Source of the DNA: an uncultured bacterium
GTDB lineage: Bacteria; Patescibacteriota; Gracilibacteria; Absconditabacterales; Absconditicoccaceae
Length of the DNA stretch: 64,000 nucleotides
Assembly: GCA_937872535.1 (NCBI GenBank)
Contig: CALMTC010000007.1
Span: 1 to 64,000, forward strand
Reading direction: 5' to 3'
Shown here: piece by piece, positions 1-64,000 of the stretch
How positions within the stretch are numbered: position 1 is the first letter of the stretch
How the letters are laid out: the number at the start of each line of letters is the position of its first letter
Program-made: the position numbers and the translations under genes
The notes under the pieces: generated by a model
The model's input: the letters and a program-made list of their open reading frames with translations, nothing else
What the model was told of the DNA's origin: nothing
Databases searched by the model: none

Positions 1-2
1 AA

Positions 3-188
3 CTTGGAAATCTTGATGAGCTTAAAAACTATACTAGTTCTCAGAGACAAAAAATTAAAATACTTGGAAATGCTTGGTTAGCAGTAGCTACTGTTCTCTT
101 TTGACAATCACACTGAAAAAATCCAGCGAATAATCAAGATGACTTGGTTTGATATTCTTGAAGTGGTTTTTGATACTACGATTTCTAG
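3..188 (+). CDS. C-terminal fragment, possibly a DNA cytosine methyltransferase
   Basis: This frame is open from the window edge to a TAG at 186-188 when UGA is read as Gly (six UGA codons in about 60). The peptide contains SSQRQKIKILGNAW, which resembles the Q-R-x-K-x-LGNA segment near the C-terminus of C5 cytosine methyltransferases. After it comes a Gly-rich tail. The fragment is too short for a firm family call. The 5' part lies outside the window. Confidence 0.35.
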
Positions 189-321
189 ATAGTTTTATTC
201 TGTTATGAAAAGTCTGAAGCTCGTGGGCTTTGGGTTTTTTATGTTTGAATGAACCACCTTCGATGAACTCAGGCATCGGAAAGCAGACAATGACGATTTT
301 TCCTACGCACTTCGACAAAAA

Positions 322-400
322 CCAGAATAATCCCGATCGACTCTATTGATGCGTCTTACCCCGATATTCATCGAGGGCAGGTCGGGAATAATTTACAAAC
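322..400. repeat. Intergenic repeat, copy 1 (second copy near 63.69 kb)
   Basis: This stretch contains CCCCGATATTCATCGAGGGC followed by AGGTCGGGAA and ACAAACAC. The same order of blocks recurs at about 63688-63770 with a few substitutions. The core can fold (CCCGA with TCGGG). It sits in a 295-bp gap with no convincing gene. An ATG-led 41-codon frame at 205-330 exists but has no recognisable content. Confidence 0.6.
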
Positions 401-483
401 ACATCAGCATAAAACTTTTTCAAAATTTGTAATAATTGAAAATTTGGGTATAATTGGGCGGTAAAGATTTAGTTTTTTAGAGA

Positions 484-1596
484 ATGTGGATGAAGTCAAC
501 GGATACGATGGACTATAAGGTTGCTTGATTTGATGCGAAGAAGTATTTTGAACTGCAGAAGGGAGCTATTGAGGAGAGAATTTCTCATTTTAATGGCAGA
601 CTTTATCTGGAAATTGGAGGCAAATTTATGCGAGATTCTCATGCTTCGAGAGTTTTGCCTGGATTTGATCCGCATGCCAAGAAAAATATTTTTGAGTCAC
701 TGAGAGATGTGGCAGAGATGATTTTTTGTGTAAATTATGAGGATATTTTGAGTAATAGACAGCTTTCCAATAGTGATATCAACTATGGAGAGTACGCTTT
801 GCAGATGATTTTGGAGGTGCAGAAAAATATCGGATTTACTCCATTTGTGGTGATCAATAAGTCTGTTCGTGATGATACTGAGCATAATCAGAAAAAAATA
901 GATCATTTTATCGGGCTGATGAAATCGATAGGGTTGCAAGTTTTTAAAAGATATAAGATGGCTGGTTATCCTGACAATACTGAGATTATTTTGAGTAATG
1001 ATGGATTTGGAAAGGATGACTACATTCCTGTTTCAAAAAATCTGGTCTTAGTTTCTGGTGCTGCTTCCAACAGCGGGAAAATGTGAGTGTGTCTCTGACA
1101 AATGTACCGAGATTTTCACAAGGGCTTCAATAGCTGATATGCTAAATATGAAACTTTCCCGATCTGGAATTTGCCTGTCGAACATCCTATCAACCTAGCT
1201 TACGAAGCTGCGACGGTCGACATCTGAGATTATAACTGTCTCGACACTTATCATCTCAAAGCTTACAATGAGCAGTCTGTGAACTACAACAGAGATGTCG
1301 AAGCTTTTGAGCTTTTGAAGAAAATTAGTGATGCATTTGTAGCTTCTGATAATTTCGTAAGAACTTACCAGTCGCCGACTGATATGGGAATCAATCGTGC
1401 TGGCTTTGCCGTGACCAATGACGAAATCTGTAGCATCGCATCTCTTCGCGAAATCCTCAGAAGAAAAGAACGATACCAAGAAATTATCTCCAGAGGCGAC
1501 TGAGACAAAGCTTGGCTCGATGCTTGCGATAAAATCTATGCTAAAGCACTCGATTACTGTAAAAGCAAAGGCTATGATGTTTCTCAGGTTTTGTAA
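484..1596 (+). CDS. DUF1846 (UPF0371) family protein, C-terminally short
   Basis: This 370-residue protein matches the DUF1846 family through most of its length. Recognisable segments are an N-terminal GFDAKKYFELQ, then HASRVLPGFDPHAK, then SGKM, then KYETFPIWNLPVEHPINLAYEAA (read across two stretches) and NYNRDVEAFELL. Members are typically near 490 residues. Here the protein stops after an added tail ending in SQVL, so about 100 C-terminal residues of the family are missing. Several UGA codons fall at Gly positions, for example just after SGKM. ATGs at 484, 490 and 508 share the frame, and the first is used. The function of the family is not established. A repeat and a terminator follow. 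Confidence 0.85.
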
Positions 1597-1600
1597 AAAA

Positions 1601-1640
1601 ATAGACGCAATAAATTGCGTCTCTATAGAAAATTATTTTT
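1601..1640. repeat. IR repeat AGACGCAATAAATTGCGTCT, copy 1
   Basis: A perfect 9-bp inverted repeat (AGACGCAAT/ATTGCGTCT) is followed by CTATAGAAAATTATTTTTTGG. Further copies lie at about 15050, 19980 and 39600, all intergenic. It does not carry a terminator T-run. Confidence 0.8.
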
Positions 1641-1649
1641 TGGTCTATA

Positions 1650-1678
1650 AAAAATCCCCGGTTTGGGGGATTTTTTTA
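1650..1678. terminator. Bidirectional terminator between DUF1846 gene and nrdA
   Basis: The hairpin TCCCC-GGTTT-GGGGA is followed by seven T on the plus strand and by an A-run that gives T on the minus strand. It can end both convergent genes. Confidence 0.8.
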
Positions 1679-1699
1679 TATAAGAATTTTCATTTTTTC

Positions 1700-4285
1700 T
1701 TATTGGCAAGATTCGCACATGACTTTTTCGAATGGATTGGTAGGGCAAGCGTCGCCGTAGAGTTGACCAGATTTTAATTTTTCGACATAGTCGGCTCATT
1801 TTTCAGAGATGAGTTTTTGTTCGATAAGTTTTTTCTGTTCGTCGGTGACATTTTTGAAGTCAATAGAGCTGAGATCGTTAGCTTCTTGCTCTGCAGCGAT
1901 TTTTTTGATGACTGTGATTTCGTCTGATGGCTGAGATGCTGAGATGCTACTGGCTGCCGCTCCAAATCATCTCGCTGCTGGCTGAGCTGAGGAAGTAGAG
2001 ACTGATGCTGTCGTAGTCGAACCAAATCATGCTCTTTCTCCACGCTTGTTGACAGATTCTGTATATTTTTCTCCTTGGATAGTTTTTTCTATGAAACAGT
2101 AGTATGTTCCTTTGAGTCCAGCTTTTCGAGCGTAGACATAAACATCAAACATCGTCGATCTACTTTCCTCTTTGAGGTACATATTTCTACTGATAGCTTG
2201 GTCAACATGTTTCTGAAGAGTAGCTGCTATATCAATCTGGCATGATGGAGAATATTCGTAAGCTGTCTTGAAAATAGATTTATTGACTACTCCATCAAGC
2301 TCTTTGATATGCTGGATACTTCCACCAGCATTGATAATTTTTGATCTCATGTCATCATTTCGTAGACCTTTTTCTTTGATTTTTTCCACAAGCTGTTTGA
2401 TGATGATCGTAAACTTACCACCAAGCGTTTCTCTTGAATACACATTGGCAAAATAGCTATCTACAGTACTTGATGTACCAGCAATCAAAGAGATCGAAGC
2501 TGTAGGAGCTACAGCTAATAAAAGTGCATTTCTTCTGGCTTCATAAGGATATCTACTGGCATCGTAATCAGCAAAAGCTCCTCTTATTTTTCCTAGTTCT
2601 ATCGATTTTTCAAGGGCATGTTTATAGATGAATGCTCCGATATGATCAGAAAGTTTTAAAGCTTCTGAGCTATCATATGAGATACCGAGATCGATAAAAA
2701 GCTCTGCTAATCCCATAAATCATAATCCTAATGGTCTCAGATCCAAAGAGTTTTTTTGAGCTTCCTGTGATGGATAAAAGTTCACATCAACAACATTATC
2801 AAGTGCTTGGATTCCTATTTCTATCGTCTCTTTCATCTCTTCTCGATTGATGAGAGAGAGCTTTTCTTCGAGAGATAATGTTTCTATGTTTTCTTTTTTG
2901 AGTTTTTGAGCATTAACGAATCTCGGAAGATTGAGAGAGGCTAGTGTACAAACTGCAGTACTATTTTCGCTATTCGCAATAGAAATCTCTGTACAAAGAT
3001 TTGAACTGTGAATCATACTATAACTCATAGCTTGATTTGATTCATTGTGACGATCTTTGAAGTTGAATCGATAGTTTCCTGTCTTTGCAAGTCTCATAAG
3101 ACAGTCTCTATAAAGCTCCTGTGCTGGAAGTTTTTTGAAAAGTGCTAATTTCCCCTCCTTTGCCATTTCGATATATTCGGCATAAGCCAGAGAAAATTCT
3201 TTTCATCGTGTAGAAGTAAGTTTTGGACATTCAGCTGGATCAAAAAGATACCAATCTTCATTTTTCACTACTCTTTCCATAAATTCGTCTGGAATCCAAA
3301 GAGCCGTGTTGAGGCTTCTTGTTCTTACATATTCGCTTCCGTTTGTTTCTTTGAGATCGAGAAAATCGTGAATATTGTAGTGCCAAGGCTCCATATAAAT
3401 TACCTGAGAAGATCTTCTTCTTCCACCTTGCATAATTCAGTTAACAACTGTATCAAAAATCTTGATGAATGGAATCGGACCAGAAGATTTAGCGTTGATT
3501 GATTTGATGTGAGATCCACCTGCTCTCAGTTTTGTTACTGATGAACCGATTCCTCAAGCATATTTTGCAAACATCGCTGCTTCTTTGGCTTTGTCCATAA
3601 TAGAGTCCATACTGTCACCGATTACACTGATGTAACAAGATGATAACTGACTAAATGGCGTTCCACTATTGTAGAGTGTCGGAGTACTGTGAAGATATTT
3701 GAGAGCTGACATTTTGTTGTAGACTTTGACCGCAAATTCTTCTTTGTTTTTTTCTGAGATAGAAAGTCCCATGGCTACTCTCATCCACATCCACTGAGGC
3801 TGCTCTATAATTTGTTTTTTTCTGTCTCTAATCAAATATCTATCCTTGATAGTAGCAAGTCAAAAATAATTAAACTCATCATCAAGATTGTGATTTAGAC
3901 TCAATTCTAATGTTCCTAAATCAAAATCGAGTAATTTTTCTGAAAGAAGTTTTTCTGAAACTCCATACTGAATATATTCGGCAAAACTATTGAATCTTCA
4001 AGAGACTGTCTTGTTTATCATTTTTACTAGCTGTCTCGTTGCTATTTTATCGTACATCGGATCTTCTGTAATGAGCTGTTCGATAGCTTTCAAAACAATC
4101 TCATCTAGCTCCTCTGTTTTTACTTGTTCTGGAATTTTGAGTTCAACATTTTTGATTACTTTGAAGACAGCAACAAATGGATCATCAAGCTGAAGATCAT
4201 GAACTATATCCTGAATTGCTCTGATAATTTTTTCTGTCTGAAATGGTTCGTGAGAACCGTCTCTGTGGATTACAAATTTTGCCAT
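1700..4285 (-). CDS. nrdA: Class I ribonucleotide reductase, large (alpha) subunit
   Basis: This 861-residue enzyme reduces ribonucleoside diphosphates to deoxy forms with the NrdB radical subunit. An N-terminal ATP-cone (MAKFVIHRDGSHEPFQ) is present. Active-site cysteines are visible at about 217 (SQLSSCYIS), 431 (SNLCTEI, with Glu 433) and 446 (TAVCTLASLNL). A YYCF segment carries the radical-transfer tyrosines. The C-terminal tail ends VMCESCQ, the mobile cysteine pair for thioredoxin or glutaredoxin. A Ser/Ala-rich linker precedes the tail. UGA codons are spread through the core, for example in the GIGSS and GFMGLAEL segments. It is the last gene of a minus-strand unit nrdB, acidic ORF, nrdA, with NrdR-like boxes upstream of nrdB. 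Confidence 0.95.
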
Positions 4286-4320
4286 TGTTTTAAAGATAAT
4301 TTAGAGAGATAAAATAAGTA

Positions 4321-4602
4321 TTATAGCAATTCTTCGATATTTTCTTCATCTTCATCATAGTCTTCATCACCATCATCATTGTCGTATGATCGTTCTTCAT
4401 GCTCTTCCTGTTTAATTTCAGCTTCTGATTCTTCAGTATCAATAGAATCGAGATCTTCGTTTGCTCCAGTCAAAGCAAAGATAAATCACTCGTATTTTCT
4501 GATAGCTGGAGACTCAATTTTTTTTTCTGACTGTTTTTCTTCTGTATAAAATGATATTTTTCTGAAAGCTGTTCGCTGGTATAACATTGTGGTAGATTGC
4601 AT
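4321..4602 (-). CDS. Small highly acidic protein between nrdB and nrdA
   Basis: This 93-residue ORF has one in-frame UGA (KYEGFIFALTG) and ends with TAA. The N-terminal third is basic and polar (MQSTTMLYQRTAFRKISFY). The C-terminal half is almost all Asp/Glu (for example DDGDEDYDEDEENIEELL). It lies in the same direction between nrdB and nrdA, 35 bp before nrdA and about 45 bp after nrdB, so it is probably co-transcribed. No family is recognised. It could be a binding partner of the reductase, but that rests only on position. Confidence 0.65.
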
Positions 4603-4646
4603 ATTTTTGATGTTATGATTTTTAGATAAACCAGAAAATTATTTTT

Positions 4647-5633
4647 TTAGAAATTAGTGTATTGATTTGGTGTTACTTCAAAAAAGTTCTGGAGTGTCAT
4701 GAGATCTTGTTTTTGAAGAAACTTGAGAGGATTGACTTGTACAGCATAATGAGCTGTAAATCCAAGCTCTTCAAGTCTTCTGTCAGTGATATACTTGATG
4801 TACTCTTCCATTTCATTGTAAGAAAGTCCAAAAATAATATTCTGATCGAACTGCTGTTTAATAAACTGAAGTTCAAGCTCAGTTCCGTCAATCATCGTAT
4901 TTTTAATATGATTTACAAACTCAGCATCTTCAAGAATAATTGGATTTTCTTCTATCACACCAAGAATCATCTCTACACCAAGCTTTAAATGCAAAGATTC
5001 ATCAATCATAATAAGATCTATACCATTGGTTACATTTTTCATCTTCCCTGATTCTCTCATTGCAAAAAAGAGGGCAAATGCTGAATAAAAAAATGTTCCT
5101 TCCTGGATAATATTATTGATCAGAATAGCATGCAAAATAGCTTTTTTACCTTCTATCGTATCTGGATCGATAGTATTTTCTCTGTTACTTACTGATATGA
5201 AGTCGGCAGCTTTGGCTACAAATTCTTGCTTAGCTTTTAGTGCTGGGTTTGTCTTTGTTTTTTCATACATCGCTTCACGATCCATGCTGAAAGTATTGAG
5301 TACCATCTCGAAAAAATCTGAGTGAATATCTTCCATAAACATCTGGATCGTCATAGCCATTTTAGCTTTTGGATTGACAATGTAGGGATAAAAAGATTCT
5401 CCTAAAACATTTTGAACGAGAAGTTCTGTCGTCACAAAGTAGCCTATCAATTCCTGAAAAAGAGCTTTTTCTCTCGGTGACATATCATTATAATCTCAAA
5501 CATCTTGCTGAATATTTATTTCTTCTGGAAACCAAACTGCTTGCTTTTGTTTTTTATACAAATCTGCAAAAACATTGTCTTTCCCGTCAAGTTTGATACC
5601 ATCGAGTACCGATTTTTTTCATAGAATTGGCAT
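4647..5633 (-). CDS. nrdB: Class I ribonucleotide reductase, small (beta, R2) subunit
   Basis: This 328-residue ferritin-like protein carries the metal site and radical for NrdA. Metal-ligand motifs are visible: Glu in TTELLVQN, MEDIHSDFF (Glu and His) and MIDESLHLKLG (Glu and His). UGA occurs at residue 5 (MPILGKKS) and again before NDMSPREKALF. A start at the internal Met would lose about 50 residues of N-terminal sequence. It opens the nrdB-acidic ORF-nrdA unit. Two NrdR-type boxes lie 40-85 bp upstream of the ATG, which fits repression when dNTP supply is sufficient. Confidence 0.95.
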
Positions 5634-5671
5634 TTTTGAATCACTTTTCTAAAAGAAATAAAAGACATTTT

Positions 5672-5687
5672 ACACAACATATAGTTT
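5672..5687 (-). promoter_or_regulatory. NrdR box, proximal
   Basis: ACACAACATATAGTTT matches the bacterial NrdR consensus acaCwAtATaTwGtgt at 14 of 16 positions. It lies about 40 bp upstream of nrdB and forms a pair with 5704-5719, with starts 32 bp apart. That is three helical turns, the usual spacing of tandem NrdR boxes. nrdR itself is not in this window. Confidence 0.75.
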
Positions 5688-5703
5688 TGTTTTTTCGATA
5701 GAC

Positions 5704-5719
5704 ACACTATATATGGTAT
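5704..5719 (-). promoter_or_regulatory. NrdR box, distal
   Basis: ACACTATATATGGTAT matches the NrdR consensus at about 14 of 16 positions. With the proximal box it forms the tandem arrangement expected for cooperative NrdR binding over the nrdB promoter. Confidence 0.75.
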
Positions 5720-5867
5720 GGAGAGTACCAAAAAGGTGGTTTTCTTTCAAGGGATAGTCTGTTCAAATTTTTTACCTTTAAGAGAAGCTTGTAAGAAAAA
5801 ATTTGACATTACAAAAAAAAGGGTGGTGTCATTTTTTGGAAAAACTATTATAAAATTTCTTGATTTT

Positions 5868-5910
5868 CAAAAAAAGTTCACCAGATACCTATCATCTGAA
5901 TGAACTTTTA
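5868..5910 (-). terminator. Terminator of the 5923-6324 gene
   Basis: AAAGTTCA pairs with TGAACTTT and CAGAT pairs with ATCTG inside it. On the minus strand a T-run follows. It lies directly downstream of the TAA at 5923. The rest of the gap to the NrdR boxes (5720-5867) shows no convincing gene. Confidence 0.65.
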
Positions 5911-5922
5911 TAAAGAGTTTTT

Positions 5923-6324
5923 TTAGACTATTTGGAGTGAAATTTTTGAAAGGAGGGAGTGAAGTTCTGGTGAAGATTTGGCATGAGATGTTATATAGCT
6001 TTGAACTATTTCATCTATCACTACGAGAGAATCCGACTGAATGACTCATGATGAGATCTGATGAAACAAGAACGAAACCTGCCCAATTCAATGATTGGAA
6101 TGGTCAATGAAGTATGGAGAGTCGATATCACCTAGCTGAAAAAAAATTTCTGGAGTAGATTTACCATTCAAAAGATCTTGGAATCACGATAAAATATATT
6201 TTTTCTGATTAAGAAAAATCATCTGAGCCGATGGATTTTTTATCATTAACTCTCCAACTACTAGATATTTTTCTGCGTTTTCAATTTGATTGATATCCAG
6301 ATATGTCGCCAATAATTTTATCAT
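5923..6324 (-). CDS. Hypothetical protein, 133 aa
   Basis: Open from ATG to TAA with UGA as Gly (for example YILSGFQDLL and NHGIGQVSF). The first half is helix-rich (MIKLLATYLDINQIENAEKY) and could be a TPR-like or tetrahelical unit. No family is recognised. Codon use matches neighbouring genes. It ends at its own hairpin terminator and is followed by the nrd unit in the same direction. Upstream lies the 6339-6396 repeat patch. Confidence 0.65.
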
Positions 6325-6338
6325 TTTTTTGTTTTAAA

Positions 6339-6396
6339 CCAGAAAATAAATTTTTCCCTTTGACCTCCCTTTCCCTTCGACAGGCTCAGGGACCGG
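6339..6396. repeat. CCAGAAAATAAATTTTT motif plus CCCTTCGACAGGCTCAGGG repeat
   Basis: The AT-rich border motif (6339-6355) is followed by CCCTTCGACAGGCTCAGGG (6371-6389). The second block recurs at 31611 and 41359 and in an interrupted form at 33270. Confidence 0.7.
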
Positions 6397-6408
6397 AAGG
6401 AATTTGAA

Positions 6409-7554
6409 TTATCTAATGACTTTTTCACCTTTTTTTACTTTTTCGTAGCCGAGTTGGCCACAAGCTCACTGAATTCATCTTCCAAGAGTATCTCTGACCG
6501 TCACCGTAATTCACTTTTCGACAAGAATATTTTTGAAGTTCATAATTTTATTACGAGAACTTTCTTCAAGCTCGATAGCTGGATTTTCATTGTAAGGAAT
6601 CAAATTTAGATGAGCATTTCTGTTTTTCAAAAGCTCAGCCAGCTCGTAAGCTAGTTCTGGACGATCAGTTTTATCCTTAATCATCACATATTCGTAAAAC
6701 ATTCTCTGATCAGTCTTTGCCGTATAGTCGTCAATCGCTTTCATCAGTAAATCCAGAGTATAAACCTTTGAAATAGTAGGAATAAGTTCTTGACGAAGTG
6801 TTTGATTGGGAGAGTGAAGGCTGAGAGCAAGCATGACACCTAGTTTGTCGTTTGTCATTTTTTCAATACCTGGAATAATTCCTGATGTCGAAATAGTGAC
6901 ATGGCGTCTCGAAAGGCTAAATCCATTTTGATCGAGCAGAGTGTGAACTGTTTTTTTAACATTATCGTAGTTGAGAAGTGGCTCACCCATTCACATAAAA
7001 ACGATATTACGAATTGAATAAAGCGTTCCATCTTCTCTTTTTCCAAGCTTGTTTTTGAGATAGTGGTTTGCATAAAGAACCTGAGAAACAATAGCTTCAT
7101 AGCTGAGATTTTTTGAAAAACCTAACTTTCCAGTAACACAAAAAATACAACCAACTGGACAACCAACTTGTGAAGAAATACACAGTGTAAGACGGTTGAG
7201 TTTTTTCCCGTCAATCAAAGTCGTTAAATTATTTTCATATTCCTGGCTTCCTTCAATAATATCGTGAAAATGAAACATAATCACTGACTCGATCAGATTC
7301 GTATCTGGCAGTCTAAAAAGAAACTTAGTCGTTTCGGCTGACTCATGAACTGAATCTAGCTCGAAAGGGATTATCTGAAATTTTTGGTCAAGTTTTTCTC
7401 TGAGATCTTTGCTCAAAGTCGTCATCTCTTTGAAATCGATCTGAGCATTCTTAAAAATCTCGTGAAAAATCTGTTTCACTCTAAAAGGCTGTAGTTTTTC
7501 CTCTTTTCTAAACTCCTCTACTGCTTCAGCATTAAAAATCGAAAATTTTTCCAT
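6409..7554 (-). CDS. rlmN: 23S rRNA/tRNA adenine-C2 methyltransferase (radical SAM)
   Basis: This 381-residue RlmN/Cfr-family enzyme methylates C2 of an adenine in 23S rRNA and tRNAs. The radical-SAM cluster motif CPVGCIFC is at about 131-138. The GEPLLNYD motif follows the UGA at about 188, and [10 protein letters not shown] lies in the core. The C-terminus contains [20 protein letters not shown], with the methyl-carrying cysteine candidate in ACGQL. At least three UGA codons are needed to join the parts. The length is normal for RlmN. Confidence 0.95.
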
Positions 7555-7713
7555 ATTATTTTATTCTCATTTCTATTAAAATTTTTTTACTGATTATTGC
7601 GTATTTTTTATATTTTTTATAAAAAAAGTCAATCTTTGTTTAAAAATAGTAGTTTTTTGCATTTTTTAAAACTAAATCTATACTAAAAAAAATTATTTTC
7701 TGACTATTTAAAA

Positions 7714-8112
7714 ATGCCAAAACTTTATCCAGAATATCGCCAATCGGTTGCCCAACACATACTCAAAAAAGATGGAATTTCTCCAGAATTAAGAGATATG
7801 TTGGAGGAATATGTCTCAGCAAAATGATACTACGAACTGGAAGAAAAAGGTAAAAATGCACTAGAAATCATTCTTAGTGATCTTTTTGATAATAAAAAAA
7901 GAGAGAGATTGCGTAGAGAATATCTACACCAGGTAAAAGAAGTTATAAAAGAAAATAAAGAAGAGATAGTGGAAAAGACAGAGGAAAAAGTAGAGGAAAG
8001 CAGAAATATAATACGAGAATTATATGGGGATGAAGAAGGGTATCAAAATGTAAATGAATTTTTGGGAAAAGTAGGATGATTAGAGGAGAGAGAAAGGAGA
8101 GAGAAAGGATAG
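7714..8112 (+). CDS. N-terminal part of a split repeat protein (132 aa)
   Basis: A charged, helical ORF (MPKLYPEYRQSVAQHILKKD...) with one UGA as Gly (VSAKGYYELEEKGKNALEII) and a coiled-coil-like stretch of EEIVEKTEEKVEE. It runs into TAG at 8110 while overlapping ORF 8076-10589 in another frame. An 11-bp tandem duplication (AGGAGAGAGAA twice, 8084-8105) sits in the overlap. Deleting one copy joins both frames into one continuous reading frame. It is therefore probably the N-terminus of the downstream protein, separated by a slippage event, unless the two are translated as coupled ORFs. Confidence 0.65.
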
Positions 8113-10589
8113 AAATAGCTACAAAGTTAGTTCAGAATAATGATATATGGTTTTTCTGTAGGAATATAAAAAAATTTGAGATTACAGATGAAAAAGAAAG
8201 GCTAAAATTAGCTAAAATAATTGTAAAGAAGGACATAAGTTTTTTATGTGAGAATATAGATAAGTTCCAGATTACAGATGAAACATTGAAAATAAAACGA
8301 GCAGAAATAGCTGCTCAGAAAGATATAGAAGCTCTTTGTCGAAATATAGAGAAGTTTGAGATTGCAGATGAGAAGGAAAGGATAAAACGAGCAGAAATAG
8401 CTGCTCAGAAAGATATAGAAGCTCTTTGTCGAAATATAGAGAAGTTTGAGATTACAGATGAGAAAGAAAGGATAAAACGAGCAGAAATAGCCGCTCAGAA
8501 AAATATAAGAACTCTGTGTCCAAATATAGACAAGTTTGAGATTACAGATAAGAGAATCTTAATCAGATTTTTTCTCGAATGATTTCCCAATTTTATAGAT
8601 TGAATTTCTTATCTTCATAAATTTTGATTTGACAATAGTATCAAAGATTTTGATGATTTCATGAGAAATCTGATTGAACACTGACTTATTTCGGAGAAAG
8701 AAAAAGATATTGTCGCTATAAAAAATGGAAGGGTAGAAAATAAATCATTCATCTTATCCTGTATCTTAAAAAGCAATGACCACTTTGATCTCACAGAAAA
8801 AATTTGAAAAACTGAAGATCCTGCATTAGAACTTCATAATAAGTCTATGCATTTATTGTGAAAAGAAATTGGTATGGATATGACGGCTTTTCTTGATAAA
8901 AATCATAGTGAGAAAAGTATTCAAGATTTCTATTCTGCATCTATAGAACTCTATAAACTTTTATGATCTGGCTTTTTCAAAAGTCTATCAATAGATGAAA
9001 ATACAGTTAAAAAAGAAAACCTACCAAATTTCGTTTCTTTTTTGAATAAAACAGTCAGACTAGCTCAAATTATGTGAACCAATGAGCATATGAAAGACTG
9101 AATTGATAGATCTCTTGTAGACACATTGAAATGATGGATCTTAGGAAAGACTACTCTTGAACAGATAAAAATATCTACTCAGAAAGATATGACAGGTGTA
9201 CTATCTGGTCTAGTCCAAGATATAAAAAAGACAGATAAAAAAATAGAATTAAATCCTGAAAATATACATAAATTATCAGCAAATATTGATTTTGTATTTG
9301 AGGCACGATTTCAAGATATTTTCCAATTAGAAAACTGATCCATTAGTACCCAACAAATTGAAGAATTAACTCATAAACGATGAGATCTTGAGGTTTTATT
9401 TACCTTGATTGCAAGATACTTTGGTAATGAAAGTCGAATACAAGAGATACCTCTTTTTAGTAGAGTGGTAGATTCTGTTTTAAATGACGAGTTCTCAAGA
9501 TTAAAATTCAAATGAGATGAATATGATGAAGATGACCAAGAATGAGCAGAAAAACAGTTATCAGTTTTATCTGAAAAATGAAAAGAAGCGTGGAAGCAAA
9601 ATCCCTATAAATTAGAGTATTTCAATAATTCAGAGAACAAATGATTTTCAAAAGAACAACTCCTCGAAACAGCAAAACACTATTTTAACGATCAGATGAT
9701 AGATCAAAAACATCTAGATCTGATAGAAGAATGACTGACTGAGAAAATAAGAAATATATCGATGAGTAATTTCTCAGCAGAAGAAATAAAAGCTGTAAGA
9801 GAAAATCAAAGTATAGATAAAATCCTTCCTTACATTTCTGGTGAAACTAAAAAAGAAAAATTAAAAAATTTATTACTGCTTTGTTTAGCAACTTTAAAAG
9901 AAACCGATGATTATGATACTTTTTTAAATGTGATGAGGATTATGAAATCATGAATCGATATAACAAAAATCAAAGACGATATAAAGGCTCTGAGTGGGAA
10001 ATTAGAAAATGTAGAAAAATGAGACCAAGCAATTATTTTTACGACACTTTTTGATGATCCTAAATTACTTTTATCTGTGTGAGATCTAGTAGAAACTGGT
10101 AGTTGCCAAAACTATAAGACATGAAGTATGATTCAAAGTTTGCTTGGTTATGTGGTAGATGCAAATGTGAAATGAGTATTGAGCTTTCCTATCACACCAA
10201 AAAATCTTAATGGAGATAATAAAAAATTTAATCTTTTGAAAGAAAAGCTAGAGTCAAGAAATTATGAGATCAATATAGATTATCCAAACTTAAAACTAAC
10301 TATTGATGGTATTGAAATAAATCTTGGTAAAGCAATGATAAGACGCATAGTAAAACTTTGAAAAACAAAAGATAATAAAGCATGAATTTTAATGGAAAGA
10401 GAGTATACGCAAAATCATTTTGCTATTGAACAAATGAGAAAATCATTAAACGAACTAGTATTTTCTTTTTCACAAGAATGTAAAGCAAAACTTGTAGAGT
10501 GATGATTAAATATCATCTGAACGAGAAATCCTTGAGGAGTATACAGTGATAAATCAAGAGGAATTCAAACTTCAGATTATTCACTCTAG
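8076..10589 (+). CDS. Large helical repeat protein of unknown function (837 aa)
   Basis: The frame runs from ATG 8076 to TAG 10587 with more than 20 UGA codons. Residues about 10-165 are four to five tandem 33-residue repeats of the form ERIKRAEIAAQKDIEALCRN followed by IEKFEITDEK, with copies nearly identical in DNA (8291-8560). The remaining 670 residues are polar, mostly helical, with no signal peptide or membrane segment. No catalytic motif or family is recognised. It stands alone between long intergenic gaps on the left and a convergent gene on the right. With the upstream ORF restored it would be about 970 residues. Confidence 0.75.
8084..8109. repeat. 11-bp tandem duplication causing a frameshift
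   Basis: AGGAGAGAGAA occurs at 8084-8094 and 8095-8105, followed by a partial AGGA. Eleven extra bases shift the frame between the two ORFs. With a single copy the protein reads GGLEERERIEIATKL, which matches the repeat register seen downstream (ERIKRAEIA). Confidence 0.8.
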
Positions 10590-10603
10590 AACATTGAATA
10601 AAA

Positions 10604-10620
10604 CCAGAATAAAAATTTTT
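10604..10620. repeat. Border motif CCAGAATAAAAATTTTT
   Basis: One of more than 20 occurrences of this AT-rich motif at gene borders. Here it lies between the convergent ends of 10589 (+) and 10622 (-). Confidence 0.6.
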
Positions 10621-10621
10621 T

Positions 10622-11557
10622 TTACTTTCAACTATTTTTTTTCATATTGATATAGACGAGAGAGTCCATTTCATGAGGTTCTCGGTTGGTTTGGAAGGTG
10701 TTTATTTTTTTGGAGTAATGGAAGGGAAGAATGTAGCCGCTGATGGTTTTGGAGTAGTGTTTATTGAGAGTATCCAGAAAATAAGTATTTTTGATAATTG
10801 AACTGATGATGATAAGATCCTGACCGATGCCAAATTTTTCCTGAAGTCGAGAGGTCAGCATCTGAGCATAGAAATCCAGAGACTTCGTAACGAGATCCTT
10901 TGCAAGCTCATTGAGATCGAGGTCTTCGACATTTTTATAAAGATAAGGCAGAATATTATTTTCCTGATAGATCGTTTTGAGAGCATTAATACCAAGATTG
11001 ATGGTGTCAAACTGTTTGTAAAATCAATCTTTTATCTGAACGAGTTTGGAGTATTCATCATAGATATACAACAAATTGAATTGCTGCTTGGAGATGGCAT
11101 CTTTGATAAAAAACTGCGTATAAAAAGACTCTGGAATTACTGTAATATTTTTATTGTGCTTTATTTGTCATAAAACCGCCATACAGTCAAATAAAGTTTT
11201 TTTCTTGATATAAACTAAGTGTAAACTCATGAAAATTTGACCTTTTTGACCAATGACAAACTTCGCTGGTGAGCCATCAACAAAAATAGTATTGATCGTA
11301 TGAAACAAAACTTCAGAGTCTGGATTTATCTCTTTTTTGATATGAGAAATTTTTTCATCTACTAGTTTATTAATATCGCTGATGGTGCAAGTATTTTCAA
11401 AATATTTGAGGATATCAAACTTAAAAAAATCAAATCTGGACTCATCGAGTAAAAAAACTTGTTCTTGATCTGCAAACTGTCTGGAATAGTCTAGGAGCTG
11501 AGAAAATTTTTTGTAGACGGTAAATTTGAAAAATTTTGCATTTTTTTGCTGGGTCAC
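10622..11557 (-). CDS. Hypothetical protein, possible actin-fold (FtsA/PilM-like)
   Basis: GTG at 11557 gives 311 residues, but the frame stays open upstream to 11617 (LKILLYYEYLHEKTNYFQV) without an ATG, so the true start may be non-AUG and earlier. The segment NLLYIYDEYSKLVQIKDGFY followed by TINLGINALKTIYQE resembles the phosphate-binding and adjoining parts of FtsA/PilM-type ASKHA ATPases. Near the C-terminus GQDLIIISSIIKN could be the second nucleotide loop. The resemblance is weak and the assignment is inference. No membrane segment is evident. UGA is used at CMAVLGQIK and IKDGFY. Confidence 0.55.
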
Positions 11558-11659
11558 TTGAAAATAATTGGTTTTTTCGTGGAGATATTCGTAGTAAAGC
11601 AGGATTTTGAGTCGGGTCTAAAGACTACAAAATAGTGGAATGAGCCAGAATATAATTTT

Positions 11660-12394
11660 TTATGAGAGAAAATATTCAATCAGAATCATCAGTGCAACAC
11701 TGATTGTAACTATCGTTGCCATAAGATTTTCTGATATATTTTTTAATGCTTCGGGAAAAAGCTCACTAAATGACATCCAAATCATAGCACCAGCTGCGAA
11801 GCCAAGCCCCAATGGTAGAGAAAGCGGAAAGTGAGTCACTATCCAAAAAGCTGGAAGTGCCATAAGTGGCTGAGGCAAGCTAGTAAAAATACTTCGTAAT
11901 GCTGCTTTCCACGGAGAGACTCACTTTGGAATCATAGTAAGACAAATAGCTAGTCATTCAGGAATATTTTGGATTGCTATGATAAGAGATACAAAAATAC
12001 CAAATGTCATAGATGGTCAAAATGATACTCCCATTGCAACTCCTTCACAAAACGAATGAGCAAACATCACACCAACCATCAATAAAACTTTTTTTGCGTT
12101 TGCTCATTTGAGACCAGAGAACTTTAAATCTTCATATTGATCTAAAAATCTTGCAGACAAAATAATAAAGACAAGTCATCATAAAATCCCTCAGAAAACT
12201 CCTCGAATGCTATATTTCATTCACTGTTCGATCATTCCAAAACTAGCCACCATCATCAGTGCCCCAGCTATTGCACTTCCAATAGAAACAAATCTATGTG
12301 AAAATGTTTTCTGAAAAATAAAAGGAATAGCACCCAATCAGCTGGCTGCTGATGTCAGTAAAGCATAGAGTAAAATTGTTATTTGAGAGACCAT
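11660..12394 (-). CDS. ZIP-family divalent metal transporter
   Basis: A 244-residue integral membrane protein with about eight hydrophobic segments. The metal-pathway motifs of the ZIP family are visible: MFAHSFCEGVAMG in TM4 (about 115) and AIQNIPEGLAICL in TM5. FAAGAMIWMSFSELFPEA near the C-terminus is typical of the GufA/ZupT-like branch. It probably imports Zn2+ or related ions. Many UGA codons fall in membrane glycines. Substrate cannot be told from sequence. The TAA at 11660 is close to the convergent neighbour's upstream region. Confidence 0.88.
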
Positions 12395-12524
12395 ATTTTT
12401 TCGCAGTATTAAAAATTTTTTATGCTGGATAATGTACTATAGAATTATTGAATCGTCGTACACCGACCTACGACAATGCAAAGCTACTCCCCCCAGTTCT
12501 TTGGGACGAACACAACGACGAGAA

Positions 12525-14861
12525 TTATTCTGATTCTTGCGATTTTTCTATTTTGATATTTTCTGCATTTTTACAGTCTGGATAGTGATCACAAGCTAGG
12601 AATGGGCCGCGTTTTGATTTTTTGACATGCATCGTTCCTTCTCCACACTTGGAACACTTTTTACCACCAAACTTATTTTCTAGTTCTACGATCTGAGGAT
12701 CTGGAATAGACTGGATTCGCTTCACAGCAGGATAGTCTGATGATGAAAGAAATGGTCCAAATCTACCTACTCTCACGACAATCGTTCCGCCAGCTGGACA
12801 AGGCTTTCCTTCATAAAGCTCTTTTAATTTGGAAAGACGATCTGATTGTTCTGGAGTTTCCTCGATGTGTTTACAGTCTGGATAACGAGAACAGCCAATA
12901 AATTTTCCTGTTTTTCAAAACTTATAAACAAGATCTCCTTCTTTACACTCTGGACATTTTCTTCACACTAAAATTTGTTCTTTGTCACCAGCGTCAGCTT
13001 TTTTGATCTCAGCTGAGAAATTTTTGTAAAAATCGCCCATCATGCCTTGTCGCTTGATTTCTCCTGTCGCGATCTCATCGAGCTTATTTTCCAGATGAGC
13101 TGTAAATTCATAGCTCATCAGATCGTGAAAATATTTTTCGAGATAGTCTGTCACTACAAAAGCTATATCTGTCGGCAATAATTTTTTTTCTTCCTTGACG
13201 ACATAGCCTCTGTCTTGGATAGTCTGAATGGTCGGTGCATAGGTCGATGGTCTACCAATTCCCTTAGCTTCCAGAGCTTTTACCAAAGATGCTTCTGTAA
13301 ATCTAGCTGGTGGCTTCGTATATTGCTGATGAGCTTCGATACTCTTTGAGTTCAAGACTGATCATTCTTTGAGAGCTGGTAAGATAATATCTTCCTGAGA
13401 ATTTTCATACAAAACTAAAAATCCATCAAAAGTAATTACCTGGCCTTTACTGATCCAAGTACTTTTTTTATCGAGTGGAGAAAATGAGTAAGTCGTAGTC
13501 TCAACAAGTGCATCTGCCATCTGAGTAGCTACTGTTCTTCTCCAGATGAGATCATAAAGTCTGAGTTCTTGAGCAGAAAGTCAACTTTTTTTAGGAGTTT
13601 TATCTATATAGGTCGGTCTGATAGCTTCGTGAGCTTCCTGAGCGTTTGCTGATTTTCCCTTGTAGACTCTTTTTTGAAGATAACGAGATCCGTACTGCGC
13701 AGTGATAAAATCTGAACAAGCATCAACTGCTACTGTTGATAAATTGGTGCTGTCCGTTCTCATATAGGTGATAAAACCATTTTCATATAATTTTTGGGCG
13801 ACAGACATGACTTGTTTTACTCATCGTCACAGTTTACTCGATGCCGTCTGCTGAAGTGTCGAAGTAATAAACGGAGCTGGAGGAGTTTTTTTACCTGCTT
13901 TTTTCTCTATCGAATCAAGCGTAAACGGCAGCTTTGAAACTATCTCTAAAGTAACACCTTTCGTAGCAGAAGATCAACCTTTTTTTTCTCATGATTGTTT
14001 TTTTTCTTTTGAGTCAGAAAGATTTATTTCCAATGTTTTTAAAAATTTTTCAACCTGGTCACGATTCACTAAATCACAATTTTTCCCATTTATTTTAGCT
14101 AGTTCACATTCTAGTTCGTCTTTTGCGTTTGACAAAAAAGCTTTGAGTTTCCAGTGTTCCTCTGGTTTAAAAGCTTGTATTTCTCTTTCTTTTTCTACAA
14201 TGAGCTTCACTGCTACTGATTGCACTCTTCCTGCGCTCAGTCATCTTTTTATTTTATCCCAGAGAACTGGTGAGATCGTAAATCAGACTAATCTATCCAG
14301 TAGTCTTCTCCCCTGCTGAGCATCGACAAGATTCATGTCTATGTGTCTATAATTTTCGATAGCATGCTGAATTGCTGGTTTGGTGATTTCGTGAAATACA
14401 ATTCTAGGTGTCTTAGCTGTATCTAGTTTGAGTTGATTAGCGATATGCCAACCGATAGCTTCTCCTTCGCGGTCTTCATCCGTTGCAATCCAAACCTGAT
14501 CTACTGTCTTAGCGAGGGCTTTTAGTTCTGAAATTACTTTTTTCTTACTATCTGAGACTTCATAAGTCGGTTCAAAATTATTTTTTATATCAATACCCAG
14601 TTTTTTTGATGGTAAATCAACGACATGTCCCATCGATGCTCTCACTTCGTACGAGTTCCCCAAAAAATTTTTGATAGTTTTAGCTTTGGCTGGAGACTCT
14701 ACTATCACCAAATTTCTTCCTCACTTTTTTACTTCGTGAATTATTTGTGGCTTGGATATGTTTTTTTTCTTTGTCGTAGCCGCCGTAGCCTTTTTTTTGG
14801 TAGTAGCTTTTTTAGTAGTTGTCTTTTTATCTGAAGAACTTGTAGTTTTTTTAATTGGCAT
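12525..14861 (-). CDS. topA: DNA topoisomerase I
   Basis: A 778-residue type IA topoisomerase that relaxes negative supercoils. A 45-residue Lys/Thr/Ala-rich tail ([15 protein letters not shown]) precedes the TOPRIM domain ([32 protein letters not shown]). The catalytic tyrosine lies in [13 protein letters not shown] at about 365. Two C-terminal zinc-ribbon modules carry CxxC pairs (KCSKCGEG and [10 protein letters not shown] in the second). The ATG at 14861 was chosen because upstream in-frame sequence looks non-coding. The basic N-terminal extension is unusual and resembles the H1-like protein at 22358. Confidence 0.95.
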
Positions 14862-15256
14862 TCGTCCCAGTCGAATGAATAAAATTTTTCCGTTTACATT
14901 TTTGTACTTATAGTAAAAACTTTTTGAGATACAAGTGACAAGGCTATAGAAAAATTTTTGACGCATTGAAAAATAAATTTCTTATTTAAAAATTTTATTT
15001 CTGGTAAATATTTCTTAAAATACAGCTGCAAAACAATATGAATGTAAAAATGTAGATGCAATAAATTGCGTCTCTATAGAAAATTATTTTCTGGTAAATG
15101 TAAAAAATTAAAAATCTCGCTGGGTAATAAAACTCGTTGTTTCTCATTTTCTCAATGACGACGAAACAATTTCTATGATTTTGATTTTAATTATGGATTG
15201 CCGTGCTCCGCTCGCAATGACGAAATACAAGGGCAGAATAAAAAAAATTATATAAA
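14862..15256. other. Intergenic region with repeats
   Basis: This 395-bp gap holds a degenerate copy of the AGACGC/GCGTCT inverted repeat followed by AAAATTATTTTCTGG (about 15050-15097) and a GCTCGCAATGACG patch like one at 62839. No gene is supported in it. Confidence 0.6.
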
Positions 15257-15597
15257 AAAATCTAGGCATAAGCCCGATTCTGTTTTGTGGTAGAATTTGT
15301 CTGAGTCGCGTATAGCGAGTTTGAGCACTTTCCCTTTCAGGTAAGCTTGCACCAGCTACGGTTTACCGCTCGACGAGCATCTGCTCGACTGAGGTGAAGT
15401 ACCGATCCTGCATTGCTGCGAGATCTGATCTTCTCGTTGCACCTTTTACACCGCTAAAGCGGGTTAGTTTTCGTCTCTGTGGCACTTTCGTTTGGTCTGC
15501 CTCTCGCAGACATCCAGCACCCGTTAGGTGATAGCTTTTTGATGGTGTCGGGACTTTCCTCTCCAGTTACCTGGAGTACTACCTGTCTAGATTTTCT
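15257..15597 (-). ncRNA. rnpB: RNase P RNA
   Basis: On the minus strand the transcript contains GAGAGGAAAGTCCCGAC (the conserved P4 5' strand) near its 5' end and CAGAATCGGGCTTATGCC near its 3' end. The termini pair perfectly (AAAATCTAG with CTAGATTTT) to form P1. Length is about 341 nt, normal for a bacterial type A RNA. It processes tRNA 5' ends with RnpA. Ends are set from the P1 pairing and are approximate. Confidence 0.93.
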
Positions 15598-15819
15598 CAG
15601 TACTTGTAGTGATTTAGAGATTTATTTCAAGCTTGAGCTTGTTTTATTTTCGGCTTCCATAAAAAATCCAGTCTGTTTTTCGATGAGTTTGTGATCTTTT
15701 TCGTGAAGACTTGAGATTAGAGGGCTTTTCTAGAAATAGACTTTTGGTTGCATTAGTGGTGGCAGTTGGTTATAAGTAACCAGAGTAAAAATTTTTATTA
15801 TTTTGATATAGTTATTCAC

Positions 15820-16044
15820 ATGAGAACTCTTTTACTAGGTGCAATGTTGTTTTCTGGTGTTGTTTTTATGGTTTCTGTGCTTTTGATGTCGCCAAAAGGA
15901 AGTATCTGATTTGGGATCTGAGGCGCTGCTTCTACTAATGAGTACGGTAGCAAAAAATCTATCGAACATAGACTTAAAAGAATCGCTCTCGTTGCTGCCA
16001 TTATTTTTGGTGTAGCGGTAGTCATTTTACCTTATACTGCATAA
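15820..16044 (+). CDS. secG: Preprotein translocase subunit SecG
   Basis: A 74-residue protein with two transmembrane helices and the SecG loop: MSPKGSIGFGIGGAASTNEY, followed by a KK/RLKR positive stretch. Four UGA codons code Gly in the loop. It is an accessory subunit of the SecYEG channel. It starts about 25 bp after a CCAGAGTAAAAATTTTT motif. The next gene begins 1 bp after its TAA, so the two are likely co-translated. Confidence 0.9.
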
Positions 16045-16045
16045 C

Positions 16046-18094
16046 ATGAACTCGTCACTGAGTGGCCTTATTGGCAAAATTCTTAAGTATACTTTTTTCT
16101 GATTTTTGTTAGTATGGCTTTTATTGAGTGGTAGTGTCTTCTATAGATATATTTTTGAAGTTTCTTCCAAAACAATCGCAAAGTGAGGAACTTTCGTAGA
16201 AGCTATCTTTGATACGATCACTTTTTTGCCGTATACCAACATGAAGGGAAATAATTCTTTTTATAAAGGACTTCTTTTCAATTCTTGTATCAAAGCATCG
16301 AGTGATTGATGATCTCAGAAATTTGAGGATGATCTTTGTAAAGTAACTACTACTGACTACAGAAACTATTTCGTCAAGCTCAAGACGGATGATAGAAAAT
16401 GGTCTGACTGAGTCCCTGTGACTCTCGATGATATCAAATTTACTTATGAGACAATCATCAAGGACAATGTCCGAAAAGTGGCAGACCTCCAGCCTTATAA
16501 CAAACTGGAAGTCGCACTCACAAACGATAAAAGACTGAGAGTTTCTTTCCCAAACTCAAGCATCGACAATATTTTGTTTTTTACTAATTTTATTCTTCCT
16601 CAGCACAAACTTCACAGTACTGACTTTGAAAGTTATGTTGCAGAGTTTAGTAGAAATCCAGTGAGAACAAATTGTGCTAAACTTGAACCTCAAAATAAAG
16701 ACCCAAATAGCTTGATTTTTAATCTCTTGGAGTGCCCATCATCAAGTTTGAATTATTACCAGATTAAAAGTTTTAAAAGTTTTGAAGCATTTCAGAAATC
16801 TTTTGCTCAGTCTCAGCAAAGTATTATTGATATGTATTCTTATCCTCAAAATTTATCGGGATATGACTGATATAATGCTGTTCTTAGCTCTTATATGACT
16901 CTTTTTTTCAACAACACTTCAAGAAGAATCAACACTCCCATCAAAGAATGACTTATTAGTTTGATAAATAGTGATTTTTATAGCGAAGGCTTTCAAGCTT
17001 TCTTAAAAAGAGATCATTCACTGTTTAATAGTCGACAAATTCAGTGAAAAAATATTCTGAAACCTCTTCAAGAGTTTAATCCTTCTGATGAACTTAATAA
17101 ACAAGATTTTGATAAACTCAATATAGCTCCCTTGCCTTGAGAAATTTCGATCAAAAATAGAAATAACAAAAATACATATTACTCAAACGAACTTATTAAC
17201 AATAAAAATATTAGAATTCTGCTGGATAGGGAGTTTGATAAGATAACAGTTTCTTATAACTGATGACCTGATATCACAACGAAAACTTTTGATAAAAAGA
17301 AAAGAATTACTTTCTATAATATCTGAACAGATCAAAATAATCTTCAATACGGTTTGAATACCTATAAAATCAAAGCTTATAGAGGAAAAAATTCCTACAA
17401 TATAATGGATATCAACTTTTATGTCATTGAAGAAGGTGAAGATATTAGTAGTAGCTGAGCTATTGACGATGTTGATCCTGCTAGAAAAATTAAGATCATC
17501 TATCAAAAAGAACCGAATAGTTATTTCGTCGTAAATAGACTTGTTGAGATTTTTAAGAAAAAGTGAATCAATAAGTATTTTGTCTTTTTGGGCTATACTG
17601 ATACAGCTGAACTTGAAGGAAAAATAGTTACAGAAGACTACGATATAGTCATCAGAAGCATCAACCTTGCTTGAAAACAAGATATATCTCCTCTCTTTCT
17701 CACTGACTCCCCTGCCGTTAATCCTACTTTCTTCAAAAATCCAGACTTTGCTGGGTTTATCAATCAGTACTACTACAGTACCCAAAAAACTCAAGAGATT
17801 GTAAAATCTGAAATCGATAAAATCTATGCTAGTGAGCTTCCTCTTATTATCCTTGGAAAAAATATTACTCCCATCTATCTTAGAAGTTCCTTTAAAGGTT
17901 TCAAACCTGATTCATTGCAACTTTATGAGTCTACTCTCAGAGAATATCTTTTCAATAATATCAAACTTGTCCATGGAATTGATCTTGATAGAAATGTGAT
18001 TTTCAATTACGGTAACTTTCTTCACTTTTTGATGCAAGCTACTGGACAAACTGGGTCATTAACTCCCGAGAGTTCTTCTGGAACTACTTTATAA
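16046..18094 (+). CDS. Peptide/nickel-type ABC solute-binding protein (SBP_bac_5 family)
   Basis: A 682-residue protein with an N-terminal hydrophobic anchor (about 12-35) and then GTFVEAIFDTITFLPYTN and NSFYKGLLFNSC, the pattern of DppA/OppA-type binding proteins. WSDGVPVTLDDIKFTYE is the characteristic family motif. No lipobox cysteine is clear, so it may be a membrane-anchored rather than lipid-anchored receptor. No permease or ATPase genes lie nearby. It follows secG by 1 bp and precedes the M50 protease gene by 18 bp. Confidence 0.85.
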
Positions 18095-18112
18095 TATCTT
18101 ACCTTTTGATAC

Positions 18113-18784
18113 ATGGTTTCTCTCCCAGAAGTTATTTCTTTTGTATTTATTATTATCACTTTGGCGATATCGATAGGACTTCATGAGTATGCTCATGCCT
18201 ATGTTTCTCGAAAACTCTGAGATCCGACTCCTCAGTTTCAGTGAAGACTGACTCCAAATCCACTGGCTCATATTGATCCAATTGGTTTTTTGATGATATT
18301 TTTGGTGAATTTCTGATGGGGAAAACCTGTTCAAGTCAATCCTATGTATTACCGCAATCCTGTCCAATGAGAACTAATGGTAGCATTGGCTGGACCATTT
18401 ACTAATTTGCTTTTGGCTTTGGCTGGAGCTTGTGTGATAGCGATCTATAGCCGTATCATTGGACTCAATGAGTTTGATCTTCTTCAGTGAGTTTCTTATG
18501 ATTACATGATTATTTTTTGGCTTCAGTTTTCTTATATCAATATTGCACTGGCTGTTTTCAATATGATTCCTCTTCCTCCACTTGATGGGTTCAGGCTGAT
18601 AAAAACTTTTTTTAGACCAGTTGCTGTTCTTATTGAAAAGTACTCATTTGCTATTAGTATCGTTTTCTTACTGGCTATCGCTTTGCCTGGAAACTTTCTC
18701 GGTAGCGCTATAGGAACTTATATTCACAGTGTCAGCTCGACGCTTTTTTACTGGATATTTTTCTTGGTGAGTCAGATTTTTTAG
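18113..18784 (+). CDS. Site-2-type zinc metalloprotease (peptidase M50)
   Basis: A 223-residue integral membrane protease. The zinc motif HEYAHA is at about 24-29 and the third-ligand motif NMIPLPPLDGF at about 152-162. The central WGKPVQVNP and LAGPFTNLLLA segments are typical of M50B (Rip-like) members. No PDZ domain is present, as in the short soluble-domain-free branch. It probably cleaves membrane-embedded substrates, which are unknown. It ends 80 bp before prfA. Confidence 0.88.
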
Positions 18785-18864
18785 CTAAAAACCTTCCCTA
18801 CCTAAAGAGGGAATTAATTTATAGGATCATCAGAATAAAATTTTTTATTGAGTTATAGTGAAAA

Positions 18865-19941
18865 ATGGTAGAAAAATTATTGGAGATAGAACAAAAATAT
18901 TTGTCACTGACTGAGGAATTGATCAGAGCAAGCAATGAAGGAAATGTCAGTGAGATGACTTCACTGAATAAGCAAGTTTCTCAGCTCGAGGAGATTTACT
19001 CACTTTTTCAGGAATATAAAAAAGCAGCAGATCAGATCAAAGAAGCGAAAGATATTTTGGCGACGGAGTCAGATTCTGAACTTATTGAAATGGCGAAAGC
19101 TCAGATGAATGATGAGCAAAAAAATCTCGATAAAATTGAAGATAATTTAAAAATTGCTCTTTTGCCAAAAGATCCGAATGATGATAAAAATATTTATCTG
19201 GAAATCAGACCTGCTGCCGGAGGCGATGAAGCTGGACTTTTTGCTGCTGAAGTTCTCAAAATGTATATGAACTATGCTCAAAAAATGTGACGAAAAACTG
19301 AAATAGTAGAAACCCAATACTCTGATGTCTGAGGACTTAAATTTGCTATGGTCAAAATGTCTGGATATAAAGTTTACTCGATTATGAAGTTTGAAAGCTG
19401 AGTTCACAGAGTCCAAAGAATCCCTGCGACTGAGTCAAATGGAAGAGTTCATACTTCGACGATCACTGTAGCGATTATGCCGGAAGTCGATGATGTAGAG
19501 GTCAAAATCGATGCTAAAGATGTGACGATGGATACCTATGCTGCTTCGTCTGCTGGATGACAAAATGCCAACAAAAACCAGACAGGAGTCAGACTTCACC
19601 ACCTTCCTAGTGGACTGATTGTCACGATTGGAGATAGTAAGTCTCAGCTTCAAAATAAAGAAAAAGCTCGACAGGTTCTCAAATCGAGACTTTACCAGAT
19701 CGAGCAAGACAAGCAAATGGCTGAGACGAGACAGGTAAGATGAGATCAGATCGGTGGCTGAGATAGGTCTGAAAAAATCAGAACTTATAATTTTCCTCAA
19801 GATAGAATCACAGATCACCGTATCAAGCAGTCTCGATCAAATCTCCCTGCTATTATGCTCGGTGAAATTGACGATATCATCAACGCTATGGCTCTAGAAA
19901 ATCAGGCTAGACTAATGAGTGTTTCACAACAAACGGCGTAA
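18865..19941 (+). CDS. prfA: Peptide chain release factor 1
   Basis: A 358-residue class I release factor. The stop-codon tripeptide is PAT at 187-189, which reads UAA and UAG. The catalytic GGQ is at 231-233, and its second Gly is itself encoded by UGA (19558). Six UGA codons occur in the gene. RF1 decodes only UAA/UAG, so this factor is compatible with UGA as a sense codon. No prfB (RF2) is seen in the window. The C-terminal [15 protein letters not shown] segment is standard. Confidence 0.96.
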
Positions 19942-19978
19942 TTTTTTTGAAAAGATTTTTATTCTGGCTATTGCCAAA

Positions 19979-20010
19979 AAATGTAGACGCAATAAATTGC
20001 GTCTCTATGA
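19979..20010. repeat. IR repeat AGACGCAATAAATTGCGTCT, copy 3
   Basis: A perfect copy of the inverted repeat seen at 1603, in the gap between prfA and recG. Confidence 0.8.
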
Positions 20011-20127
20011 AAATATTTGTAATATTTTTTAATTTTTTTATGTGATAAAAAAGTATTTTTATCTCCATGCTAAAAATATTTCTTATTTTCCTTTGACATT
20101 GGAGTCGTGACAAATAGATTGGTGGGT

Positions 20128-22245
20128 ATGGATTTGCAAAAAATACTGAGAACAAATGCAAGGTATATGGATCTTTTGAAGAGTGCTGGTATCACTACGA
20201 TGCAGCAGTTTTTTGAATTTTTGCCGAGAGCTCATGAGGATAGACAACATCTGAGATTACTCAATGAGCTGGCTTCTGATCAGGATGTTTACTCAGTAAA
20301 AGGTAAAATTCTGGATAAAAAAATGCTCTTTTTTGGTGGAAAAAAAAGAATAGAATTCCTCTTTGAAGATCCGAATGGACAGCAAGCGAAAGCAGTGTTT
20401 TACAATGCGACTTTTATCTGGAAACAGGTGGAAAAGGATGCAATTTATATTTTCGTCGGGAAGCCTAAGTTTATCAAAAATCAGATCAGTTTTTGGCATC
20501 CAGAAATGATCAAGACTCAGTGATTTGAGTACAATGAGAATCCACTCGAGTGATCAGGAGTCTTGACTCAAAAGACTGAGATTCTGGAAGGAGATCAGCC
20601 AACGATTGGTCGTTTGTATCCGATTTATACAGAAATAGCAGGAATAAAATCTTCGTGGTTTGCAAAAAAAACTTGGGATAATTTACATCGTATTCCTGAA
20701 ATTTTTCGTGAATATTTACCAGAATTATTTTTGAAAGAGTTTGGAGTGTTGGATATTTGTAGTACAATCAAACAGATTCACTACCCTGACTCTCCTGAGA
20801 TGAAGCAAAAAGCTGTCCAGAGAATTTTTTTTGATAGATTGCTGAGGGTGCAGATTAGTTCCCAGCTGAGTAAAGAGCTTTATCAGTCTGAGTTTCACGA
20901 TGAGTTTGCTCATGGGCCAGCTGTGCAGCCAGATCGAGAAACGGTCAAACGAGTTCTCGAAAAGCTGCCTTTTGAGCTGACGAATGCACAAAAAAAAGTC
21001 CTGAAACATGTTATCGAAGATTTCCACTCGCATCGTCCGATGCTGAGACTTTTGCAATGAGATGTCGGAAGCTGAAAAACGATCGTGGCTGCGGTGGCTG
21101 CTTACTATATCATCAAAAAATTCTGAGCTCAAGTAGCTTTTTTGGCGCCACTGGAGGTGCTCGCTCAGCAGCACTATAAGTCGATGGCGAAGGTGCTTTT
21201 GCCGCTCGGTGTCAATCTCCAGTGCATCACCGGCTCTGTGACTAAAAGTCAAAAAGAAAAACTCAAAGCTGATCTGCTCAGCTGAACTATCGATCTGATT
21301 ATCTGAACTCATGCGGTGCTTCAGGAAGATGTTCAGTTCAAAAAACTTTTGTATGTGGTGATCGATGAACAGCATAAATTCTGAGTCAAACAGAGATCTT
21401 TTTTTCGTAGATTTCAGTCTCCCCATATTTTACAGATGAGTGCTACTCCGATTCCAAGATCGATGGCTTTGGCTTTTTTTGGTGAATTTGATGTGAGTAT
21501 CATCGACGAGATGCCTCAGTGAAGAAAGCCAATTATCACCAAAATTATTTCTGAAAAAGAGCTTATCAAGCTTAAACAACGAGTTCTCACTAAAATTTCT
21601 CAAAATCAGCAAGTTTTTATCGTGACTCCGCTGATCGAAGAAAGTGAGAAGATGGAAAATATCAAATCTGTACTCAAAGAGTTTGAAGAGATTTGCGATT
21701 TATATCCTGAACTTCATGGTCAAATAGGACTTCTTCATGGAAAACTGAAACCCAAAGAAAAAGACCAGATTATGAATTTTTTTAAGGAATGAAAATTTAA
21801 AATTCTGGTAAGTACAACAGTTATCGAAGTAGGTGTCGATGTGCCTCAGGCTTCGATTATGATCATCAAAAATGCTGAGAGATTTGGGCTGTCGCAGCTT
21901 CATCAGCTGAGAGGAAGAGTCGGAAGATCTGATATCCAGTCGTACTGTTTTCTGGAGACGAGAAGTAAGACACCTGAGACGATGAGAAGGCTCAAGGCGC
22001 TCGAAGAGACAAATGACGGGTTTAAGCTGGCTGAGCTCGATCTTCATTTCCGTGGAGCTGGAGAGATACTGGGCTTGAGGCAGTCGGGAGAGAGTGATCT
22101 GCCGCTCGAGATTTTGGCAGATTTAAAATTTTTGGAAAAAGTACAAGATGCGGCGAAGTGGTTACTCGAGAGATATCCCAATCTTGATGGGCTTCCTGAG
22201 CTCAAAGCAAGAATAAATGAGTCGCTCGGAGATATTATGGCATAG
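20128..22245 (+). CDS. recG: ATP-dependent DNA helicase RecG
   Basis: A 705-residue superfamily 2 helicase that regresses stalled forks. The N-terminal wedge/OB region (about 1-160) is followed by the helicase core. Walker A is GDVGSGKT at 311-318, with both its first and third Gly encoded by UGA. Walker B/DExH is DEQHKFG. MSATPIPRSMALA is motif III, and QLRGRVGRSDIQSY is motif VI. The C-terminal FRGAGEILGLRQSG is a RecG signature. A GTG at 20107 is in frame, but ATG 20128 gives the usual N-terminus. It stops at TAG 22243. Confidence 0.95.
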
Positions 22246-22357
22246 TTTTTTTCTTACAAGTCAAGAATATTTTCTCGTGAGGTAGGAGGTTTTTTGCTTT
22301 CTTTGGATAATTTCCTATCCTAGAGAGGATGAATTTTTACCTTTGAACCAAACTTAA

Positions 22358-22894
22358 ATGAAAAAAACTTCTGTAAAAAACACAAAAAAATCTGTAGCTG
22401 TAAAAAAAACTGCTCCAGTAGCAGCGAAAAAAGTAGTAGCTCCAATGAAAAAAGTAGCTGTAAAAGCGGTAGCGAAAAAAGCACCTGCAAAGACAACAGT
22501 AAAAAAAGTAGCGGCTCCTGTGAAAAAAACTGTAGCGAAAAAGCCACTTTCAAAGAAAGTAGCTCCAGCTAAGAAAACTGTAGCGAAAAAAACAGTAAAA
22601 AAAGTAAGTATCCCAGTAGTAAAAACTCAAGAACCAAAAGGATTTTTTGGTCGAGTAATGAGCTTGTTTAGTAATCCTAGCGTAATCGCTGCTGAAAAAA
22701 AAGCTGCTGAATATGCTAAAGTAATTGCCGATGAAGCAATGCAAGCTGAAAAAATTGCTGAAGCAAAAGTAAAAGAAATTGCTCCTGTAATTAAACAAAA
22801 AACTGTAGAAACTTCTGGTAAACTTGCAAAATGGATGGATGATCTTTTCACTGAAGAACAGAAAAAATTCACTTCTAGAAAACTGAAAAAATAG
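22358..22894 (+). CDS. Histone H1-like Lys/Ala-rich protein
   Basis: A 178-residue protein. Residues 1-90 are almost entirely Lys, Ala, Val and Pro in AKK-type repeats (for example KKVAAPVKKTVAKK), as in bacterial H1-like DNA-binding proteins. The C-terminal half (EPKGFFGRVMSLFSNPSVIA onward) is a conventional amphipathic helical domain. It contains no UGA, using GGT/GGA for its few glycines. It probably binds nucleic acid. The terminator at 22947-22971 follows. Confidence 0.75.
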   Translation: MKKTSVKNTKKSVAVKKTAPVAAKKVVAPMKKVAVKAVAKKAPAKTTVKKVAAPVKKTVAKKPLSKKVAPAKKTVAKKTVKKVSIPVVKTQEPKGFFGRVMSLFSNPSVIAAEKKAAEYAKVIADEAMQAEKIAEAKVKEIAPVIKQKTVETSGKLAKWMDDLFTEEQKKFTSRKLKK

Positions 22895-22946
22895 TTTCTT
22901 AAAAATCTCCCCTTCCCCTCCTTCAGTAAGGAGGGAATAAGAAAAA

Positions 22947-22971
22947 ATCCCCGATTTAGGGGATTTTTTTT
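22947..22971. terminator. Bidirectional terminator shared by H1-like gene and Doc gene
   Basis: TCCCC-GATTTA-GGGGA is flanked by A-rich and T-rich runs. The Doc gene's TAA (22956-22958) is inside this hairpin, so the two convergent genes share it. Confidence 0.8.
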
Positions 22972-23399
22972 CTTATTTTATGAATTTCTTTTTGAATTTG
23001 ATTGATAATCTCTAGCTCATTTGGGATTCATTCTTCAGAAAATAGTTTTGTAAAAAATATAATTAGTTCATCTTTTCACTTTTTGCTTGCTGCTACTTCT
23101 ACAGCAATATCTTCCATTTTTTCTACAAAATCTTTAATATTGTAACCATTTCTTTTAAGAAAAAGATATGTAACCATAATTGAAGTTCTTTTATTCCCAT
23201 CATTAAAACAGTGGAATCTATTGATACCAAAAAATAGATGCACTACTTTATCAACAAGAGTTGGATAGAAATCATCGTTCTTAATGTGATCCAAAACTGA
23301 TTGAAGTTGTCATTTATTTTTTATTCACTCAAAACCTCAAAATTCACTAATAATTATATCATGAAGTTCGATCACTTGGTTTCCTAGGATATAACGCAT
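22956..23399 (-). CDS. Doc-type Fic-domain protein
   Basis: A 147-residue protein with the Fic motif HCFNDGNKRTSI at about 65-76 and an N-terminal VIELHDIIISEFGGFEGIKNKGQLQSVL, as in Doc (death on curing) proteins that modify EF-Tu. Three UGA codons lie within (EFG, IKNKG, KKGKDEL). The gene follows the DUF2188 ORF by 2 bp in the same direction, an arrangement like a toxin-antitoxin pair. No Phd antitoxin is present. Its stop codon lies in the stem of a shared terminator. Activity is inferred only from the motif. Confidence 0.85.
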
Positions 23400-23401
23400 T
23401 T

Positions 23402-23713
23402 TTACTTATTTGTTAACCTTTTTAAAGCAGCATATGCTGACTTACTTTTTATAGTTTCTACCACAAATTTTTGAACCCCTCAGTCTTTTGGAGGATATGG
23501 ATCGTTACCATAAGAATTTCTTAACTGAACCTTTCCATCTTTTTTTTGGATTATCATCTCAAGTTTTTGAGTTTGAGCCATTTTTTTTGCTCTTTCAATT
23601 GCCTCTAGCTTTGTTGCAGTGATGTAAGATGCTTTACTGTTTCATGGTCTTTGGACTTTTCGCCCTCCATCATTCGGAGATACTCGCACTTGTTGGTTGT
23701 TGTTTGTTTTCAT
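23402..23713 (-). CDS. DUF2188-like protein, candidate partner of Doc
   Basis: A 103-residue protein. It has the DUF2188 layout: an early RVSPNDGGRKVQ strand, a helix with EAIERAKKMAQTQKLEM, and DGKVQLRNSYGNDPYPPKD at the end. In many DUF2188 proteins the first strand has GGW, here GGR. An extra basic C-terminal helix (SAYAALKRLTNK) could be the arm that contacts its partner. It is placed 2 bp upstream of the Doc gene and very likely co-transcribed with it. An antitoxin role is inference from order alone. Confidence 0.7.
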
Positions 23714-23761
23714 ATTTGATTTTTATCAATCTAAATTTTTTTTGATCCAGAATAAAAATTT

Positions 23762-24691
23762 TTAAAATAGTCCCTTCTCCTCAAATTTCTTTAAGGTCAT
23801 GGTTTTGAAGTGTTTTTGGTGGAAAGAGGGGATTCGAGATTCGTCACCAGAGATAATTTTTTTTACTTGGGAGATTTCTTGGGGTCGGATGTCGTTGTCG
23901 GGGGTTTCGATGAAGAGCGGTCTAGAGTTTTCGTAGGCTCGTTTGATTACTTGAGAGAGGGCTGGTCGGCCGATGAATCATTTTCAGAGGCTGGCGTGGC
24001 GGTCGAGTCTAGCTCAGAGAGGGGCTTTGGAGTCATTGAGATGGAAGCAGTAGAGCTGGTCGATGCCAATGTGAGTGGCGAACTGGTCGATGACTTTATC
24101 GAAGTCTGTGATGTCGATGCCTCCAGCAAAAGCATGGCAAGTATCGATACAAAATTTTACTGGTAAACCCTTGAGATAGTTCTGGTGAAAATAGCTGAGC
24201 TCCTCAATCGTACTACCAAGTTCAGATCACTGCCCTGCTGTATTTTCAAATACAAACTGCACTGAAATGTTTTTTTTCTGGTTTTGGGAAATAATATATT
24301 CTACATTTTTTACCATATTTTTCATGGCTTCATCTCTGGTCGAAAATCATTTTCATTTACCGATATGAATATTGACTGCTTCGTAGCCTGTGGCTTGAGC
24401 TATGATAAAATCATCTAAAATCGATGCGATGTCTGTCTTGCAGTCTTCAAAAGGCTTGGAGAGATTGGCAAGGTAGTTTGAGTGGATCAGACCTCAGAGT
24501 TGCTGAGTTGATTTTCTTTGGACGAGACACTCTTGGAGTTCTTCATCTGTATGTGGTGGAATCGACCGTCATCTTGGCGATTTTGCAAAAATCTGGAGCG
24601 TATTTGCTCCGATGGCTTCCGATCTCGATAAAGCATTTGGTAAACCACCAGCGATACTCGTATGAGCTCCGATTCTAAGAATTTTTTTCAT
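23762..24691 (-). CDS. nfo: Endonuclease IV (AP endonuclease)
   Basis: A 309-residue TIM-barrel enzyme that cuts DNA 5' to abasic sites. Metal-binding residues sit in familiar motifs: GLIHSNYLANL, NIHIGKGKG, FENTAGQGSE, CIDTCHAFAGG, FHLNDSKAPLG, DRHASLGKG and FIETPDND. UGA supplies Gly in several of these (for example SPRGRS and IGKGKG). It is a single gene in the same direction as its neighbours; the overlap of its stop with a CCAGAATAAAAATTTTT motif is notable. Confidence 0.95.
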
Positions 24692-24705
24692 GTAGATAAA
24701 CAGAA

Positions 24706-25407
24706 TTAAATATTTTTTTGAATATTTTTAAAAATTTCTATAATCTCAGCTGGAAGTCGTCAATCGACTTGACTCAGAAGCTCGATGGTTTTGTCTTTGA
24801 TGCTTTTTTCTCAGCCGATGTGTTTGAGCTCGTGAAAAGTCTTGGTGTAGTAGTTATCCAGAATATGACCTTTATTTTTTATCATCCAGTCGGGGAGATA
24901 GAGTTTTTGTCAGTTTGCATATAGTATTTCTTGGAGATCGTCATTGGTAAGATTATTTTTTTCGGCTACTTTTTCACACAGTTTTTTGATCACAATCTGG
25001 ATAGATTCGATGCTGGCATTGGCTAAATCTGAAAGTTCAAAAAGGTTAAATTCTGCAAAAAAATCTTTGCTCATTCAGTTTTTGAGCAGAAGAGCTTCTA
25101 TGAGAATCGGGTCGAGAAGGTAATTTTCTAGGCTATATCTGTGAAGCACGAAAATTCCGTCCTGGGGCATATTTTTCTCGTCGTGATCGATGATACCAAA
25201 TACTGTTTCTAGACCATCTTTTCTGAGTTCGCTCACCATCTTGATGACTTTATCACGACCTCCAGAACTATCAGTCAGATCTGCTGAAATAAAATGCAAT
25301 TTTATCTCTGGATCGAGAAGCTGATGAGCTATGGCATACTCATACAGAGTCTGATAAACTTGTAGATCGAGTTTCCCTTCTACCCAAATTTGTCTTTGTT
25401 GAGACAT
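24706..25407 (-). CDS. TOPRIM-like protein (OLD/DUF4435-type)
   Basis: A 233-residue protein. The N-terminal WVEGKLDLQVYQTLYEYA and the later FGIIDHDEKN match the Glu and Asp-x-Asp motifs of the TOPRIM fold. RYSLENYLLDPILIEALLL is the RYxxENY segment often seen in DUF4435 and OLD nuclease C-terminal domains. No ATPase domain or ATPase neighbour is found, so this is a stand-alone module. It might act in DNA processing. It is separated by 27 bp from murA upstream. Confidence 0.65.
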
Positions 25408-25434
25408 GAAATATTTTTGATAGCCAGAATAAAA

Positions 25435-26736
25435 TTATTCTCTGATGATTTCGATATCTGCACCGATGCTATTGAACTGTTTGTCAATGTCTGGATATCT
25501 TCTGAATAAAGGCTCCACTTCGCTAATGACACTTTTTCACTCGGCAGCAAGAGCACAGATCACCATAGCGTATGAGGCTTGGATGATATTTGGGCTGATC
25601 AGATTGGCTGGTTTGAACTGGGTTGGTCCAAAAGTTATTATTCTCATAGGATCCGCCATCACAGTTAGAGCTTTCATTTTCGCGAGTTCTTCGACAAAGA
25701 AAAAACTATACTCGTAAAATGAGTTGATGAAAATAGCACTTCACTGTGCTTTGAGAGCAAGAACTGAAGCGACGTGAATAAGATCAGCTGGGAAAAGTGG
25801 TCGGTGAAGCGCTTTGATATCGAAAAGGTCTCCTTTTACTGTCTTGTCGATGACTAGTTTCTGATTTTTTGGTACAAAAATTTCGTCTTTTGCTCTGTCG
25901 ATTTCTACTGTCACTCCGAGTTTTTTATAGACCTGGAGAATCATATCCATATGCTTGACGACTGCATTTTTGATCGTCAGTTCTCAGCCAGTCATCACGG
26001 TAGCAGCGATAAATCCACCGACATCGAGATGGTCAGAATCGACCGTCCACTCTACTCCTTTGAGATGTCAGACTCCTTCGATGATAATTTTATTCGATCC
26101 GATACCAGAAATATTGGCTCCCATAGCATTGAGAAAATGGCAAAGTTCCTGAGTATGTGGCTCACAAGCTGCATTGTAGATGATCGTCGTTCCTTGGATC
26201 TTCGTAGCGAAAATAATCAGATTTTCTGTCCCTGTAACTGACGGAAATCGAGATCGAATCTCCTTGCCAGAAATTTTTGACTGATCGATAGATAGGTAGT
26301 AGTTACCATTTTCGTGTTTGTAGTCTGCTCCGATATCGATCATATTTTGAATCAAGCTGTCGAGCGGACGAGTTCCGAGTTTACAACCCTGTGGTGTCGG
26401 CATCTGAGCTTTCCCAAACTTGATAAGTAAAGGACCTAAAAACATCACTGAAGCTTTCATCTTATCTGATAATTCTGGATCAATATCAAATCTATTTACT
26501 GTCGAACAGTCAATCTTGAGCGTAGTATTGTTATTCAGATATTCTACTTTCCCTCCAAGTTTTTCGACGATCTGACACATATATTTAACATCAGAACTCA
26601 TTGGAACATTGTGAATTGTTACTATTTCATCAGTCAATAATGCTGCTGGTATCATCTTAATCACAGAGTTTTTATTTGCTACTGGAGTAATTGTTCCTTT
26701 GAGAGCTTTTCATCCGTTTATAATCAGTTTTGTCAT
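25435..26736 (-). CDS. murA: UDP-N-acetylglucosamine 1-carboxyvinyltransferase
   Basis: A 433-residue EPSP-synthase-fold enzyme for the first committed step of peptidoglycan synthesis. The start [14 protein letters not shown] and [17 protein letters not shown] is typical. The catalytic loop is present as [15 protein letters not shown] with the reactive Cys at about 116. [20 protein letters not shown] is the C-terminal PTD-like motif, altered from the usual GFPTDLQ. Residues in this loop differ somewhat from model MurA, but the Cys and overall layout are kept. Confidence 0.88.
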
Positions 26737-26748
26737 TTTCAGAATTTA

Positions 26749-26767
26749 CCAGAATAAAAATTTTTTT
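26749..26767. repeat. Border motif CCAGAATAAAAATTTTTTT
   Basis: It lies between the stop of the channel gene and the start of murA, 13 bp from murA. Confidence 0.6.
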
Positions 26768-27215
26768 ATTTTTTCTTGGTTTTTGGAGTTGAAGTAGGCT
26801 TTTTTTCCAGTGATGTGGATTTTTTGATAGATTTTTTCGCTTGCGAACTTTTTTTAATCATTGCAGGAATTTCTTTTTTGATTTCTTCTTCGATGTGTTT
26901 TTGAATTTGTCTAGAAAATTTTTTAGCTCTGGAAGCTAAAACTATGGATGTAGTATAGAGGAAAACTGGTACTCCAATCGTCGCAAAAAACATAGATCAT
27001 ATTTTTCAGACAACAGTCTGAGGAACAAAATCTCAGAATCAAAGGCTAGCTAGTGTCGTCACGCAAAAATAAAAACTATTGAATCGGCTTCGTCACTCTA
27101 CATACCAAAAGATTATTGTTCCAAAAGCAACTAATCGTAAAATTATAAAAAATTCAAATTTTATTTTCTGAAACAATATCTTATCTTCGATGAGAGCGCT
27201 TATAAAATGCTGCAT
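26766..27215 (-). CDS. Two-TM potassium channel
   Basis: A 149-residue membrane protein with TM1 at about 20-40, a pore loop TTLASLGFGDFVPQ at about 52-66, and TM2 (MFFATIGVPVFLYTTSIVL). The GFGD in the filter corresponds to GYGD of K+ channels, with both Gly coded by UGA. A basic C-terminal tail (KKSSQAKKSIKKSTS) replaces the RCK domain. It probably forms a tetrameric K+ channel. Confidence 0.8.
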
Positions 27216-27281
27216 TTTATTTTTATTGAATCTAAATATTTTTTAAGGGTGAAAAAATTATCTTCCTGACTCCTCTTTTCT

Positions 27282-27839
27282 TTAATTTCAGAAAAGTAGT
27301 TTGTGAAAATCTTTTGTTGTGTTTGGATCTTTTTTGATCTCTTTAATTTTTTCTTTGAACTCGTCTCCTCTGAAATGTTCAGAACAAACTATTGTCAAAA
27401 AATCATCAAATGAAACCTCTTTGATCTTGATTTTCTCTCCTGAACGAAGAATAGGATCAGCAATTTTTACAAAATCATGAGTAACAAAAACTGAGATCTG
27501 AAATCTGATTGGTGACATACGATTAAAATCCATAATATGTTTCATATCGTGTATAACCATACCTGTTTCTTCCAGAAATTCTCTTTTCGTACCTTCTTGA
27601 AGATTCTCTTCTCGATGAACTCTCCCTCATAAAAGAGTATAGTATTCACCTTTTCAATACTTTTGCTCTTGAGCAATCAGAATCTTATCGTCTTTGATAG
27701 CAATAACTTTACCACTATCTCTTCCTCTAATGATTTCTGTCTGCTGAATCGTACCATCTGATAGCTCGGCACCTAGCTCAAAGATTTTGTAATCAACTCC
27801 TGTATAGACCAATCTTGCTTGATCTGGAATAAGTTCCAT
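27282..27839 (-). CDS. Nudix hydrolase, ADP-ribose pyrophosphatase-like
   Basis: A 185-residue protein. The Nudix box GRVHREENLQEGTKREFLEE begins at about residue 70 and keeps the G-x5-E-x7-REUxEExGU spacing. The N-terminal beta region (FELGAELSDGTIQQTEIIRG) is like ADP-ribose pyrophosphatases. Gly residues at YGKGEYYTLLGGR include UGA codons. Substrate is uncertain. It starts 135 bp from the divergent 27974 gene. Confidence 0.85.
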
Positions 27840-27973
27840 TGTTTTTTTGGAAAATGGTAAACAGTTTCAGAGTAGCAAAAAGTTGCTTGTTTTCAAATAG
27901 AAACTCTTGATTTTGCTTTTTTTATTGTTAGATTTTCAATTTGTCAATATTTTATGTCACAAATATTTTCATT

Positions 27974-29596
27974 ATGAACATACCAGAAAAAAAATTTTTA
28001 AATGAATCTCATGATTTAAATGAGAAAAATACTTATTTTCATGTCCAACATGAATTTTACAAATTTTATGAAAAGCTCGATGGTTTCTCTAAATTGATTG
28101 TAGAAAATTTTTTACATAGATTTAAAGATCCTAGTGAAAAAAATATTGCAGAGGATGAAAAAATTTCTGCTTATGATGTAGTTTATTCTCCTCTTAACAT
28201 TTCAGATAATGATCTTAAAATTCTTCATGCTTTTTTGTGATATAATCCGCTTTTTGTCAATCACGGAGAGGTCACACCAGACTGATTTGTAAGACTTAAT
28301 TACATTTTGAACCAAGCGATCTTCCACTGCAAAAAATATCATTCAATCTCTATCGGTGATGAATTTTCTTACCGAATGACTGGCGATCAATTTTCTCTCA
28401 AAGAAAAAGATGATTATCTCTCTTTACTCGCCTTCTTATCGAGCAAGTATCACTTAGAATTTCATGATGGAAAACCTCAGAAAAATGAAAAAAATTCTTG
28501 AAACACGACTCACTATGTTTTTTCTCAACAGAAAAAAAAACTCACGACTCTTCTGAGACACTGTATTTTCTTAAAAATCCTCTATATCGTCTCACATCTA
28601 GAAAATAATCCTGTTTTTCGTGATAGAGTTTGAATTTTTAATGAGATTATCCATAAGATTTTTTCTCCTCTCTTTGGTGAAAAACTTAGCATAGATATCG
28701 AATCTAATGAAGCTGAAATTCATAATAATGTAAGCGTTTTTCACAAGGGAAATATCCATCTTGACGAAGAAGAAAACCATAATATTACTTTTTGGTGAAG
28801 AGTAAAACAAACTCGAAGTGCTCACTCTAAGCTTTTGAGAGATCGTAGCTATAGTAATAGCGAAGCAATGAATGACACTTTTGCTTTTACTTTTGAATGT
28901 GAGAATCATAAAGAATTACTTTCAATCCTTGCTTTTTTTGCTGATCATATAGAAAAACATTCTCTTTATCATCAAGAACTTGCTCAAGATAGTAACGATC
29001 GAAGAGAAACCCAGGTTAAAGATAAAGGTATTATTATTACTGATAATGAGTATCGAAATCAGAACATTGATTTACTCTTGCATGATGAAAATATTGATCT
29101 TAAAATCAAAGAAAAAATTAATCGTATTTTTCAAAAAAAATCTTTAGATAAAAAAAATCATTCTGGTAAAGACTATGTCGATATTAAATTTCTTATCCCT
29201 CTCGATGTGAGATGATGTCGTTTCAAGATTGAATTAAAATTTGTCATCAAATGAAATAAAAATGAGTTTGGTTTATCTCACCATAGTATTTTTGATTTAG
29301 ATAAAATTATCAAACAGGAGTTCAGAAAATGTAAATTTTTGACTATTTCTTATGTAGAAAAACTTATTGATAAAACTATTAAAGAAAACTGAGTTCTTAT
29401 TGAACAAATTGGCAATTGAGATAAGGAACTCACGAAACAACTTATTTTTGATGATCTTCTCACTACCAAAAAAACGATAGCTGAAAAAGTTTTTGTTGAT
29501 CATACACAAAGTTTTTTGGTAGTACCTAGTATGGTCCAAGATATGAGTGCTAGCAATTACTATCCTCAAAATCTTTCTGATAAAACTAATATCTAA
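27974..29596 (+). CDS. Hypothetical protein, 540 aa
   Basis: A soluble, polar, His-rich ORF with several UGA codons (AFLGYNP, TPDGFVRL, KNSGNTTHY). Residues about 275-320 (GRVKQTRSAHSKLLRDRSYS, then NSEAMNDTFAFTFEC) vaguely resemble the RelA/SpoT synthetase fold, but none of the ppGpp-synthetase catalytic residues can be confirmed. The similarity is weak and could be coincidental. It is monocistronic and ends before a shared bidirectional terminator. No other family is recognised. Confidence 0.6.
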
Positions 29597-29623
29597 AAAT
29601 TTTTTATTCTGATTTCATAAAAA

Positions 29624-29655
29624 AAACTCACACCGGTTACGATGTGGGTTTTTTT
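29624..29655. terminator. Bidirectional hairpin terminator
   Basis: AACTCACACCGG pairs with CGATGTGGGTT (one G-U). It is followed by seven T on the plus strand and by a T-run on the minus strand. It can end the 27974 gene and the minus-strand candidate RNA. Confidence 0.75.
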
Positions 29656-30066
29656 GTATAATTTCTCATACTCTTATCACTGCGAGTCGGTCGTTTCATG
29701 CTCATAACTGAGTCGAAGGTTGACCATTTTTAGAGCTCACAAGCGATCTGATTTTCTTAAGTTCACTAAGACTCTAGGTCTTAAGAGAAAAAAAGATAGT
29801 CAGCACAATAAGGTTAAATGTCACAACACAGTCTTCTTACAGTTCAGTAGATCAGTCCATCCTTTCAGAAAGCATCACTACGAAGCAAATAAGTTTTTTG
29901 AGTACTTTTTATCGAGCTTACAGCCGATATACCTCAAAGTTTCAGTGTCCGCTGAGTATAAGATAAACGAATCGTGAGATCCGAACCTTGTCAAAGCTAG
30001 GCATATGAAATACTTCCTAGATACATAAATCCTCTTAACCGCATCATGTTTCTTCCTTGATTGCGT
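29630..30066 (-). ncRNA. Candidate structured non-coding RNA (about 430 nt)
   Basis: A textbook promoter (TTGACA, 16 bp, TATAAT; 30100 to 30073) points leftward, and a hairpin terminator closes the unit at 29624-29655. There is no UAA/UAG-bounded minus ORF with recognisable content. Several hairpins are visible, for example TAAGAC-GTCTTA at 29767-29783 and CTAGG-CCTAG at 29997-30020. It is not RNase P (present elsewhere) and shows no tRNA-like ends of tmRNA. On the plus strand a TTG-led 102-codon ORF at 29720-30028 exists; its AAG-rich codons differ from the genome norm, so it is less likely than an RNA. Confidence 0.5.
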
Positions 30067-30072
30067 ATAAAT

Positions 30073-30100
30073 ATTATACACTTTTTTTCTTATTTGTCAA
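30073..30100 (-). promoter_or_regulatory. Consensus sigma-70 promoter for the candidate RNA
   Basis: On the minus strand TTGACA (30100-30095) is followed after 16 bp by TATAAT (30078-30073). It is the strongest promoter noticed in the window. Predicted start is near 30065. Confidence 0.8.
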
Positions 30101-30207
30101 AAAATCGTGCACTTTTTTTAGCATTTCATCAAAACAAGCTTATTTAGAGCTTTATTCGATCATCAATTCTCCACTAAATTATATTTGCTCTCATTTTTCG
30201 CATATAC

Positions 30208-31458
30208 TTATTGAACTGTTATATTTTCTATGGCTTTTTGAAAATGATCTGCTCTGTCTGCATAGTCTTTGAACATATCAAAACTAGCGCAGCCTGGACT
30301 GAGTAAAATCACTTTAATGTGGTTTTTCTTGGCATACGCATAGGCAAACTGGACAGCCTTTTCCATAGAATCAACTTGATCAGAAGCAATCTGGTTATTC
30401 TGAAAAATAGCTGAAAACTGAGGAGCTGTAGTGCCGATAAAAACTCAGTATGCAACATGGCCTTTGAAGATCTGGCTCAGATGCTCAAATGTCTCTCCTT
30501 TATCTGATCAGCCTGCTATCAGTACTATTTTTTCTGAAAATCATTCTAGAGCTGCTGAAAGTGAGTGAGACGAAGTCGATTTACTATCATCGTAAAATTT
30601 TATTTCATCCAAAGTTTTGATAAGCTGTGTACGATGAGGTAATGGCCATATTGTTGACCATATCAAAGATTTTTCATCCAGAGAAAAAAGTTTTAATTCT
30701 GAATGATCACTAATGTACTGATTGACACATTCACAGCAGAATGAAATATTTTTTTGATTATGTTTACCAATAAAATTCGTTTTTGAAAGGTCAAATTCTG
30801 ATGTATATTGCTTGGTTTTCTGCTGAAGATCTGAAGAAAGTTTTGATCGAATTTCAGGATTTGTTCGAGCTTGTTTTTTTGTATATTTCAGGATATTTTC
30901 CTTGGTAGCAAAATAATCTTCAAGATGGGGATGTCGATTCAGATGATCTGGACTAAAATTGAGAAAAACTGAATAATCAAACCAAAAATTTTTTACTTGA
31001 TAGAGCATAAAAGATGACAGTTCAATCACAATGAGATTTTTTTTCGTAGATCAACTTTTTGCTATATCCACTAGCGTCTGAGAAAATGGAATATCAAAAT
31101 TCCCAGAAAGATGAACTTGATAATCTGGCAAAAGCTTCGTAAAAAGATTGTAAAGTACCCAAGAAGTTGTTGATTTTCAGTCTGTACCAGTGATTCAGAT
31201 GGTTTCTATCGAGCTAGAAAAAGGAAAAACTGGTCGTATTTCACCAATGAAATTGAGTTCAGATTGAATTTTTTCTGGATATATTTGGTAGATAAAATGT
31301 GTCGGTGGCACTCCCGGCGATGGGATAATTTTCTCAGCCTCAGCTAGTTTTTGATCGTCTCTGTCTGTGTCATCCATCATCAGAAACTCTTTTTGAAGAT
31401 AGGTCAAAAAATTACTGAGTCACTGTCCTACTTTTCCTTTTCCGTATACGACGATCAT
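30208..31458 (-). CDS. murD: UDP-N-acetylmuramoylalanine--D-glutamate ligase
   Basis: A 416-residue Mur ligase that adds D-Glu to UDP-MurNAc-L-Ala. The N-terminus MIVVYGKGKVGQGLSNFL is a Rossmann-type UDP-binding start, with a UGA Gly. The ATP loop is ITGTDGKST at about 92. VFLNFSPDHLNRHP is the MurD nucleotide motif, and SPGCASFDMFKDYADRAD is the C-terminal substrate motif. UGA codons join the pieces after SSIETI and after SAALE. Confidence 0.93.
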
Positions 31459-31555
31459 CTGATTTTTTTGCAAAAAATAAACTACTCAGATAGTAGAAAA
31501 AAATTTCAAGAAATCAAGCTGGCGTATTTTTTTTTGAGAAAATTTTCTACTCAAA

Positions 31556-31640
31556 ATTCTTATTCTGGTAACTACTAAAAAATATGAAAACTCGCCTCAC
31601 AATAACGGATCCCTTCGACAGGCTCAGGGGCCGTGAAACA
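31556..31640. repeat. Border motif (reverse) and CCCTTCGACAGGCTCAGGG copy
   Basis: TTCTTATTCTGG (rc of the border motif) at about 31557 and CCCTTCGACAGGCTCAGGGG at 31611-31630. Nothing else was seen between murD and tsaE. Confidence 0.6.
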
Positions 31641-31755
31641 GATTTGGGTTGGCGATGGTAACCAGTGATCTTTTTTTTAAATTTTTTTGTTTTGATTTTT
31701 GGGAGAGTTAGATTATGGTAGAGAGAATTGTTTTAGTTTTTGAGGAAGAGAAATC

Positions 31756-32145
31756 ATGAGAATAAACTGAGTAGAAGAAATGAGACAATTTGCCAAAGAA
31801 TGTGCTTCTCTGTATAAAAAAATTTTTTTAGTTTGAGATCTTGGTGCTGGGAAAACTACTTTTGTCCAATGATTTATGGAGTGACTTTGACATAATCCTG
31901 ACATCGTTCATAGTCCGACTTATACTTATCTCAATATTTATCACGATGAGATTCTTCATCTTGATCTTTATAGACTCGAAAGCGAATCTGATTTTGTGGA
32001 GAAATGAATTTTGGATCAGATGCTGAGCTATGAGATTATATTAGTAGAATGGCCCAGATTTGAAGAGATGTATAGAGATGAAGAACGAGTTACTATCAAG
32101 ATTGAGAAAATTAGTGAGCAAGAAAGAGAAATTACTATTTCATAA
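31756..32145 (+). CDS. tsaE: tRNA threonylcarbamoyladenosine biosynthesis ATPase TsaE
   Basis: A 129-residue P-loop ATPase needed for t6A37 modification. Walker A is GDLGAGKTT starting at residue 27, whose first Gly is a UGA codon. HSPTYTYLNIYHD, HLDLYRL and VEWPRF are diagnostic of the family. Start ATG 31756 follows AGGAAGAG at a good distance. No tsaB or tsaD was seen nearby. Confidence 0.93.
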
Positions 32146-32275
32146 TTTTTTTGAAGATGTGCAGTAGCCAGAAAATTATTTTTTAGTTTGGCAAGGTAAT
32201 TTCTACGATAGTTATTGAAGATGATTCTTTTTTCTATAGAGATAAGAAAGTTTTTTATTTTTTGAGGGACGAGGG

Positions 32276-33268
32276 ATGAGTGGATTATTGAGTGGACTTT
32301 TTGCATTACTGTACTCATTTTTCTTCGGTTTTGGAAATTGATCTTTCTGGTGAAGTGAAACGGTTTGTTCTCGATCTCTTGAATGAGATACCTATCTCGT
32401 CACGCCTCGTTGTTTTGAAGAAAATAATCTCCCTCAGCTCTGATTTCAAGAGAGTGCGAATCTTATTTGGCCTTCTGTAGAGCGTTTTGACAATCTCTAT
32501 GAACTCGATAAACAAGAATTTTCCTACTATGGTGCTAGCCCTGTCATGAAAAAGAACTTTTCTGCTCAAGATTTAAGTGCACTCAAAAACAATCGACTTT
32601 TATTGAAACGATATAATCTCATCTGAGAGTCAGTCCGTGTAAACAAAAATGATCTTGCTTATGATCAGTTTAAAAAATTTACTTTCTATGGAGCAGAAAG
32701 ACAGATCGATAACTACTGAGATTGCTCGAGAATTAACTATCTTGTAGCTCTCAAAAAATTGGAAGGACTTTATCTCGAGCCTGGTGAAAAATATACCATC
32801 AATGATGCTCTCAGCAACCAGCCAAATTACTGCATGGGGAGTGTTCCATGAAAATATCTTTTTTATCAGGGAGTCTGCGGTGCGAGTACGCAGCTTTTTA
32901 GAGTATCACTTTTGATGCCAGATATTCAGATTACTGAAAGAGCAAACCATAGTCAGCGATATGTAAAATACTACGATGAGTATGTTTACTGAGATGATGC
33001 TGCAATCTATGAGCGTTCAAAAAAATTGTCTATCGTCAATTCTGGCTCTTCACCAATTTTTTTCAAGACGCTAGGAGATGAATGAGTGAAATATCTTATC
33101 TGAATAAGCCCGCTTACTGAATCTCAGTTTGTAAAACTTACTAAAAAACAGACTGGTCGTCTGAAAGGCGAAGTTACTAAAACTGTTCTTGATAAAAAAA
33201 CAGAAAAACTAGCTTCTCAACAAAACTGGACCGCTTTTTATAGCAAGAAAAATTATGAACAAAATTAA
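32276..33268 (+). CDS. VanW-family secreted or anchored protein
   Basis: A 330-residue protein. The N-terminal stretch LLSGLFALLYSFFFGFGNG is a signal or anchor. The second half has the VanW layout: CSRINYLVALKKLEGLYLEP (PGE-like), GVCGASTQLFRVSLLMPDIQ, ANHSQRYVKYY and DDAAIYE. VanW proteins are linked to vancomycin-resistance clusters but have no established activity. It starts after GAGGGACGAGGG, a strong Shine-Dalgarno. Confidence 0.8.
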
Positions 33269-33373
33269 GTCCCTTCGACAAGCTTGTCTGCAATAGGTAA
33301 TCTCAGGGAGCAGTAGCTAGCTCAGAGAATGGCCCATTTAATCAGTTTCCAGAAATTTAATTTTTGAAAAAAG

Positions 33374-34525
33374 ATGACTATAAAACAATTGGTAGTGATA
33401 GCAATAATTTCTTTTTTATTTTCTATTTTAGGGGTTGTGGCTGTTTTTTTCTGGATTATCAAACCAGAACATTACTTTGGTCAAAAAGCTGTACTAGAAA
33501 CCATCAAACATAAAGAATCGTTGATTGAAGTGCAAAATGCCGTGATTGATAGTATTGAAAAAACAAGCCCTAGTGTGGTCAATATTATGATCTCGAAAAA
33601 TCTCGTTTTTTATCTGAATGATCCGATGGGAGCATTTGGTCAAGGAAGTGTCATTAGTGAAAAAAGAGCAAATATCGGCTGAGGTAGCTGAATTCTCATT
33701 TCAAAAAAATGATATATTCTGACGAATAAACATGTAATTTCTGATCTTGATGCTGATTATTCTGTGATTTTGAAAGATGGAACTACTTATAAGGTCGATA
33801 AAATACGAGTTGATCCGCTTATTGATCTGGCTGTGATTAGAATCGTAGACTCTAAAAATAGACAGCCCGATAATCTCCCCATCGCTCCGATTGCCTCTAT
33901 TGACCAAAAAGTTCGTATAGGACAATTTGTGGTAGCGATCTGAAATGCGCTTGGTGAATATCAGAATTCTGCTAATTTTGGTATTATTAGTGGAAGAAAT
34001 AGATCGCTTGATAGTTGACAGAAAAACTTATATATCTGACTTTATCAGACTGATACTCCTATCAATCCTGGTAATAGCTGAGGTCCACTGGTTGATCTCG
34101 CTGGCAATGTAATCTGAATTACCACAGCAATCAATGCCTATGCCAATAGTATCTGATTTGCTCTGCCTATCAGTAAAGAGTTCGTCACTACCCTGCTCGA
34201 TACTATTGAAACAGAACAAAAAATAGTCAAGCCATTTATCGGAATCCAGTATTCTGATCTGGATAAAAAAATAGCTCAAGAACTCAAAATTAGTTCTGAA
34301 ACTGGGGTTTATGTCCAGCAAGTCATACCATCAACTCCTTGAGCGGTGGCTGGGTTGCTGAGCTGAGATGTTATTCTCTCTATCAATGATAGACTTATTA
34401 ACCAAGATCTTCCTTTTTTGTACCAACTTTCTCTCTATAAACCAGGTGAAACCGTATCATTGACTATCTTGAGAAACGAGACTGAGAAAAAACTTAGTTT
34501 GGAACTTGGAAAATTACAACATTAA
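33374..34525 (+). CDS. HtrA/DegP-type serine protease with PDZ domain
   Basis: A 383-residue protein with an N-terminal membrane anchor (about 5-28). The catalytic triad is visible: His in LTNKHVISD (about 119), Asp in PLIDLAVIR (about 150) and Ser in NPGNSGGPL (about 234, with a UGA Gly in the motif). A C-terminal PDZ domain starts near FIGIQYSDLDKK and contains GDVILSINDR. It is expected on the outer face of the membrane as a quality-control protease. Confidence 0.92.
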
Positions 34526-34555
34526 ATCAAATTTCTTATTCTGGTGAATGTAAAA

Positions 34556-34585
34556 AAACTCCCCAAAAAGAAGAGTTTTTTATAT
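34556..34585 (+). terminator. Weak terminator after HtrA gene
   Basis: AACTC-CCCAAAAAGAA-GAGTT followed by TTTTT. The loop is long, so this is a modest call. Confidence 0.45.
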
Positions 34586-34603
34586 TTCGCAGAAAATAAA
34601 TTT

Positions 34604-35554
34604 TTATGCTTTTTTGAGTTTTTTTGTGAGTTGGTCGTTTGCGATGGAGAAAGTGAAGAGAGCCAGTACTATAATTTGGATAATTGAAATATTTATGATG
34701 AGCGTCTTGTACTGACCAAGATAAGCAATCAGATCAAAACCGACCAGACTCAGCGTATAATAGTTGATATAAGAGATAGAAAATGAGATAATCAGAGCAT
34801 AGAAAAGATATGCAGCCAAAAGAAGAGAAAGACTATAAGCAATATATGGCAATTTTATCTGGCTATACGAAGCTCCCAATAATTTTTGAACCTCAATAGT
34901 ATGGTGGAAGTAATTATAAATCATCGTAACCATAAATATGAGAAACAAAGCGATCGTAATCGCTACAATGGCTACCAAACCATATGAAAAAAGCATAACA
35001 AACTGAGAGATATTGAGCAATCAGACGACGCGAGTTTCTTGCTGAGCAAAACTATACCCTCTCGAGACCGTGTTACTATTTGATATTACATCCTTATAAT
35101 TCTCAATAATTTTTTTCAAAAGTGTATATTTCTGATTATTATCAAAAGAAACATACAATGTGGCTGGTAACGGATTTTCAATACCATATTTTTTGAGATT
35201 TGCTGCTATGTCTGGCATTTTATTCTGAAGAAAGCGAAAAGCATCTTCTTTTGAAGAAAAGTCTACTTTGAGTTCAGCTTTTTCTAAGTCGTTTTTTAGC
35301 GCCATTACTCTTTGATAGAGAACATCTTTTTGTTCAGTTGAATCTTTAATATACAGATGTACTCCAAGTTTTTCTTTGACATCTTGCATCAAACCAGAAA
35401 CACTATTCCCTACCATGTAAAGGATATTGAGGAATAGAATGAGAAATGCTATAAGAAAAGACATTCCTAACGATTGCCAGAAAAAAGACTTTATAATTTC
35501 AAAATAGTTTTTTTTTCGAAGTGAGAAATGAAGGAATGAGAATAGATTTTTCAT
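34604..35554 (-). CDS. ftsX: Cell division protein FtsX
   Basis: A 316-residue membrane protein. TM1 is at about 28-50 (MSFLIAFLILFLNILYMV), followed by an extracytoplasmic domain and three TMs in the C-terminal part, the FtsX topology. VQKLLGASYSQIKLPYI is the conserved FtsX motif. A UGA links ETRVV and LLNISQ. It works with FtsE to activate wall hydrolases at the division site. No ftsE is adjacent. ATG 35554 was preferred over the GTG at 35560. Confidence 0.88.
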
Positions 35555-35572
35555 ATGCACAGTAAAAGAATA

Positions 35573-36172
35573 TTAAAGAGTATTGAGAAAAGCCTGAAAA
35601 AGATTTATTTTATTATCATAGAATGCTATTTCTTTATCGAAAGTAAGTAGTTTTTTTTGTTTCGTAAAGTAGTATTTTATCATGGTTTTTGCCTTGGAGT
35701 ATCTATTTTCTAGAAGATAAATTTCTACTAAATTATAGATAATTTCTGCATCCAAGCTATTGAGATGAAATGAGTTTTCTAACATCAAAATTCCTTTTTC
35801 TCTATTTCCATATCGATATTCGCATAGTCCATAGCACCTGACTATTTCATGATTTTCACCTCTTGAAAGCTCGAGTGCTTTTTGAAGATAATTTTTGGCG
35901 ACGATTCGATTATTTTTCTCCATCTCCAAAACACCTTTGATATACAAAGACATTGGATCTGTCTCGCCTTTTATCTTTAAAAGATAGTCAATAGGCTTCT
36001 GAGCATTGCTGATTTCTCCTTTTCTATATTCTATGTCAGCAACTTGAATCAATGCTTCCTGATTATTTGGATCTTTAATCAAAATTGAGTTCACTAATTT
36101 CAGTGCTTCCGAAAACTTTCCTTGCTGTTTATAGCGATCAATAGAATCTAAAATATCCTGGTGAATATACAT
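35573..36172 (-). CDS. TPR-repeat protein
   Basis: A 199-residue helical protein with about four to five tetratricopeptide-like repeats (for example GKFSEALKLVNSILIKDPNN, NRIVAKNYLQKALEL and NRYSKAKTMIKYY). No signal peptide and no UGA codon are present. It is 18 bp upstream of ftsX and co-oriented, so it could act with it as a scaffold. This link is inference. Confidence 0.78.
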   Translation of the reverse strand: MYIHQDILDSIDRYKQQGKFSEALKLVNSILIKDPNNQEALIQVADIEYRKGEISNAQKPIDYLLKIKGETDPMSLYIKGVLEMEKNNRIVAKNYLQKALELSRGENHEIVRCYGLCEYRYGNREKGILMLENSFHLNSLDAEIIYNLVEIYLLENRYSKAKTMIKYYFTKQKKLLTFDKEIAFYDNKINLFQAFLNTL

Positions 36173-36282
36173 GTTTTTCAAATTGACAGATAAACTTTTG
36201 TGGTGGTCGAGTATATACTACTGGTCATCTTCTTTTTTTCAAATTTTTTATCTCTTCTCACTACTATTTCTATTTACATTTT

Positions 36283-36312
36283 CAAAAAAAACTTCTCCGA
36301 AGAGAAATTTTT
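36283..36312 (-). terminator. Terminator after rplA
   Basis: On the minus strand TTCTC-TTCG-GAGAA, with a UUCG tetraloop, is followed by a run of T. It lies 20 bp after the rplA stop. Confidence 0.75.
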
Positions 36313-36331
36313 TATCTGCTAGACTTAAGAA

Positions 36332-37012
36332 CTAGATATCTATTTGAATACCAGGCCCCATTGTCGAAGAAATTACCATTTTTTTGATAAGTTTTCCTTT
36401 TACTCCTGTTGGCTTATTTTGCTCAATAGCAGTCAAAAGTGCTGAAATATTTTCTACAAGCTGTTCTGGTTTGAACTTAATTTTTCCTACTCAAACATTG
36501 ATATTTCCAGTCTTATCTGTCTTGAATTCTACTCTACCTTTTTTGATCTCAGTGATTGTAGATTCAAGGTCATTTGTTACTGTACCAGCTTTTGGAGAAG
36601 GCATTAAACCTTTTGGTCCGAGTGTCTTAGCTACTTTTGCTAGATCTTTCATCATATCTGTCGTAGTTACGAGGATATCAAAGTTGATTTCTCCACCTTC
36701 TATTTTTTTGAGGAGATCAGCACTTCATACGATATCAGCTCCGTATTTTTTAGCTTGTTCGATCATTTCATCACTTACAAAAGCTGCAATTTTTACTGAC
36801 TTACCTGTACCGTGAGGCAACACTGTTGTCGCTCTTACAATTTGGTCATTGTACTTAGGATCTGCAAATGTTTTTATATTTACATCTACTGATGTATTAA
36901 ACTTTGCATAATTAGATTTGATAGCAAGATCTACTGCTTCTTGGATTGAATATTTCTTATTTCTATCTACCAATTTTTTAGCTTCTTTGTACTTTTTTCA
37001 GATTTTTGTCAT
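36332..37012 (-). CDS. rplA: 50S ribosomal protein L1
   Basis: A 226-residue L1. The signature VLPHGTGKSVKIAAF and GLMPSPKAGTVTNDL are clear. UGA occurs at residue 5 (MTKIGKKY) and before SADLLKK. It is downstream of rplK by 81 bp in a canonical nusG-rplK-rplA order, with one unknown gene inserted between nusG and rplK. Confidence 0.96.
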
Positions 37013-37093
37013 TTGAGAATTAATAGTGAAAAAATAAATCGGTGATAACGAGTTTTAGTAACTCTCCCGGTTAATAACTATGAGGTAAAGTTA

Positions 37094-37534
37094 CTAAGCA
37101 ATTTCTACCCCCATACTTTTTGCTGTTCCTATCAAAGATCTGATGATAGCATCTGTATCTTCTGTATTCATGACAGCTCTTTTAAATTCAGCAATTTCCT
37201 CGAGATCTTTTCTTGAGATTTTCCCAATTTTTTGCTTATTTGGCACACCTGAACCAGATTTCAATCCCATTTTTCGTAAGATGAGATCTGAAGTTACAGG
37301 AGCTCCTATTTCAAGGTCATAAGTTCTATCTGCATAAGTAGTAATAAGAGCTGGTACTTTTACATCAGCTGAACCAAACTTTGCAGCAAGATCCTTAGTT
37401 TTATCATTAAATTCTTTGATGAATGTTCCGATATTTACTCCATTTTGTCATAATACTGGACCTACTGGAGGTGCTGGCTGAGCTTTTCAAGCGATGATCG
37501 CCAGTGCGAATTTTTTTACGATTTTTTTAGACAT
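37094..37534 (-). CDS. rplK: 50S ribosomal protein L11
   Basis: A 146-residue L11. APPVGPVLGQNGVNIGTFI is the family signature, with the GQ Gly coded by UGA; KMGLKSGSGVPNK and IRSLIGTAKSMGVEI are in the rRNA-binding domain. It lies between a membrane-anchored unknown and rplA. Confidence 0.96.
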
Positions 37535-37551
37535 GGTATCGATTTAGCACT

Positions 37552-38307
37552 TTATAAAGTAAAAGCATTTTTTAGGTATTCTTTTGATTTATGATAATCT
37601 TTATAAGGAATCTCTAGAAGCCGAGTTCCCTTTGTCGTGACCACGATCATCAGTACAAGAATATTTTTATACTCTGGTAGGTTAATAAAGATTATTTTCT
37701 TACCAAAGAGCTTATTTTTGATGATATCTTTTTCTGTTTTGATTTCAATACTATTTCCTCAAAGATTTTTAGCTATCTTCTTGAAGTCGTAGGTGTCATT
37801 TCCAAGATATCAATACCAGATTTTTTTCTTTTTATCTTTGAGAGTATAATGTGGCTGGATTCAGAGTTTTTCTCGAGATTCTATCGAATAATCATCAACA
37901 GTCGTTCCTTTTAAAATAATCATCCCTGACACAGATAGTGAGCTCTCTTCTCTATGTTCTGCAAAAAGTTCTGCAACTGATTTCTGAAATACGCTTGTTC
38001 TCTGAGTTTCATAACCAGATGCTGCTAATCATCAAGAATTCTCTTCGATCAACTGATCTAGAAGACCTGAAAGTAAATTATTTTTTTTCTCGGTAGCTGT
38101 TTTTTCGATCGTATGAGTCGCCTGTGCTAAAAGCTGATCTTTTTTTTCTGCTATCAGTCCTGTCAGTGAACTTCCTGAAAGATAATCTGCTTTTGAAATT
38201 TCCGCTAAAGTTCATTTTTTCACACTATAAAACACTGAGTAGACAAATGCGACACTCAAGATCAGTATAATAAGACTTGTTCTTACTAATTTACTTTCCG
38301 AAATCAT
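37552..38307 (-). CDS. Hypothetical membrane-anchored protein between nusG and rplK
   Basis: A 251-residue protein with one N-terminal TM (SLIILILSVAFVYSVFYSV) and a soluble domain. It has coiled-coil character near AEKKDQLLAQATHTIEKTAT. UGA Gly codons are at SVKKG, EENSGG, KLGIQPH and AKNLGG. No family is recognised. It is located where most bacteria have nusG and rplK adjacent, so it probably shares their transcript. Role unknown. Confidence 0.7.
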
Positions 38308-38331
38308 TTTTCGAAGCAATATAGGTAATTT

Positions 38332-38910
38332 TTATACGAGTTCAACTTTATCAAATCCGACCATAACTGGAGTAAGTCTTCCCAAAATTTCAACATTGAC
38401 TACAATAGAAGATTTTTCTGCATCGACCTCTCTTACCACTCCCTTTGTACCAGAAAAATTACCATCTTTCAAAAGCACAATGTCTCAAACTTTATATGGT
38501 ACTACCAGATCTGCTCTTTCATTTTTTTCTTCGACATGTCTCAAAATATCTTGATATTCTTTTTCTGTCAAAGGAATAGGGCGAGTTTCAGCTCAAACAA
38601 TAATTCTTACTCCTGGAGTATTTCTAATAACATACCAAATCTTATCGTTCATTTTAGAGTGAACGAAAACATAGCCAGGATATAATTTTCTTACTTTCGT
38701 GACTTTTTTATTATTTTTGATAGAGTTTTCATTCACTGAAGGAACGAGATAATCATCAATATCTGCTTCCAAATTTTGTTTTTTTACTCTCTCTGTAAGA
38801 TTTTGAACTACGATAGATTCTTGACCAGAAACAACACTCAGAGCGTATCGTTTGAAAGAGGTATCTGCTATTTGTTTTTGAGCTTCACTTTCTTGTATTT
38901 GTTTGAGCAT
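38332..38910 (-). CDS. nusG: Transcription antitermination factor NusG
   Basis: A 192-residue NusG with an NGN domain (YALSVVSGQESIVVQNLTER; LYPGYVFVHSKM; WYVIRNTPGV) and a KOW domain (YKVGDIVLLKDGNFSGTKGV). It has one UGA Gly just before AETRPIPL. It starts 1 bp from the end of secE. Confidence 0.95.
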
Positions 38911-38911
38911 A

Positions 38912-39100
38912 TTAGTTTGCTTTCATAATATTGTAAAACAAAATTACTACCTGTGATATAATTGTATCAAGTCCGACAAAATAAACAGATGAGATCAAAA
39001 CAATAACAATAATCGCTATAATCATATTGATAAAATAGCTTGTCGTAGGTATTTTTACATTCTTGATCGTTTCAAGACTGCTATAAAAAAAGTTTAACAT
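38912..39100 (-). CDS. secE: Preprotein translocase subunit SecE
   Basis: A 62-residue single-TM SecE (VKIPTTSYFINMIIAIIVIV) located directly upstream of nusG, the standard order. It anchors SecY in the translocon. Confidence 0.88.
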   Translation of the reverse strand: MLNFFYSSLETIKNVKIPTTSYFINMIIAIIVIVLISSVYFVGLDTIISQVVILFYNIMKAN

Positions 39101-39146
39101 TTATGGAATAGTCAGAGAATAAATTTTTTAAGATTTTACTATTGTT

Positions 39147-39467
39147 TTAGAATGGAAGATCTTCTTCATCTGCGGCTGATTTTTTTGAAGAACCACCTGA
39201 TGTTTGTCCTTCGATTTTTCGAGCAGTAATTGAGTTGTATCGTCTACCATTGTACTCATTCGCTCTAAAATTGAGAGATACTTTTACTGAATCTCCTACG
39301 GAATATCCTTGCAAAAGCTCAATTTTTTCTTTGAGAAGATCGATCATGATCGTGCTTTTATACTCTTTATCAGAATTTTCTTGAAGTACAAAACTTTGTT
39401 TTGGAAGTGCGTTTTGTCAAACAGTTTCCTTAGGTCCGATGTAGGTAATAATTCCGTCAAATGTCAT
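39147..39467 (-). CDS. Small OB-fold, SSB-like protein (DUF3127-type)
   Basis: A 106-residue protein. GIITYIGPKETVGQNALPKQ, FVLQENSDKEYKSTIMIDLL and SLNFRANEYNGRRYNSITAR fit an OB fold like DUF3127. It ends with an acidic EEDLPF, like the C-terminal tip of bacterial SSB that recruits partners. A UGA Gly is in TVGQNAL. It is the most upstream gene of the secE-nusG-rplK-rplA run. Confidence 0.75.
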
Positions 39468-39850
39468 TATTTTTCATTAAACTATAAAATTGTCGCTTTG
39501 CTAGAAGATAGCTTTTTGATATGTCATTGCAATAAAAAATTTTTTTCTGGTTACTGCTAAAAAAAGAGGCGAAAAAATAGAGATGTAATTTATTGTAAAT
39601 AGAGACGCAATAAATTGCGTCTCTGTATATATGATTGTTCTCTTTGCTTAAAAAAGTCTTTTCCCATTTATTCAGTTTCCAGAAAATTTATTTTTTTCAA
39701 AAATATTTGCAATGAAGAATAAAAGAAGAAAAGTCAATAGATTTAAGGTGAGGAAGCAAAAGGATAGCTTGAACCGATGGGACAAATAACTATATGGGAG
39801 ATAAGTAAGAATGGAGTGGTTGATTTATTTTTTGTACTTAAGAAAACAAA
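39468..39850. other. Repeat-rich gap before glyA
   Basis: This 383-bp gap carries a reversed border motif near 39536, a copy of the AGACGC inverted repeat at 39602-39623, and a border motif at 39679-39696. No known riboswitch was recognised before glyA. Confidence 0.6.
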
Positions 39851-41338
39851 ATGCTAAAGACACCAGATAACGAGTTAAATGTTCTTCTCAAAATGGAATT
39901 TGATCGTCAGCAAGATGGGCTTGAAATGATCGCTTCTGAAAACTATGTTTCAAAACCAGTCATGGAGTCTTTGGCAAATGTTTTTACCAATAAGTACTCT
40001 GAAGGATATCCTACCAATCGTTATTATGGTGGACAAGAATGGGTAGATCGCCTTGAGTTATTGACTCAGTATAGAGCTCTCAAGGCTTTTGATCTGATTC
40101 AACAAAGATCTCCAAAGATTTTAGAGCTTGATTTCACTCCACAAGCAAAAAAAATTCTCGATGTGAATAGCCGATGAGTTAATGTCCAGCCTCTCAGTGG
40201 CTCTCCAGCCAACTTAGCTGTCTATATGGCGACTCTCAAGCCCAGAGATACTGTACTTGGTATGGATCTTTCTGCTGGAGGTCATCTCAGCCATGGTCAT
40301 CCTCTCAATTCATCTGGTTTGCTTTATAAGTTTGTTAGCTACGGTGTTGACCCTCATACTCATCTGATTAACTACGATGATATTTTGGCTAAAGCTCTCG
40401 AACATAAACCGAAAATGATTATTGCTTGATTTAGTGCTTATAGTAGAAGTATTCAGCGAAAAAATTTTTATGATATTGTGCTCAAAGTAGAGAAAAAACA
40501 CGGCTATAGGCCTTTACTGATGGCTGACATTGCTCATATTGCTTGACTTATCGCTTGAAAAGCTATAGAAGGACCGTTTAAATACTTCGATATCGTAACG
40601 ACCACTACTCATAAAACCCTAAGATGACCGAGATGAGCGCTCATTTTTTATAGAAAAACAGACGAAGCTACCGATACTAAGAGACTCAAAAAATCAGACA
40701 TTACCTCTCAGCTTCAAAATACCATCAAAAGAAATGGGCAAGAAATTGATCTCCAGAAAGCCATCAATAGATGAGTTTTTCCTTGACTTCAATGAGGGCC
40801 TCATGTTAATACTTATGTCGCTAAAGCTTTAGCTTTGGAAGAATGTACGAAGGCTGATTTCAAAAAATATGCTGAAAATACGATAAAAAATGCTAAAATT
40901 CTGGCTACTTCACTCCAAGAACTTTGACGAACTATCGTTTCTGGTGGTACGGACAATCACATTGTTTTGGTGGATGTGACTAGTAAAAACTTCAAAAAAG
41001 AAAATCCAAATGCTCCCAAAAGGTGAAAAGCTCAGAAGTTTATTCACGAGCAACTCGATACCGGACTTACTGGTTCGATTGCTGAAAAAACTCTTGACCA
41101 GATTGGAATCTCTGTCAATAAAAACATGATTCCTTTTGATAAAAGATCTCCACTTGATCCAAGCTGACTGAGACTTGGAACCGCTGCTTTGACCACAAGA
41201 GACATGGGGAAAAAAGAAGTAGAAATGATTGCATCTTTCATAGATCAAGCACTTACTCACTTTCAAGATATGAAAGAACTTGCTTCACTCGAAAAAAAAG
41301 TCAAGGAACTCTGTAAAAAATTCCCACTTGATTATTAA
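39851..41338 (+). CDS. glyA: Serine hydroxymethyltransferase
   Basis: A 495-residue PLP enzyme that makes glycine and methylene-THF from serine. [30 protein letters not shown] and [20 protein letters not shown] (Lys about 257) are clear. The protein is longer than the typical 410-430 residues: an insertion around residues 75-110 ([20 protein letters not shown]) separates the first motif from the usual [11 protein letters not shown]. Glycine is in extra demand because UGA is also Gly. Many UGA codons occur inside. Confidence 0.93.
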
Positions 41339-41453
41339 CACTTCCGTTCGACCTCCCTTCCCCTTCGACAGGCTCAGGGATCGGTAGGCGACTGACAATA
41401 TCAAAGAAAATACCAGAAAATAAATTTTTTAATAGTGAACCAAAAATAAGTGA
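41339..41453. repeat. CCCTTCGACAGGCTCAGGG and border motif copies
   Basis: CCCTTCGACAGGCTCAGGGA at 41361-41380 and CCAGAAAATAAATTTTTT at 41413-41430, placed between glyA and the next gene. Confidence 0.65.
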
Positions 41454-41987
41454 ATGCATTTAGATAAATTATTTGGGAGCAAAACAAAGGTCGATATCAT
41501 TAAGTACTTGCTCTTCAAAAGACAATGAGTCTCCGTTAGAGCTCTGGAACATGAGATTCCTTGGACTTTCCCTGCAATTAAAAAACAAATTGACTCACTG
41601 GAACTAGCTGATGTCATTTTTGTCGATAAAGATAAAATGAAGTGGTCTATTTTTGTTAAGCCAGATATTATGGCTCCAATAAAAACTTTATTTCTTCATT
41701 ATCTTACTCACGATCTTAAGAAAATTTTTTCCGTTTATGAGGTGATGATTGAAAAATTTTATTTCTGACAAATATTCTGAAATACAATTGATGTTGACCT
41801 TATTTTGATTCATAAAAATATGGAAAAAGAACCTCTTGATAGACTGAGAGAAGAAATAAATAGCACTTTTAGAGACTATTTTATCGACTCGGTGGCGATA
41901 GTTTGTATGAGTGCTGATGAGTTCCAAAAACGCTACAGATTAGCTGATAAATTTGTTCTCAATCTGATGAGAAATCTGAAAATGTAA
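41454..41987 (+). CDS. HTH protein with a nucleotidyltransferase-like C-terminus
   Basis: A 177-residue protein. The first 75 residues look like a winged helix (LFGSKTKVDIIKYLLFKRQG; VSVRALEHEIPWTFPAIKKQ; IDSLELADVIFV). The second half has FGNTIDVDLILIHKNMEKEP, similar to MNT-type nucleotidyltransferase domains found with HTH modules. The catalytic pattern GS-x-D-x-D is not intact. It may be a DNA-binding regulator. No partner gene is adjacent. Confidence 0.6.
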
Positions 41988-42060
41988 AATAATCGTTTAG
42001 TAATTACTCAAAAACAATTGATAAGCTAAGTTTATACTAAAAAAATCAAAAATATATATA

Positions 42061-42136
42061 ACCCTCGCCGGGTGGCCATACTTTTTTGTCATTGCCACAA
42101 ACCCCGCATAAAATTCTATTACTATTTTTGCGGGGT
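42061..42136. other. Structured intergenic region
   Basis: Two hairpins: GTGGC-GCCAC (about 42072-42098) and ACCCCGCA-TGCGGGGT (42101-42136). No ORF and no T-run, so not a plain terminator. Function not recognised. Confidence 0.4.
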
Positions 42137-42179
42137 CGAAAACACTGGAAATCGAAAAAAATGCAAACACTTCGTAAGT

Positions 42180-42233
42180 AAGGTGAGTAAATTATTTTTC
42201 TTCTCTTCGCTTGAAAAATGAATTCTCACCTTA
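42180..42233. repeat. Repeat with AAGGTGAG/CTCACCTT arms, related to 53551
   Basis: TTATTTTTCTTCTCTTCGCT followed by TGAAAAATGAATTCTCACC is nearly repeated at 53550-53592. In this copy the ends form an inverted repeat. Confidence 0.55.
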
Positions 42234-42239
42234 AAAAGT

Positions 42240-42429
42240 CTAGCCGTTTATAGTCATACGGTCTGTTATTTCGATTCAGGTTGGCTGACGAAGAATTCTC
42301 CTCCCCTGAGGGACCCAGTCGAATTCTTTGGTCTCTTTTATTTCTATATTGGTTTTAGTATCGATCCTGACGATATAAACGCCGTTGATATTTAGTGATT
42401 CTTTGTTGGAAAAAATCTTTCAGTTTACA
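42240..42429 (-). CDS. Possible small or decayed coding frame (about 60 codons)
   Basis: A frame from after TAA (42430) to TAG (42240) reads like protein (INGVYIVRIDTKTNIEIKET; EFDWVPQGRRILRQPTGIEI) with one UGA, but has no ATG/GTG/TTG start. It may be the C-terminal remnant of a lost gene or start at CTG. No family is recognised. Confidence 0.35.
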
Positions 42430-42463
42430 TTAATTCAGAATTTAAATTTTATAAATTAGGGAA

Positions 42464-43162
42464 ATGCTTGATAGTCAGATACGAAAGTCAAAAGTACTTC
42501 ATAATTATCCTTCACAGCCTCAGCAATTTTTTGACGAGCTCGTATCGCTTTCTGTCTCTTTGTTTCATTACCCCACTTCTGATAGTAAAAAAAATATACA
42601 ATCTGCCATTATTCCTTATGGAAGCCGACTTTTTGCTGGTATGGGACAACTTTTATGATGGAAATTTCTTGCAGAAAATAAATTTTTGACCAATATTTTG
42701 ATTATTTCTTACAATCCTGAAAGCACTTCCCTCTCGTTTTCTCCGTACAATTCCTACGATAGTGGACTTGGGAAAATTGAGTTAGATCAATCTCGATTTT
42801 TTGATGAACTCAAAAGAAATGGTTTTTCAACAGACCATATTTTTCATGATTCTGAAGCCCTTTTTTCTCAGCTCCCTTTTATTAGATTTTTTGCTCATGA
42901 TAAAAAGATAGGATTTATCGAGCGAGGCGAAGAAAGTGAAACTGATATGAAAAAACTTCTATCTCTGGTGAAAAATCATGATTGAACTGGCATCGTCTTT
43001 TGTGCTAATGTTTCTTCAGGAGCTGAAGTTTCTTCTGACCAAAAAAATACCAAGCTGGCCGACTGGTTTATCTGAAATAAAAGGAAATCTTGGCATAGTA
43101 CTCTTCCTAAACAACTTTCTATTTCTCATAAACTTCAACCGCTTATTTCCTTGGTAGCTTAA
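42464..43162 (+). CDS. Divergent Memo-like protein
   Basis: A 232-residue protein. SAIIPYGSRLFAGMGQLLG, followed by ILIISYNPESTSL and QLPFIRFFAHDKKIGFIE, resembles the Memo fold seen in AmmeMemoRadiSam clusters, where a conserved P-H-A-G is here PYGSR. The metal histidines are not conserved, so the protein may be inactive. The C-terminal ANVSSGAEVSSDQKNTKLA is in the place of SSDLSHY. The match is based on layout only. A border-like motif GCAGAAAATAAATTTTTG occurs inside the gene. Confidence 0.5.
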
Positions 43163-43173
43163 GTTTTTATAAA

Positions 43174-43202
43174 AAAAATGACCTGTTAAAAAAACAGGTC
43201 AC
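43174..43202 (-). terminator. Terminator of the 43186 gene
   Basis: TGACCTGTT-AACAGGTCA is a perfect 9-bp stem; on the minus strand eight T follow. The TAA of the 43186 gene lies in its loop. Confidence 0.75.
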
Positions 43203-43611
43203 TATCTTGATACCTTAGCAAAACTATAAGCATAGCTGCAAGCATCAGTCTCAAAAACACTCTCCTCAGCAAGAAATTGTCTCTCTCATGTCGGAGTTCA
43301 TGGTTGAACTCTCTTTTTCGAATCTCATGATACTCATGAGATAAGTATAGTTCTATAATGGACCACACAAAAACCAATAAGGAAAGCGACATGCCAATAT
43401 TAATCCATACAATCGTCACAATTGTTGCTACTATTGTTACAATAGTAAGAACAACAAGTTTGAAAGTAGTAGCTACTCCGAGAGAGATAACATCTTCTCT
43501 CGCTGCCTGTCTTTGGATTCTCCCTGACCATCTCACGATGCAGATCAAGAATACAATACAGCTGGCTAGAAGCACTAGCGCTTGTTGGAAAGATACAGGT
43601 TCTTTGTACAT
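43186..43611 (-). CDS. Small membrane protein, 141 aa
   Basis: Three likely TMs (LVLLASCIVFLICIV; VVLTIVTIVATIVTIVWINI; a third near FLRLMLAAMLIVLL). A TIVTIVATIVTIV run reflects a repeated DNA segment. A basic linker contains HEYHEIRKREFNHELRHERD. Upstream Met at 43647 is also in frame. Function unknown. Confidence 0.6.
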   Translation of the reverse strand: MYKEPVSFQQALVLLASCIVFLICIVRWSGRIQRQAAREDVISLGVATTFKLVVLTIVTIVATIVTIVWINIGMSLSLLVFVWSIIELYLSHEYHEIRKREFNHELRHERDNFLLRRVFLRLMLAAMLIVLLRYQDSDLFF

Positions 43612-43739
43612 ATTATTTTTTTTGTTTTGAGGTGGCTTTATAAACAATTAAAACAATAAGTCAAGTTTTTTTATCCAGAAATTTGACTTTTTTTTGATTG
43701 TAGTTAGAGTTGGGTCATTTATATTCCTTATTTGATCTC

Positions 43740-46700
43740 ATGACTGATTGATATAGTTGATTTCGTTCTTTACAAAAACTTGGCATAGGTCTATCAGCCT
43801 TACTTCTCATTCAGATTGGAATACCCACTCTGATTAATAATTTTTTCAGCCGAGACTCAACTTATGCTTGACCAGCAGAGCAAGCTTTGATTAGTAATTA
43901 TTTTTCTTCTGGAAATGAGTATACCAAATACTGGTCTAGTCCTGGAGCTTGTAGTGGGCAAATTTCTGATGTAACTGGGGTGATCTATTTAACTCCATGA
44001 ACTGGAACAATTCCATCAGCTCTCAGTGGTAATACTCTCTATGTTCTCCAGCCAGGAACTTATGTATCAACTGGCCAGACTCTCTTGACTGGGAGCTGTA
44101 TCGGGGTGGTGGCTACTGGAACTGTAACGATCGACTACCAGACTGGTGGAGCTACTTTTCTCGTGTCTGGAGCTAGTAACTCTATTTTCAATAACATCAG
44201 ATTTATAAAAAGCTGACCAACTGATTTAACAAATAGCTGTCTCGATTCTAACGATAAATCCTTTTGTATTAGCTATTCAAATAATATCACTCTTAAAAAT
44301 TTAACTATCAGAAAATTTTCTCATTGAGTGTATGGCTATCAATCTTCGAGAATTTTTATGGAAAACTCTTTTTTCTCTGACATACAGTTTACTGCCATAG
44401 ATATCAATGAATCTGTCAATTCGTTTTTCAATAAAGTCTCATCAAGCATCGCTAGTATTTCACTTTCCTTTAGAAATTCTACTGGGAATAAACTTACTAA
44501 TTTTGCTTTTTATGGTTCTAGTCAATGAATCTTGAATTCTGATAGTACTAAAAGTTCTTTTATCAATGGAGTTATTTCTAATAATGCTGACTCAGCGATA
44601 AGAGATGATTCTAGCAACAACTCAACTTATAATAATATCATAGCTAACTATTCAGAGTTTGCTTGATTTACGACATACTGATCATCTTGAACTATTGTTA
44701 ATAACTCACTTTTCTCAAATAATCATTATGGTATCTATGCTACTAACGCTGCCACTTGAATTCTTTTCAATAATTCTGTCATTGCTAATAATACTACTGG
44801 ACTATCTGTAAGTAATAACTCACTTGTAACTTTCTATGGAACTAGTCAATTTTTTGGTAACGACTCTGATATTTCTACTAGTTTCTGATGACAATATACC
44901 ACAGGAGGTATAAGTTGAATTTTCTCTACTGGAGCGCTCTCTACTGGACAATATCAGATGTCGTGTAGATGGTCTGTCAATCCAATTAACTGATCTGGTG
45001 ATATTCTTGATGATAGCTCACTCTGTACTACTAAAAATTTTATTTCTGGATGGACTGGAGATGAAAATACAAAACTTATTTTCTGAGAAAATATACCAAA
45101 GCAATCGAGACCAATCATCTATAGCTGAACGAGCATCATTTATACTGGAACTAATGGAATCGACTATCAGTCTGGTATGTTTATCTGAGACTTTAGTGAA
45201 ATATGAGGTTTCATTACTTTTTCTGGATGAATTTATGATCTCACTTCAGGGGTAAGATATTTTTATAGTCCTACTTCTCCAAATACATTAGTCTCTGCCG
45301 TGACTTTCAATGCTAGTCAGGCAGTCATTGATGAAATAAATAATTATGATTCATTATTTACCATATCTGGCGACCTTACTCCAAATCCAACAGCTGGTGC
45401 TGGAAGTAGTTTTGGTCAAATAGCTATTTCTACGAGCAATACTTGAGAAAAATCTTGGTATCTTCAACACTATGTCAATAACGGATTTAGTAGTTTTTGA
45501 TTTTCAAATTTTTATAGATTTATGCCAATCCTGCGTGATGGGCCTGGATTAACTGGTTCGTTTATTTTCACAACAGGAGTTACCAGTTTTAATACTTTTT
45601 ATTTTACTTCAGGATTGTCTGTAGGTGTTTATTTAACTAGCTCAATAGCTAGTAATTTTGAAATGAGTGGAGCTATGGCTTGAGTTATTAATGGAGTCAT
45701 CAACACAACAACTGGTTACATGATTTCATTAACAGCTTGAGATGGAGGTAAACAAATTAAAATGCTTTTAACTACCTGAGTATTTTCTGCTTTTGCTCCA
45801 ATTATGACTGTTTTTCTTGATACAACGGCTCCGACTCAACCTACGCAAACATACCCTGTTAATAATACTGGAGCTTCTCAGTTTACTACACTTCAATGGA
45901 GTAGTTCAACTGATGTAACTGTTTGACTCAGTGGCTATGAATATGAGGTATTCTCTGGAGCTAGTAGCATAGCCTCTGGTTTGACCTCTAGTGGCATTAC
46001 TTCTCAGAATCTTGTACTTGGTAGTGGAGTTTATAGCTGGACAATAAGATCTTTTGATAGACTTTGAAATTTTAGTGCTTGGAGTCCCTTAACTTGATTT
46101 TTTGTCAATAGTGGTATTCTTGGTGGAACTATTTCTTTTGTTTGATGATCTAGCAGTTCTGGTACTTCTCAAAGTGTAAACTTACTGGCTACTGAAACGG
46201 CTAACTTTACTCTTAATGGATCTGACATGGTTGGATCATTGAGTAATATTGCTACTACAAATACAACTACTCGACCAGTTACTTTGACTGCTGGAGACGG
46301 CTGGAAGGTCATTAATGTAGTTTACTCTACTGGAACAAAAATATCTCAGTCTTATCCTGCTTTCATTTACTTGGATCAAACTGCTCCTTGAGGATGAAGC
46401 TTCCTTATCAATAATGGAGCCAGTAGTACTACTTCACAGTCTGTTACACTTACTATCACATGTCCTTATGACATTTCTAGCCCAGTAAAAGTAAGTTTCT
46501 GAGAAAGTGCTTCTCCTAGCAATTTTACAAGTTGTGGTAGTTCTATAAATATGTCTCTGAGTGCTGGCAATGGTCTCAAAACTGTCTACCTCAGATTTAC
46601 TGATAATCTTGGCAATCAAACTACTGATCTTACTCAAACTATTACTCTCAACGCTTCTATTGTTACTCCACCAAATCCTTGAGGTGGTGGTTGATGAGGA

Positions 46701-47600
46701 GGATGAGGCGGTATTACACCAGATGTTTGTCCATGATGAGATTTTTCTCCAAGTTACTATGATAGAACTTGTGGAACAAATCCAAACAATAATAATCCTA
46801 TAAATCCAAATCCTGGTAACTCCACTGATGTTTATACAAATTATAGTTCTACTGACTGATTTATTCCAACTGGTACGACTCCTTATGAGAGATTAAGATC
46901 CATCATTTTGAGATACAAACTTCTTAGAATGCCCTACAAAGATCGTCCTTACAATAAAATCATCTTCTGAGATATCGCTAATGACAGTAACAATCTAGCA
47001 ATCAAGACTCTGAAAAATTATGGTATTATACAAGGTTATGGAGCTAGTAACTTTAAACCAAACACCCAGATTACCTACGCTGAGTTCCTTAAAATCTTAG
47101 TCAGGACTTCAAACACTCCTGCAACTTATACGCCTCGTGAAGGATTTGACAACAAATGGTATCAAATATATCTTGATAAAGCTAAAAGAGATGGTTGGCT
47201 CGACAAATCTGTTACTAATCCTCATGCTGCCATTACTGAAAGAGCATTACTATGATTCATCAAAAAATCTTTTGAAGTAATGGGAAGGACTTTTAGCATT
47301 CCACAGTCAACTATTGATCAAGCTCAGGGAACTGTTTCTAGATCGGAACTTACAAAAATCGTAACTGCCTTGTTTATGTTATCTTATAGAGACAGTGCTA
47401 TTACTGCTGGAAACAACACTCCTCTTCTCGAAAGACTTGCCGAAATCATCAAGAATGATACCCCTCAAGTTCAGTTTAATAAGATATGGGAACTTGTTCA
47501 AAGACTCAATGGCATCAATGCATCAGTTCTATGGAAAAACTATGCAGTCGATAAACAATTTTTGATTGAAGATCTCTTGAAGACAATACCTAGAACTTAA
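43740..47600 (+). CDS. Giant secreted surface protein: beta-helix, FN3-like and SLH domains
   Basis: A 1286-residue protein, the largest here. The N-terminal TM/signal (KLGIGLSALLLIQIGIPTL) is followed by Asn/Ser/Thr-rich beta-helix repeats of the pectate-lyase type to about residue 500 (NSLFSNNHYGIYATN and SVIANNTTGLSVSNNS are typical rungs). FN3/Ig-like segments follow, with NTGASQFTTLQWSSSTDVT near 710. A Gly-rich linker near 985-1000 is coded largely by UGA. The C-terminus (about 1070-1286) carries SLH-type repeats (IFGDIANDSNNLAIKTLKNY; NFKPNTQITYAEFLKILVR; AAITERALLGFIKKSFE). It is likely attached to the wall through SLH and exposed on the surface. Confidence 0.82.
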
Positions 47601-47603
47601 GTT

Positions 47604-47641
47604 CTAAAAAACTCCTTAGCTCAATAGCTAAGGAGTTTTTT
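47604..47641. terminator. Bidirectional terminator
   Basis: AACTCCTTAGC-TCAATA-GCTAAGGAGTT with T on both sides. It ends the surface-protein gene and may stop the convergent SulP transcript. Confidence 0.85.
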
Positions 47642-47675
47642 GAACAGTAATCAGAATAATTTTTTTGAGAGTTTT

Positions 47676-49310
47676 TTAGTTTACACCAAGTTTTTGAAGA
47701 ATAAATGAGCTAGAGTGTCAGATTCTTCACTGATCGTGGAGAGTTCTATAGTAGTGAGTTTTCTTGAACATAGAGAGTAATTCTCCATCGACACCAGAGA
47801 AATAGTATTCTATACCATGTAGATCAAAATATTCACAGATTTCTTCAAGTGTTTCAAGTCCATCAAGATCGATGTGAGTAATGTGACTAAATGATAAAAT
47901 CACAGTAGCTTTATCCTGTAATTTACAAAGCTGATCAATTTCTGCCGATATGGTGATAAAATTAATTTCTCCGGAAAATTTACAAATGACTATATCTGAA
48001 GCTTTTTGATGAGGACAGTAATTTCTCAGGTTCATCTTACCAAAAAACTTTCCATCTCTAAAGACCGTAGCATAGAGATGTCCATCACTTGAATTTTTTA
48101 GATAAATGAGCAAAGAAATAGCTGTACCAACTAAGATACCAACCATCGGATCTTCAATAAGACATAAGATCCCTACGATCATTAGAATAAAAAAGGCTCC
48201 ACGGTTATAAGAAAAAATCTTCTTGTAGAGAGGAATATCAATCATTCAAAGAGCGACATTAATCAAAATAGCCGCAACTACTGGTAGTGGTAAATAAGAA
48301 AATGACGAAAATAGAAACAAAGAGATAAGCAAAATACAAATTGATGAGATCAGTTGAGAGTAGCTAGAAGTAGCTCCACTTTTGAAATTAACGGCTGTTC
48401 TCACAAAAACTCCACTCGCTGGAAGACCTCCCATTAAACCAGATAAAAGATTTGCTAATGATAATCAGAATACTTCTTTTTCTTGGTTAAAATGTGATTT
48501 TTTTGCTCTGTCTGCTATTTTTGCTGAGATAATAGTTTCAAGAAGAGCAACCAAAGCGACGACAAGTCCTGACATCAGCAAATCTTTTATAAATGCGTAG
48601 TCTTTTAATGAACTCAACCACTGTGGCGCTTCAAAAAATAGGAAACTAAGTTCTGGAAACTGATCTCCAAGTTTCAATAATGGGAGTCCAAAATAATGAG
48701 CATTGAGATATCAAAATAGAATACCAACTGTACTCACTGGGATCACTGCAGGAAGTTGTTTGAGATAACGCTTTGATAAAATAATAAGTCCAAATGCGAT
48801 CGCAAAAACCACTACGGAAAAAATTTTTATATCTGGATAATGAATAATCGTTTCTCGAACATTCATAAGAAATTCTTTGTGCTTTGGAAGACCAGTCAAT
48901 CACAAAGCGTTATTGAACTGAGTAGCAGCTATTGTAATACCAACTCCCATCATAAACCCATGCAAAGCTGTCGAAGGTATCAAAGTAATGTACTTTGTCA
49001 TTCTCAGTACTGAGATCAACAAAATAATGGCTCAGCTGACCAGTGCTAAGAGCGGTAAAAAAGCTGCTCATCGCTTGAGAGCAAAGAGAAATAAAATTCC
49101 TGATAGTGCCCCAGCTGGACCAACAATATTATACTTTGATCAACCAAACAAAGATGCCATCAAACCAGCATAGATCGCTGTCAAAATTCCCTGAAGTGGC
49201 GTAGCTCAGCTCGCTACAGCCAGTGGAATACTAAGAGGAATAGATACTATAGCAACCGAAAGACCTGACTTAAAATTTTTGGAAAACTGATTGACGATAT
49301 TTTTTATCAT
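47676..49310 (-). CDS. SulP-family anion permease with STAS domain
   Basis: A 544-residue transporter. About ten TMs (SGLSVAIVSIPLSIPLAVAS; YNIVGPAGALSGILFLFAL; GLPASGVFVRTAVNFKSGA) are followed by a STAS domain (ATVILSFSHITHIDLDGLET). The pattern fits the bacterial SulP group for sulfate or bicarbonate/dicarboxylate transport; substrate is not predictable. UGA joins five ORF pieces. It reads through UGA codons after LHDQ and ends at TAA 47676. Confidence 0.9.
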
Positions 49311-49532
49311 CTGCAAAAATAAATGCTAAAGAGCACTGTTTTTACTCCGATGAAAAGTTTTTTCAAGAGAAGTATAGACCAAAAATAACTGTCTTTAATA
49401 GTATAATTTCAATAACTATCTTCTGGTTACACTAAAATCCTACAAAACAGAAAAATCGTTTTAAATTTGTAACATTCTCTGAGCTTACCCGCCTTCCAAA
49501 GGAGCTATGAGATGAGAAATTTTTTACATTCA

Positions 49533-49552
49533 CCAGAATAATAATTTTTTTT
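49533..49552. repeat. Border motif CCAGAATAATAATTTTTTTT
   Basis: Immediately downstream of the minus-strand gene ending at 49558. The gap 49311-49532 shows nothing else recognisable. Confidence 0.55.
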
Positions 49553-49557
49553 GAGAT

Positions 49558-50646
49558 TTATTTGAGATTATTGAGGAGAGATCTAAGGATTTTTCTGGCT
49601 CTGGCGTTGTCTCTGAGAGAGCGAGAGAGTTCAAGGTCGCGGAGTTGGTTGAGATATTTTTGTTTGAGCGCGGCTTGGAGAGTAGCTGTTCTTTTTTTGG
49701 AAATATTTTGCTGAAGAGCAAGCACTATTTGAGGGATGAGTTGAGATTCTTGAGAGGTAAATTGATAGCCAGAGATGAGAGATTCTTCAGCAGCTCTCTT
49801 TTTCTGAGTGTAAGAGACGAGTCACTCTTTGGGAACAATGACGAACGCGTCCATTACTTTTCTCCCTGGCCCCAGAAGATACTGTTCATCATGATAAAGA
49901 GCTACACTTTTCCCAGCATCAAGACTCAGTGCCCGAGCACAGTCAAACGATTTTTGGAGATAAGCAGGCAAGTCAAAAAGTGTGAAATTTCAGACAAATC
50001 AGACATAGACTGTTTTTTTATCAGCAGTCGTACAGATGAAATTTCTTTTCATCGAAGCGGTCATTTTCGGATCCCCGTTTATTTGTTCCCAAAAATATCC
50101 AGAAACGTCTACTCCACTTTCGAGCAATACTGGAAAATTTCCCAGTCCATAGTAAATTTCTCCGAGTCTTCCTGAATTAACATTGCTGTAATATGTCCCC
50201 ATATTTCCCGAATTGTAGTTGGCAAGAAGCGGTTCTCCATCACGAGTAAAACCAAAAACTCCTCTAATCCCAGTATCTGGTCGATACCTAGAATAACTCT
50301 TGGCATCTCCTTTGAAGATTCTTTCTGAAACTGTGGTCTTGGCTTGACCATACTTGGCATAAGCTGCTTCGTCGGGGCGGAAAAAAACTCCATTCACTCA
50401 TGCAATACCCCCTACTCTGTCAATCAGCTCCTTCAAAGTCTCGACTTCACCGTCTGGAACGACAGAAGTAACGATCTCGAAGTCTCATCCGACATCGATC
50501 TTGAGTACATCGATTCTCTTATCATGATCTCGTTTTCTGATGATCTCGTTGGTCGGATAAAGCTGTGCAAATCAGACTCCTCCGCTCAAAAAAATCATGA
50601 AACTCACGGCACTTATGGCTGAAACTATTTTACTGCAATGCTTCAT
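49558..50646 (-). CDS. Phosphodiester-glycosidase-type (NAGPA-like) secreted protein
   Basis: A 362-residue protein. An N-terminal signal-like stretch (IVSAISAVSFMIFLSGGVG) precedes a NAGPA-like domain with GIAGVNGVFFRPDEAAYAKY and later ARALSLDAGKSVALYHDE (the family's L-x-L-D-G-G segment is here SLDAGKS). The C-terminal 75 residues are a helical tail (ALQQNISKKRTATLQAALKQ). Family members remove sugar groups from phosphodiester-linked glycans; activity here is uncertain. Four UGA codons link the pieces. Confidence 0.72.
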
Positions 50647-50729
50647 TTTTTTCTCTTAAAATAAATTTTCTGGTTTTTTTACAATAAAGAAATTCTGATC
50701 TGAACTCAAGAGAAGTTGAGTGCTGATTT

Positions 50730-51713
50730 TTATACCTCGCTGATTACTTCATATGAGAAATCAATGTTTCCGAGTAATGATATAGCATATATTTTTTTTG
50801 CTAATTTTTTTTCACGGACTTTTTTAGCACAGATATTTATAGTAGCACCAGATCAAACGAAATCATCTATCATGAGAAGATTTTTCACGGTTGGCTGATT
50901 TCAAACTATAAAAATGGTTTGTTCTGCATTTTTAATTCTTTGAGATGTTCATTTGATACTTTTTTGTGGTATTATAATATCTGATGCAAATATTTTTTGT
51001 AATTTTATTTCTGGTAATCAAATCTGATATCACTTTCTTACTTCATCCATAAATTGAGGATTTCTGCGAATAGAAGCTGGAGCGTAGCAAATTCAGTCTA
51101 TTTTATGAGCTTTTATGAATGCAGTAATCTGCTGTCTTGTAAGATCAATCACCTCTTGAATAAGTTTTTTATTTTGAGATTGTTTTGCATAAAAAGCTAG
51201 GTTTCATAACTTTGATTTTCCAAATTGCTGTATTTGGTAAGCGTCACAATATCGTAGTCAATCAATATAAACTTCTGGAAACTGTTTTTTAAATATATTT
51301 ATTGTATTTATCAGTTTATTATCTTTTTTGAGAGAATCTGTTTTATGAATTATTTTCTCGTAATCTATTATCAATTTATGCACATCAAGATCCCTTTGTT
51401 TACATCGATCAACAAATCATTTTTCTCATTTCTGTAAAGTTCCGTTTGGAGTTATTGATAAAAAATGCTCTTCTAAGATCTGTTTTTGTTTTGCTGAAAA
51501 AGCTATATTTTCGGTCTGGTTTCCATGATTGATAAAATAGTAAACCTTTGGTGGTGTACCATTCTTTATTATTTTTTCACTTTCGAGCAATCACAATATG
51601 TGGCGGTGTACAATCTGATTACTTATTCAAAAATGCTCCGCAATCTGAGTAATCCCGATCGGTTCCTGTTTTGCTATTAGTTTCAAAATATCTTGTTTTG
51701 TTGATGTTTTCAT
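50730..51713 (-). CDS. HTH-phosphoribosyltransferase fusion regulator
   Basis: A 327-residue protein. Residues 1-75 form a winged helix (ILKLIAKQEPIGITQIAEHF; SNQIVHRHILGLLESEKII). The C-terminal 150 residues form a type I PRTase domain with LLMIDDFVGSGATINICAKK at about 283-302, the PRPP loop. The central part is not assigned. Such HTH-PRTase fusions (PurR of Bacillus, GfcR of archaea) use PRPP or nucleobases to control DNA binding. A perfect 12-bp inverted repeat lies 8 bp upstream of its ATG, which suggests autoregulation. Its target pathway is not shown. Confidence 0.75.
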
Positions 51714-51720
51714 AATTGTA

Positions 51721-51751
51721 TAGTTTATAGTTGATAGTAAACTATAAACTA
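51721..51751. promoter_or_regulatory. 12-bp palindromic operator upstream of HTH-PRTase gene
   Basis: TAGTTTATAGTT and AACTATAAACTA flank GATAGTA. The perfect inverted repeat overlaps the likely promoter region of the divergent/own gene and is not associated with a T-run. Confidence 0.7.
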
Positions 51752-51828
51752 TAGTAGTCAAAAAAATCTCAAAAGCAAATCTAAGTTTATTTTTCTTCGT
51801 TTACAGTAATACATTACCTTAAATGAGT

Positions 51829-51946
51829 TAATTATTGTGTATGAGAGTCAGAAATATAATTTTTAGAAAATTTTCATGGTAATCGAGTATAGATTTTCCC
51901 TTGAGTGAAGTCAGTTATTGTGTATAGTCAGGAATATCATTTTTTA
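51829..51946. repeat. Direct repeat before the ABC-F gene
   Basis: A block with TTATTGTGTAT followed by AGTCAGAAATATAATTTTTAG at 51835-51866 recurs at 51913-51946 as TTATTGTGTATAGTCAGGAA then TATCATTTTTTAG. The rest of the gap has no gene. Confidence 0.55.
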
Positions 51947-51963
51947 GTATTGAGAAGAAAAAT

Positions 51964-53442
51964 ATGTCATCAAGTTCACCAGTGATTTTGAGTTTTGATA
52001 AGGTAAGTTTTTCGTATAATTGAGATAAAAAAGTGATTTTGGAAGAGGCGAGTTTTTCAGTTCGTCAGCAGACAAAGATCACGATCATGGGGCAAAATGG
52101 GGCTGGGAAGTCGACACTTTTTAAGCTCATTACGAAGGAACTTTCTCCAAAATCTGGAAAAATTAATATCGCGAATGGAACGAGTATTGCCATCGCTAAG
52201 CAGGTGATTCCGAGAGAGATGATGAATCTAACAGTCAGAGAGTACTTTGAGACTGCTTTTTCTGAGAAAGATTATCAGCTAGATCGTAAAATAGGTAAAG
52301 TCCTTGATGGTGTTAATCTCGTCGCTCCTTTAGATAAGCAGCTTAAGGATTTTTCTGGTGGCCAACAAGCAAGATTGCTCTTGGCTTATGCTCTTATTCA
52401 GGAGCCAGATATTTTACTTTTAGATGAACCAACAAATAATCTCGATAAAGACTGAATCGGTCACTTAATTGGTTTTTTACTGTCATATGACAAAACAGTC
52501 GTGGTGATTAGCCATGATGCTGATTTTTTGAATATGTTTACTGATGGAGTCTTGTATCTCAATGTCTTAAACCGCCAAGTCGAACAGTATCGAGGAGATT
52601 ACTATGATGTGGTCGAACAAATTTCAGCACAAGTAGAAAAAGCTCAGCAACAAAATGCCAGAATGGAGAAAAAAATTGAAGATGCAAAAGCAAAAATAAA
52701 TTTTTTCTCAAACAAATGAGGTAAAATGCGTAAATTAGCTAGTAAAATGAGAGATGAAGTCGAAGAAGCTGAAGAAAATAAAGTGGTTGTGAGAAGAGAT
52801 GATAAGACGATCTGAGGATTTGATATTGAGTTTGAAAATTTTGTTGGTCCACTTGTTACTATAAATGGTGTTTCTCTGATGACTAAAAACCATGATCTCA
52901 AACACTTTCCACTGAATCTTATCGTCAAAAAATGAGAAAAATATATTCTCAGTGGACCAAATGGAATCTGAAAATCAACTCTTCTCAAAAGACTCCTCAA
53001 TGCTCATGACAAAGATGCCACCATTCATGACTGAGTCAGAATCTGATATTATAGCCAAGATTTCAATGCTCTTGATATGAATATGAGTGTCTGGGATGCT
53101 CTTCACGAGGTCTCTGATGAGATTACAGATCAAGAGGTCTACCGCACTGCTTCACATTTTTTGCTTACCAGTGATCTATTAAAAAACTCAATCTGATCAC
53201 TCTCTGAATGACAAAAATGACTCCTCTGCTATGCTAGATTTGTGATTCAAAAACCACATCTCCTGATTCTTGATGAACCGACTAATCATATCAATTTCCG
53301 TCATCTGCCTGTCATCGCTGAGGCCTTAAAAGAGTACGAATGAGCTATTATCATGGTCAGCCACGACCAGACTTTTGTCGATCAGCTAGGATACTTAGAG
53401 ACTGTAGACTTGGGTAGACTTATTAAAGATAGCCAGGGATAA
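51964..53442 (+). CDS. ABC-F family ATPase
   Basis: A 492-residue soluble protein with two ABC domains and no membrane segment. Walker A motifs are GQNGAGKST (about 42) and GPNGIGKST (about 331). Signature loops are DFSGGQQAR and SLSEGQKGL, and Walker B DEPTNNLD and DEPTNHIN. The linker between the domains (about 205-260) is helical (EKKIEDAKAKINFF). ABC-F proteins act at the ribosome (EttA, Uup and resistance types). The subgroup is not clear. Confidence 0.9.
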
Positions 53443-53458
53443 AATTTTTATACAAAAA

Positions 53459-53487
53459 AATCACTCCGACTAGTAGAGTGATTTTTT
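53459..53487 (+). terminator. Terminator of the ABC-F gene
   Basis: AATCACTC-CGACTAGTA-GAGTGATT followed by TTTTT. Confidence 0.8.
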
Positions 53488-53549
53488 CTTAATCTTCAAA
53501 AATTCCATCCAATGCGAAAGGTTCCCGATATGAATCGACATAAACTCCG

Positions 53550-53592
53550 CTTATTTTTCTTCTCTTCGTTTGAAAAATAAATGCTCATCTTT
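53550..53592. repeat. Repeat related to 42180-42233
   Basis: CTTATTTTTCTTCTCTTCGT followed by TTGAAAAATAAATGCTCATC. It matches the earlier copy at nearly every base but lacks the AAGGTGAG arm. Confidence 0.5.
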
Positions 53593-53813
53593 TATTTTCT
53601 GGTGAAGATGATAATTTTAATGCATTTCACGATCAAAAATGCGATAGCTACCATATCAAAAGTGATAGGATTTGGGAGCTGGAAGTATTTGAAAACAAGG
53701 ATAAGAAGACCATATACTGCAAAAACATTAATTACAAAATCTATCACATCCTGGATTTTTTCTACATTAATAATATCTATAAATTGCTGTTCAAATTTTT
53801 CTTTGAGTTTCAT
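53592..53813 (-). CDS. Small two-TM membrane protein, 73 aa
   Basis: FVINVFAVYGLLILVFKYF and FDMVAIAFLIVKCIKIIIF are likely TMs. ATG 53813 was used, since upstream DNA looks non-coding. In code 25 the frame is also continuous with the 54200 ORF through UGA codons, so a 202-residue joined product (53592-54200) is possible. No family is known. Confidence 0.5.
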   Translation of the reverse strand: MKLKEKFEQQFIDIINVEKIQDVIDFVINVFAVYGLLILVFKYFQLPNPITFDMVAIAFLIVKCIKIIIFTRK

Positions 53814-53931
53814 AGCTCTTGGTGTAGTAAGAAAAATAAATTGTTTTTTGACTTTTACATAAATAAAAAAATAAGTCAATAGATTGTTGATATTTTTCCT
53901 GTTAACATTTTTCCACTTATACTGAACTCAT

Positions 53932-53962
53932 AAAAAAAAGTGCATTGAAATTCAATGCACTC
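53932..53962 (-). terminator. Strong terminator after the 82-residue ORF
   Basis: GTGCATTGAA-A-TTCAATGCAC is a perfect stem followed on the minus strand by eight T. It overlaps the last codons and the UGA of the 54200 ORF. Confidence 0.8.
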
Positions 53963-54200
53963 TTTCGAGATAAATTAACTTTTTTTTTAGATCAGCAATT
54001 TCTTTGCTAATCATTTCAGGGTCAAGCTGTTTTCTTTCTTTTTGAGATTGCTCTAGAATGTCTAAAGCCTGAAAATAGTCTGATGGCTTAGCAAATAAGC
54101 CAGTATCTTCATCAAAAAAGCTTGCTTTCAATACTCGCCTTTCTAGATAAAAATAAATATCTACCAAAGGAGATTTTTGCATAAAGGCTGAAATAGACAT
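53952..54200 (-). CDS. Small protein, 82 aa, ending at a UGA inside a terminator
   Basis: MSISAFMQKSPLVDIYFYLE begins a soluble, charged protein ending YLERVH. Its own promoter TTTACA-16-TATACT (54253 to 54226) lies upstream. The next codon is UGA at 53952-53954 in the arm of a perfect terminator. No internal UGA is used. If UGA is Gly the frame continues through the terminator to 53592. Either the transcript ends without a stop, or this UGA has another fate. Function unknown. Confidence 0.5.
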   Translation of the reverse strand: MSISAFMQKSPLVDIYFYLERRVLKASFFDEDTGLFAKPSDYFQALDILEQSQKERKQLDPEMISKEIADLKKKLIYLERVH

Positions 54201-54225
54201 AATTATTTTTTTTATTGTGACCCTT

Positions 54226-54253
54226 AGTATAATATTTTCACCTCTTTTGTAAA
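54226..54253 (-). promoter_or_regulatory. Promoter of the 54200 gene
   Basis: Minus-strand TTTACA at 54253-54248, 16-bp spacer, TATACT at 54231-54226, about 25 bp before the ATG. Confidence 0.6.
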
Positions 54254-54302
54254 GAGAAAATAAACAAATAATTTTCCCCTTGAAAAGTCTTTAAAAAAAT
54301 AT

Positions 54303-54318
54303 AAGAACAATTGTTCTT
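54303..54318. promoter_or_regulatory. LexA (SOS) box
   Basis: AAGAACAATTGTTCTT is a perfect 16-bp palindrome with the GAAC-N4-GTTC core of Gram-positive-type LexA boxes. It is 22 bp upstream of the lexA ATG, which implies autorepression. No second GAAC-N4-GTTC site was noticed in the window. Confidence 0.8.
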
Positions 54319-54339
54319 TTTAAAATATTTTTCTGAAAA

Positions 54340-54924
54340 ATGCCAAAATCTTCTTCTTTTGAACAGTATCTTGCTTCACTTAAAAAATATATGTTTAAAC
54401 ATCGTCAGCTGCCAAGCTTTGAAGTCATGCTGTCTGTGCTTGGAGTTCGTTCCAAATCGGCAGTGCATCATTTTTTTCAACAACTCATTGAATATGGATT
54501 TATTACTAAAGATGACTCTGGCTATGAGCCTACTGGTAAACTTTTTTCTTTACCAGCCTTTGAGAGCATTAGAGCTTGATTTCCAACCGTCCCTACAGAA
54601 GAAACCCGTAGCGATATCAATATTTATGACTATCTTGTTCCAAATCCAGACTGAGTAATTCTTGTAAAAGTAGTATGAGACAGTATGAAAGATGCTGGTA
54701 TCATGCAATGAGATATGGTAGTTGTTGATAAAAATAAAACTGCTCAGCCAGGAGACATAGTGATTGCAGAAATTGATGGAGAATTTACTATGAAATATCT
54801 TGAAAAAGAGAAAAAGAAATGACTTTTCCTAAGACCTTGAAATCCTCACTACATGGATCTTTTTCCAAAGAAATCTATGAGCGTCGTTGGCGTGGTAACT
54901 GGAACTTTTAGAAGCTATACATAA
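54340..54924 (+). CDS. lexA: LexA repressor (SOS, peptidase S24)
   Basis: A 194-residue protein. Residues 1-65 are the winged HTH (SFEQYLASLKKYMFKHRQLP; RSKSAVHHFFQQLIEYGFIT). The cleavage site is Ala79-Gly80 (IRAGFPTV), with Gly80 coded by UGA. The catalytic Ser is at 115 (VVGDSMKDAGI, first Gly UGA) and Lys at 152 (FTMKYLEK). It represses SOS genes and self-cleaves with RecA filaments. Confidence 0.93.
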
Positions 54925-54969
54925 TTTCTTTCTCTTTATAATTTTTACATTTTAAAAAAAATATCCAGA

Positions 54970-55197
54970 CTATATAAATCTGGATACTGTAAAAGTAACG
55001 ACAATAAGAATCACAATAACCAGAATCAGCTTCATAAAGCCAACAAACAACAATAGAAATGCTTTTTTTTCTGTTTTGGCTTTATAAGATAAATTATTTT
55101 CTGCTTCCGCCGCTCTATAACGACAGATGGCGTTTTGGAGGTCGATAAAACCACAACAATAGATCAAGACTGCAAGTAAATTTCTTATTAGTTTCAT
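54970..55197 (-). CDS. Small membrane protein, 75 aa
   Basis: Two hydrophobic segments (LLAVLIYCCGFID and LLLFVGFMKLILVIVILIVV) with a charged loop (RYRAAEAENNLSYKAKTEKK). Ends at TAG 54970. No family recognised. Confidence 0.55.
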   Translation of the reverse strand: MKLIRNLLAVLIYCCGFIDLQNAICRYRAAEAENNLSYKAKTEKKAFLLLFVGFMKLILVIVILIVVTFTVSRFI

Positions 55198-55345
55198 ATG
55201 ATTTTTCTTTACTATAAGCTATTTTACCTTAAAAATCAAAGGAAAAAATTATTTTTTCTCGAAAACTCAGTAATTTGTTAGAAAATTTGACAAAATAAAC
55301 TAAAAAAATACAATATTTCTATGTTTTTACTCTCAAATACCCATT

Positions 55346-56209
55346 ATGGAAAACACAAATAAAAATAATCCATTCCCTGGACTCGATACAGAAACCCAAG
55401 AACAAAGCTTGGAAAGCTGAGAAAAAAAAGCTCTCTATCTTTTGAGTACTGATACACTTGGTGGCTATGGTCTTGATCTGATCTTTGAGGTAGCTAAAGA
55501 AGTCTGATTTGAAGGTATAGATCTAGCAATCTGGAAGAATTTTGATGCTCGAAACATAGACTATGTCAAAAGACTATCTGCTAAGTATCAGCTTCCTGTC
55601 AAAGTAATCCAAACTTCTGCAAGTGTCAATACTAAAGAGATGAACCAAGCTCTTGATTTATGTTATGCATTGGGAACAAAAGTTATTACTATCAATGCCC
55701 CTTCTTTCTTTGATTTTTCTGCTTATAATTTTATTATAGAAAATATTTCTAAGTTAAAAAAAGAAAATCCAGATATAAAATTTTCAATTATTAACCCTGT
55801 AGTAGGTAATATTTTTGCTTTACCGGTGCCTAAATTTCGTTTTGCTAATGTGGTTGATATTATTAAAAAATTTTGATGTTATCTAGGATTTGATGTTGCT
55901 AATGTCGATGAAAATACACTTGAAGGCGAATTTATGAGAAAAATTGATAGATTCACACCTCATATGTCAGTAGTTTATTTTTCAGATAAGACAAAACTTG
56001 GAGAAGGTCATGTAATCCCTGGTGAAGGAGTTCTTAAACTGACTACCATCTTAAAAAAACTCAGACAATTTAATTATAGAAATATGATTTCTCTGAAACT
56101 TTCAATCAATAAAAAAGATCTTGCTGATACTGAAAAAGTTACTCTGATTCTTAAGAAATGTAGATCGTTTCACAAAGATTATTTTGAAAATATTACTGTT
56201 GATTTATAA
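55346..56209 (+). CDS. Sugar-isomerase-like TIM-barrel protein
   Basis: A 287-residue protein. The order of elements (GYGLDLIFEVAKEVGFEGID; YVKRLSAKYQLPVKVIQTSA; ALDLCYALGTKVITINAP; GCYLGFDVANVDEN) is that of xylose-isomerase-type TIM barrels. The usual metal-binding Glu/His set cannot be confirmed, so the enzyme may be degenerate. UGA occurs at LESGEKK, KEVGFEG and KKFGCYL. It precedes uppS by 6 bp and is probably co-transcribed. Confidence 0.6.
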
Positions 56210-56215
56210 GATGTA

Positions 56216-56953
56216 ATGGCTAAGATTCACTCCAATTTACCATTTTCTGAGAGAATGAACTACCCACATCATATTGCAGTCATTGCAGATGGAAATAGAA
56301 CTCGAGCCAAAGAAAAATGACTTACTCCTATGGATGGCCATCTTGAAGGAGCAAAAAACGCTATTGCACTAGTCAAACATCTTTTCAATACTACACCTAT
56401 CAAAGTGTTTACTTGATGGTTTCTCAGTACTGAAAATATGACCAATAGATCAGAAACTGAACTTGGATTTATTTTTGGCATTTTTAAGCTTATTGGTAAT
56501 GATCTTGATGATTTTATGATTGAACACCAGATAAGTTTTAGACGAGTTGGTAGTCCCGTAGGCTTACCAGATGATTTTCTTACTTTTTTGACTGAGAAAC
56601 AAAAAAAATTTTCGTTTTCTACTGATAAAGCTATTGTTTTTGCTATCAACTATGGTGGAAGAGATGAAATTCTCAGATGAATCAAAAATATCCCTCAAAA
56701 TACAGATCTCCAATCTCTTACGGAAGCTGATTTCTCTTCCTATCTCGACTTCTGAGCATTACCTCCTGTGGACCTTGTGATCAGAACAAAGGGCGATGTA
56801 GCCAGAAGAACTTCTGGATTTATGGCTCGACGAATAGGTTATGCTGAGCTTTATTTTTCTGAGAAAAAATTCCCTGATCTGGATTTTGCTGAAATCACTA
56901 AAATTCTTGGGCGATTTGACTCCGTTTCTGATCAAAGAAATTTCTGAAAATAA
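56216..56953 (+). CDS. uppS: Polyprenyl diphosphate synthase (undecaprenyl-PP synthase family)
   Basis: A 245-residue cis-prenyltransferase that makes the lipid carrier for wall precursors. HIAVIADGNRTRAKEKGLTP (catalytic Asp about 26), FTGWFLSTENMTNRSETE, AINYGGRDEILRGI and LVIRTKGDVARRTSGFM are the five-region pattern. The last region (ARRIGYAELYFSEKKFPDLD) replaces the usual S-x-FL-x-WQ with FMARR. It follows the 55346 gene by 6 bp. Confidence 0.9.
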
Positions 56954-57027
56954 AAGATTTTTTATTCTGGTAAAAATCCTCCGTCCTTCGGCCATCTCTC
57001 CGACAGCGATCTGAGAATGCCTTTCAA

Positions 57028-57100
57028 TAACGCCTTTCAATAAAGGAGGAATGCTACCGGGCTCAACTCCCTCCTTATTAAAGGAGGGGAAGGGGAGGTT
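57028..57100. repeat. CCTCCTT/AAGGAGG inverted repeats
   Basis: CCCTCCTTATTAAAGGAGGG at 57069-57088 and a related AAAGGAGG upstream. A similar patch with CTCCTTCAGTAAGGAGGG is at 22918-22934. No T-run follows. Confidence 0.5.
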
Positions 57101-57121
57101 TGGCAGAAAATCACTTTTTGA

Positions 57122-57901
57122 TTATTTTCTTCTGAGAAGAATTGTTTCAATTTGGGCTGTGAGCATAGCAATAGTCGCTTCATCCAACATTTGTTGATCG
57201 GCTTCGATTTGGCTGGCGACGAGATCAGTTTTTTTATTTGAATATCATCCAGCCGTATAGAGTACTGCTGGATTTTTGACGAATGAGAATCCCATCTGAG
57301 ACCAAATCGGCATAATTTGACCCATCACATGCTGAGCTCCGTCTTGCGCTCCGATTATGATCATCCCAGCAAGTTGGTTATGAATGAGATCAACTCCATA
57401 AACTTCTTTTTGATTTTCAATACAATTGAGTCTTTCTACAAGTTTGAAGTATAAGCTACTTGGATTGTTCCATCTGATTGGCGTAGCAATCAAAACAATA
57501 TCAGACCAGTCAACAAGATCGTAATAGAGCTCTGTCAACGGATCAGCCTTGCCTGCCTTTGCCATTCTCTGAGAGATCCAACATGGTCGAGTACAGTAAT
57601 CTCCCTTGATGCTGTAGTTAGCTTCACAATGCTGAAAGTTCATCTCATCAAGTTTATGAATCTTCGTGACAATCTCGATAGTTGGGTTGATAGATTTAGC
57701 TATATTCATAGCTCTTTCTAGCAGTTTATGGGACGATGGAACTCTCGGTGGATTATCGTCTTTATTGACCGTAGAACATGAAATTCAGACGATATTGATC
57801 GTTTTTCTCTCTCTAGCGTGCTGAAGAAAACTGTCCGACTGTGTCTGAAGCCACTGTTTTTGCTTAAGAAATTCTGGACTCTGTTCAAAATTATTTGTCA
57901 T
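57122..57901 (-). CDS. Flavodoxin-fold NAD(P)H/FMN oxidoreductase
   Basis: A 259-residue protein. INIVGISCSTVNKDDNPPRV, followed later by ATPIRWNNPSSLYFKLVERL and IIIGAQDGAQHVMGQIMP, fits the NADPH-dependent FMN reductase / multimeric flavodoxin family (WrbA-like). The N-terminal GISCS-x-R segment binds FMN phosphate. A Cys-rich stretch (GDYCTRPCWIS) might hold a metal or a disulfide. Redox partner unknown. Confidence 0.78.
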
Positions 57902-58029
57902 ACTCGTAAAACGATATAAAATACTATCAGTTATTGAAGTAAATGCAAAAGTATTTTTAATTTGAATGTTTTCATTATTTGTTTATGCAAAAAACTCCTT
58001 TCTTATCAATAGAAAAATTTTATTTTCTG

Positions 58030-58494
58030 CTAAAAAAAACCCCGGAAAAAATCCGGGATTCAACAAGAAGACACATTCAATCATCAACATGATTCCTGCC
58101 AATATCCAGCAGGAATAGGTTCTTTTTTTTGTTCTTTTTCTTTTAACGGGATTAATCTTAAATCAAACTCAATGTCATCATGTTTGATCATTAAGTTTTC
58201 AATGAGAATATCCCATTGTAAATCTTCTTCAAGAAAGTTTCTTTCCGAATTGAAATAGTCTTTCTTTCTCAGATCAGAGAGATTTGAGATTTTTTGACTT
58301 TTTTGGGGGGTTTTGGTCTCTATTTCAATCAGATAAGCCAAGTATTTTTTGGATAAGGGCTTACTTTCTTCACAGTAGAGATACCTCTCATTGATTGGTA
58401 TCATCACATCAAATTTTTTTCTTTCTTCCTCTGAAAAGTTTTCCATAACTTTTCTGATCGTTTCTCCTAGAGAAACATTTTTTTGTGGATTCAT
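58030..58494 (-). CDS. Hypothetical protein whose natural end may be a UGA
   Basis: A polar, acidic protein that reads MNPQKNVSLGETIRKVMENF to PIPAGYWQESC, followed by UGA UGA at 58081-58086. With code 25 it extends 18 codons to a TAG at 58030 inside the T-run of a strong terminator. No UGA is used before that. A promoter (TTGACT-16-TATACA) lies at 58541-58514. If transcription ends in the T-run, the RNA has no sense stop. No family is recognised. Confidence 0.55.
58031..58058 (-). terminator. Terminator after the 58494 gene
   Basis: CCCGGA-AAAAA-TCCGGG followed on the minus strand by eight T. Confidence 0.8.
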
Positions 58495-58513
58495 ATATTT
58501 TTTTTGAGGTTTC

Positions 58514-58541
58514 TGTATAAGAAAAAATTTACTAAAGTCAA
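58514..58541 (-). promoter_or_regulatory. Promoter of the 58494 gene
   Basis: Minus-strand TTGACT (58541-58536), 16-bp spacer, TATACA (58519-58514); 20 bp before the ATG. Confidence 0.7.
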
Positions 58542-58596
58542 TAGCTTTTTTAGATATACTTTGTTAATATTGCTCAAAAAGTTATGTAGTTTTTTT

Positions 58597-60297
58597 CTAG
58601 ATTTCTTCCCCAAGCTTAGCAAGCTGACTAACTAGAGCTTTGGCTTCAGGGAATGAGATGAGCTCGAGAGCTTCAGAGAGTTCACATCGACGAGCATCGG
58701 CTATTTCAGATTCTTGGAGATTGGTAGTGAGTGATGAGACGAGACCGACAAAGTAGGTGACTTGCTTGAGTTTTTTTCCAGGGACGAGATAGTTTTCTGT
58801 GAAGATCAATGGCTGATTATTTTTTTCAACAATCTGACAGTCTGTGATACCAGTTTCTTCAGCTAGTTCTCTCAGTGCTGAGTGCTGAGCATTTCTATCT
58901 GACTCGTCTGGTCTACCTTTTGGAAAGCCTCGATGTCATCAGTTTTTGTTCTTTATCAAAAGAATTTTTTTCTCAGATGAGTCTTTGTAGACTGGGATAA
59001 TGCCAAATGCTTCTTCGAAAAAAAGAGTTGTTTCTTTACCAGAATTTAAATTTTTTATTTTAAATGTGTTTGAAAGTTTTTCTGCTTCACCACAGATGAC
59101 GACTGAAGTGACTCATTTTTTTTGGGCATATTCAAATTGTTTTCCGAGTTTCACTGGTGATGGGTAGACGAAAGCTGATTTGTTGGCTTTTTGGAACTGG
59201 CTGGCGAGGTGAAGAGCGTCGTTTGTCATTCACTCGAAGTGCATCACCATATAGGAGTCGTCTTCAGAAGCTGGCTGTATGGCGAAATCTTCAGTCAAAA
59301 TACTAAAAAGTCTGCTGAGTCCTATACTTCCACCAATTCAGCTCAGAGAGTGCTTGGCATCGATAAAATCAGTAAAATTTTCGTACGCTCCTCCACTACA
59401 AAATGAGCCAAGATCGAGCCTCTCTTCGATGAAAGTCTCAAAAACTATGCCAGTATAGTAGTCAAGTCCACGAACAATCGTAGGATCAAATAAAATTTTT
59501 ATCTCTGGATACAAATCATGAATGGTCTGAATTACGGTCTGGATCGTGTTTCGACCTTGCTGGAAGTCGTTATTTTCTCTGATCGCTGAGGGTAACTGAT
59601 CGATCTGATTGGCTATGAGAGCAGAAAGTGCCTCAGCTAGTCCTGGAAATTTCTGGATTTCTTGAGCTTGTATTTCTGGTGTGAGCTTGTAAAATTTATC
59701 GAGAAAAGAAATCATCGCTTGGGGATTTTTTTCACCAAGTCCATCGATAAGCCCTTTGAGAAACTGCTTGTGGCTGAGTCTGATACTAAATTTTTTTGAA
59801 AGATTGAAGTGAGAAAAAATCTGGCTGATCGTTTTACCAAGCGTCGAAACGGTCTCTATCGCATAAAAACTATTGATCTCTGGTGAGTTTTGTGAGCTAG
59901 GTCGTATCGTATCGATATCTGCTTGCCAAAATTCTTTGTATCTTCCTTTTTGAGATCTCTCTCCTCTCCAAACTGGCTGGATCTGGTAGCGTTTGAACGG
60001 GAATGCAAGGTCATTTTTCCAGTCGAGAACATAACGAGCAAACGGCACAGTGAGATCAAAGTGCAGAGCGTAATCTTTTGTATCTTCACCTCACTGAGCC
60101 AAGCCATACAATCCAAAAATCTGGTTCGCTACTTCGCTACCACCTTTCTTGAGGATATCGACCTTCTCGACCGCTGGTGTCGCAATATGATCGTAGCCAC
60201 TCTGCTGATAATTTTTTTCTATCAACGCAAAAATCTGATCAAATAGTCTCTGATTGGCTGGGCTGTACTCTTGAAATCATCCTGGACGAAGTGTCAT
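58597..60297 (-). CDS. hisS: Histidyl-tRNA synthetase fused to a Nudix domain
   Basis: A 566-residue protein. Residues 1-300 are the HisRS core (HFDLTVPFARYVL; RYQIQPVWRGERSQKGRYKE; FDPTIVRGLDYYTG; SFCSGGAYENFTDF). Residues about 320-415 form the anticodon-binding domain (KSAFVYPSPVKLGKQFEY). Without a stop it continues at about 420 into a Nudix domain: NKNGGHRGFPKGRPDESDRN and SALRELAEETGI, like Ap4A hydrolases. The box has one residue more than the standard spacing. HisRS makes Ap4A as a side product, so a fused hydrolase could limit it. The joint is supported by continuous reading through UGA codons. Confidence 0.88.
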
Positions 60298-60419
60298 CGC
60301 TGGGTGGCTAAGAAGCTAAAAAATCTGCTGAAACTATAGCTATGTCGCTGATGGATGCAATAGAAAGAAGCGTTTCATTAGCTCTTCATATAGCATATTT
60401 TATTTTCTACAAAAATCTC
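60298..60419. other. AT-rich gap upstream of a candidate transcript
   Basis: No gene is supported between the hisS start and the promoter at 60420. A TAA/TAG-free stretch at 60342-60524 is part of the same frame as the small ORF within the candidate transcript. Confidence 0.4.
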
Positions 60420-60447
60420 TTGACTTTTAAATATAAAAATCTATATA
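60420..60447 (+). promoter_or_regulatory. Promoter of the candidate small transcript
   Basis: TTGACT (60420-60425), 16 bp, TATATA (60442-60447). The preceding AAAAATCTCTTGACTTTT is shared with the WG-gene promoter at 61.62 kb. Confidence 0.6.
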
Positions 60448-60449
60448 TG

Positions 60450-60667
60450 CGATGTAACACCATATTTAAACAGTATGAAAAACAAAGCTCCCCCGGTCAG
60501 CAGCGTGATATTGTTGCTACGTAAAAAAAAATCCGGATCATAAAAACAAAAAAAATGAAAAGACCAAGAAACAAATCCCCCTGTCTTGAGTGGGGGTAAA
60601 AAGCATGAATCTTCAAAATTATTAAGGTTGGAAGCGCATCTGTGTATTATACACAGATGCTTTTTTT
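60450..60667 (+). ncRNA. Candidate small transcript (RNA or micro-ORF mRNA)
   Basis: Bounded by a promoter and a strong terminator. It folds at CCCCC-TGTCTTGAGT-GGGGG (60578-60597). It also contains two tiny ORFs: ATG 60448 (MRCNTIFKQYEKQSSPGQQR, 25 codons, stop 60524) and ATG at 60554 (MKRPRNKSPCLEWG). No known RNA family was recognised. It is either a structured RNA or a micro-protein operon. Confidence 0.4.
60636..60667 (+). terminator. Strong terminator
   Basis: GCATCTGTGT-ATTAT-ACACAGATGC followed by seven T. Confidence 0.9.
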
Positions 60668-60747
60668 GTTTTCAGATTTTTTATAGACTACATGGTGCGA
60701 GATTTTATTAGTATTTTCTCTGAGAGAAAGCCAGAGAATAAATTTTT

Positions 60748-61458
60748 TTAAGAAAATAGTATTTGAGAATCGGAGAGAATAGATTGAGAAGTAAGGCGAA
60801 GATAGACTTGTACAAGGGCGAGGACATCTTTTTGGCAGTAAGTAGAGATGCGGGCCAGATCTTTGGTCGATCGATAAAGAGAAGAAACTTGAGAACCATC
60901 AATGTCGTCTTTTGGTGACGGTAATCATAAGCAAACGGTGAGAAGCTCAAGCGGTGTATAGTTTTTGTGATCTCAAAATTTTCGTAGCACCATCGTATCA
61001 AGATGATTTACTTCTCGAGGTTTTTTTTCGGCACTAAAAAGAATAGCTGGCACAGCAAGCTGGTTGATAATCAGTCTGCGAGCGAGAAATGGGAAATCGA
61101 ATTCTTTGCCGTTGTGAGCACAAAGATGAGCCTGAGGAGCTGATCGAGACTGCTCTAAAAAGTGAGAAAAATCTGCAAGCAGTGTAAATTCATCCTCATT
61201 CACAAACGAACGAATGACAAGATTATCGTCTTTAAAAAAACCTACTGCAATACAGATAATCTTGGCAAATTCTGAAAAAATTCCTGCTTTGAGCAGATAT
61301 TTTTCCTGGGCTGAGATTTCTTTATCTTCTCGCTGCATTTTTTCAGCTTTTTTGGTTCGCAATTTTTGCATCACAGGATCTAATTTCTCGAAACTCTCAG
61401 CTCACGAAACAGTCTCGATATCAAGAAACAGAATGCTGCGAAGTGCTATTTTTGTCAT
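60748..61458 (-). CDS. DEDD-type 3'-5' exonuclease (PolB-exonuclease-like)
   Basis: A 236-residue stand-alone exonuclease. Exo I is ILFLDIETVSG (Asp and Glu, Gly by UGA), exo II CAHNGKEFDFPFLARRLI, and exo III near RISTYCQKDVLALVQVYLRL (Tyr and Asp). It resembles the predicted PolB-like exonuclease family of unknown physiological role. A border motif (CCAGAGAATAAATTTTTTTA) overlaps the stop region at 60731-60750. Confidence 0.8.
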
Positions 61459-61626
61459 ACTACGAAAGAGAGAGTAAATACACACTTCATAGTCAATATT
61501 ACAACTTTTTCAATCTCATTTTTCAATTTTTCTCTACTGCCCTCAGAAGATTTTATTTGCTGTGCCAGAGACTATTTTTTCTTACTCTGCCGCAAGAGTC
61601 ATTTTATGAAATTTAAAAAAAATCTC

Positions 61627-61654
61627 TTGACTTTTTATTATTTCAAGTTATTAT
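61627..61654 (+). promoter_or_regulatory. Promoter of the WG-repeat gene
   Basis: TTGACT (61627-61632), 16 bp, TATTAT (61649-61654), 28 bp before the ATG, with GAAAGGACA as ribosome-binding site. Confidence 0.7.
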
Positions 61655-61681
61655 GAAAGGACAAAAATAAAAATCAAAATT

Positions 61682-62668
61682 ATGAACTTTAAAACACAAA
61701 AAGAGGCAGTAGACTTCGCAATGAGCCATTTCTCTCAAGAAGAGAGAGCTCACTATCAAAAATTCCTCCCATACAGATCTTTCATCTATGGTGAAAGAGA
61801 AGGAAAAGGATGGATGATTGATTATTCCTCGAAAAAGGAAAATCCATTCTTTTTGCTAACAGATGAGGATATTAAAAGTGGATGCTTTTTCAATCTGATC
61901 CAATCCTTCTCAGAAGGGATGGCAGCAGTAAAAAAAGCCAAAAAATTTGGATTGATCGATGAACAAGGTACTCTTGTCACCGATTTCCAATTCGATCTTG
62001 TCGAGCCCTTCTCTGAAGGCTTGGCGAGAGTACAAAAAAACGGAAAATGGGGATTTATCAACAAAGAAGGTACTCTTGTCACCGATTTCCAATTCGATCT
62101 TGTCTGGGGCTTCTCTGAAGGCTTTGCTAAAGTAAAAAAAGACGGAAAATGGGGATTTATCAACAAAGAAGGTACTCTTGTTATCCCTTGTCAATTCAAT
62201 GATGTCGAGCCCTTCTCTCAAGGCCTAGCGGCAATAAAAAAAAACGGAAAATGGGGATTGATCAACAAAGAAGGTACTCTTGTCACCGATTTCCAATTCG
62301 ATTTTGTCTGGTTCTTCTCTGAAGGCTTTGCTAAAGTAAAAAAAGACGGAAAATGGGGATTTATCAACAAAGAAGGTACTCTTGTTATCCCTTGTCAATT
62401 CAATGATGTCGAGCCCTTCTCTCAAGGCCTAGCGGCAATAAAAAAAAACGGAAAATGGGGATTGATCAACAAAGAAGGTACTCTTGTCACCGATTTCCAA
62501 TTCGATTTTGTCTGGTTCTTCTCTGAAGGCTTTGCTAAAGTAAAAAAAGACGGAAAATGGGGATTGATCGATGAACAAGGTGAGCTTTTTTATTGGCCAT
62601 TTACCTTTATCTACTCAATCGCCATTGAAGAAAAAAAATATTCCCTGAATCTAAACGATTCAGAATAA
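61682..62668 (+). CDS. WG-repeat (KWG) protein
   Basis: A 328-residue protein. The N-terminal 75 residues contain FAMSHFSQEERAHYQKFLPY. About seven WG repeats follow, each about 34 residues (KKNGKWGLINKEGTLVTDFQ, then FDLVEPFSEGLA). Units alternate between LVTDFQFD and LVIPCQFND. At DNA level a 204-bp (68-residue) block is repeated nearly exactly (about 62242-62650). No UGA codon is used. WG proteins are probably beta-propeller-like ligand or surface factors. Own promoter and terminator. Confidence 0.85.
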   Translation: MNFKTQKEAVDFAMSHFSQEERAHYQKFLPYRSFIYGEREGKGWMIDYSSKKENPFFLLTDEDIKSGCFFNLIQSFSEGMAAVKKAKKFGLIDEQGTLVTDFQFDLVEPFSEGLARVQKNGKWGFINKEGTLVTDFQFDLVWGFSEGFAKVKKDGKWGFINKEGTLVIPCQFNDVEPFSQGLAAIKKNGKWGLINKEGTLVTDFQFDFVWFFSEGFAKVKKDGKWGFINKEGTLVIPCQFNDVEPFSQGLAAIKKNGKWGLINKEGTLVTDFQFDFVWFFSEGFAKVKKDGKWGLIDEQGELFYWPFTFIYSIAIEEKKYSLNLNDSE

Positions 62669-62682
62669 AAACATGCAATACA

Positions 62683-62713
62683 AAAACCAGTCTTTTTCTA
62701 AGACTGGTTTTTT
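62683..62713 (+). terminator. Terminator of the WG-repeat gene
   Basis: AAACCAGTCTT-TTTCT-AAGACTGGTTT followed by TTT. Confidence 0.8.
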
Positions 62714-63032
62714 CTTAATAAAAATACAAAGTAAAATCCTACTCACTTTTTTCTTAATCGTCATTGTGAATGAAATGAAACAATTCACCTAAGCTCATAA
62801 AAATGGATTGCCTGCCTGCGGTAGACAGGCTTTACTTTGTTCGCAATGACGGCATTGCTTTATGTGAAAATCAGAATAAGAATTTTTTCAGTGAAACGCT
62901 CTCTATGTTAGTATTCTTTTAGTGTATCATTTTTTGGAGAGAAGAGAAGATGGATTTGGGTTTTGAGACTAGGAAATGGGAAATTATTTCCTATATTTTT
63001 TAAGATATTTATTTTTTTAGTTTTGTAGTACA
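62714..63032. other. Intergenic repeats
   Basis: A palindromic GCCTGCCTGCGGTAGACAGG and TTCGCAATGACGG patch at 62810-62855 (compare 15200) and a border motif at 62872-62890. No gene seen. Confidence 0.55.
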
Positions 63033-63656
63033 ATGATAGATACGATAGTACAGTTTTTGCTTGATATGATTCAGAGTATTGGCTATGGTGGTGTGGGATT
63101 AGCTATGTTTATCGAAAGTTTTTTCGCTCCAATACCGAGTGAGCTGATCATGCCATTTGCTGGCTTTCTGGCAGCTCAGGGCAAGATGAATCTCTGACTT
63201 GTTATTCTGGTAGGTTGAATCTGTAGTTATCTGGGGAGTTTGCCGTTTTATTTTCTGGGATATCGAGGTCATAGAGCTAAGATCAATCAGTTTGTAGAAA
63301 AATACGGAAACTATTTTTTTATCAAAGCCGAAGAAGTAAAACGAGGTTTCGATCTGTTTCATCGCTATGGAAACTTTTTTATTTTTTTTGGTAGACTTGT
63401 ACCAATTGTCAGAACTTTTGTATCGTTTCCTGCTGGAGCGATTAGAATGAATTTCTGGTCTTTTTCTGCTCTCACCATCTTGGGAAGCACAGCTTGGAGT
63501 GCTTTCTTAGCTTATTCTGGTTATATTTTGGGAGCAAATCGAGAACTGGTTGGTTGATTTATGAAGCAGTATGAACATCTCATCATTGGAGTAGTAATCG
63601 TTTGTTTTTTGGCTTTTGTTGGATATAAACTATTATGACCAAAATATAAAAAATAA
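63033..63656 (+). CDS. DedA/VTT-family membrane protein
   Basis: A 207-residue membrane protein. MFIESFFAPIPSELIMPFAG is the family's first re-entrant motif with the acidic and Pro residues. FFGRLVPIVRTFVSFPAGAI contains the conserved GR-x-x-P-x-R-T motif. DedA proteins are linked to undecaprenyl phosphate recycling. UGA Gly codons: MNLGLV, LVGGICS, VGGFMKQ, KLLGPKY. Confidence 0.9.
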
Positions 63657-63687
63657 TTTTCTAGTTTTACTTTATGTTTACTTAGTT

Positions 63688-63770
63688 TTCAGAATCCCGA
63701 TATCGGCTCTATTTATATGTCTCTCCCCGATATTCATCGAGGGCAGCTCGGGACGCTCACAAACACTCTG
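63688..63770. repeat. Intergenic repeat, copy 2
   Basis: CCCCGATATTCATCGAGGGC followed by AGCTCGGGA and ACAAACAC, matching 322-400. Confidence 0.6.
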
Positions 63771-63807
63771 AAAGTGATAATAATTTTATGAAGGAATACA
63801 TAATTTT

Positions 63808-64000
63808 ATGAAAAAATATGATTGGGTGAAACAAGCTCAAGAGTTCATAAAAGACCATCTTGCCAAGGTGTTGGCTGTGTTTTTCTGGATGATAGCTCTC
63901 GTAATTTATAGTGCTGTGACTAGGCATTATGGCATTTCAAATATCGAGATGTTGAGAATGATTTATCATCTTATCTCTCACCCTCATCGAGGATTTCTGA
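63808..64000 (+). CDS. Membrane protein, truncated by the window edge
   Basis: The first 64 codons encode MKKYDWVKQAQEFIKDHLAK, then a TM (VLAVFFWMIALVIYSAVTR). No stop before 64000. No family can be called from this part. Confidence 0.55.
   Translation, partial: MKKYDWVKQAQEFIKDHLAKVLAVFFWMIALVIYSAVTRHYGISNIEMLRMIYHLISHPHRGFL

Follow-up and report, generated by a model that had tools for sequence, protein, structure and literature searches.

The window, a stretch of 64,000 nucleotides on contig C7, belongs to a genome of 1.25 Mb in 23 contigs, and its genes have open reading frames only if TGA codes for glycine, as in murD (30208-31602, minus strand) and the gene for the large subunit of ribonucleotide reductase (1700-4285, minus strand). 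In-frame TGA codons are also found in the NifU homologues of related genomes. The genome uses genetic code 25 (TGA = Gly), and because of this it is assigned to the Absconditabacteria/Gracilibacteria type; code 25 is known from Absconditabacteria (SR1) and Gracilibacteria. Between murD and a convergent plus-strand gene that ends at 29596, a minus-strand unit is delimited by the following features.

30073-30100, minus strand: sigma-70-type consensus promoter TTGACA-16-TATAAT (TTGACA 30100-30095, TATAAT 30078-30073), matching at 12 of 12 positions
29622-30066, minus strand: putative non-coding transcript of about 443 nt, placed from the promoter and terminator positions (start deduced), with no convincing sense ORF under code 25
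29619-29652, minus strand: hairpin terminator, predicted to be bidirectional (stem 29646-29629 plus T run), its hairpin core being the same in both copies of the unit

The original prediction had described a perfect TTGACA-16-TATAAT promoter driving a minus-strand unit of about 430 nt that ends at a hairpin terminator, and both elements are present: the promoter is the sole 12/12 site between 28000 and 32000 and the sole perfect site with a 16-18 spacer on contig C7, and the unit runs for about 443 nt to the T run of a strong hairpin. Genome-wide, there are 12 perfect promoter sites, compared with one site for a reversed control pattern. The terminator hairpin, including its A/T arms, has 12 bp with a predicted mean pair probability of 0.98. 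Because an A-run and a T-run flank the hairpin, the terminator reads as bidirectional and as common to the unit and the convergent gene. What marks an independent RNA gene, namely a promoter and an intrinsic terminator in register without a protein-coding frame, was thus found in the unit.

A genome search located a second copy of the unit at C10:24926-25402. Its comparison with the copy in the window defines three segments.

29661-30105, minus strand: stretch of 445 bp, 100% identical to the C10 copy (base-by-base comparison, 0 differences)
29652-29660, minus strand: A-rich spacer before the terminator; all 4 positions at which the copies of the unit differ lie here (29652, 29656, 29659 and 29660, within 9 nt)
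30106-30183, minus strand: most likely a degraded counterpart of the nifU 3' end and terminator found upstream of the unit in C10 (alignment score 47, null mean 13.5)

The identical stretch begins immediately outside the -35 box and stops shortly before the terminator hairpin. The two copies diverge beyond the T run and also at once outside the -35 region, and their neighbours differ, the unit lying behind murD in C7 and behind a nifU-like gene in C10. The flanks are unrelated save for about 78 nt upstream. When positions 30106-30183 were compared with some 28,000 windows, only the C10 flank scored this high, self matches apart; the relic is short and its alignment is gapped. The upstream flank in C7 is most likely what remains of the nifU end and its terminator, and the nifU site is probably the older of the two. 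On this reading of the flank, the duplication would be old enough for the flank to have decayed while the unit was kept identical, and would date back further than the identity of the RNA unit by itself would indicate.

Decayed flanks around an identical unit point to maintenance by gene conversion and/or strong selection, within limits that are those of the transcription unit. Zero differences in 445 bp, set against a decayed 78-nt flank shared from before, is the pattern of concerted evolution. The promoter spacer, which is normally free to vary, is also identical between the copies, and this favours gene conversion over site-by-site selection. For the same reason, gene conversion alone, without selection on the RNA, could explain the identity. 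Nevertheless, we infer that a conversion confined to the unit is most easily understood if selection first kept the unit alike. Neither a third copy nor a long antisense match is present in the genome, where the best other match is 19 nt.

Outside this genome, blastn against 98 relatives, of which 48 belong to the same family and none to the same genus, detected no homologue of the unit; in the nearest relatives compared, the identities of NifU are about 62% and less. The weak matches obtained were rejected, being confined to the promoter, to the terminator, or to short A/T-rich segments without extended similarity. Of the perfect promoters sampled in four relatives, most precede protein genes; the stretches without long ORFs resemble the unit only in short A/T-rich matches and have no Rfam match. 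Phages and plasmids contained no real match; one 20-mer of the RNA was exact in a single viral contig, but the surroundings are unrelated GC-rich phage DNA and the match is attributed to chance, and a second 20-mer matched nothing. A scan of GTDB with MurD yielded no recognisable member of the lineage, and the literature searches made found nothing on non-coding RNAs of the Absconditabacteria and Gracilibacteria phyla. As far as visible, the RNA appears to be confined to a genus or species, or else to evolve too fast for sequence search.

The region behind nifU, inspected in up to 29 relatives, holds no comparable unit. Just behind nifU, many relatives (L257-L267) carry repeated TTGACA / TTGAAAACAGTAGACAAAT-like motifs, which look like a conserved promoter or operator, and in several relatives these are followed by a small conserved reading frame starting MKPLKHLLVNIVVNG. 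Behind nifU, this genome carries the RNA unit in place of the relatives' motifs.

Near-identical copies at two unrelated loci, together with the absence from all relatives searched, could also be produced by a small non-autonomous mobile element, which moved recently and inherited its promoter and terminator from some RNA gene. We consider this unlikely. Apart from the terminator and one internal hairpin, the unit has no inverted repeats, terminal ones included, and no target-site duplication is visible at its ends; the two hallmarks of a transposable element of the MITE or IS kind were not found. Furthermore, the copy number is just two, phages and plasmids yielded no match, and four differences within 9 nt next to a decayed flank relic are unlike a recent clean insertion.

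The absence of a convincing minus-strand ORF, which was part of the original prediction, was upheld under both table 11 and table 25. A 147-aa ORF on the minus strand, with its start inside the unit, was rejected, since it reads past the terminator into DNA that is not shared with the second copy; sense ORFs continue differently in the two copies. Two further reading frames were considered.

29720-30028, plus strand: opposing 102-aa ORF, rejected as a gene (no Pfam match; 5.5% of dinucleotide shuffles hold an equally long ORF)
29997-30047, minus strand: unproven candidate micro-ORF of 16 aa (MMRLRGFMYLGSISYA), close to the 5' end and preceded by AAGGAAG

The opposing ORF is open only with TGA read as glycine and a TTG start, and its length is within reach of chance. 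The micro-ORF raises a different question, namely whether the unit is a dual-function RNA, whose 5' end would serve as a short mRNA for a 16-aa peptide and whose long 3' part would be regulatory. AAGGAAG stands 4 nt ahead of two ATG codons, and the 16 codons lie near the deduced start. RNAIII and SgrS are dual-function regulatory RNAs, and the unit resembles them in its size range, in having its own promoter and terminator and, possibly, in a short ORF; it differs in that it has no sequence relation to them, its short ORF is unproven and it exists in two identical copies. The coding reading is unlikely: the ORF is short, the purine stretch would be partly base-paired within a long-range stem of the predicted fold, and the longer ORFs on either strand are due to chance under code 25 or are broken in the second copy.

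Folding of the 443-nt transcript gives a minimum free energy of about -109 kcal/mol (z -1.65), and 4 of 100 shuffled sequences are as stable; for the antisense of the unit, z is -0.81. The following elements are predicted.

30055-30065 with 29804-29813, minus strand: long-range stem closing the 5' domain (10 bp, mean pair probability 0.98, single-sequence prediction)
29676-29803, minus strand: 3' domain, consisting of hairpin domains 29803-29748 and 29747-29676 (helix pair probability 0.93-1.0, single-sequence prediction)

An inner 11-bp stem is also of high probability in the single-sequence prediction. A small hairpin can form in the variable spacer of both copies by different pairings, but it was set aside as structural evidence, because random changes keep such a hairpin 13% of the time and its retention is not significant. 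The several internal hairpins that had been noted beforehand are therefore present but unremarkable (z -1.65), and the description of the unit as a large structured RNA receives weak support from a fold that stands barely above shuffled sequences.

An ordinary folding energy and the lack of homologues would also suit a non-functional stretch, in which a chance promoter and a chance terminator surround intergenic DNA and the two copies are due to recent segmental duplication or misassembly. This is very improbable in view of a perfect promoter and a strong terminator that are in register, and of duplication limits that coincide with both. Four distinct flanks on two long contigs amount to two real copies even if one join is wrong, and a recent duplication leaves the clustered differences and the decayed flank unexplained.

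Among 4227 families of Rfam 15, including RNase P, tmRNA, SRP, 6S, ROOL, GOLLD and OLE, none matched the unit at the gathering threshold; with permissive filters and E values up to 10, nothing appeared below E 0.17 and no housekeeping RNA family was returned. The sole Rfam match in the window (cmscan, all Rfam) is an RNase P RNA at 15254-15594 on the minus strand, with 105.5 bits against a threshold of 100. By this score it appears to be divergent, in agreement with reports on CPR bacteria, whose RNase P RNAs are so divergent that detection thresholds were lowered (PMC8172020). ARAGORN detected neither a tmRNA nor a tRNA in the window; the tmRNA gene is located at C19:42824-43197, that is, outside the unit. 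No family fits the unit in the Rfam comparison and the genes for RNase P RNA and tmRNA are elsewhere in the genome, which agrees with the earlier statement that the unit does not correspond to RNase P, tmRNA or SRP. Least probable of all is a highly diverged housekeeping RNA, such as SRP or 6S RNA, missed by the Rfam models: the lowered thresholds needed for CPR bacteria and the narrow RNase P score obtained here leave some room for it, but two such RNAs have their genes elsewhere, the permissive search to E = 10 returned no housekeeping family and the length of the unit does not fit bacterial SRP or 6S RNA.

The suggestion that this is a lineage-specific RNA gene is well supported by an identical second copy bounded by promoter and terminator, by the empty Rfam comparison, by the lack of homologues in 98 relatives and by the separate location of the RNase P and tmRNA genes. 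Our results suggest that the unit is probably a real, constitutively transcribed, putative non-coding RNA gene of about 400-440 nt, present in two copies and confined, as far as the searches show, to one genus or species of bacterium that reads TGA as glycine, and that its product is most likely a trans-acting, abundant structural or protein-bound RNA. In sequence terms, the RNA-gene reading is based on the promoter, the terminator, the lack of a convincing ORF, the two identical copies, the decayed upstream flank and the lack of a known family; from these we infer transcription, action in trans, a role of dosage and the ribonucleoprotein nature of the RNA. Identical copies amid surroundings that have drifted suggest a needed RNA that is absent from RNA catalogues.

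In the proposed mechanism, RNA polymerase would start at the consensus promoter and end at the hairpin terminator, and strong constitutive expression is proposed because the promoter is a consensus one. A cis-regulatory leader or riboswitch was rejected: the unit is closed by a terminator, the gene that follows in C7 runs towards it and the neighbours differ between the copies. Action in trans is likely, because the two loci, one behind murD and the other behind a nifU-like gene, are unrelated, and the same unit would hardly act in cis at both of them; the RNA might serve as an RNP scaffold or as a global regulator. Two gene copies would raise the dosage of the RNA and could be held alike by gene conversion together with selection, in the fashion of rRNA genes. 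The rRNA genes are multi-copy RNA genes kept alike by concerted evolution, and as in the unit their paralogues are at separate loci, the transcribed part is identical and the flanks differ; on the other hand, the unit has no sequence relation to them and only two copies.

Further comparison can be made with the large bacterial RNAs ROOL, GOLLD and OLE, which like the unit are long, intergenic and non-coding (PMC12286853); some of them, ROOL for one, are very abundant and yet without known function (PMC12286853). The unit matches none of these Rfam families. It is also shorter than ROOL env-120, which has 659 nt, and than many GOLLD RNAs, which exceed 800 nt (PMC12286853). In contrast to these RNAs, it is not near a tRNA island, the window being without tRNA, and its folding is far less ornate (z -1.65). 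The genomes of Absconditabacteria and Gracilibacteria are small, and yet two identical copies of a large RNA gene without a known relative are retained here. If expressed, the RNA would be a candidate for an important RNA of the lineage and a clean target for metatranscriptomics.

Three further units were found among the 12 perfect promoters of the genome (C2:25744, C4:59055 and C15:26881), each of about 350-460 nt, with no convincing ORF and no Rfam match.

C4:59082 onward, plus strand: about 460 nt, with a G/U-rich transcribed strand (-163 kcal/mol, z about -8.1)
C15:26880-26410, minus strand: about 450 nt, predicted to form a single long rod that pairs the two ends (z about -6.2), with a hairpin terminator
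C2:25743-25343, minus strand: about 345 nt, with a hairpin terminator (z about -3.5)

All three are single copies without similarity to the duplicated unit, and no homologue was found in 49 relatives. Their predicted folds exceed those of shuffled sequences in stability by a wide margin, unlike that of the duplicated unit. A second fold estimate (430 nt, 20 shuffles) gave z -5.9 for C4:59055 and -4.0 for C15:26881, and by predicted folding these two appear to be stronger cases of structured RNA than the duplicated unit. Both have GTTGATGA at a matching position downstream of the -10 box. Tentatively, the duplicated unit may be an undescribed, dosage-maintained RNA of bacteria that read TGA as glycine, and this small genome may make at least three more large orphan RNAs, all unrelated to one another, from consensus promoters. 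If this were true, a lineage with a reduced genome and a probable dependence on hosts would possess a so far unrecognised layer based on RNA. The duplicated unit and the three orphan units suggest that a large part of the RNA repertoire in these bacteria is missing from Rfam.

Two minor observations concern other elements. A repeated element, which consists of a hairpin with an A/T-rich stem and then GCCACCCGGCGAGGG, is found in the window at 42054-42101 (minus strand), in the locus of the C10 copy (L002:1376-1423) and downstream of C4:45056 (L020); in the C10-copy locus and the C4:45056 locus it is preceded by inverted-repeat-like ends, CCAnCGCAACCTTGTyTGAG ... TTTTGCGnTGG. In one relative (G012, C3:243370-244470, L107, minus strand), another ORF-less unit without an Rfam match lies behind a perfect promoter, and its first 80 nt or so are GC-rich and apparently paired (GAGGTTCAAATGCTGG...CCAGCGGAGCCTC).
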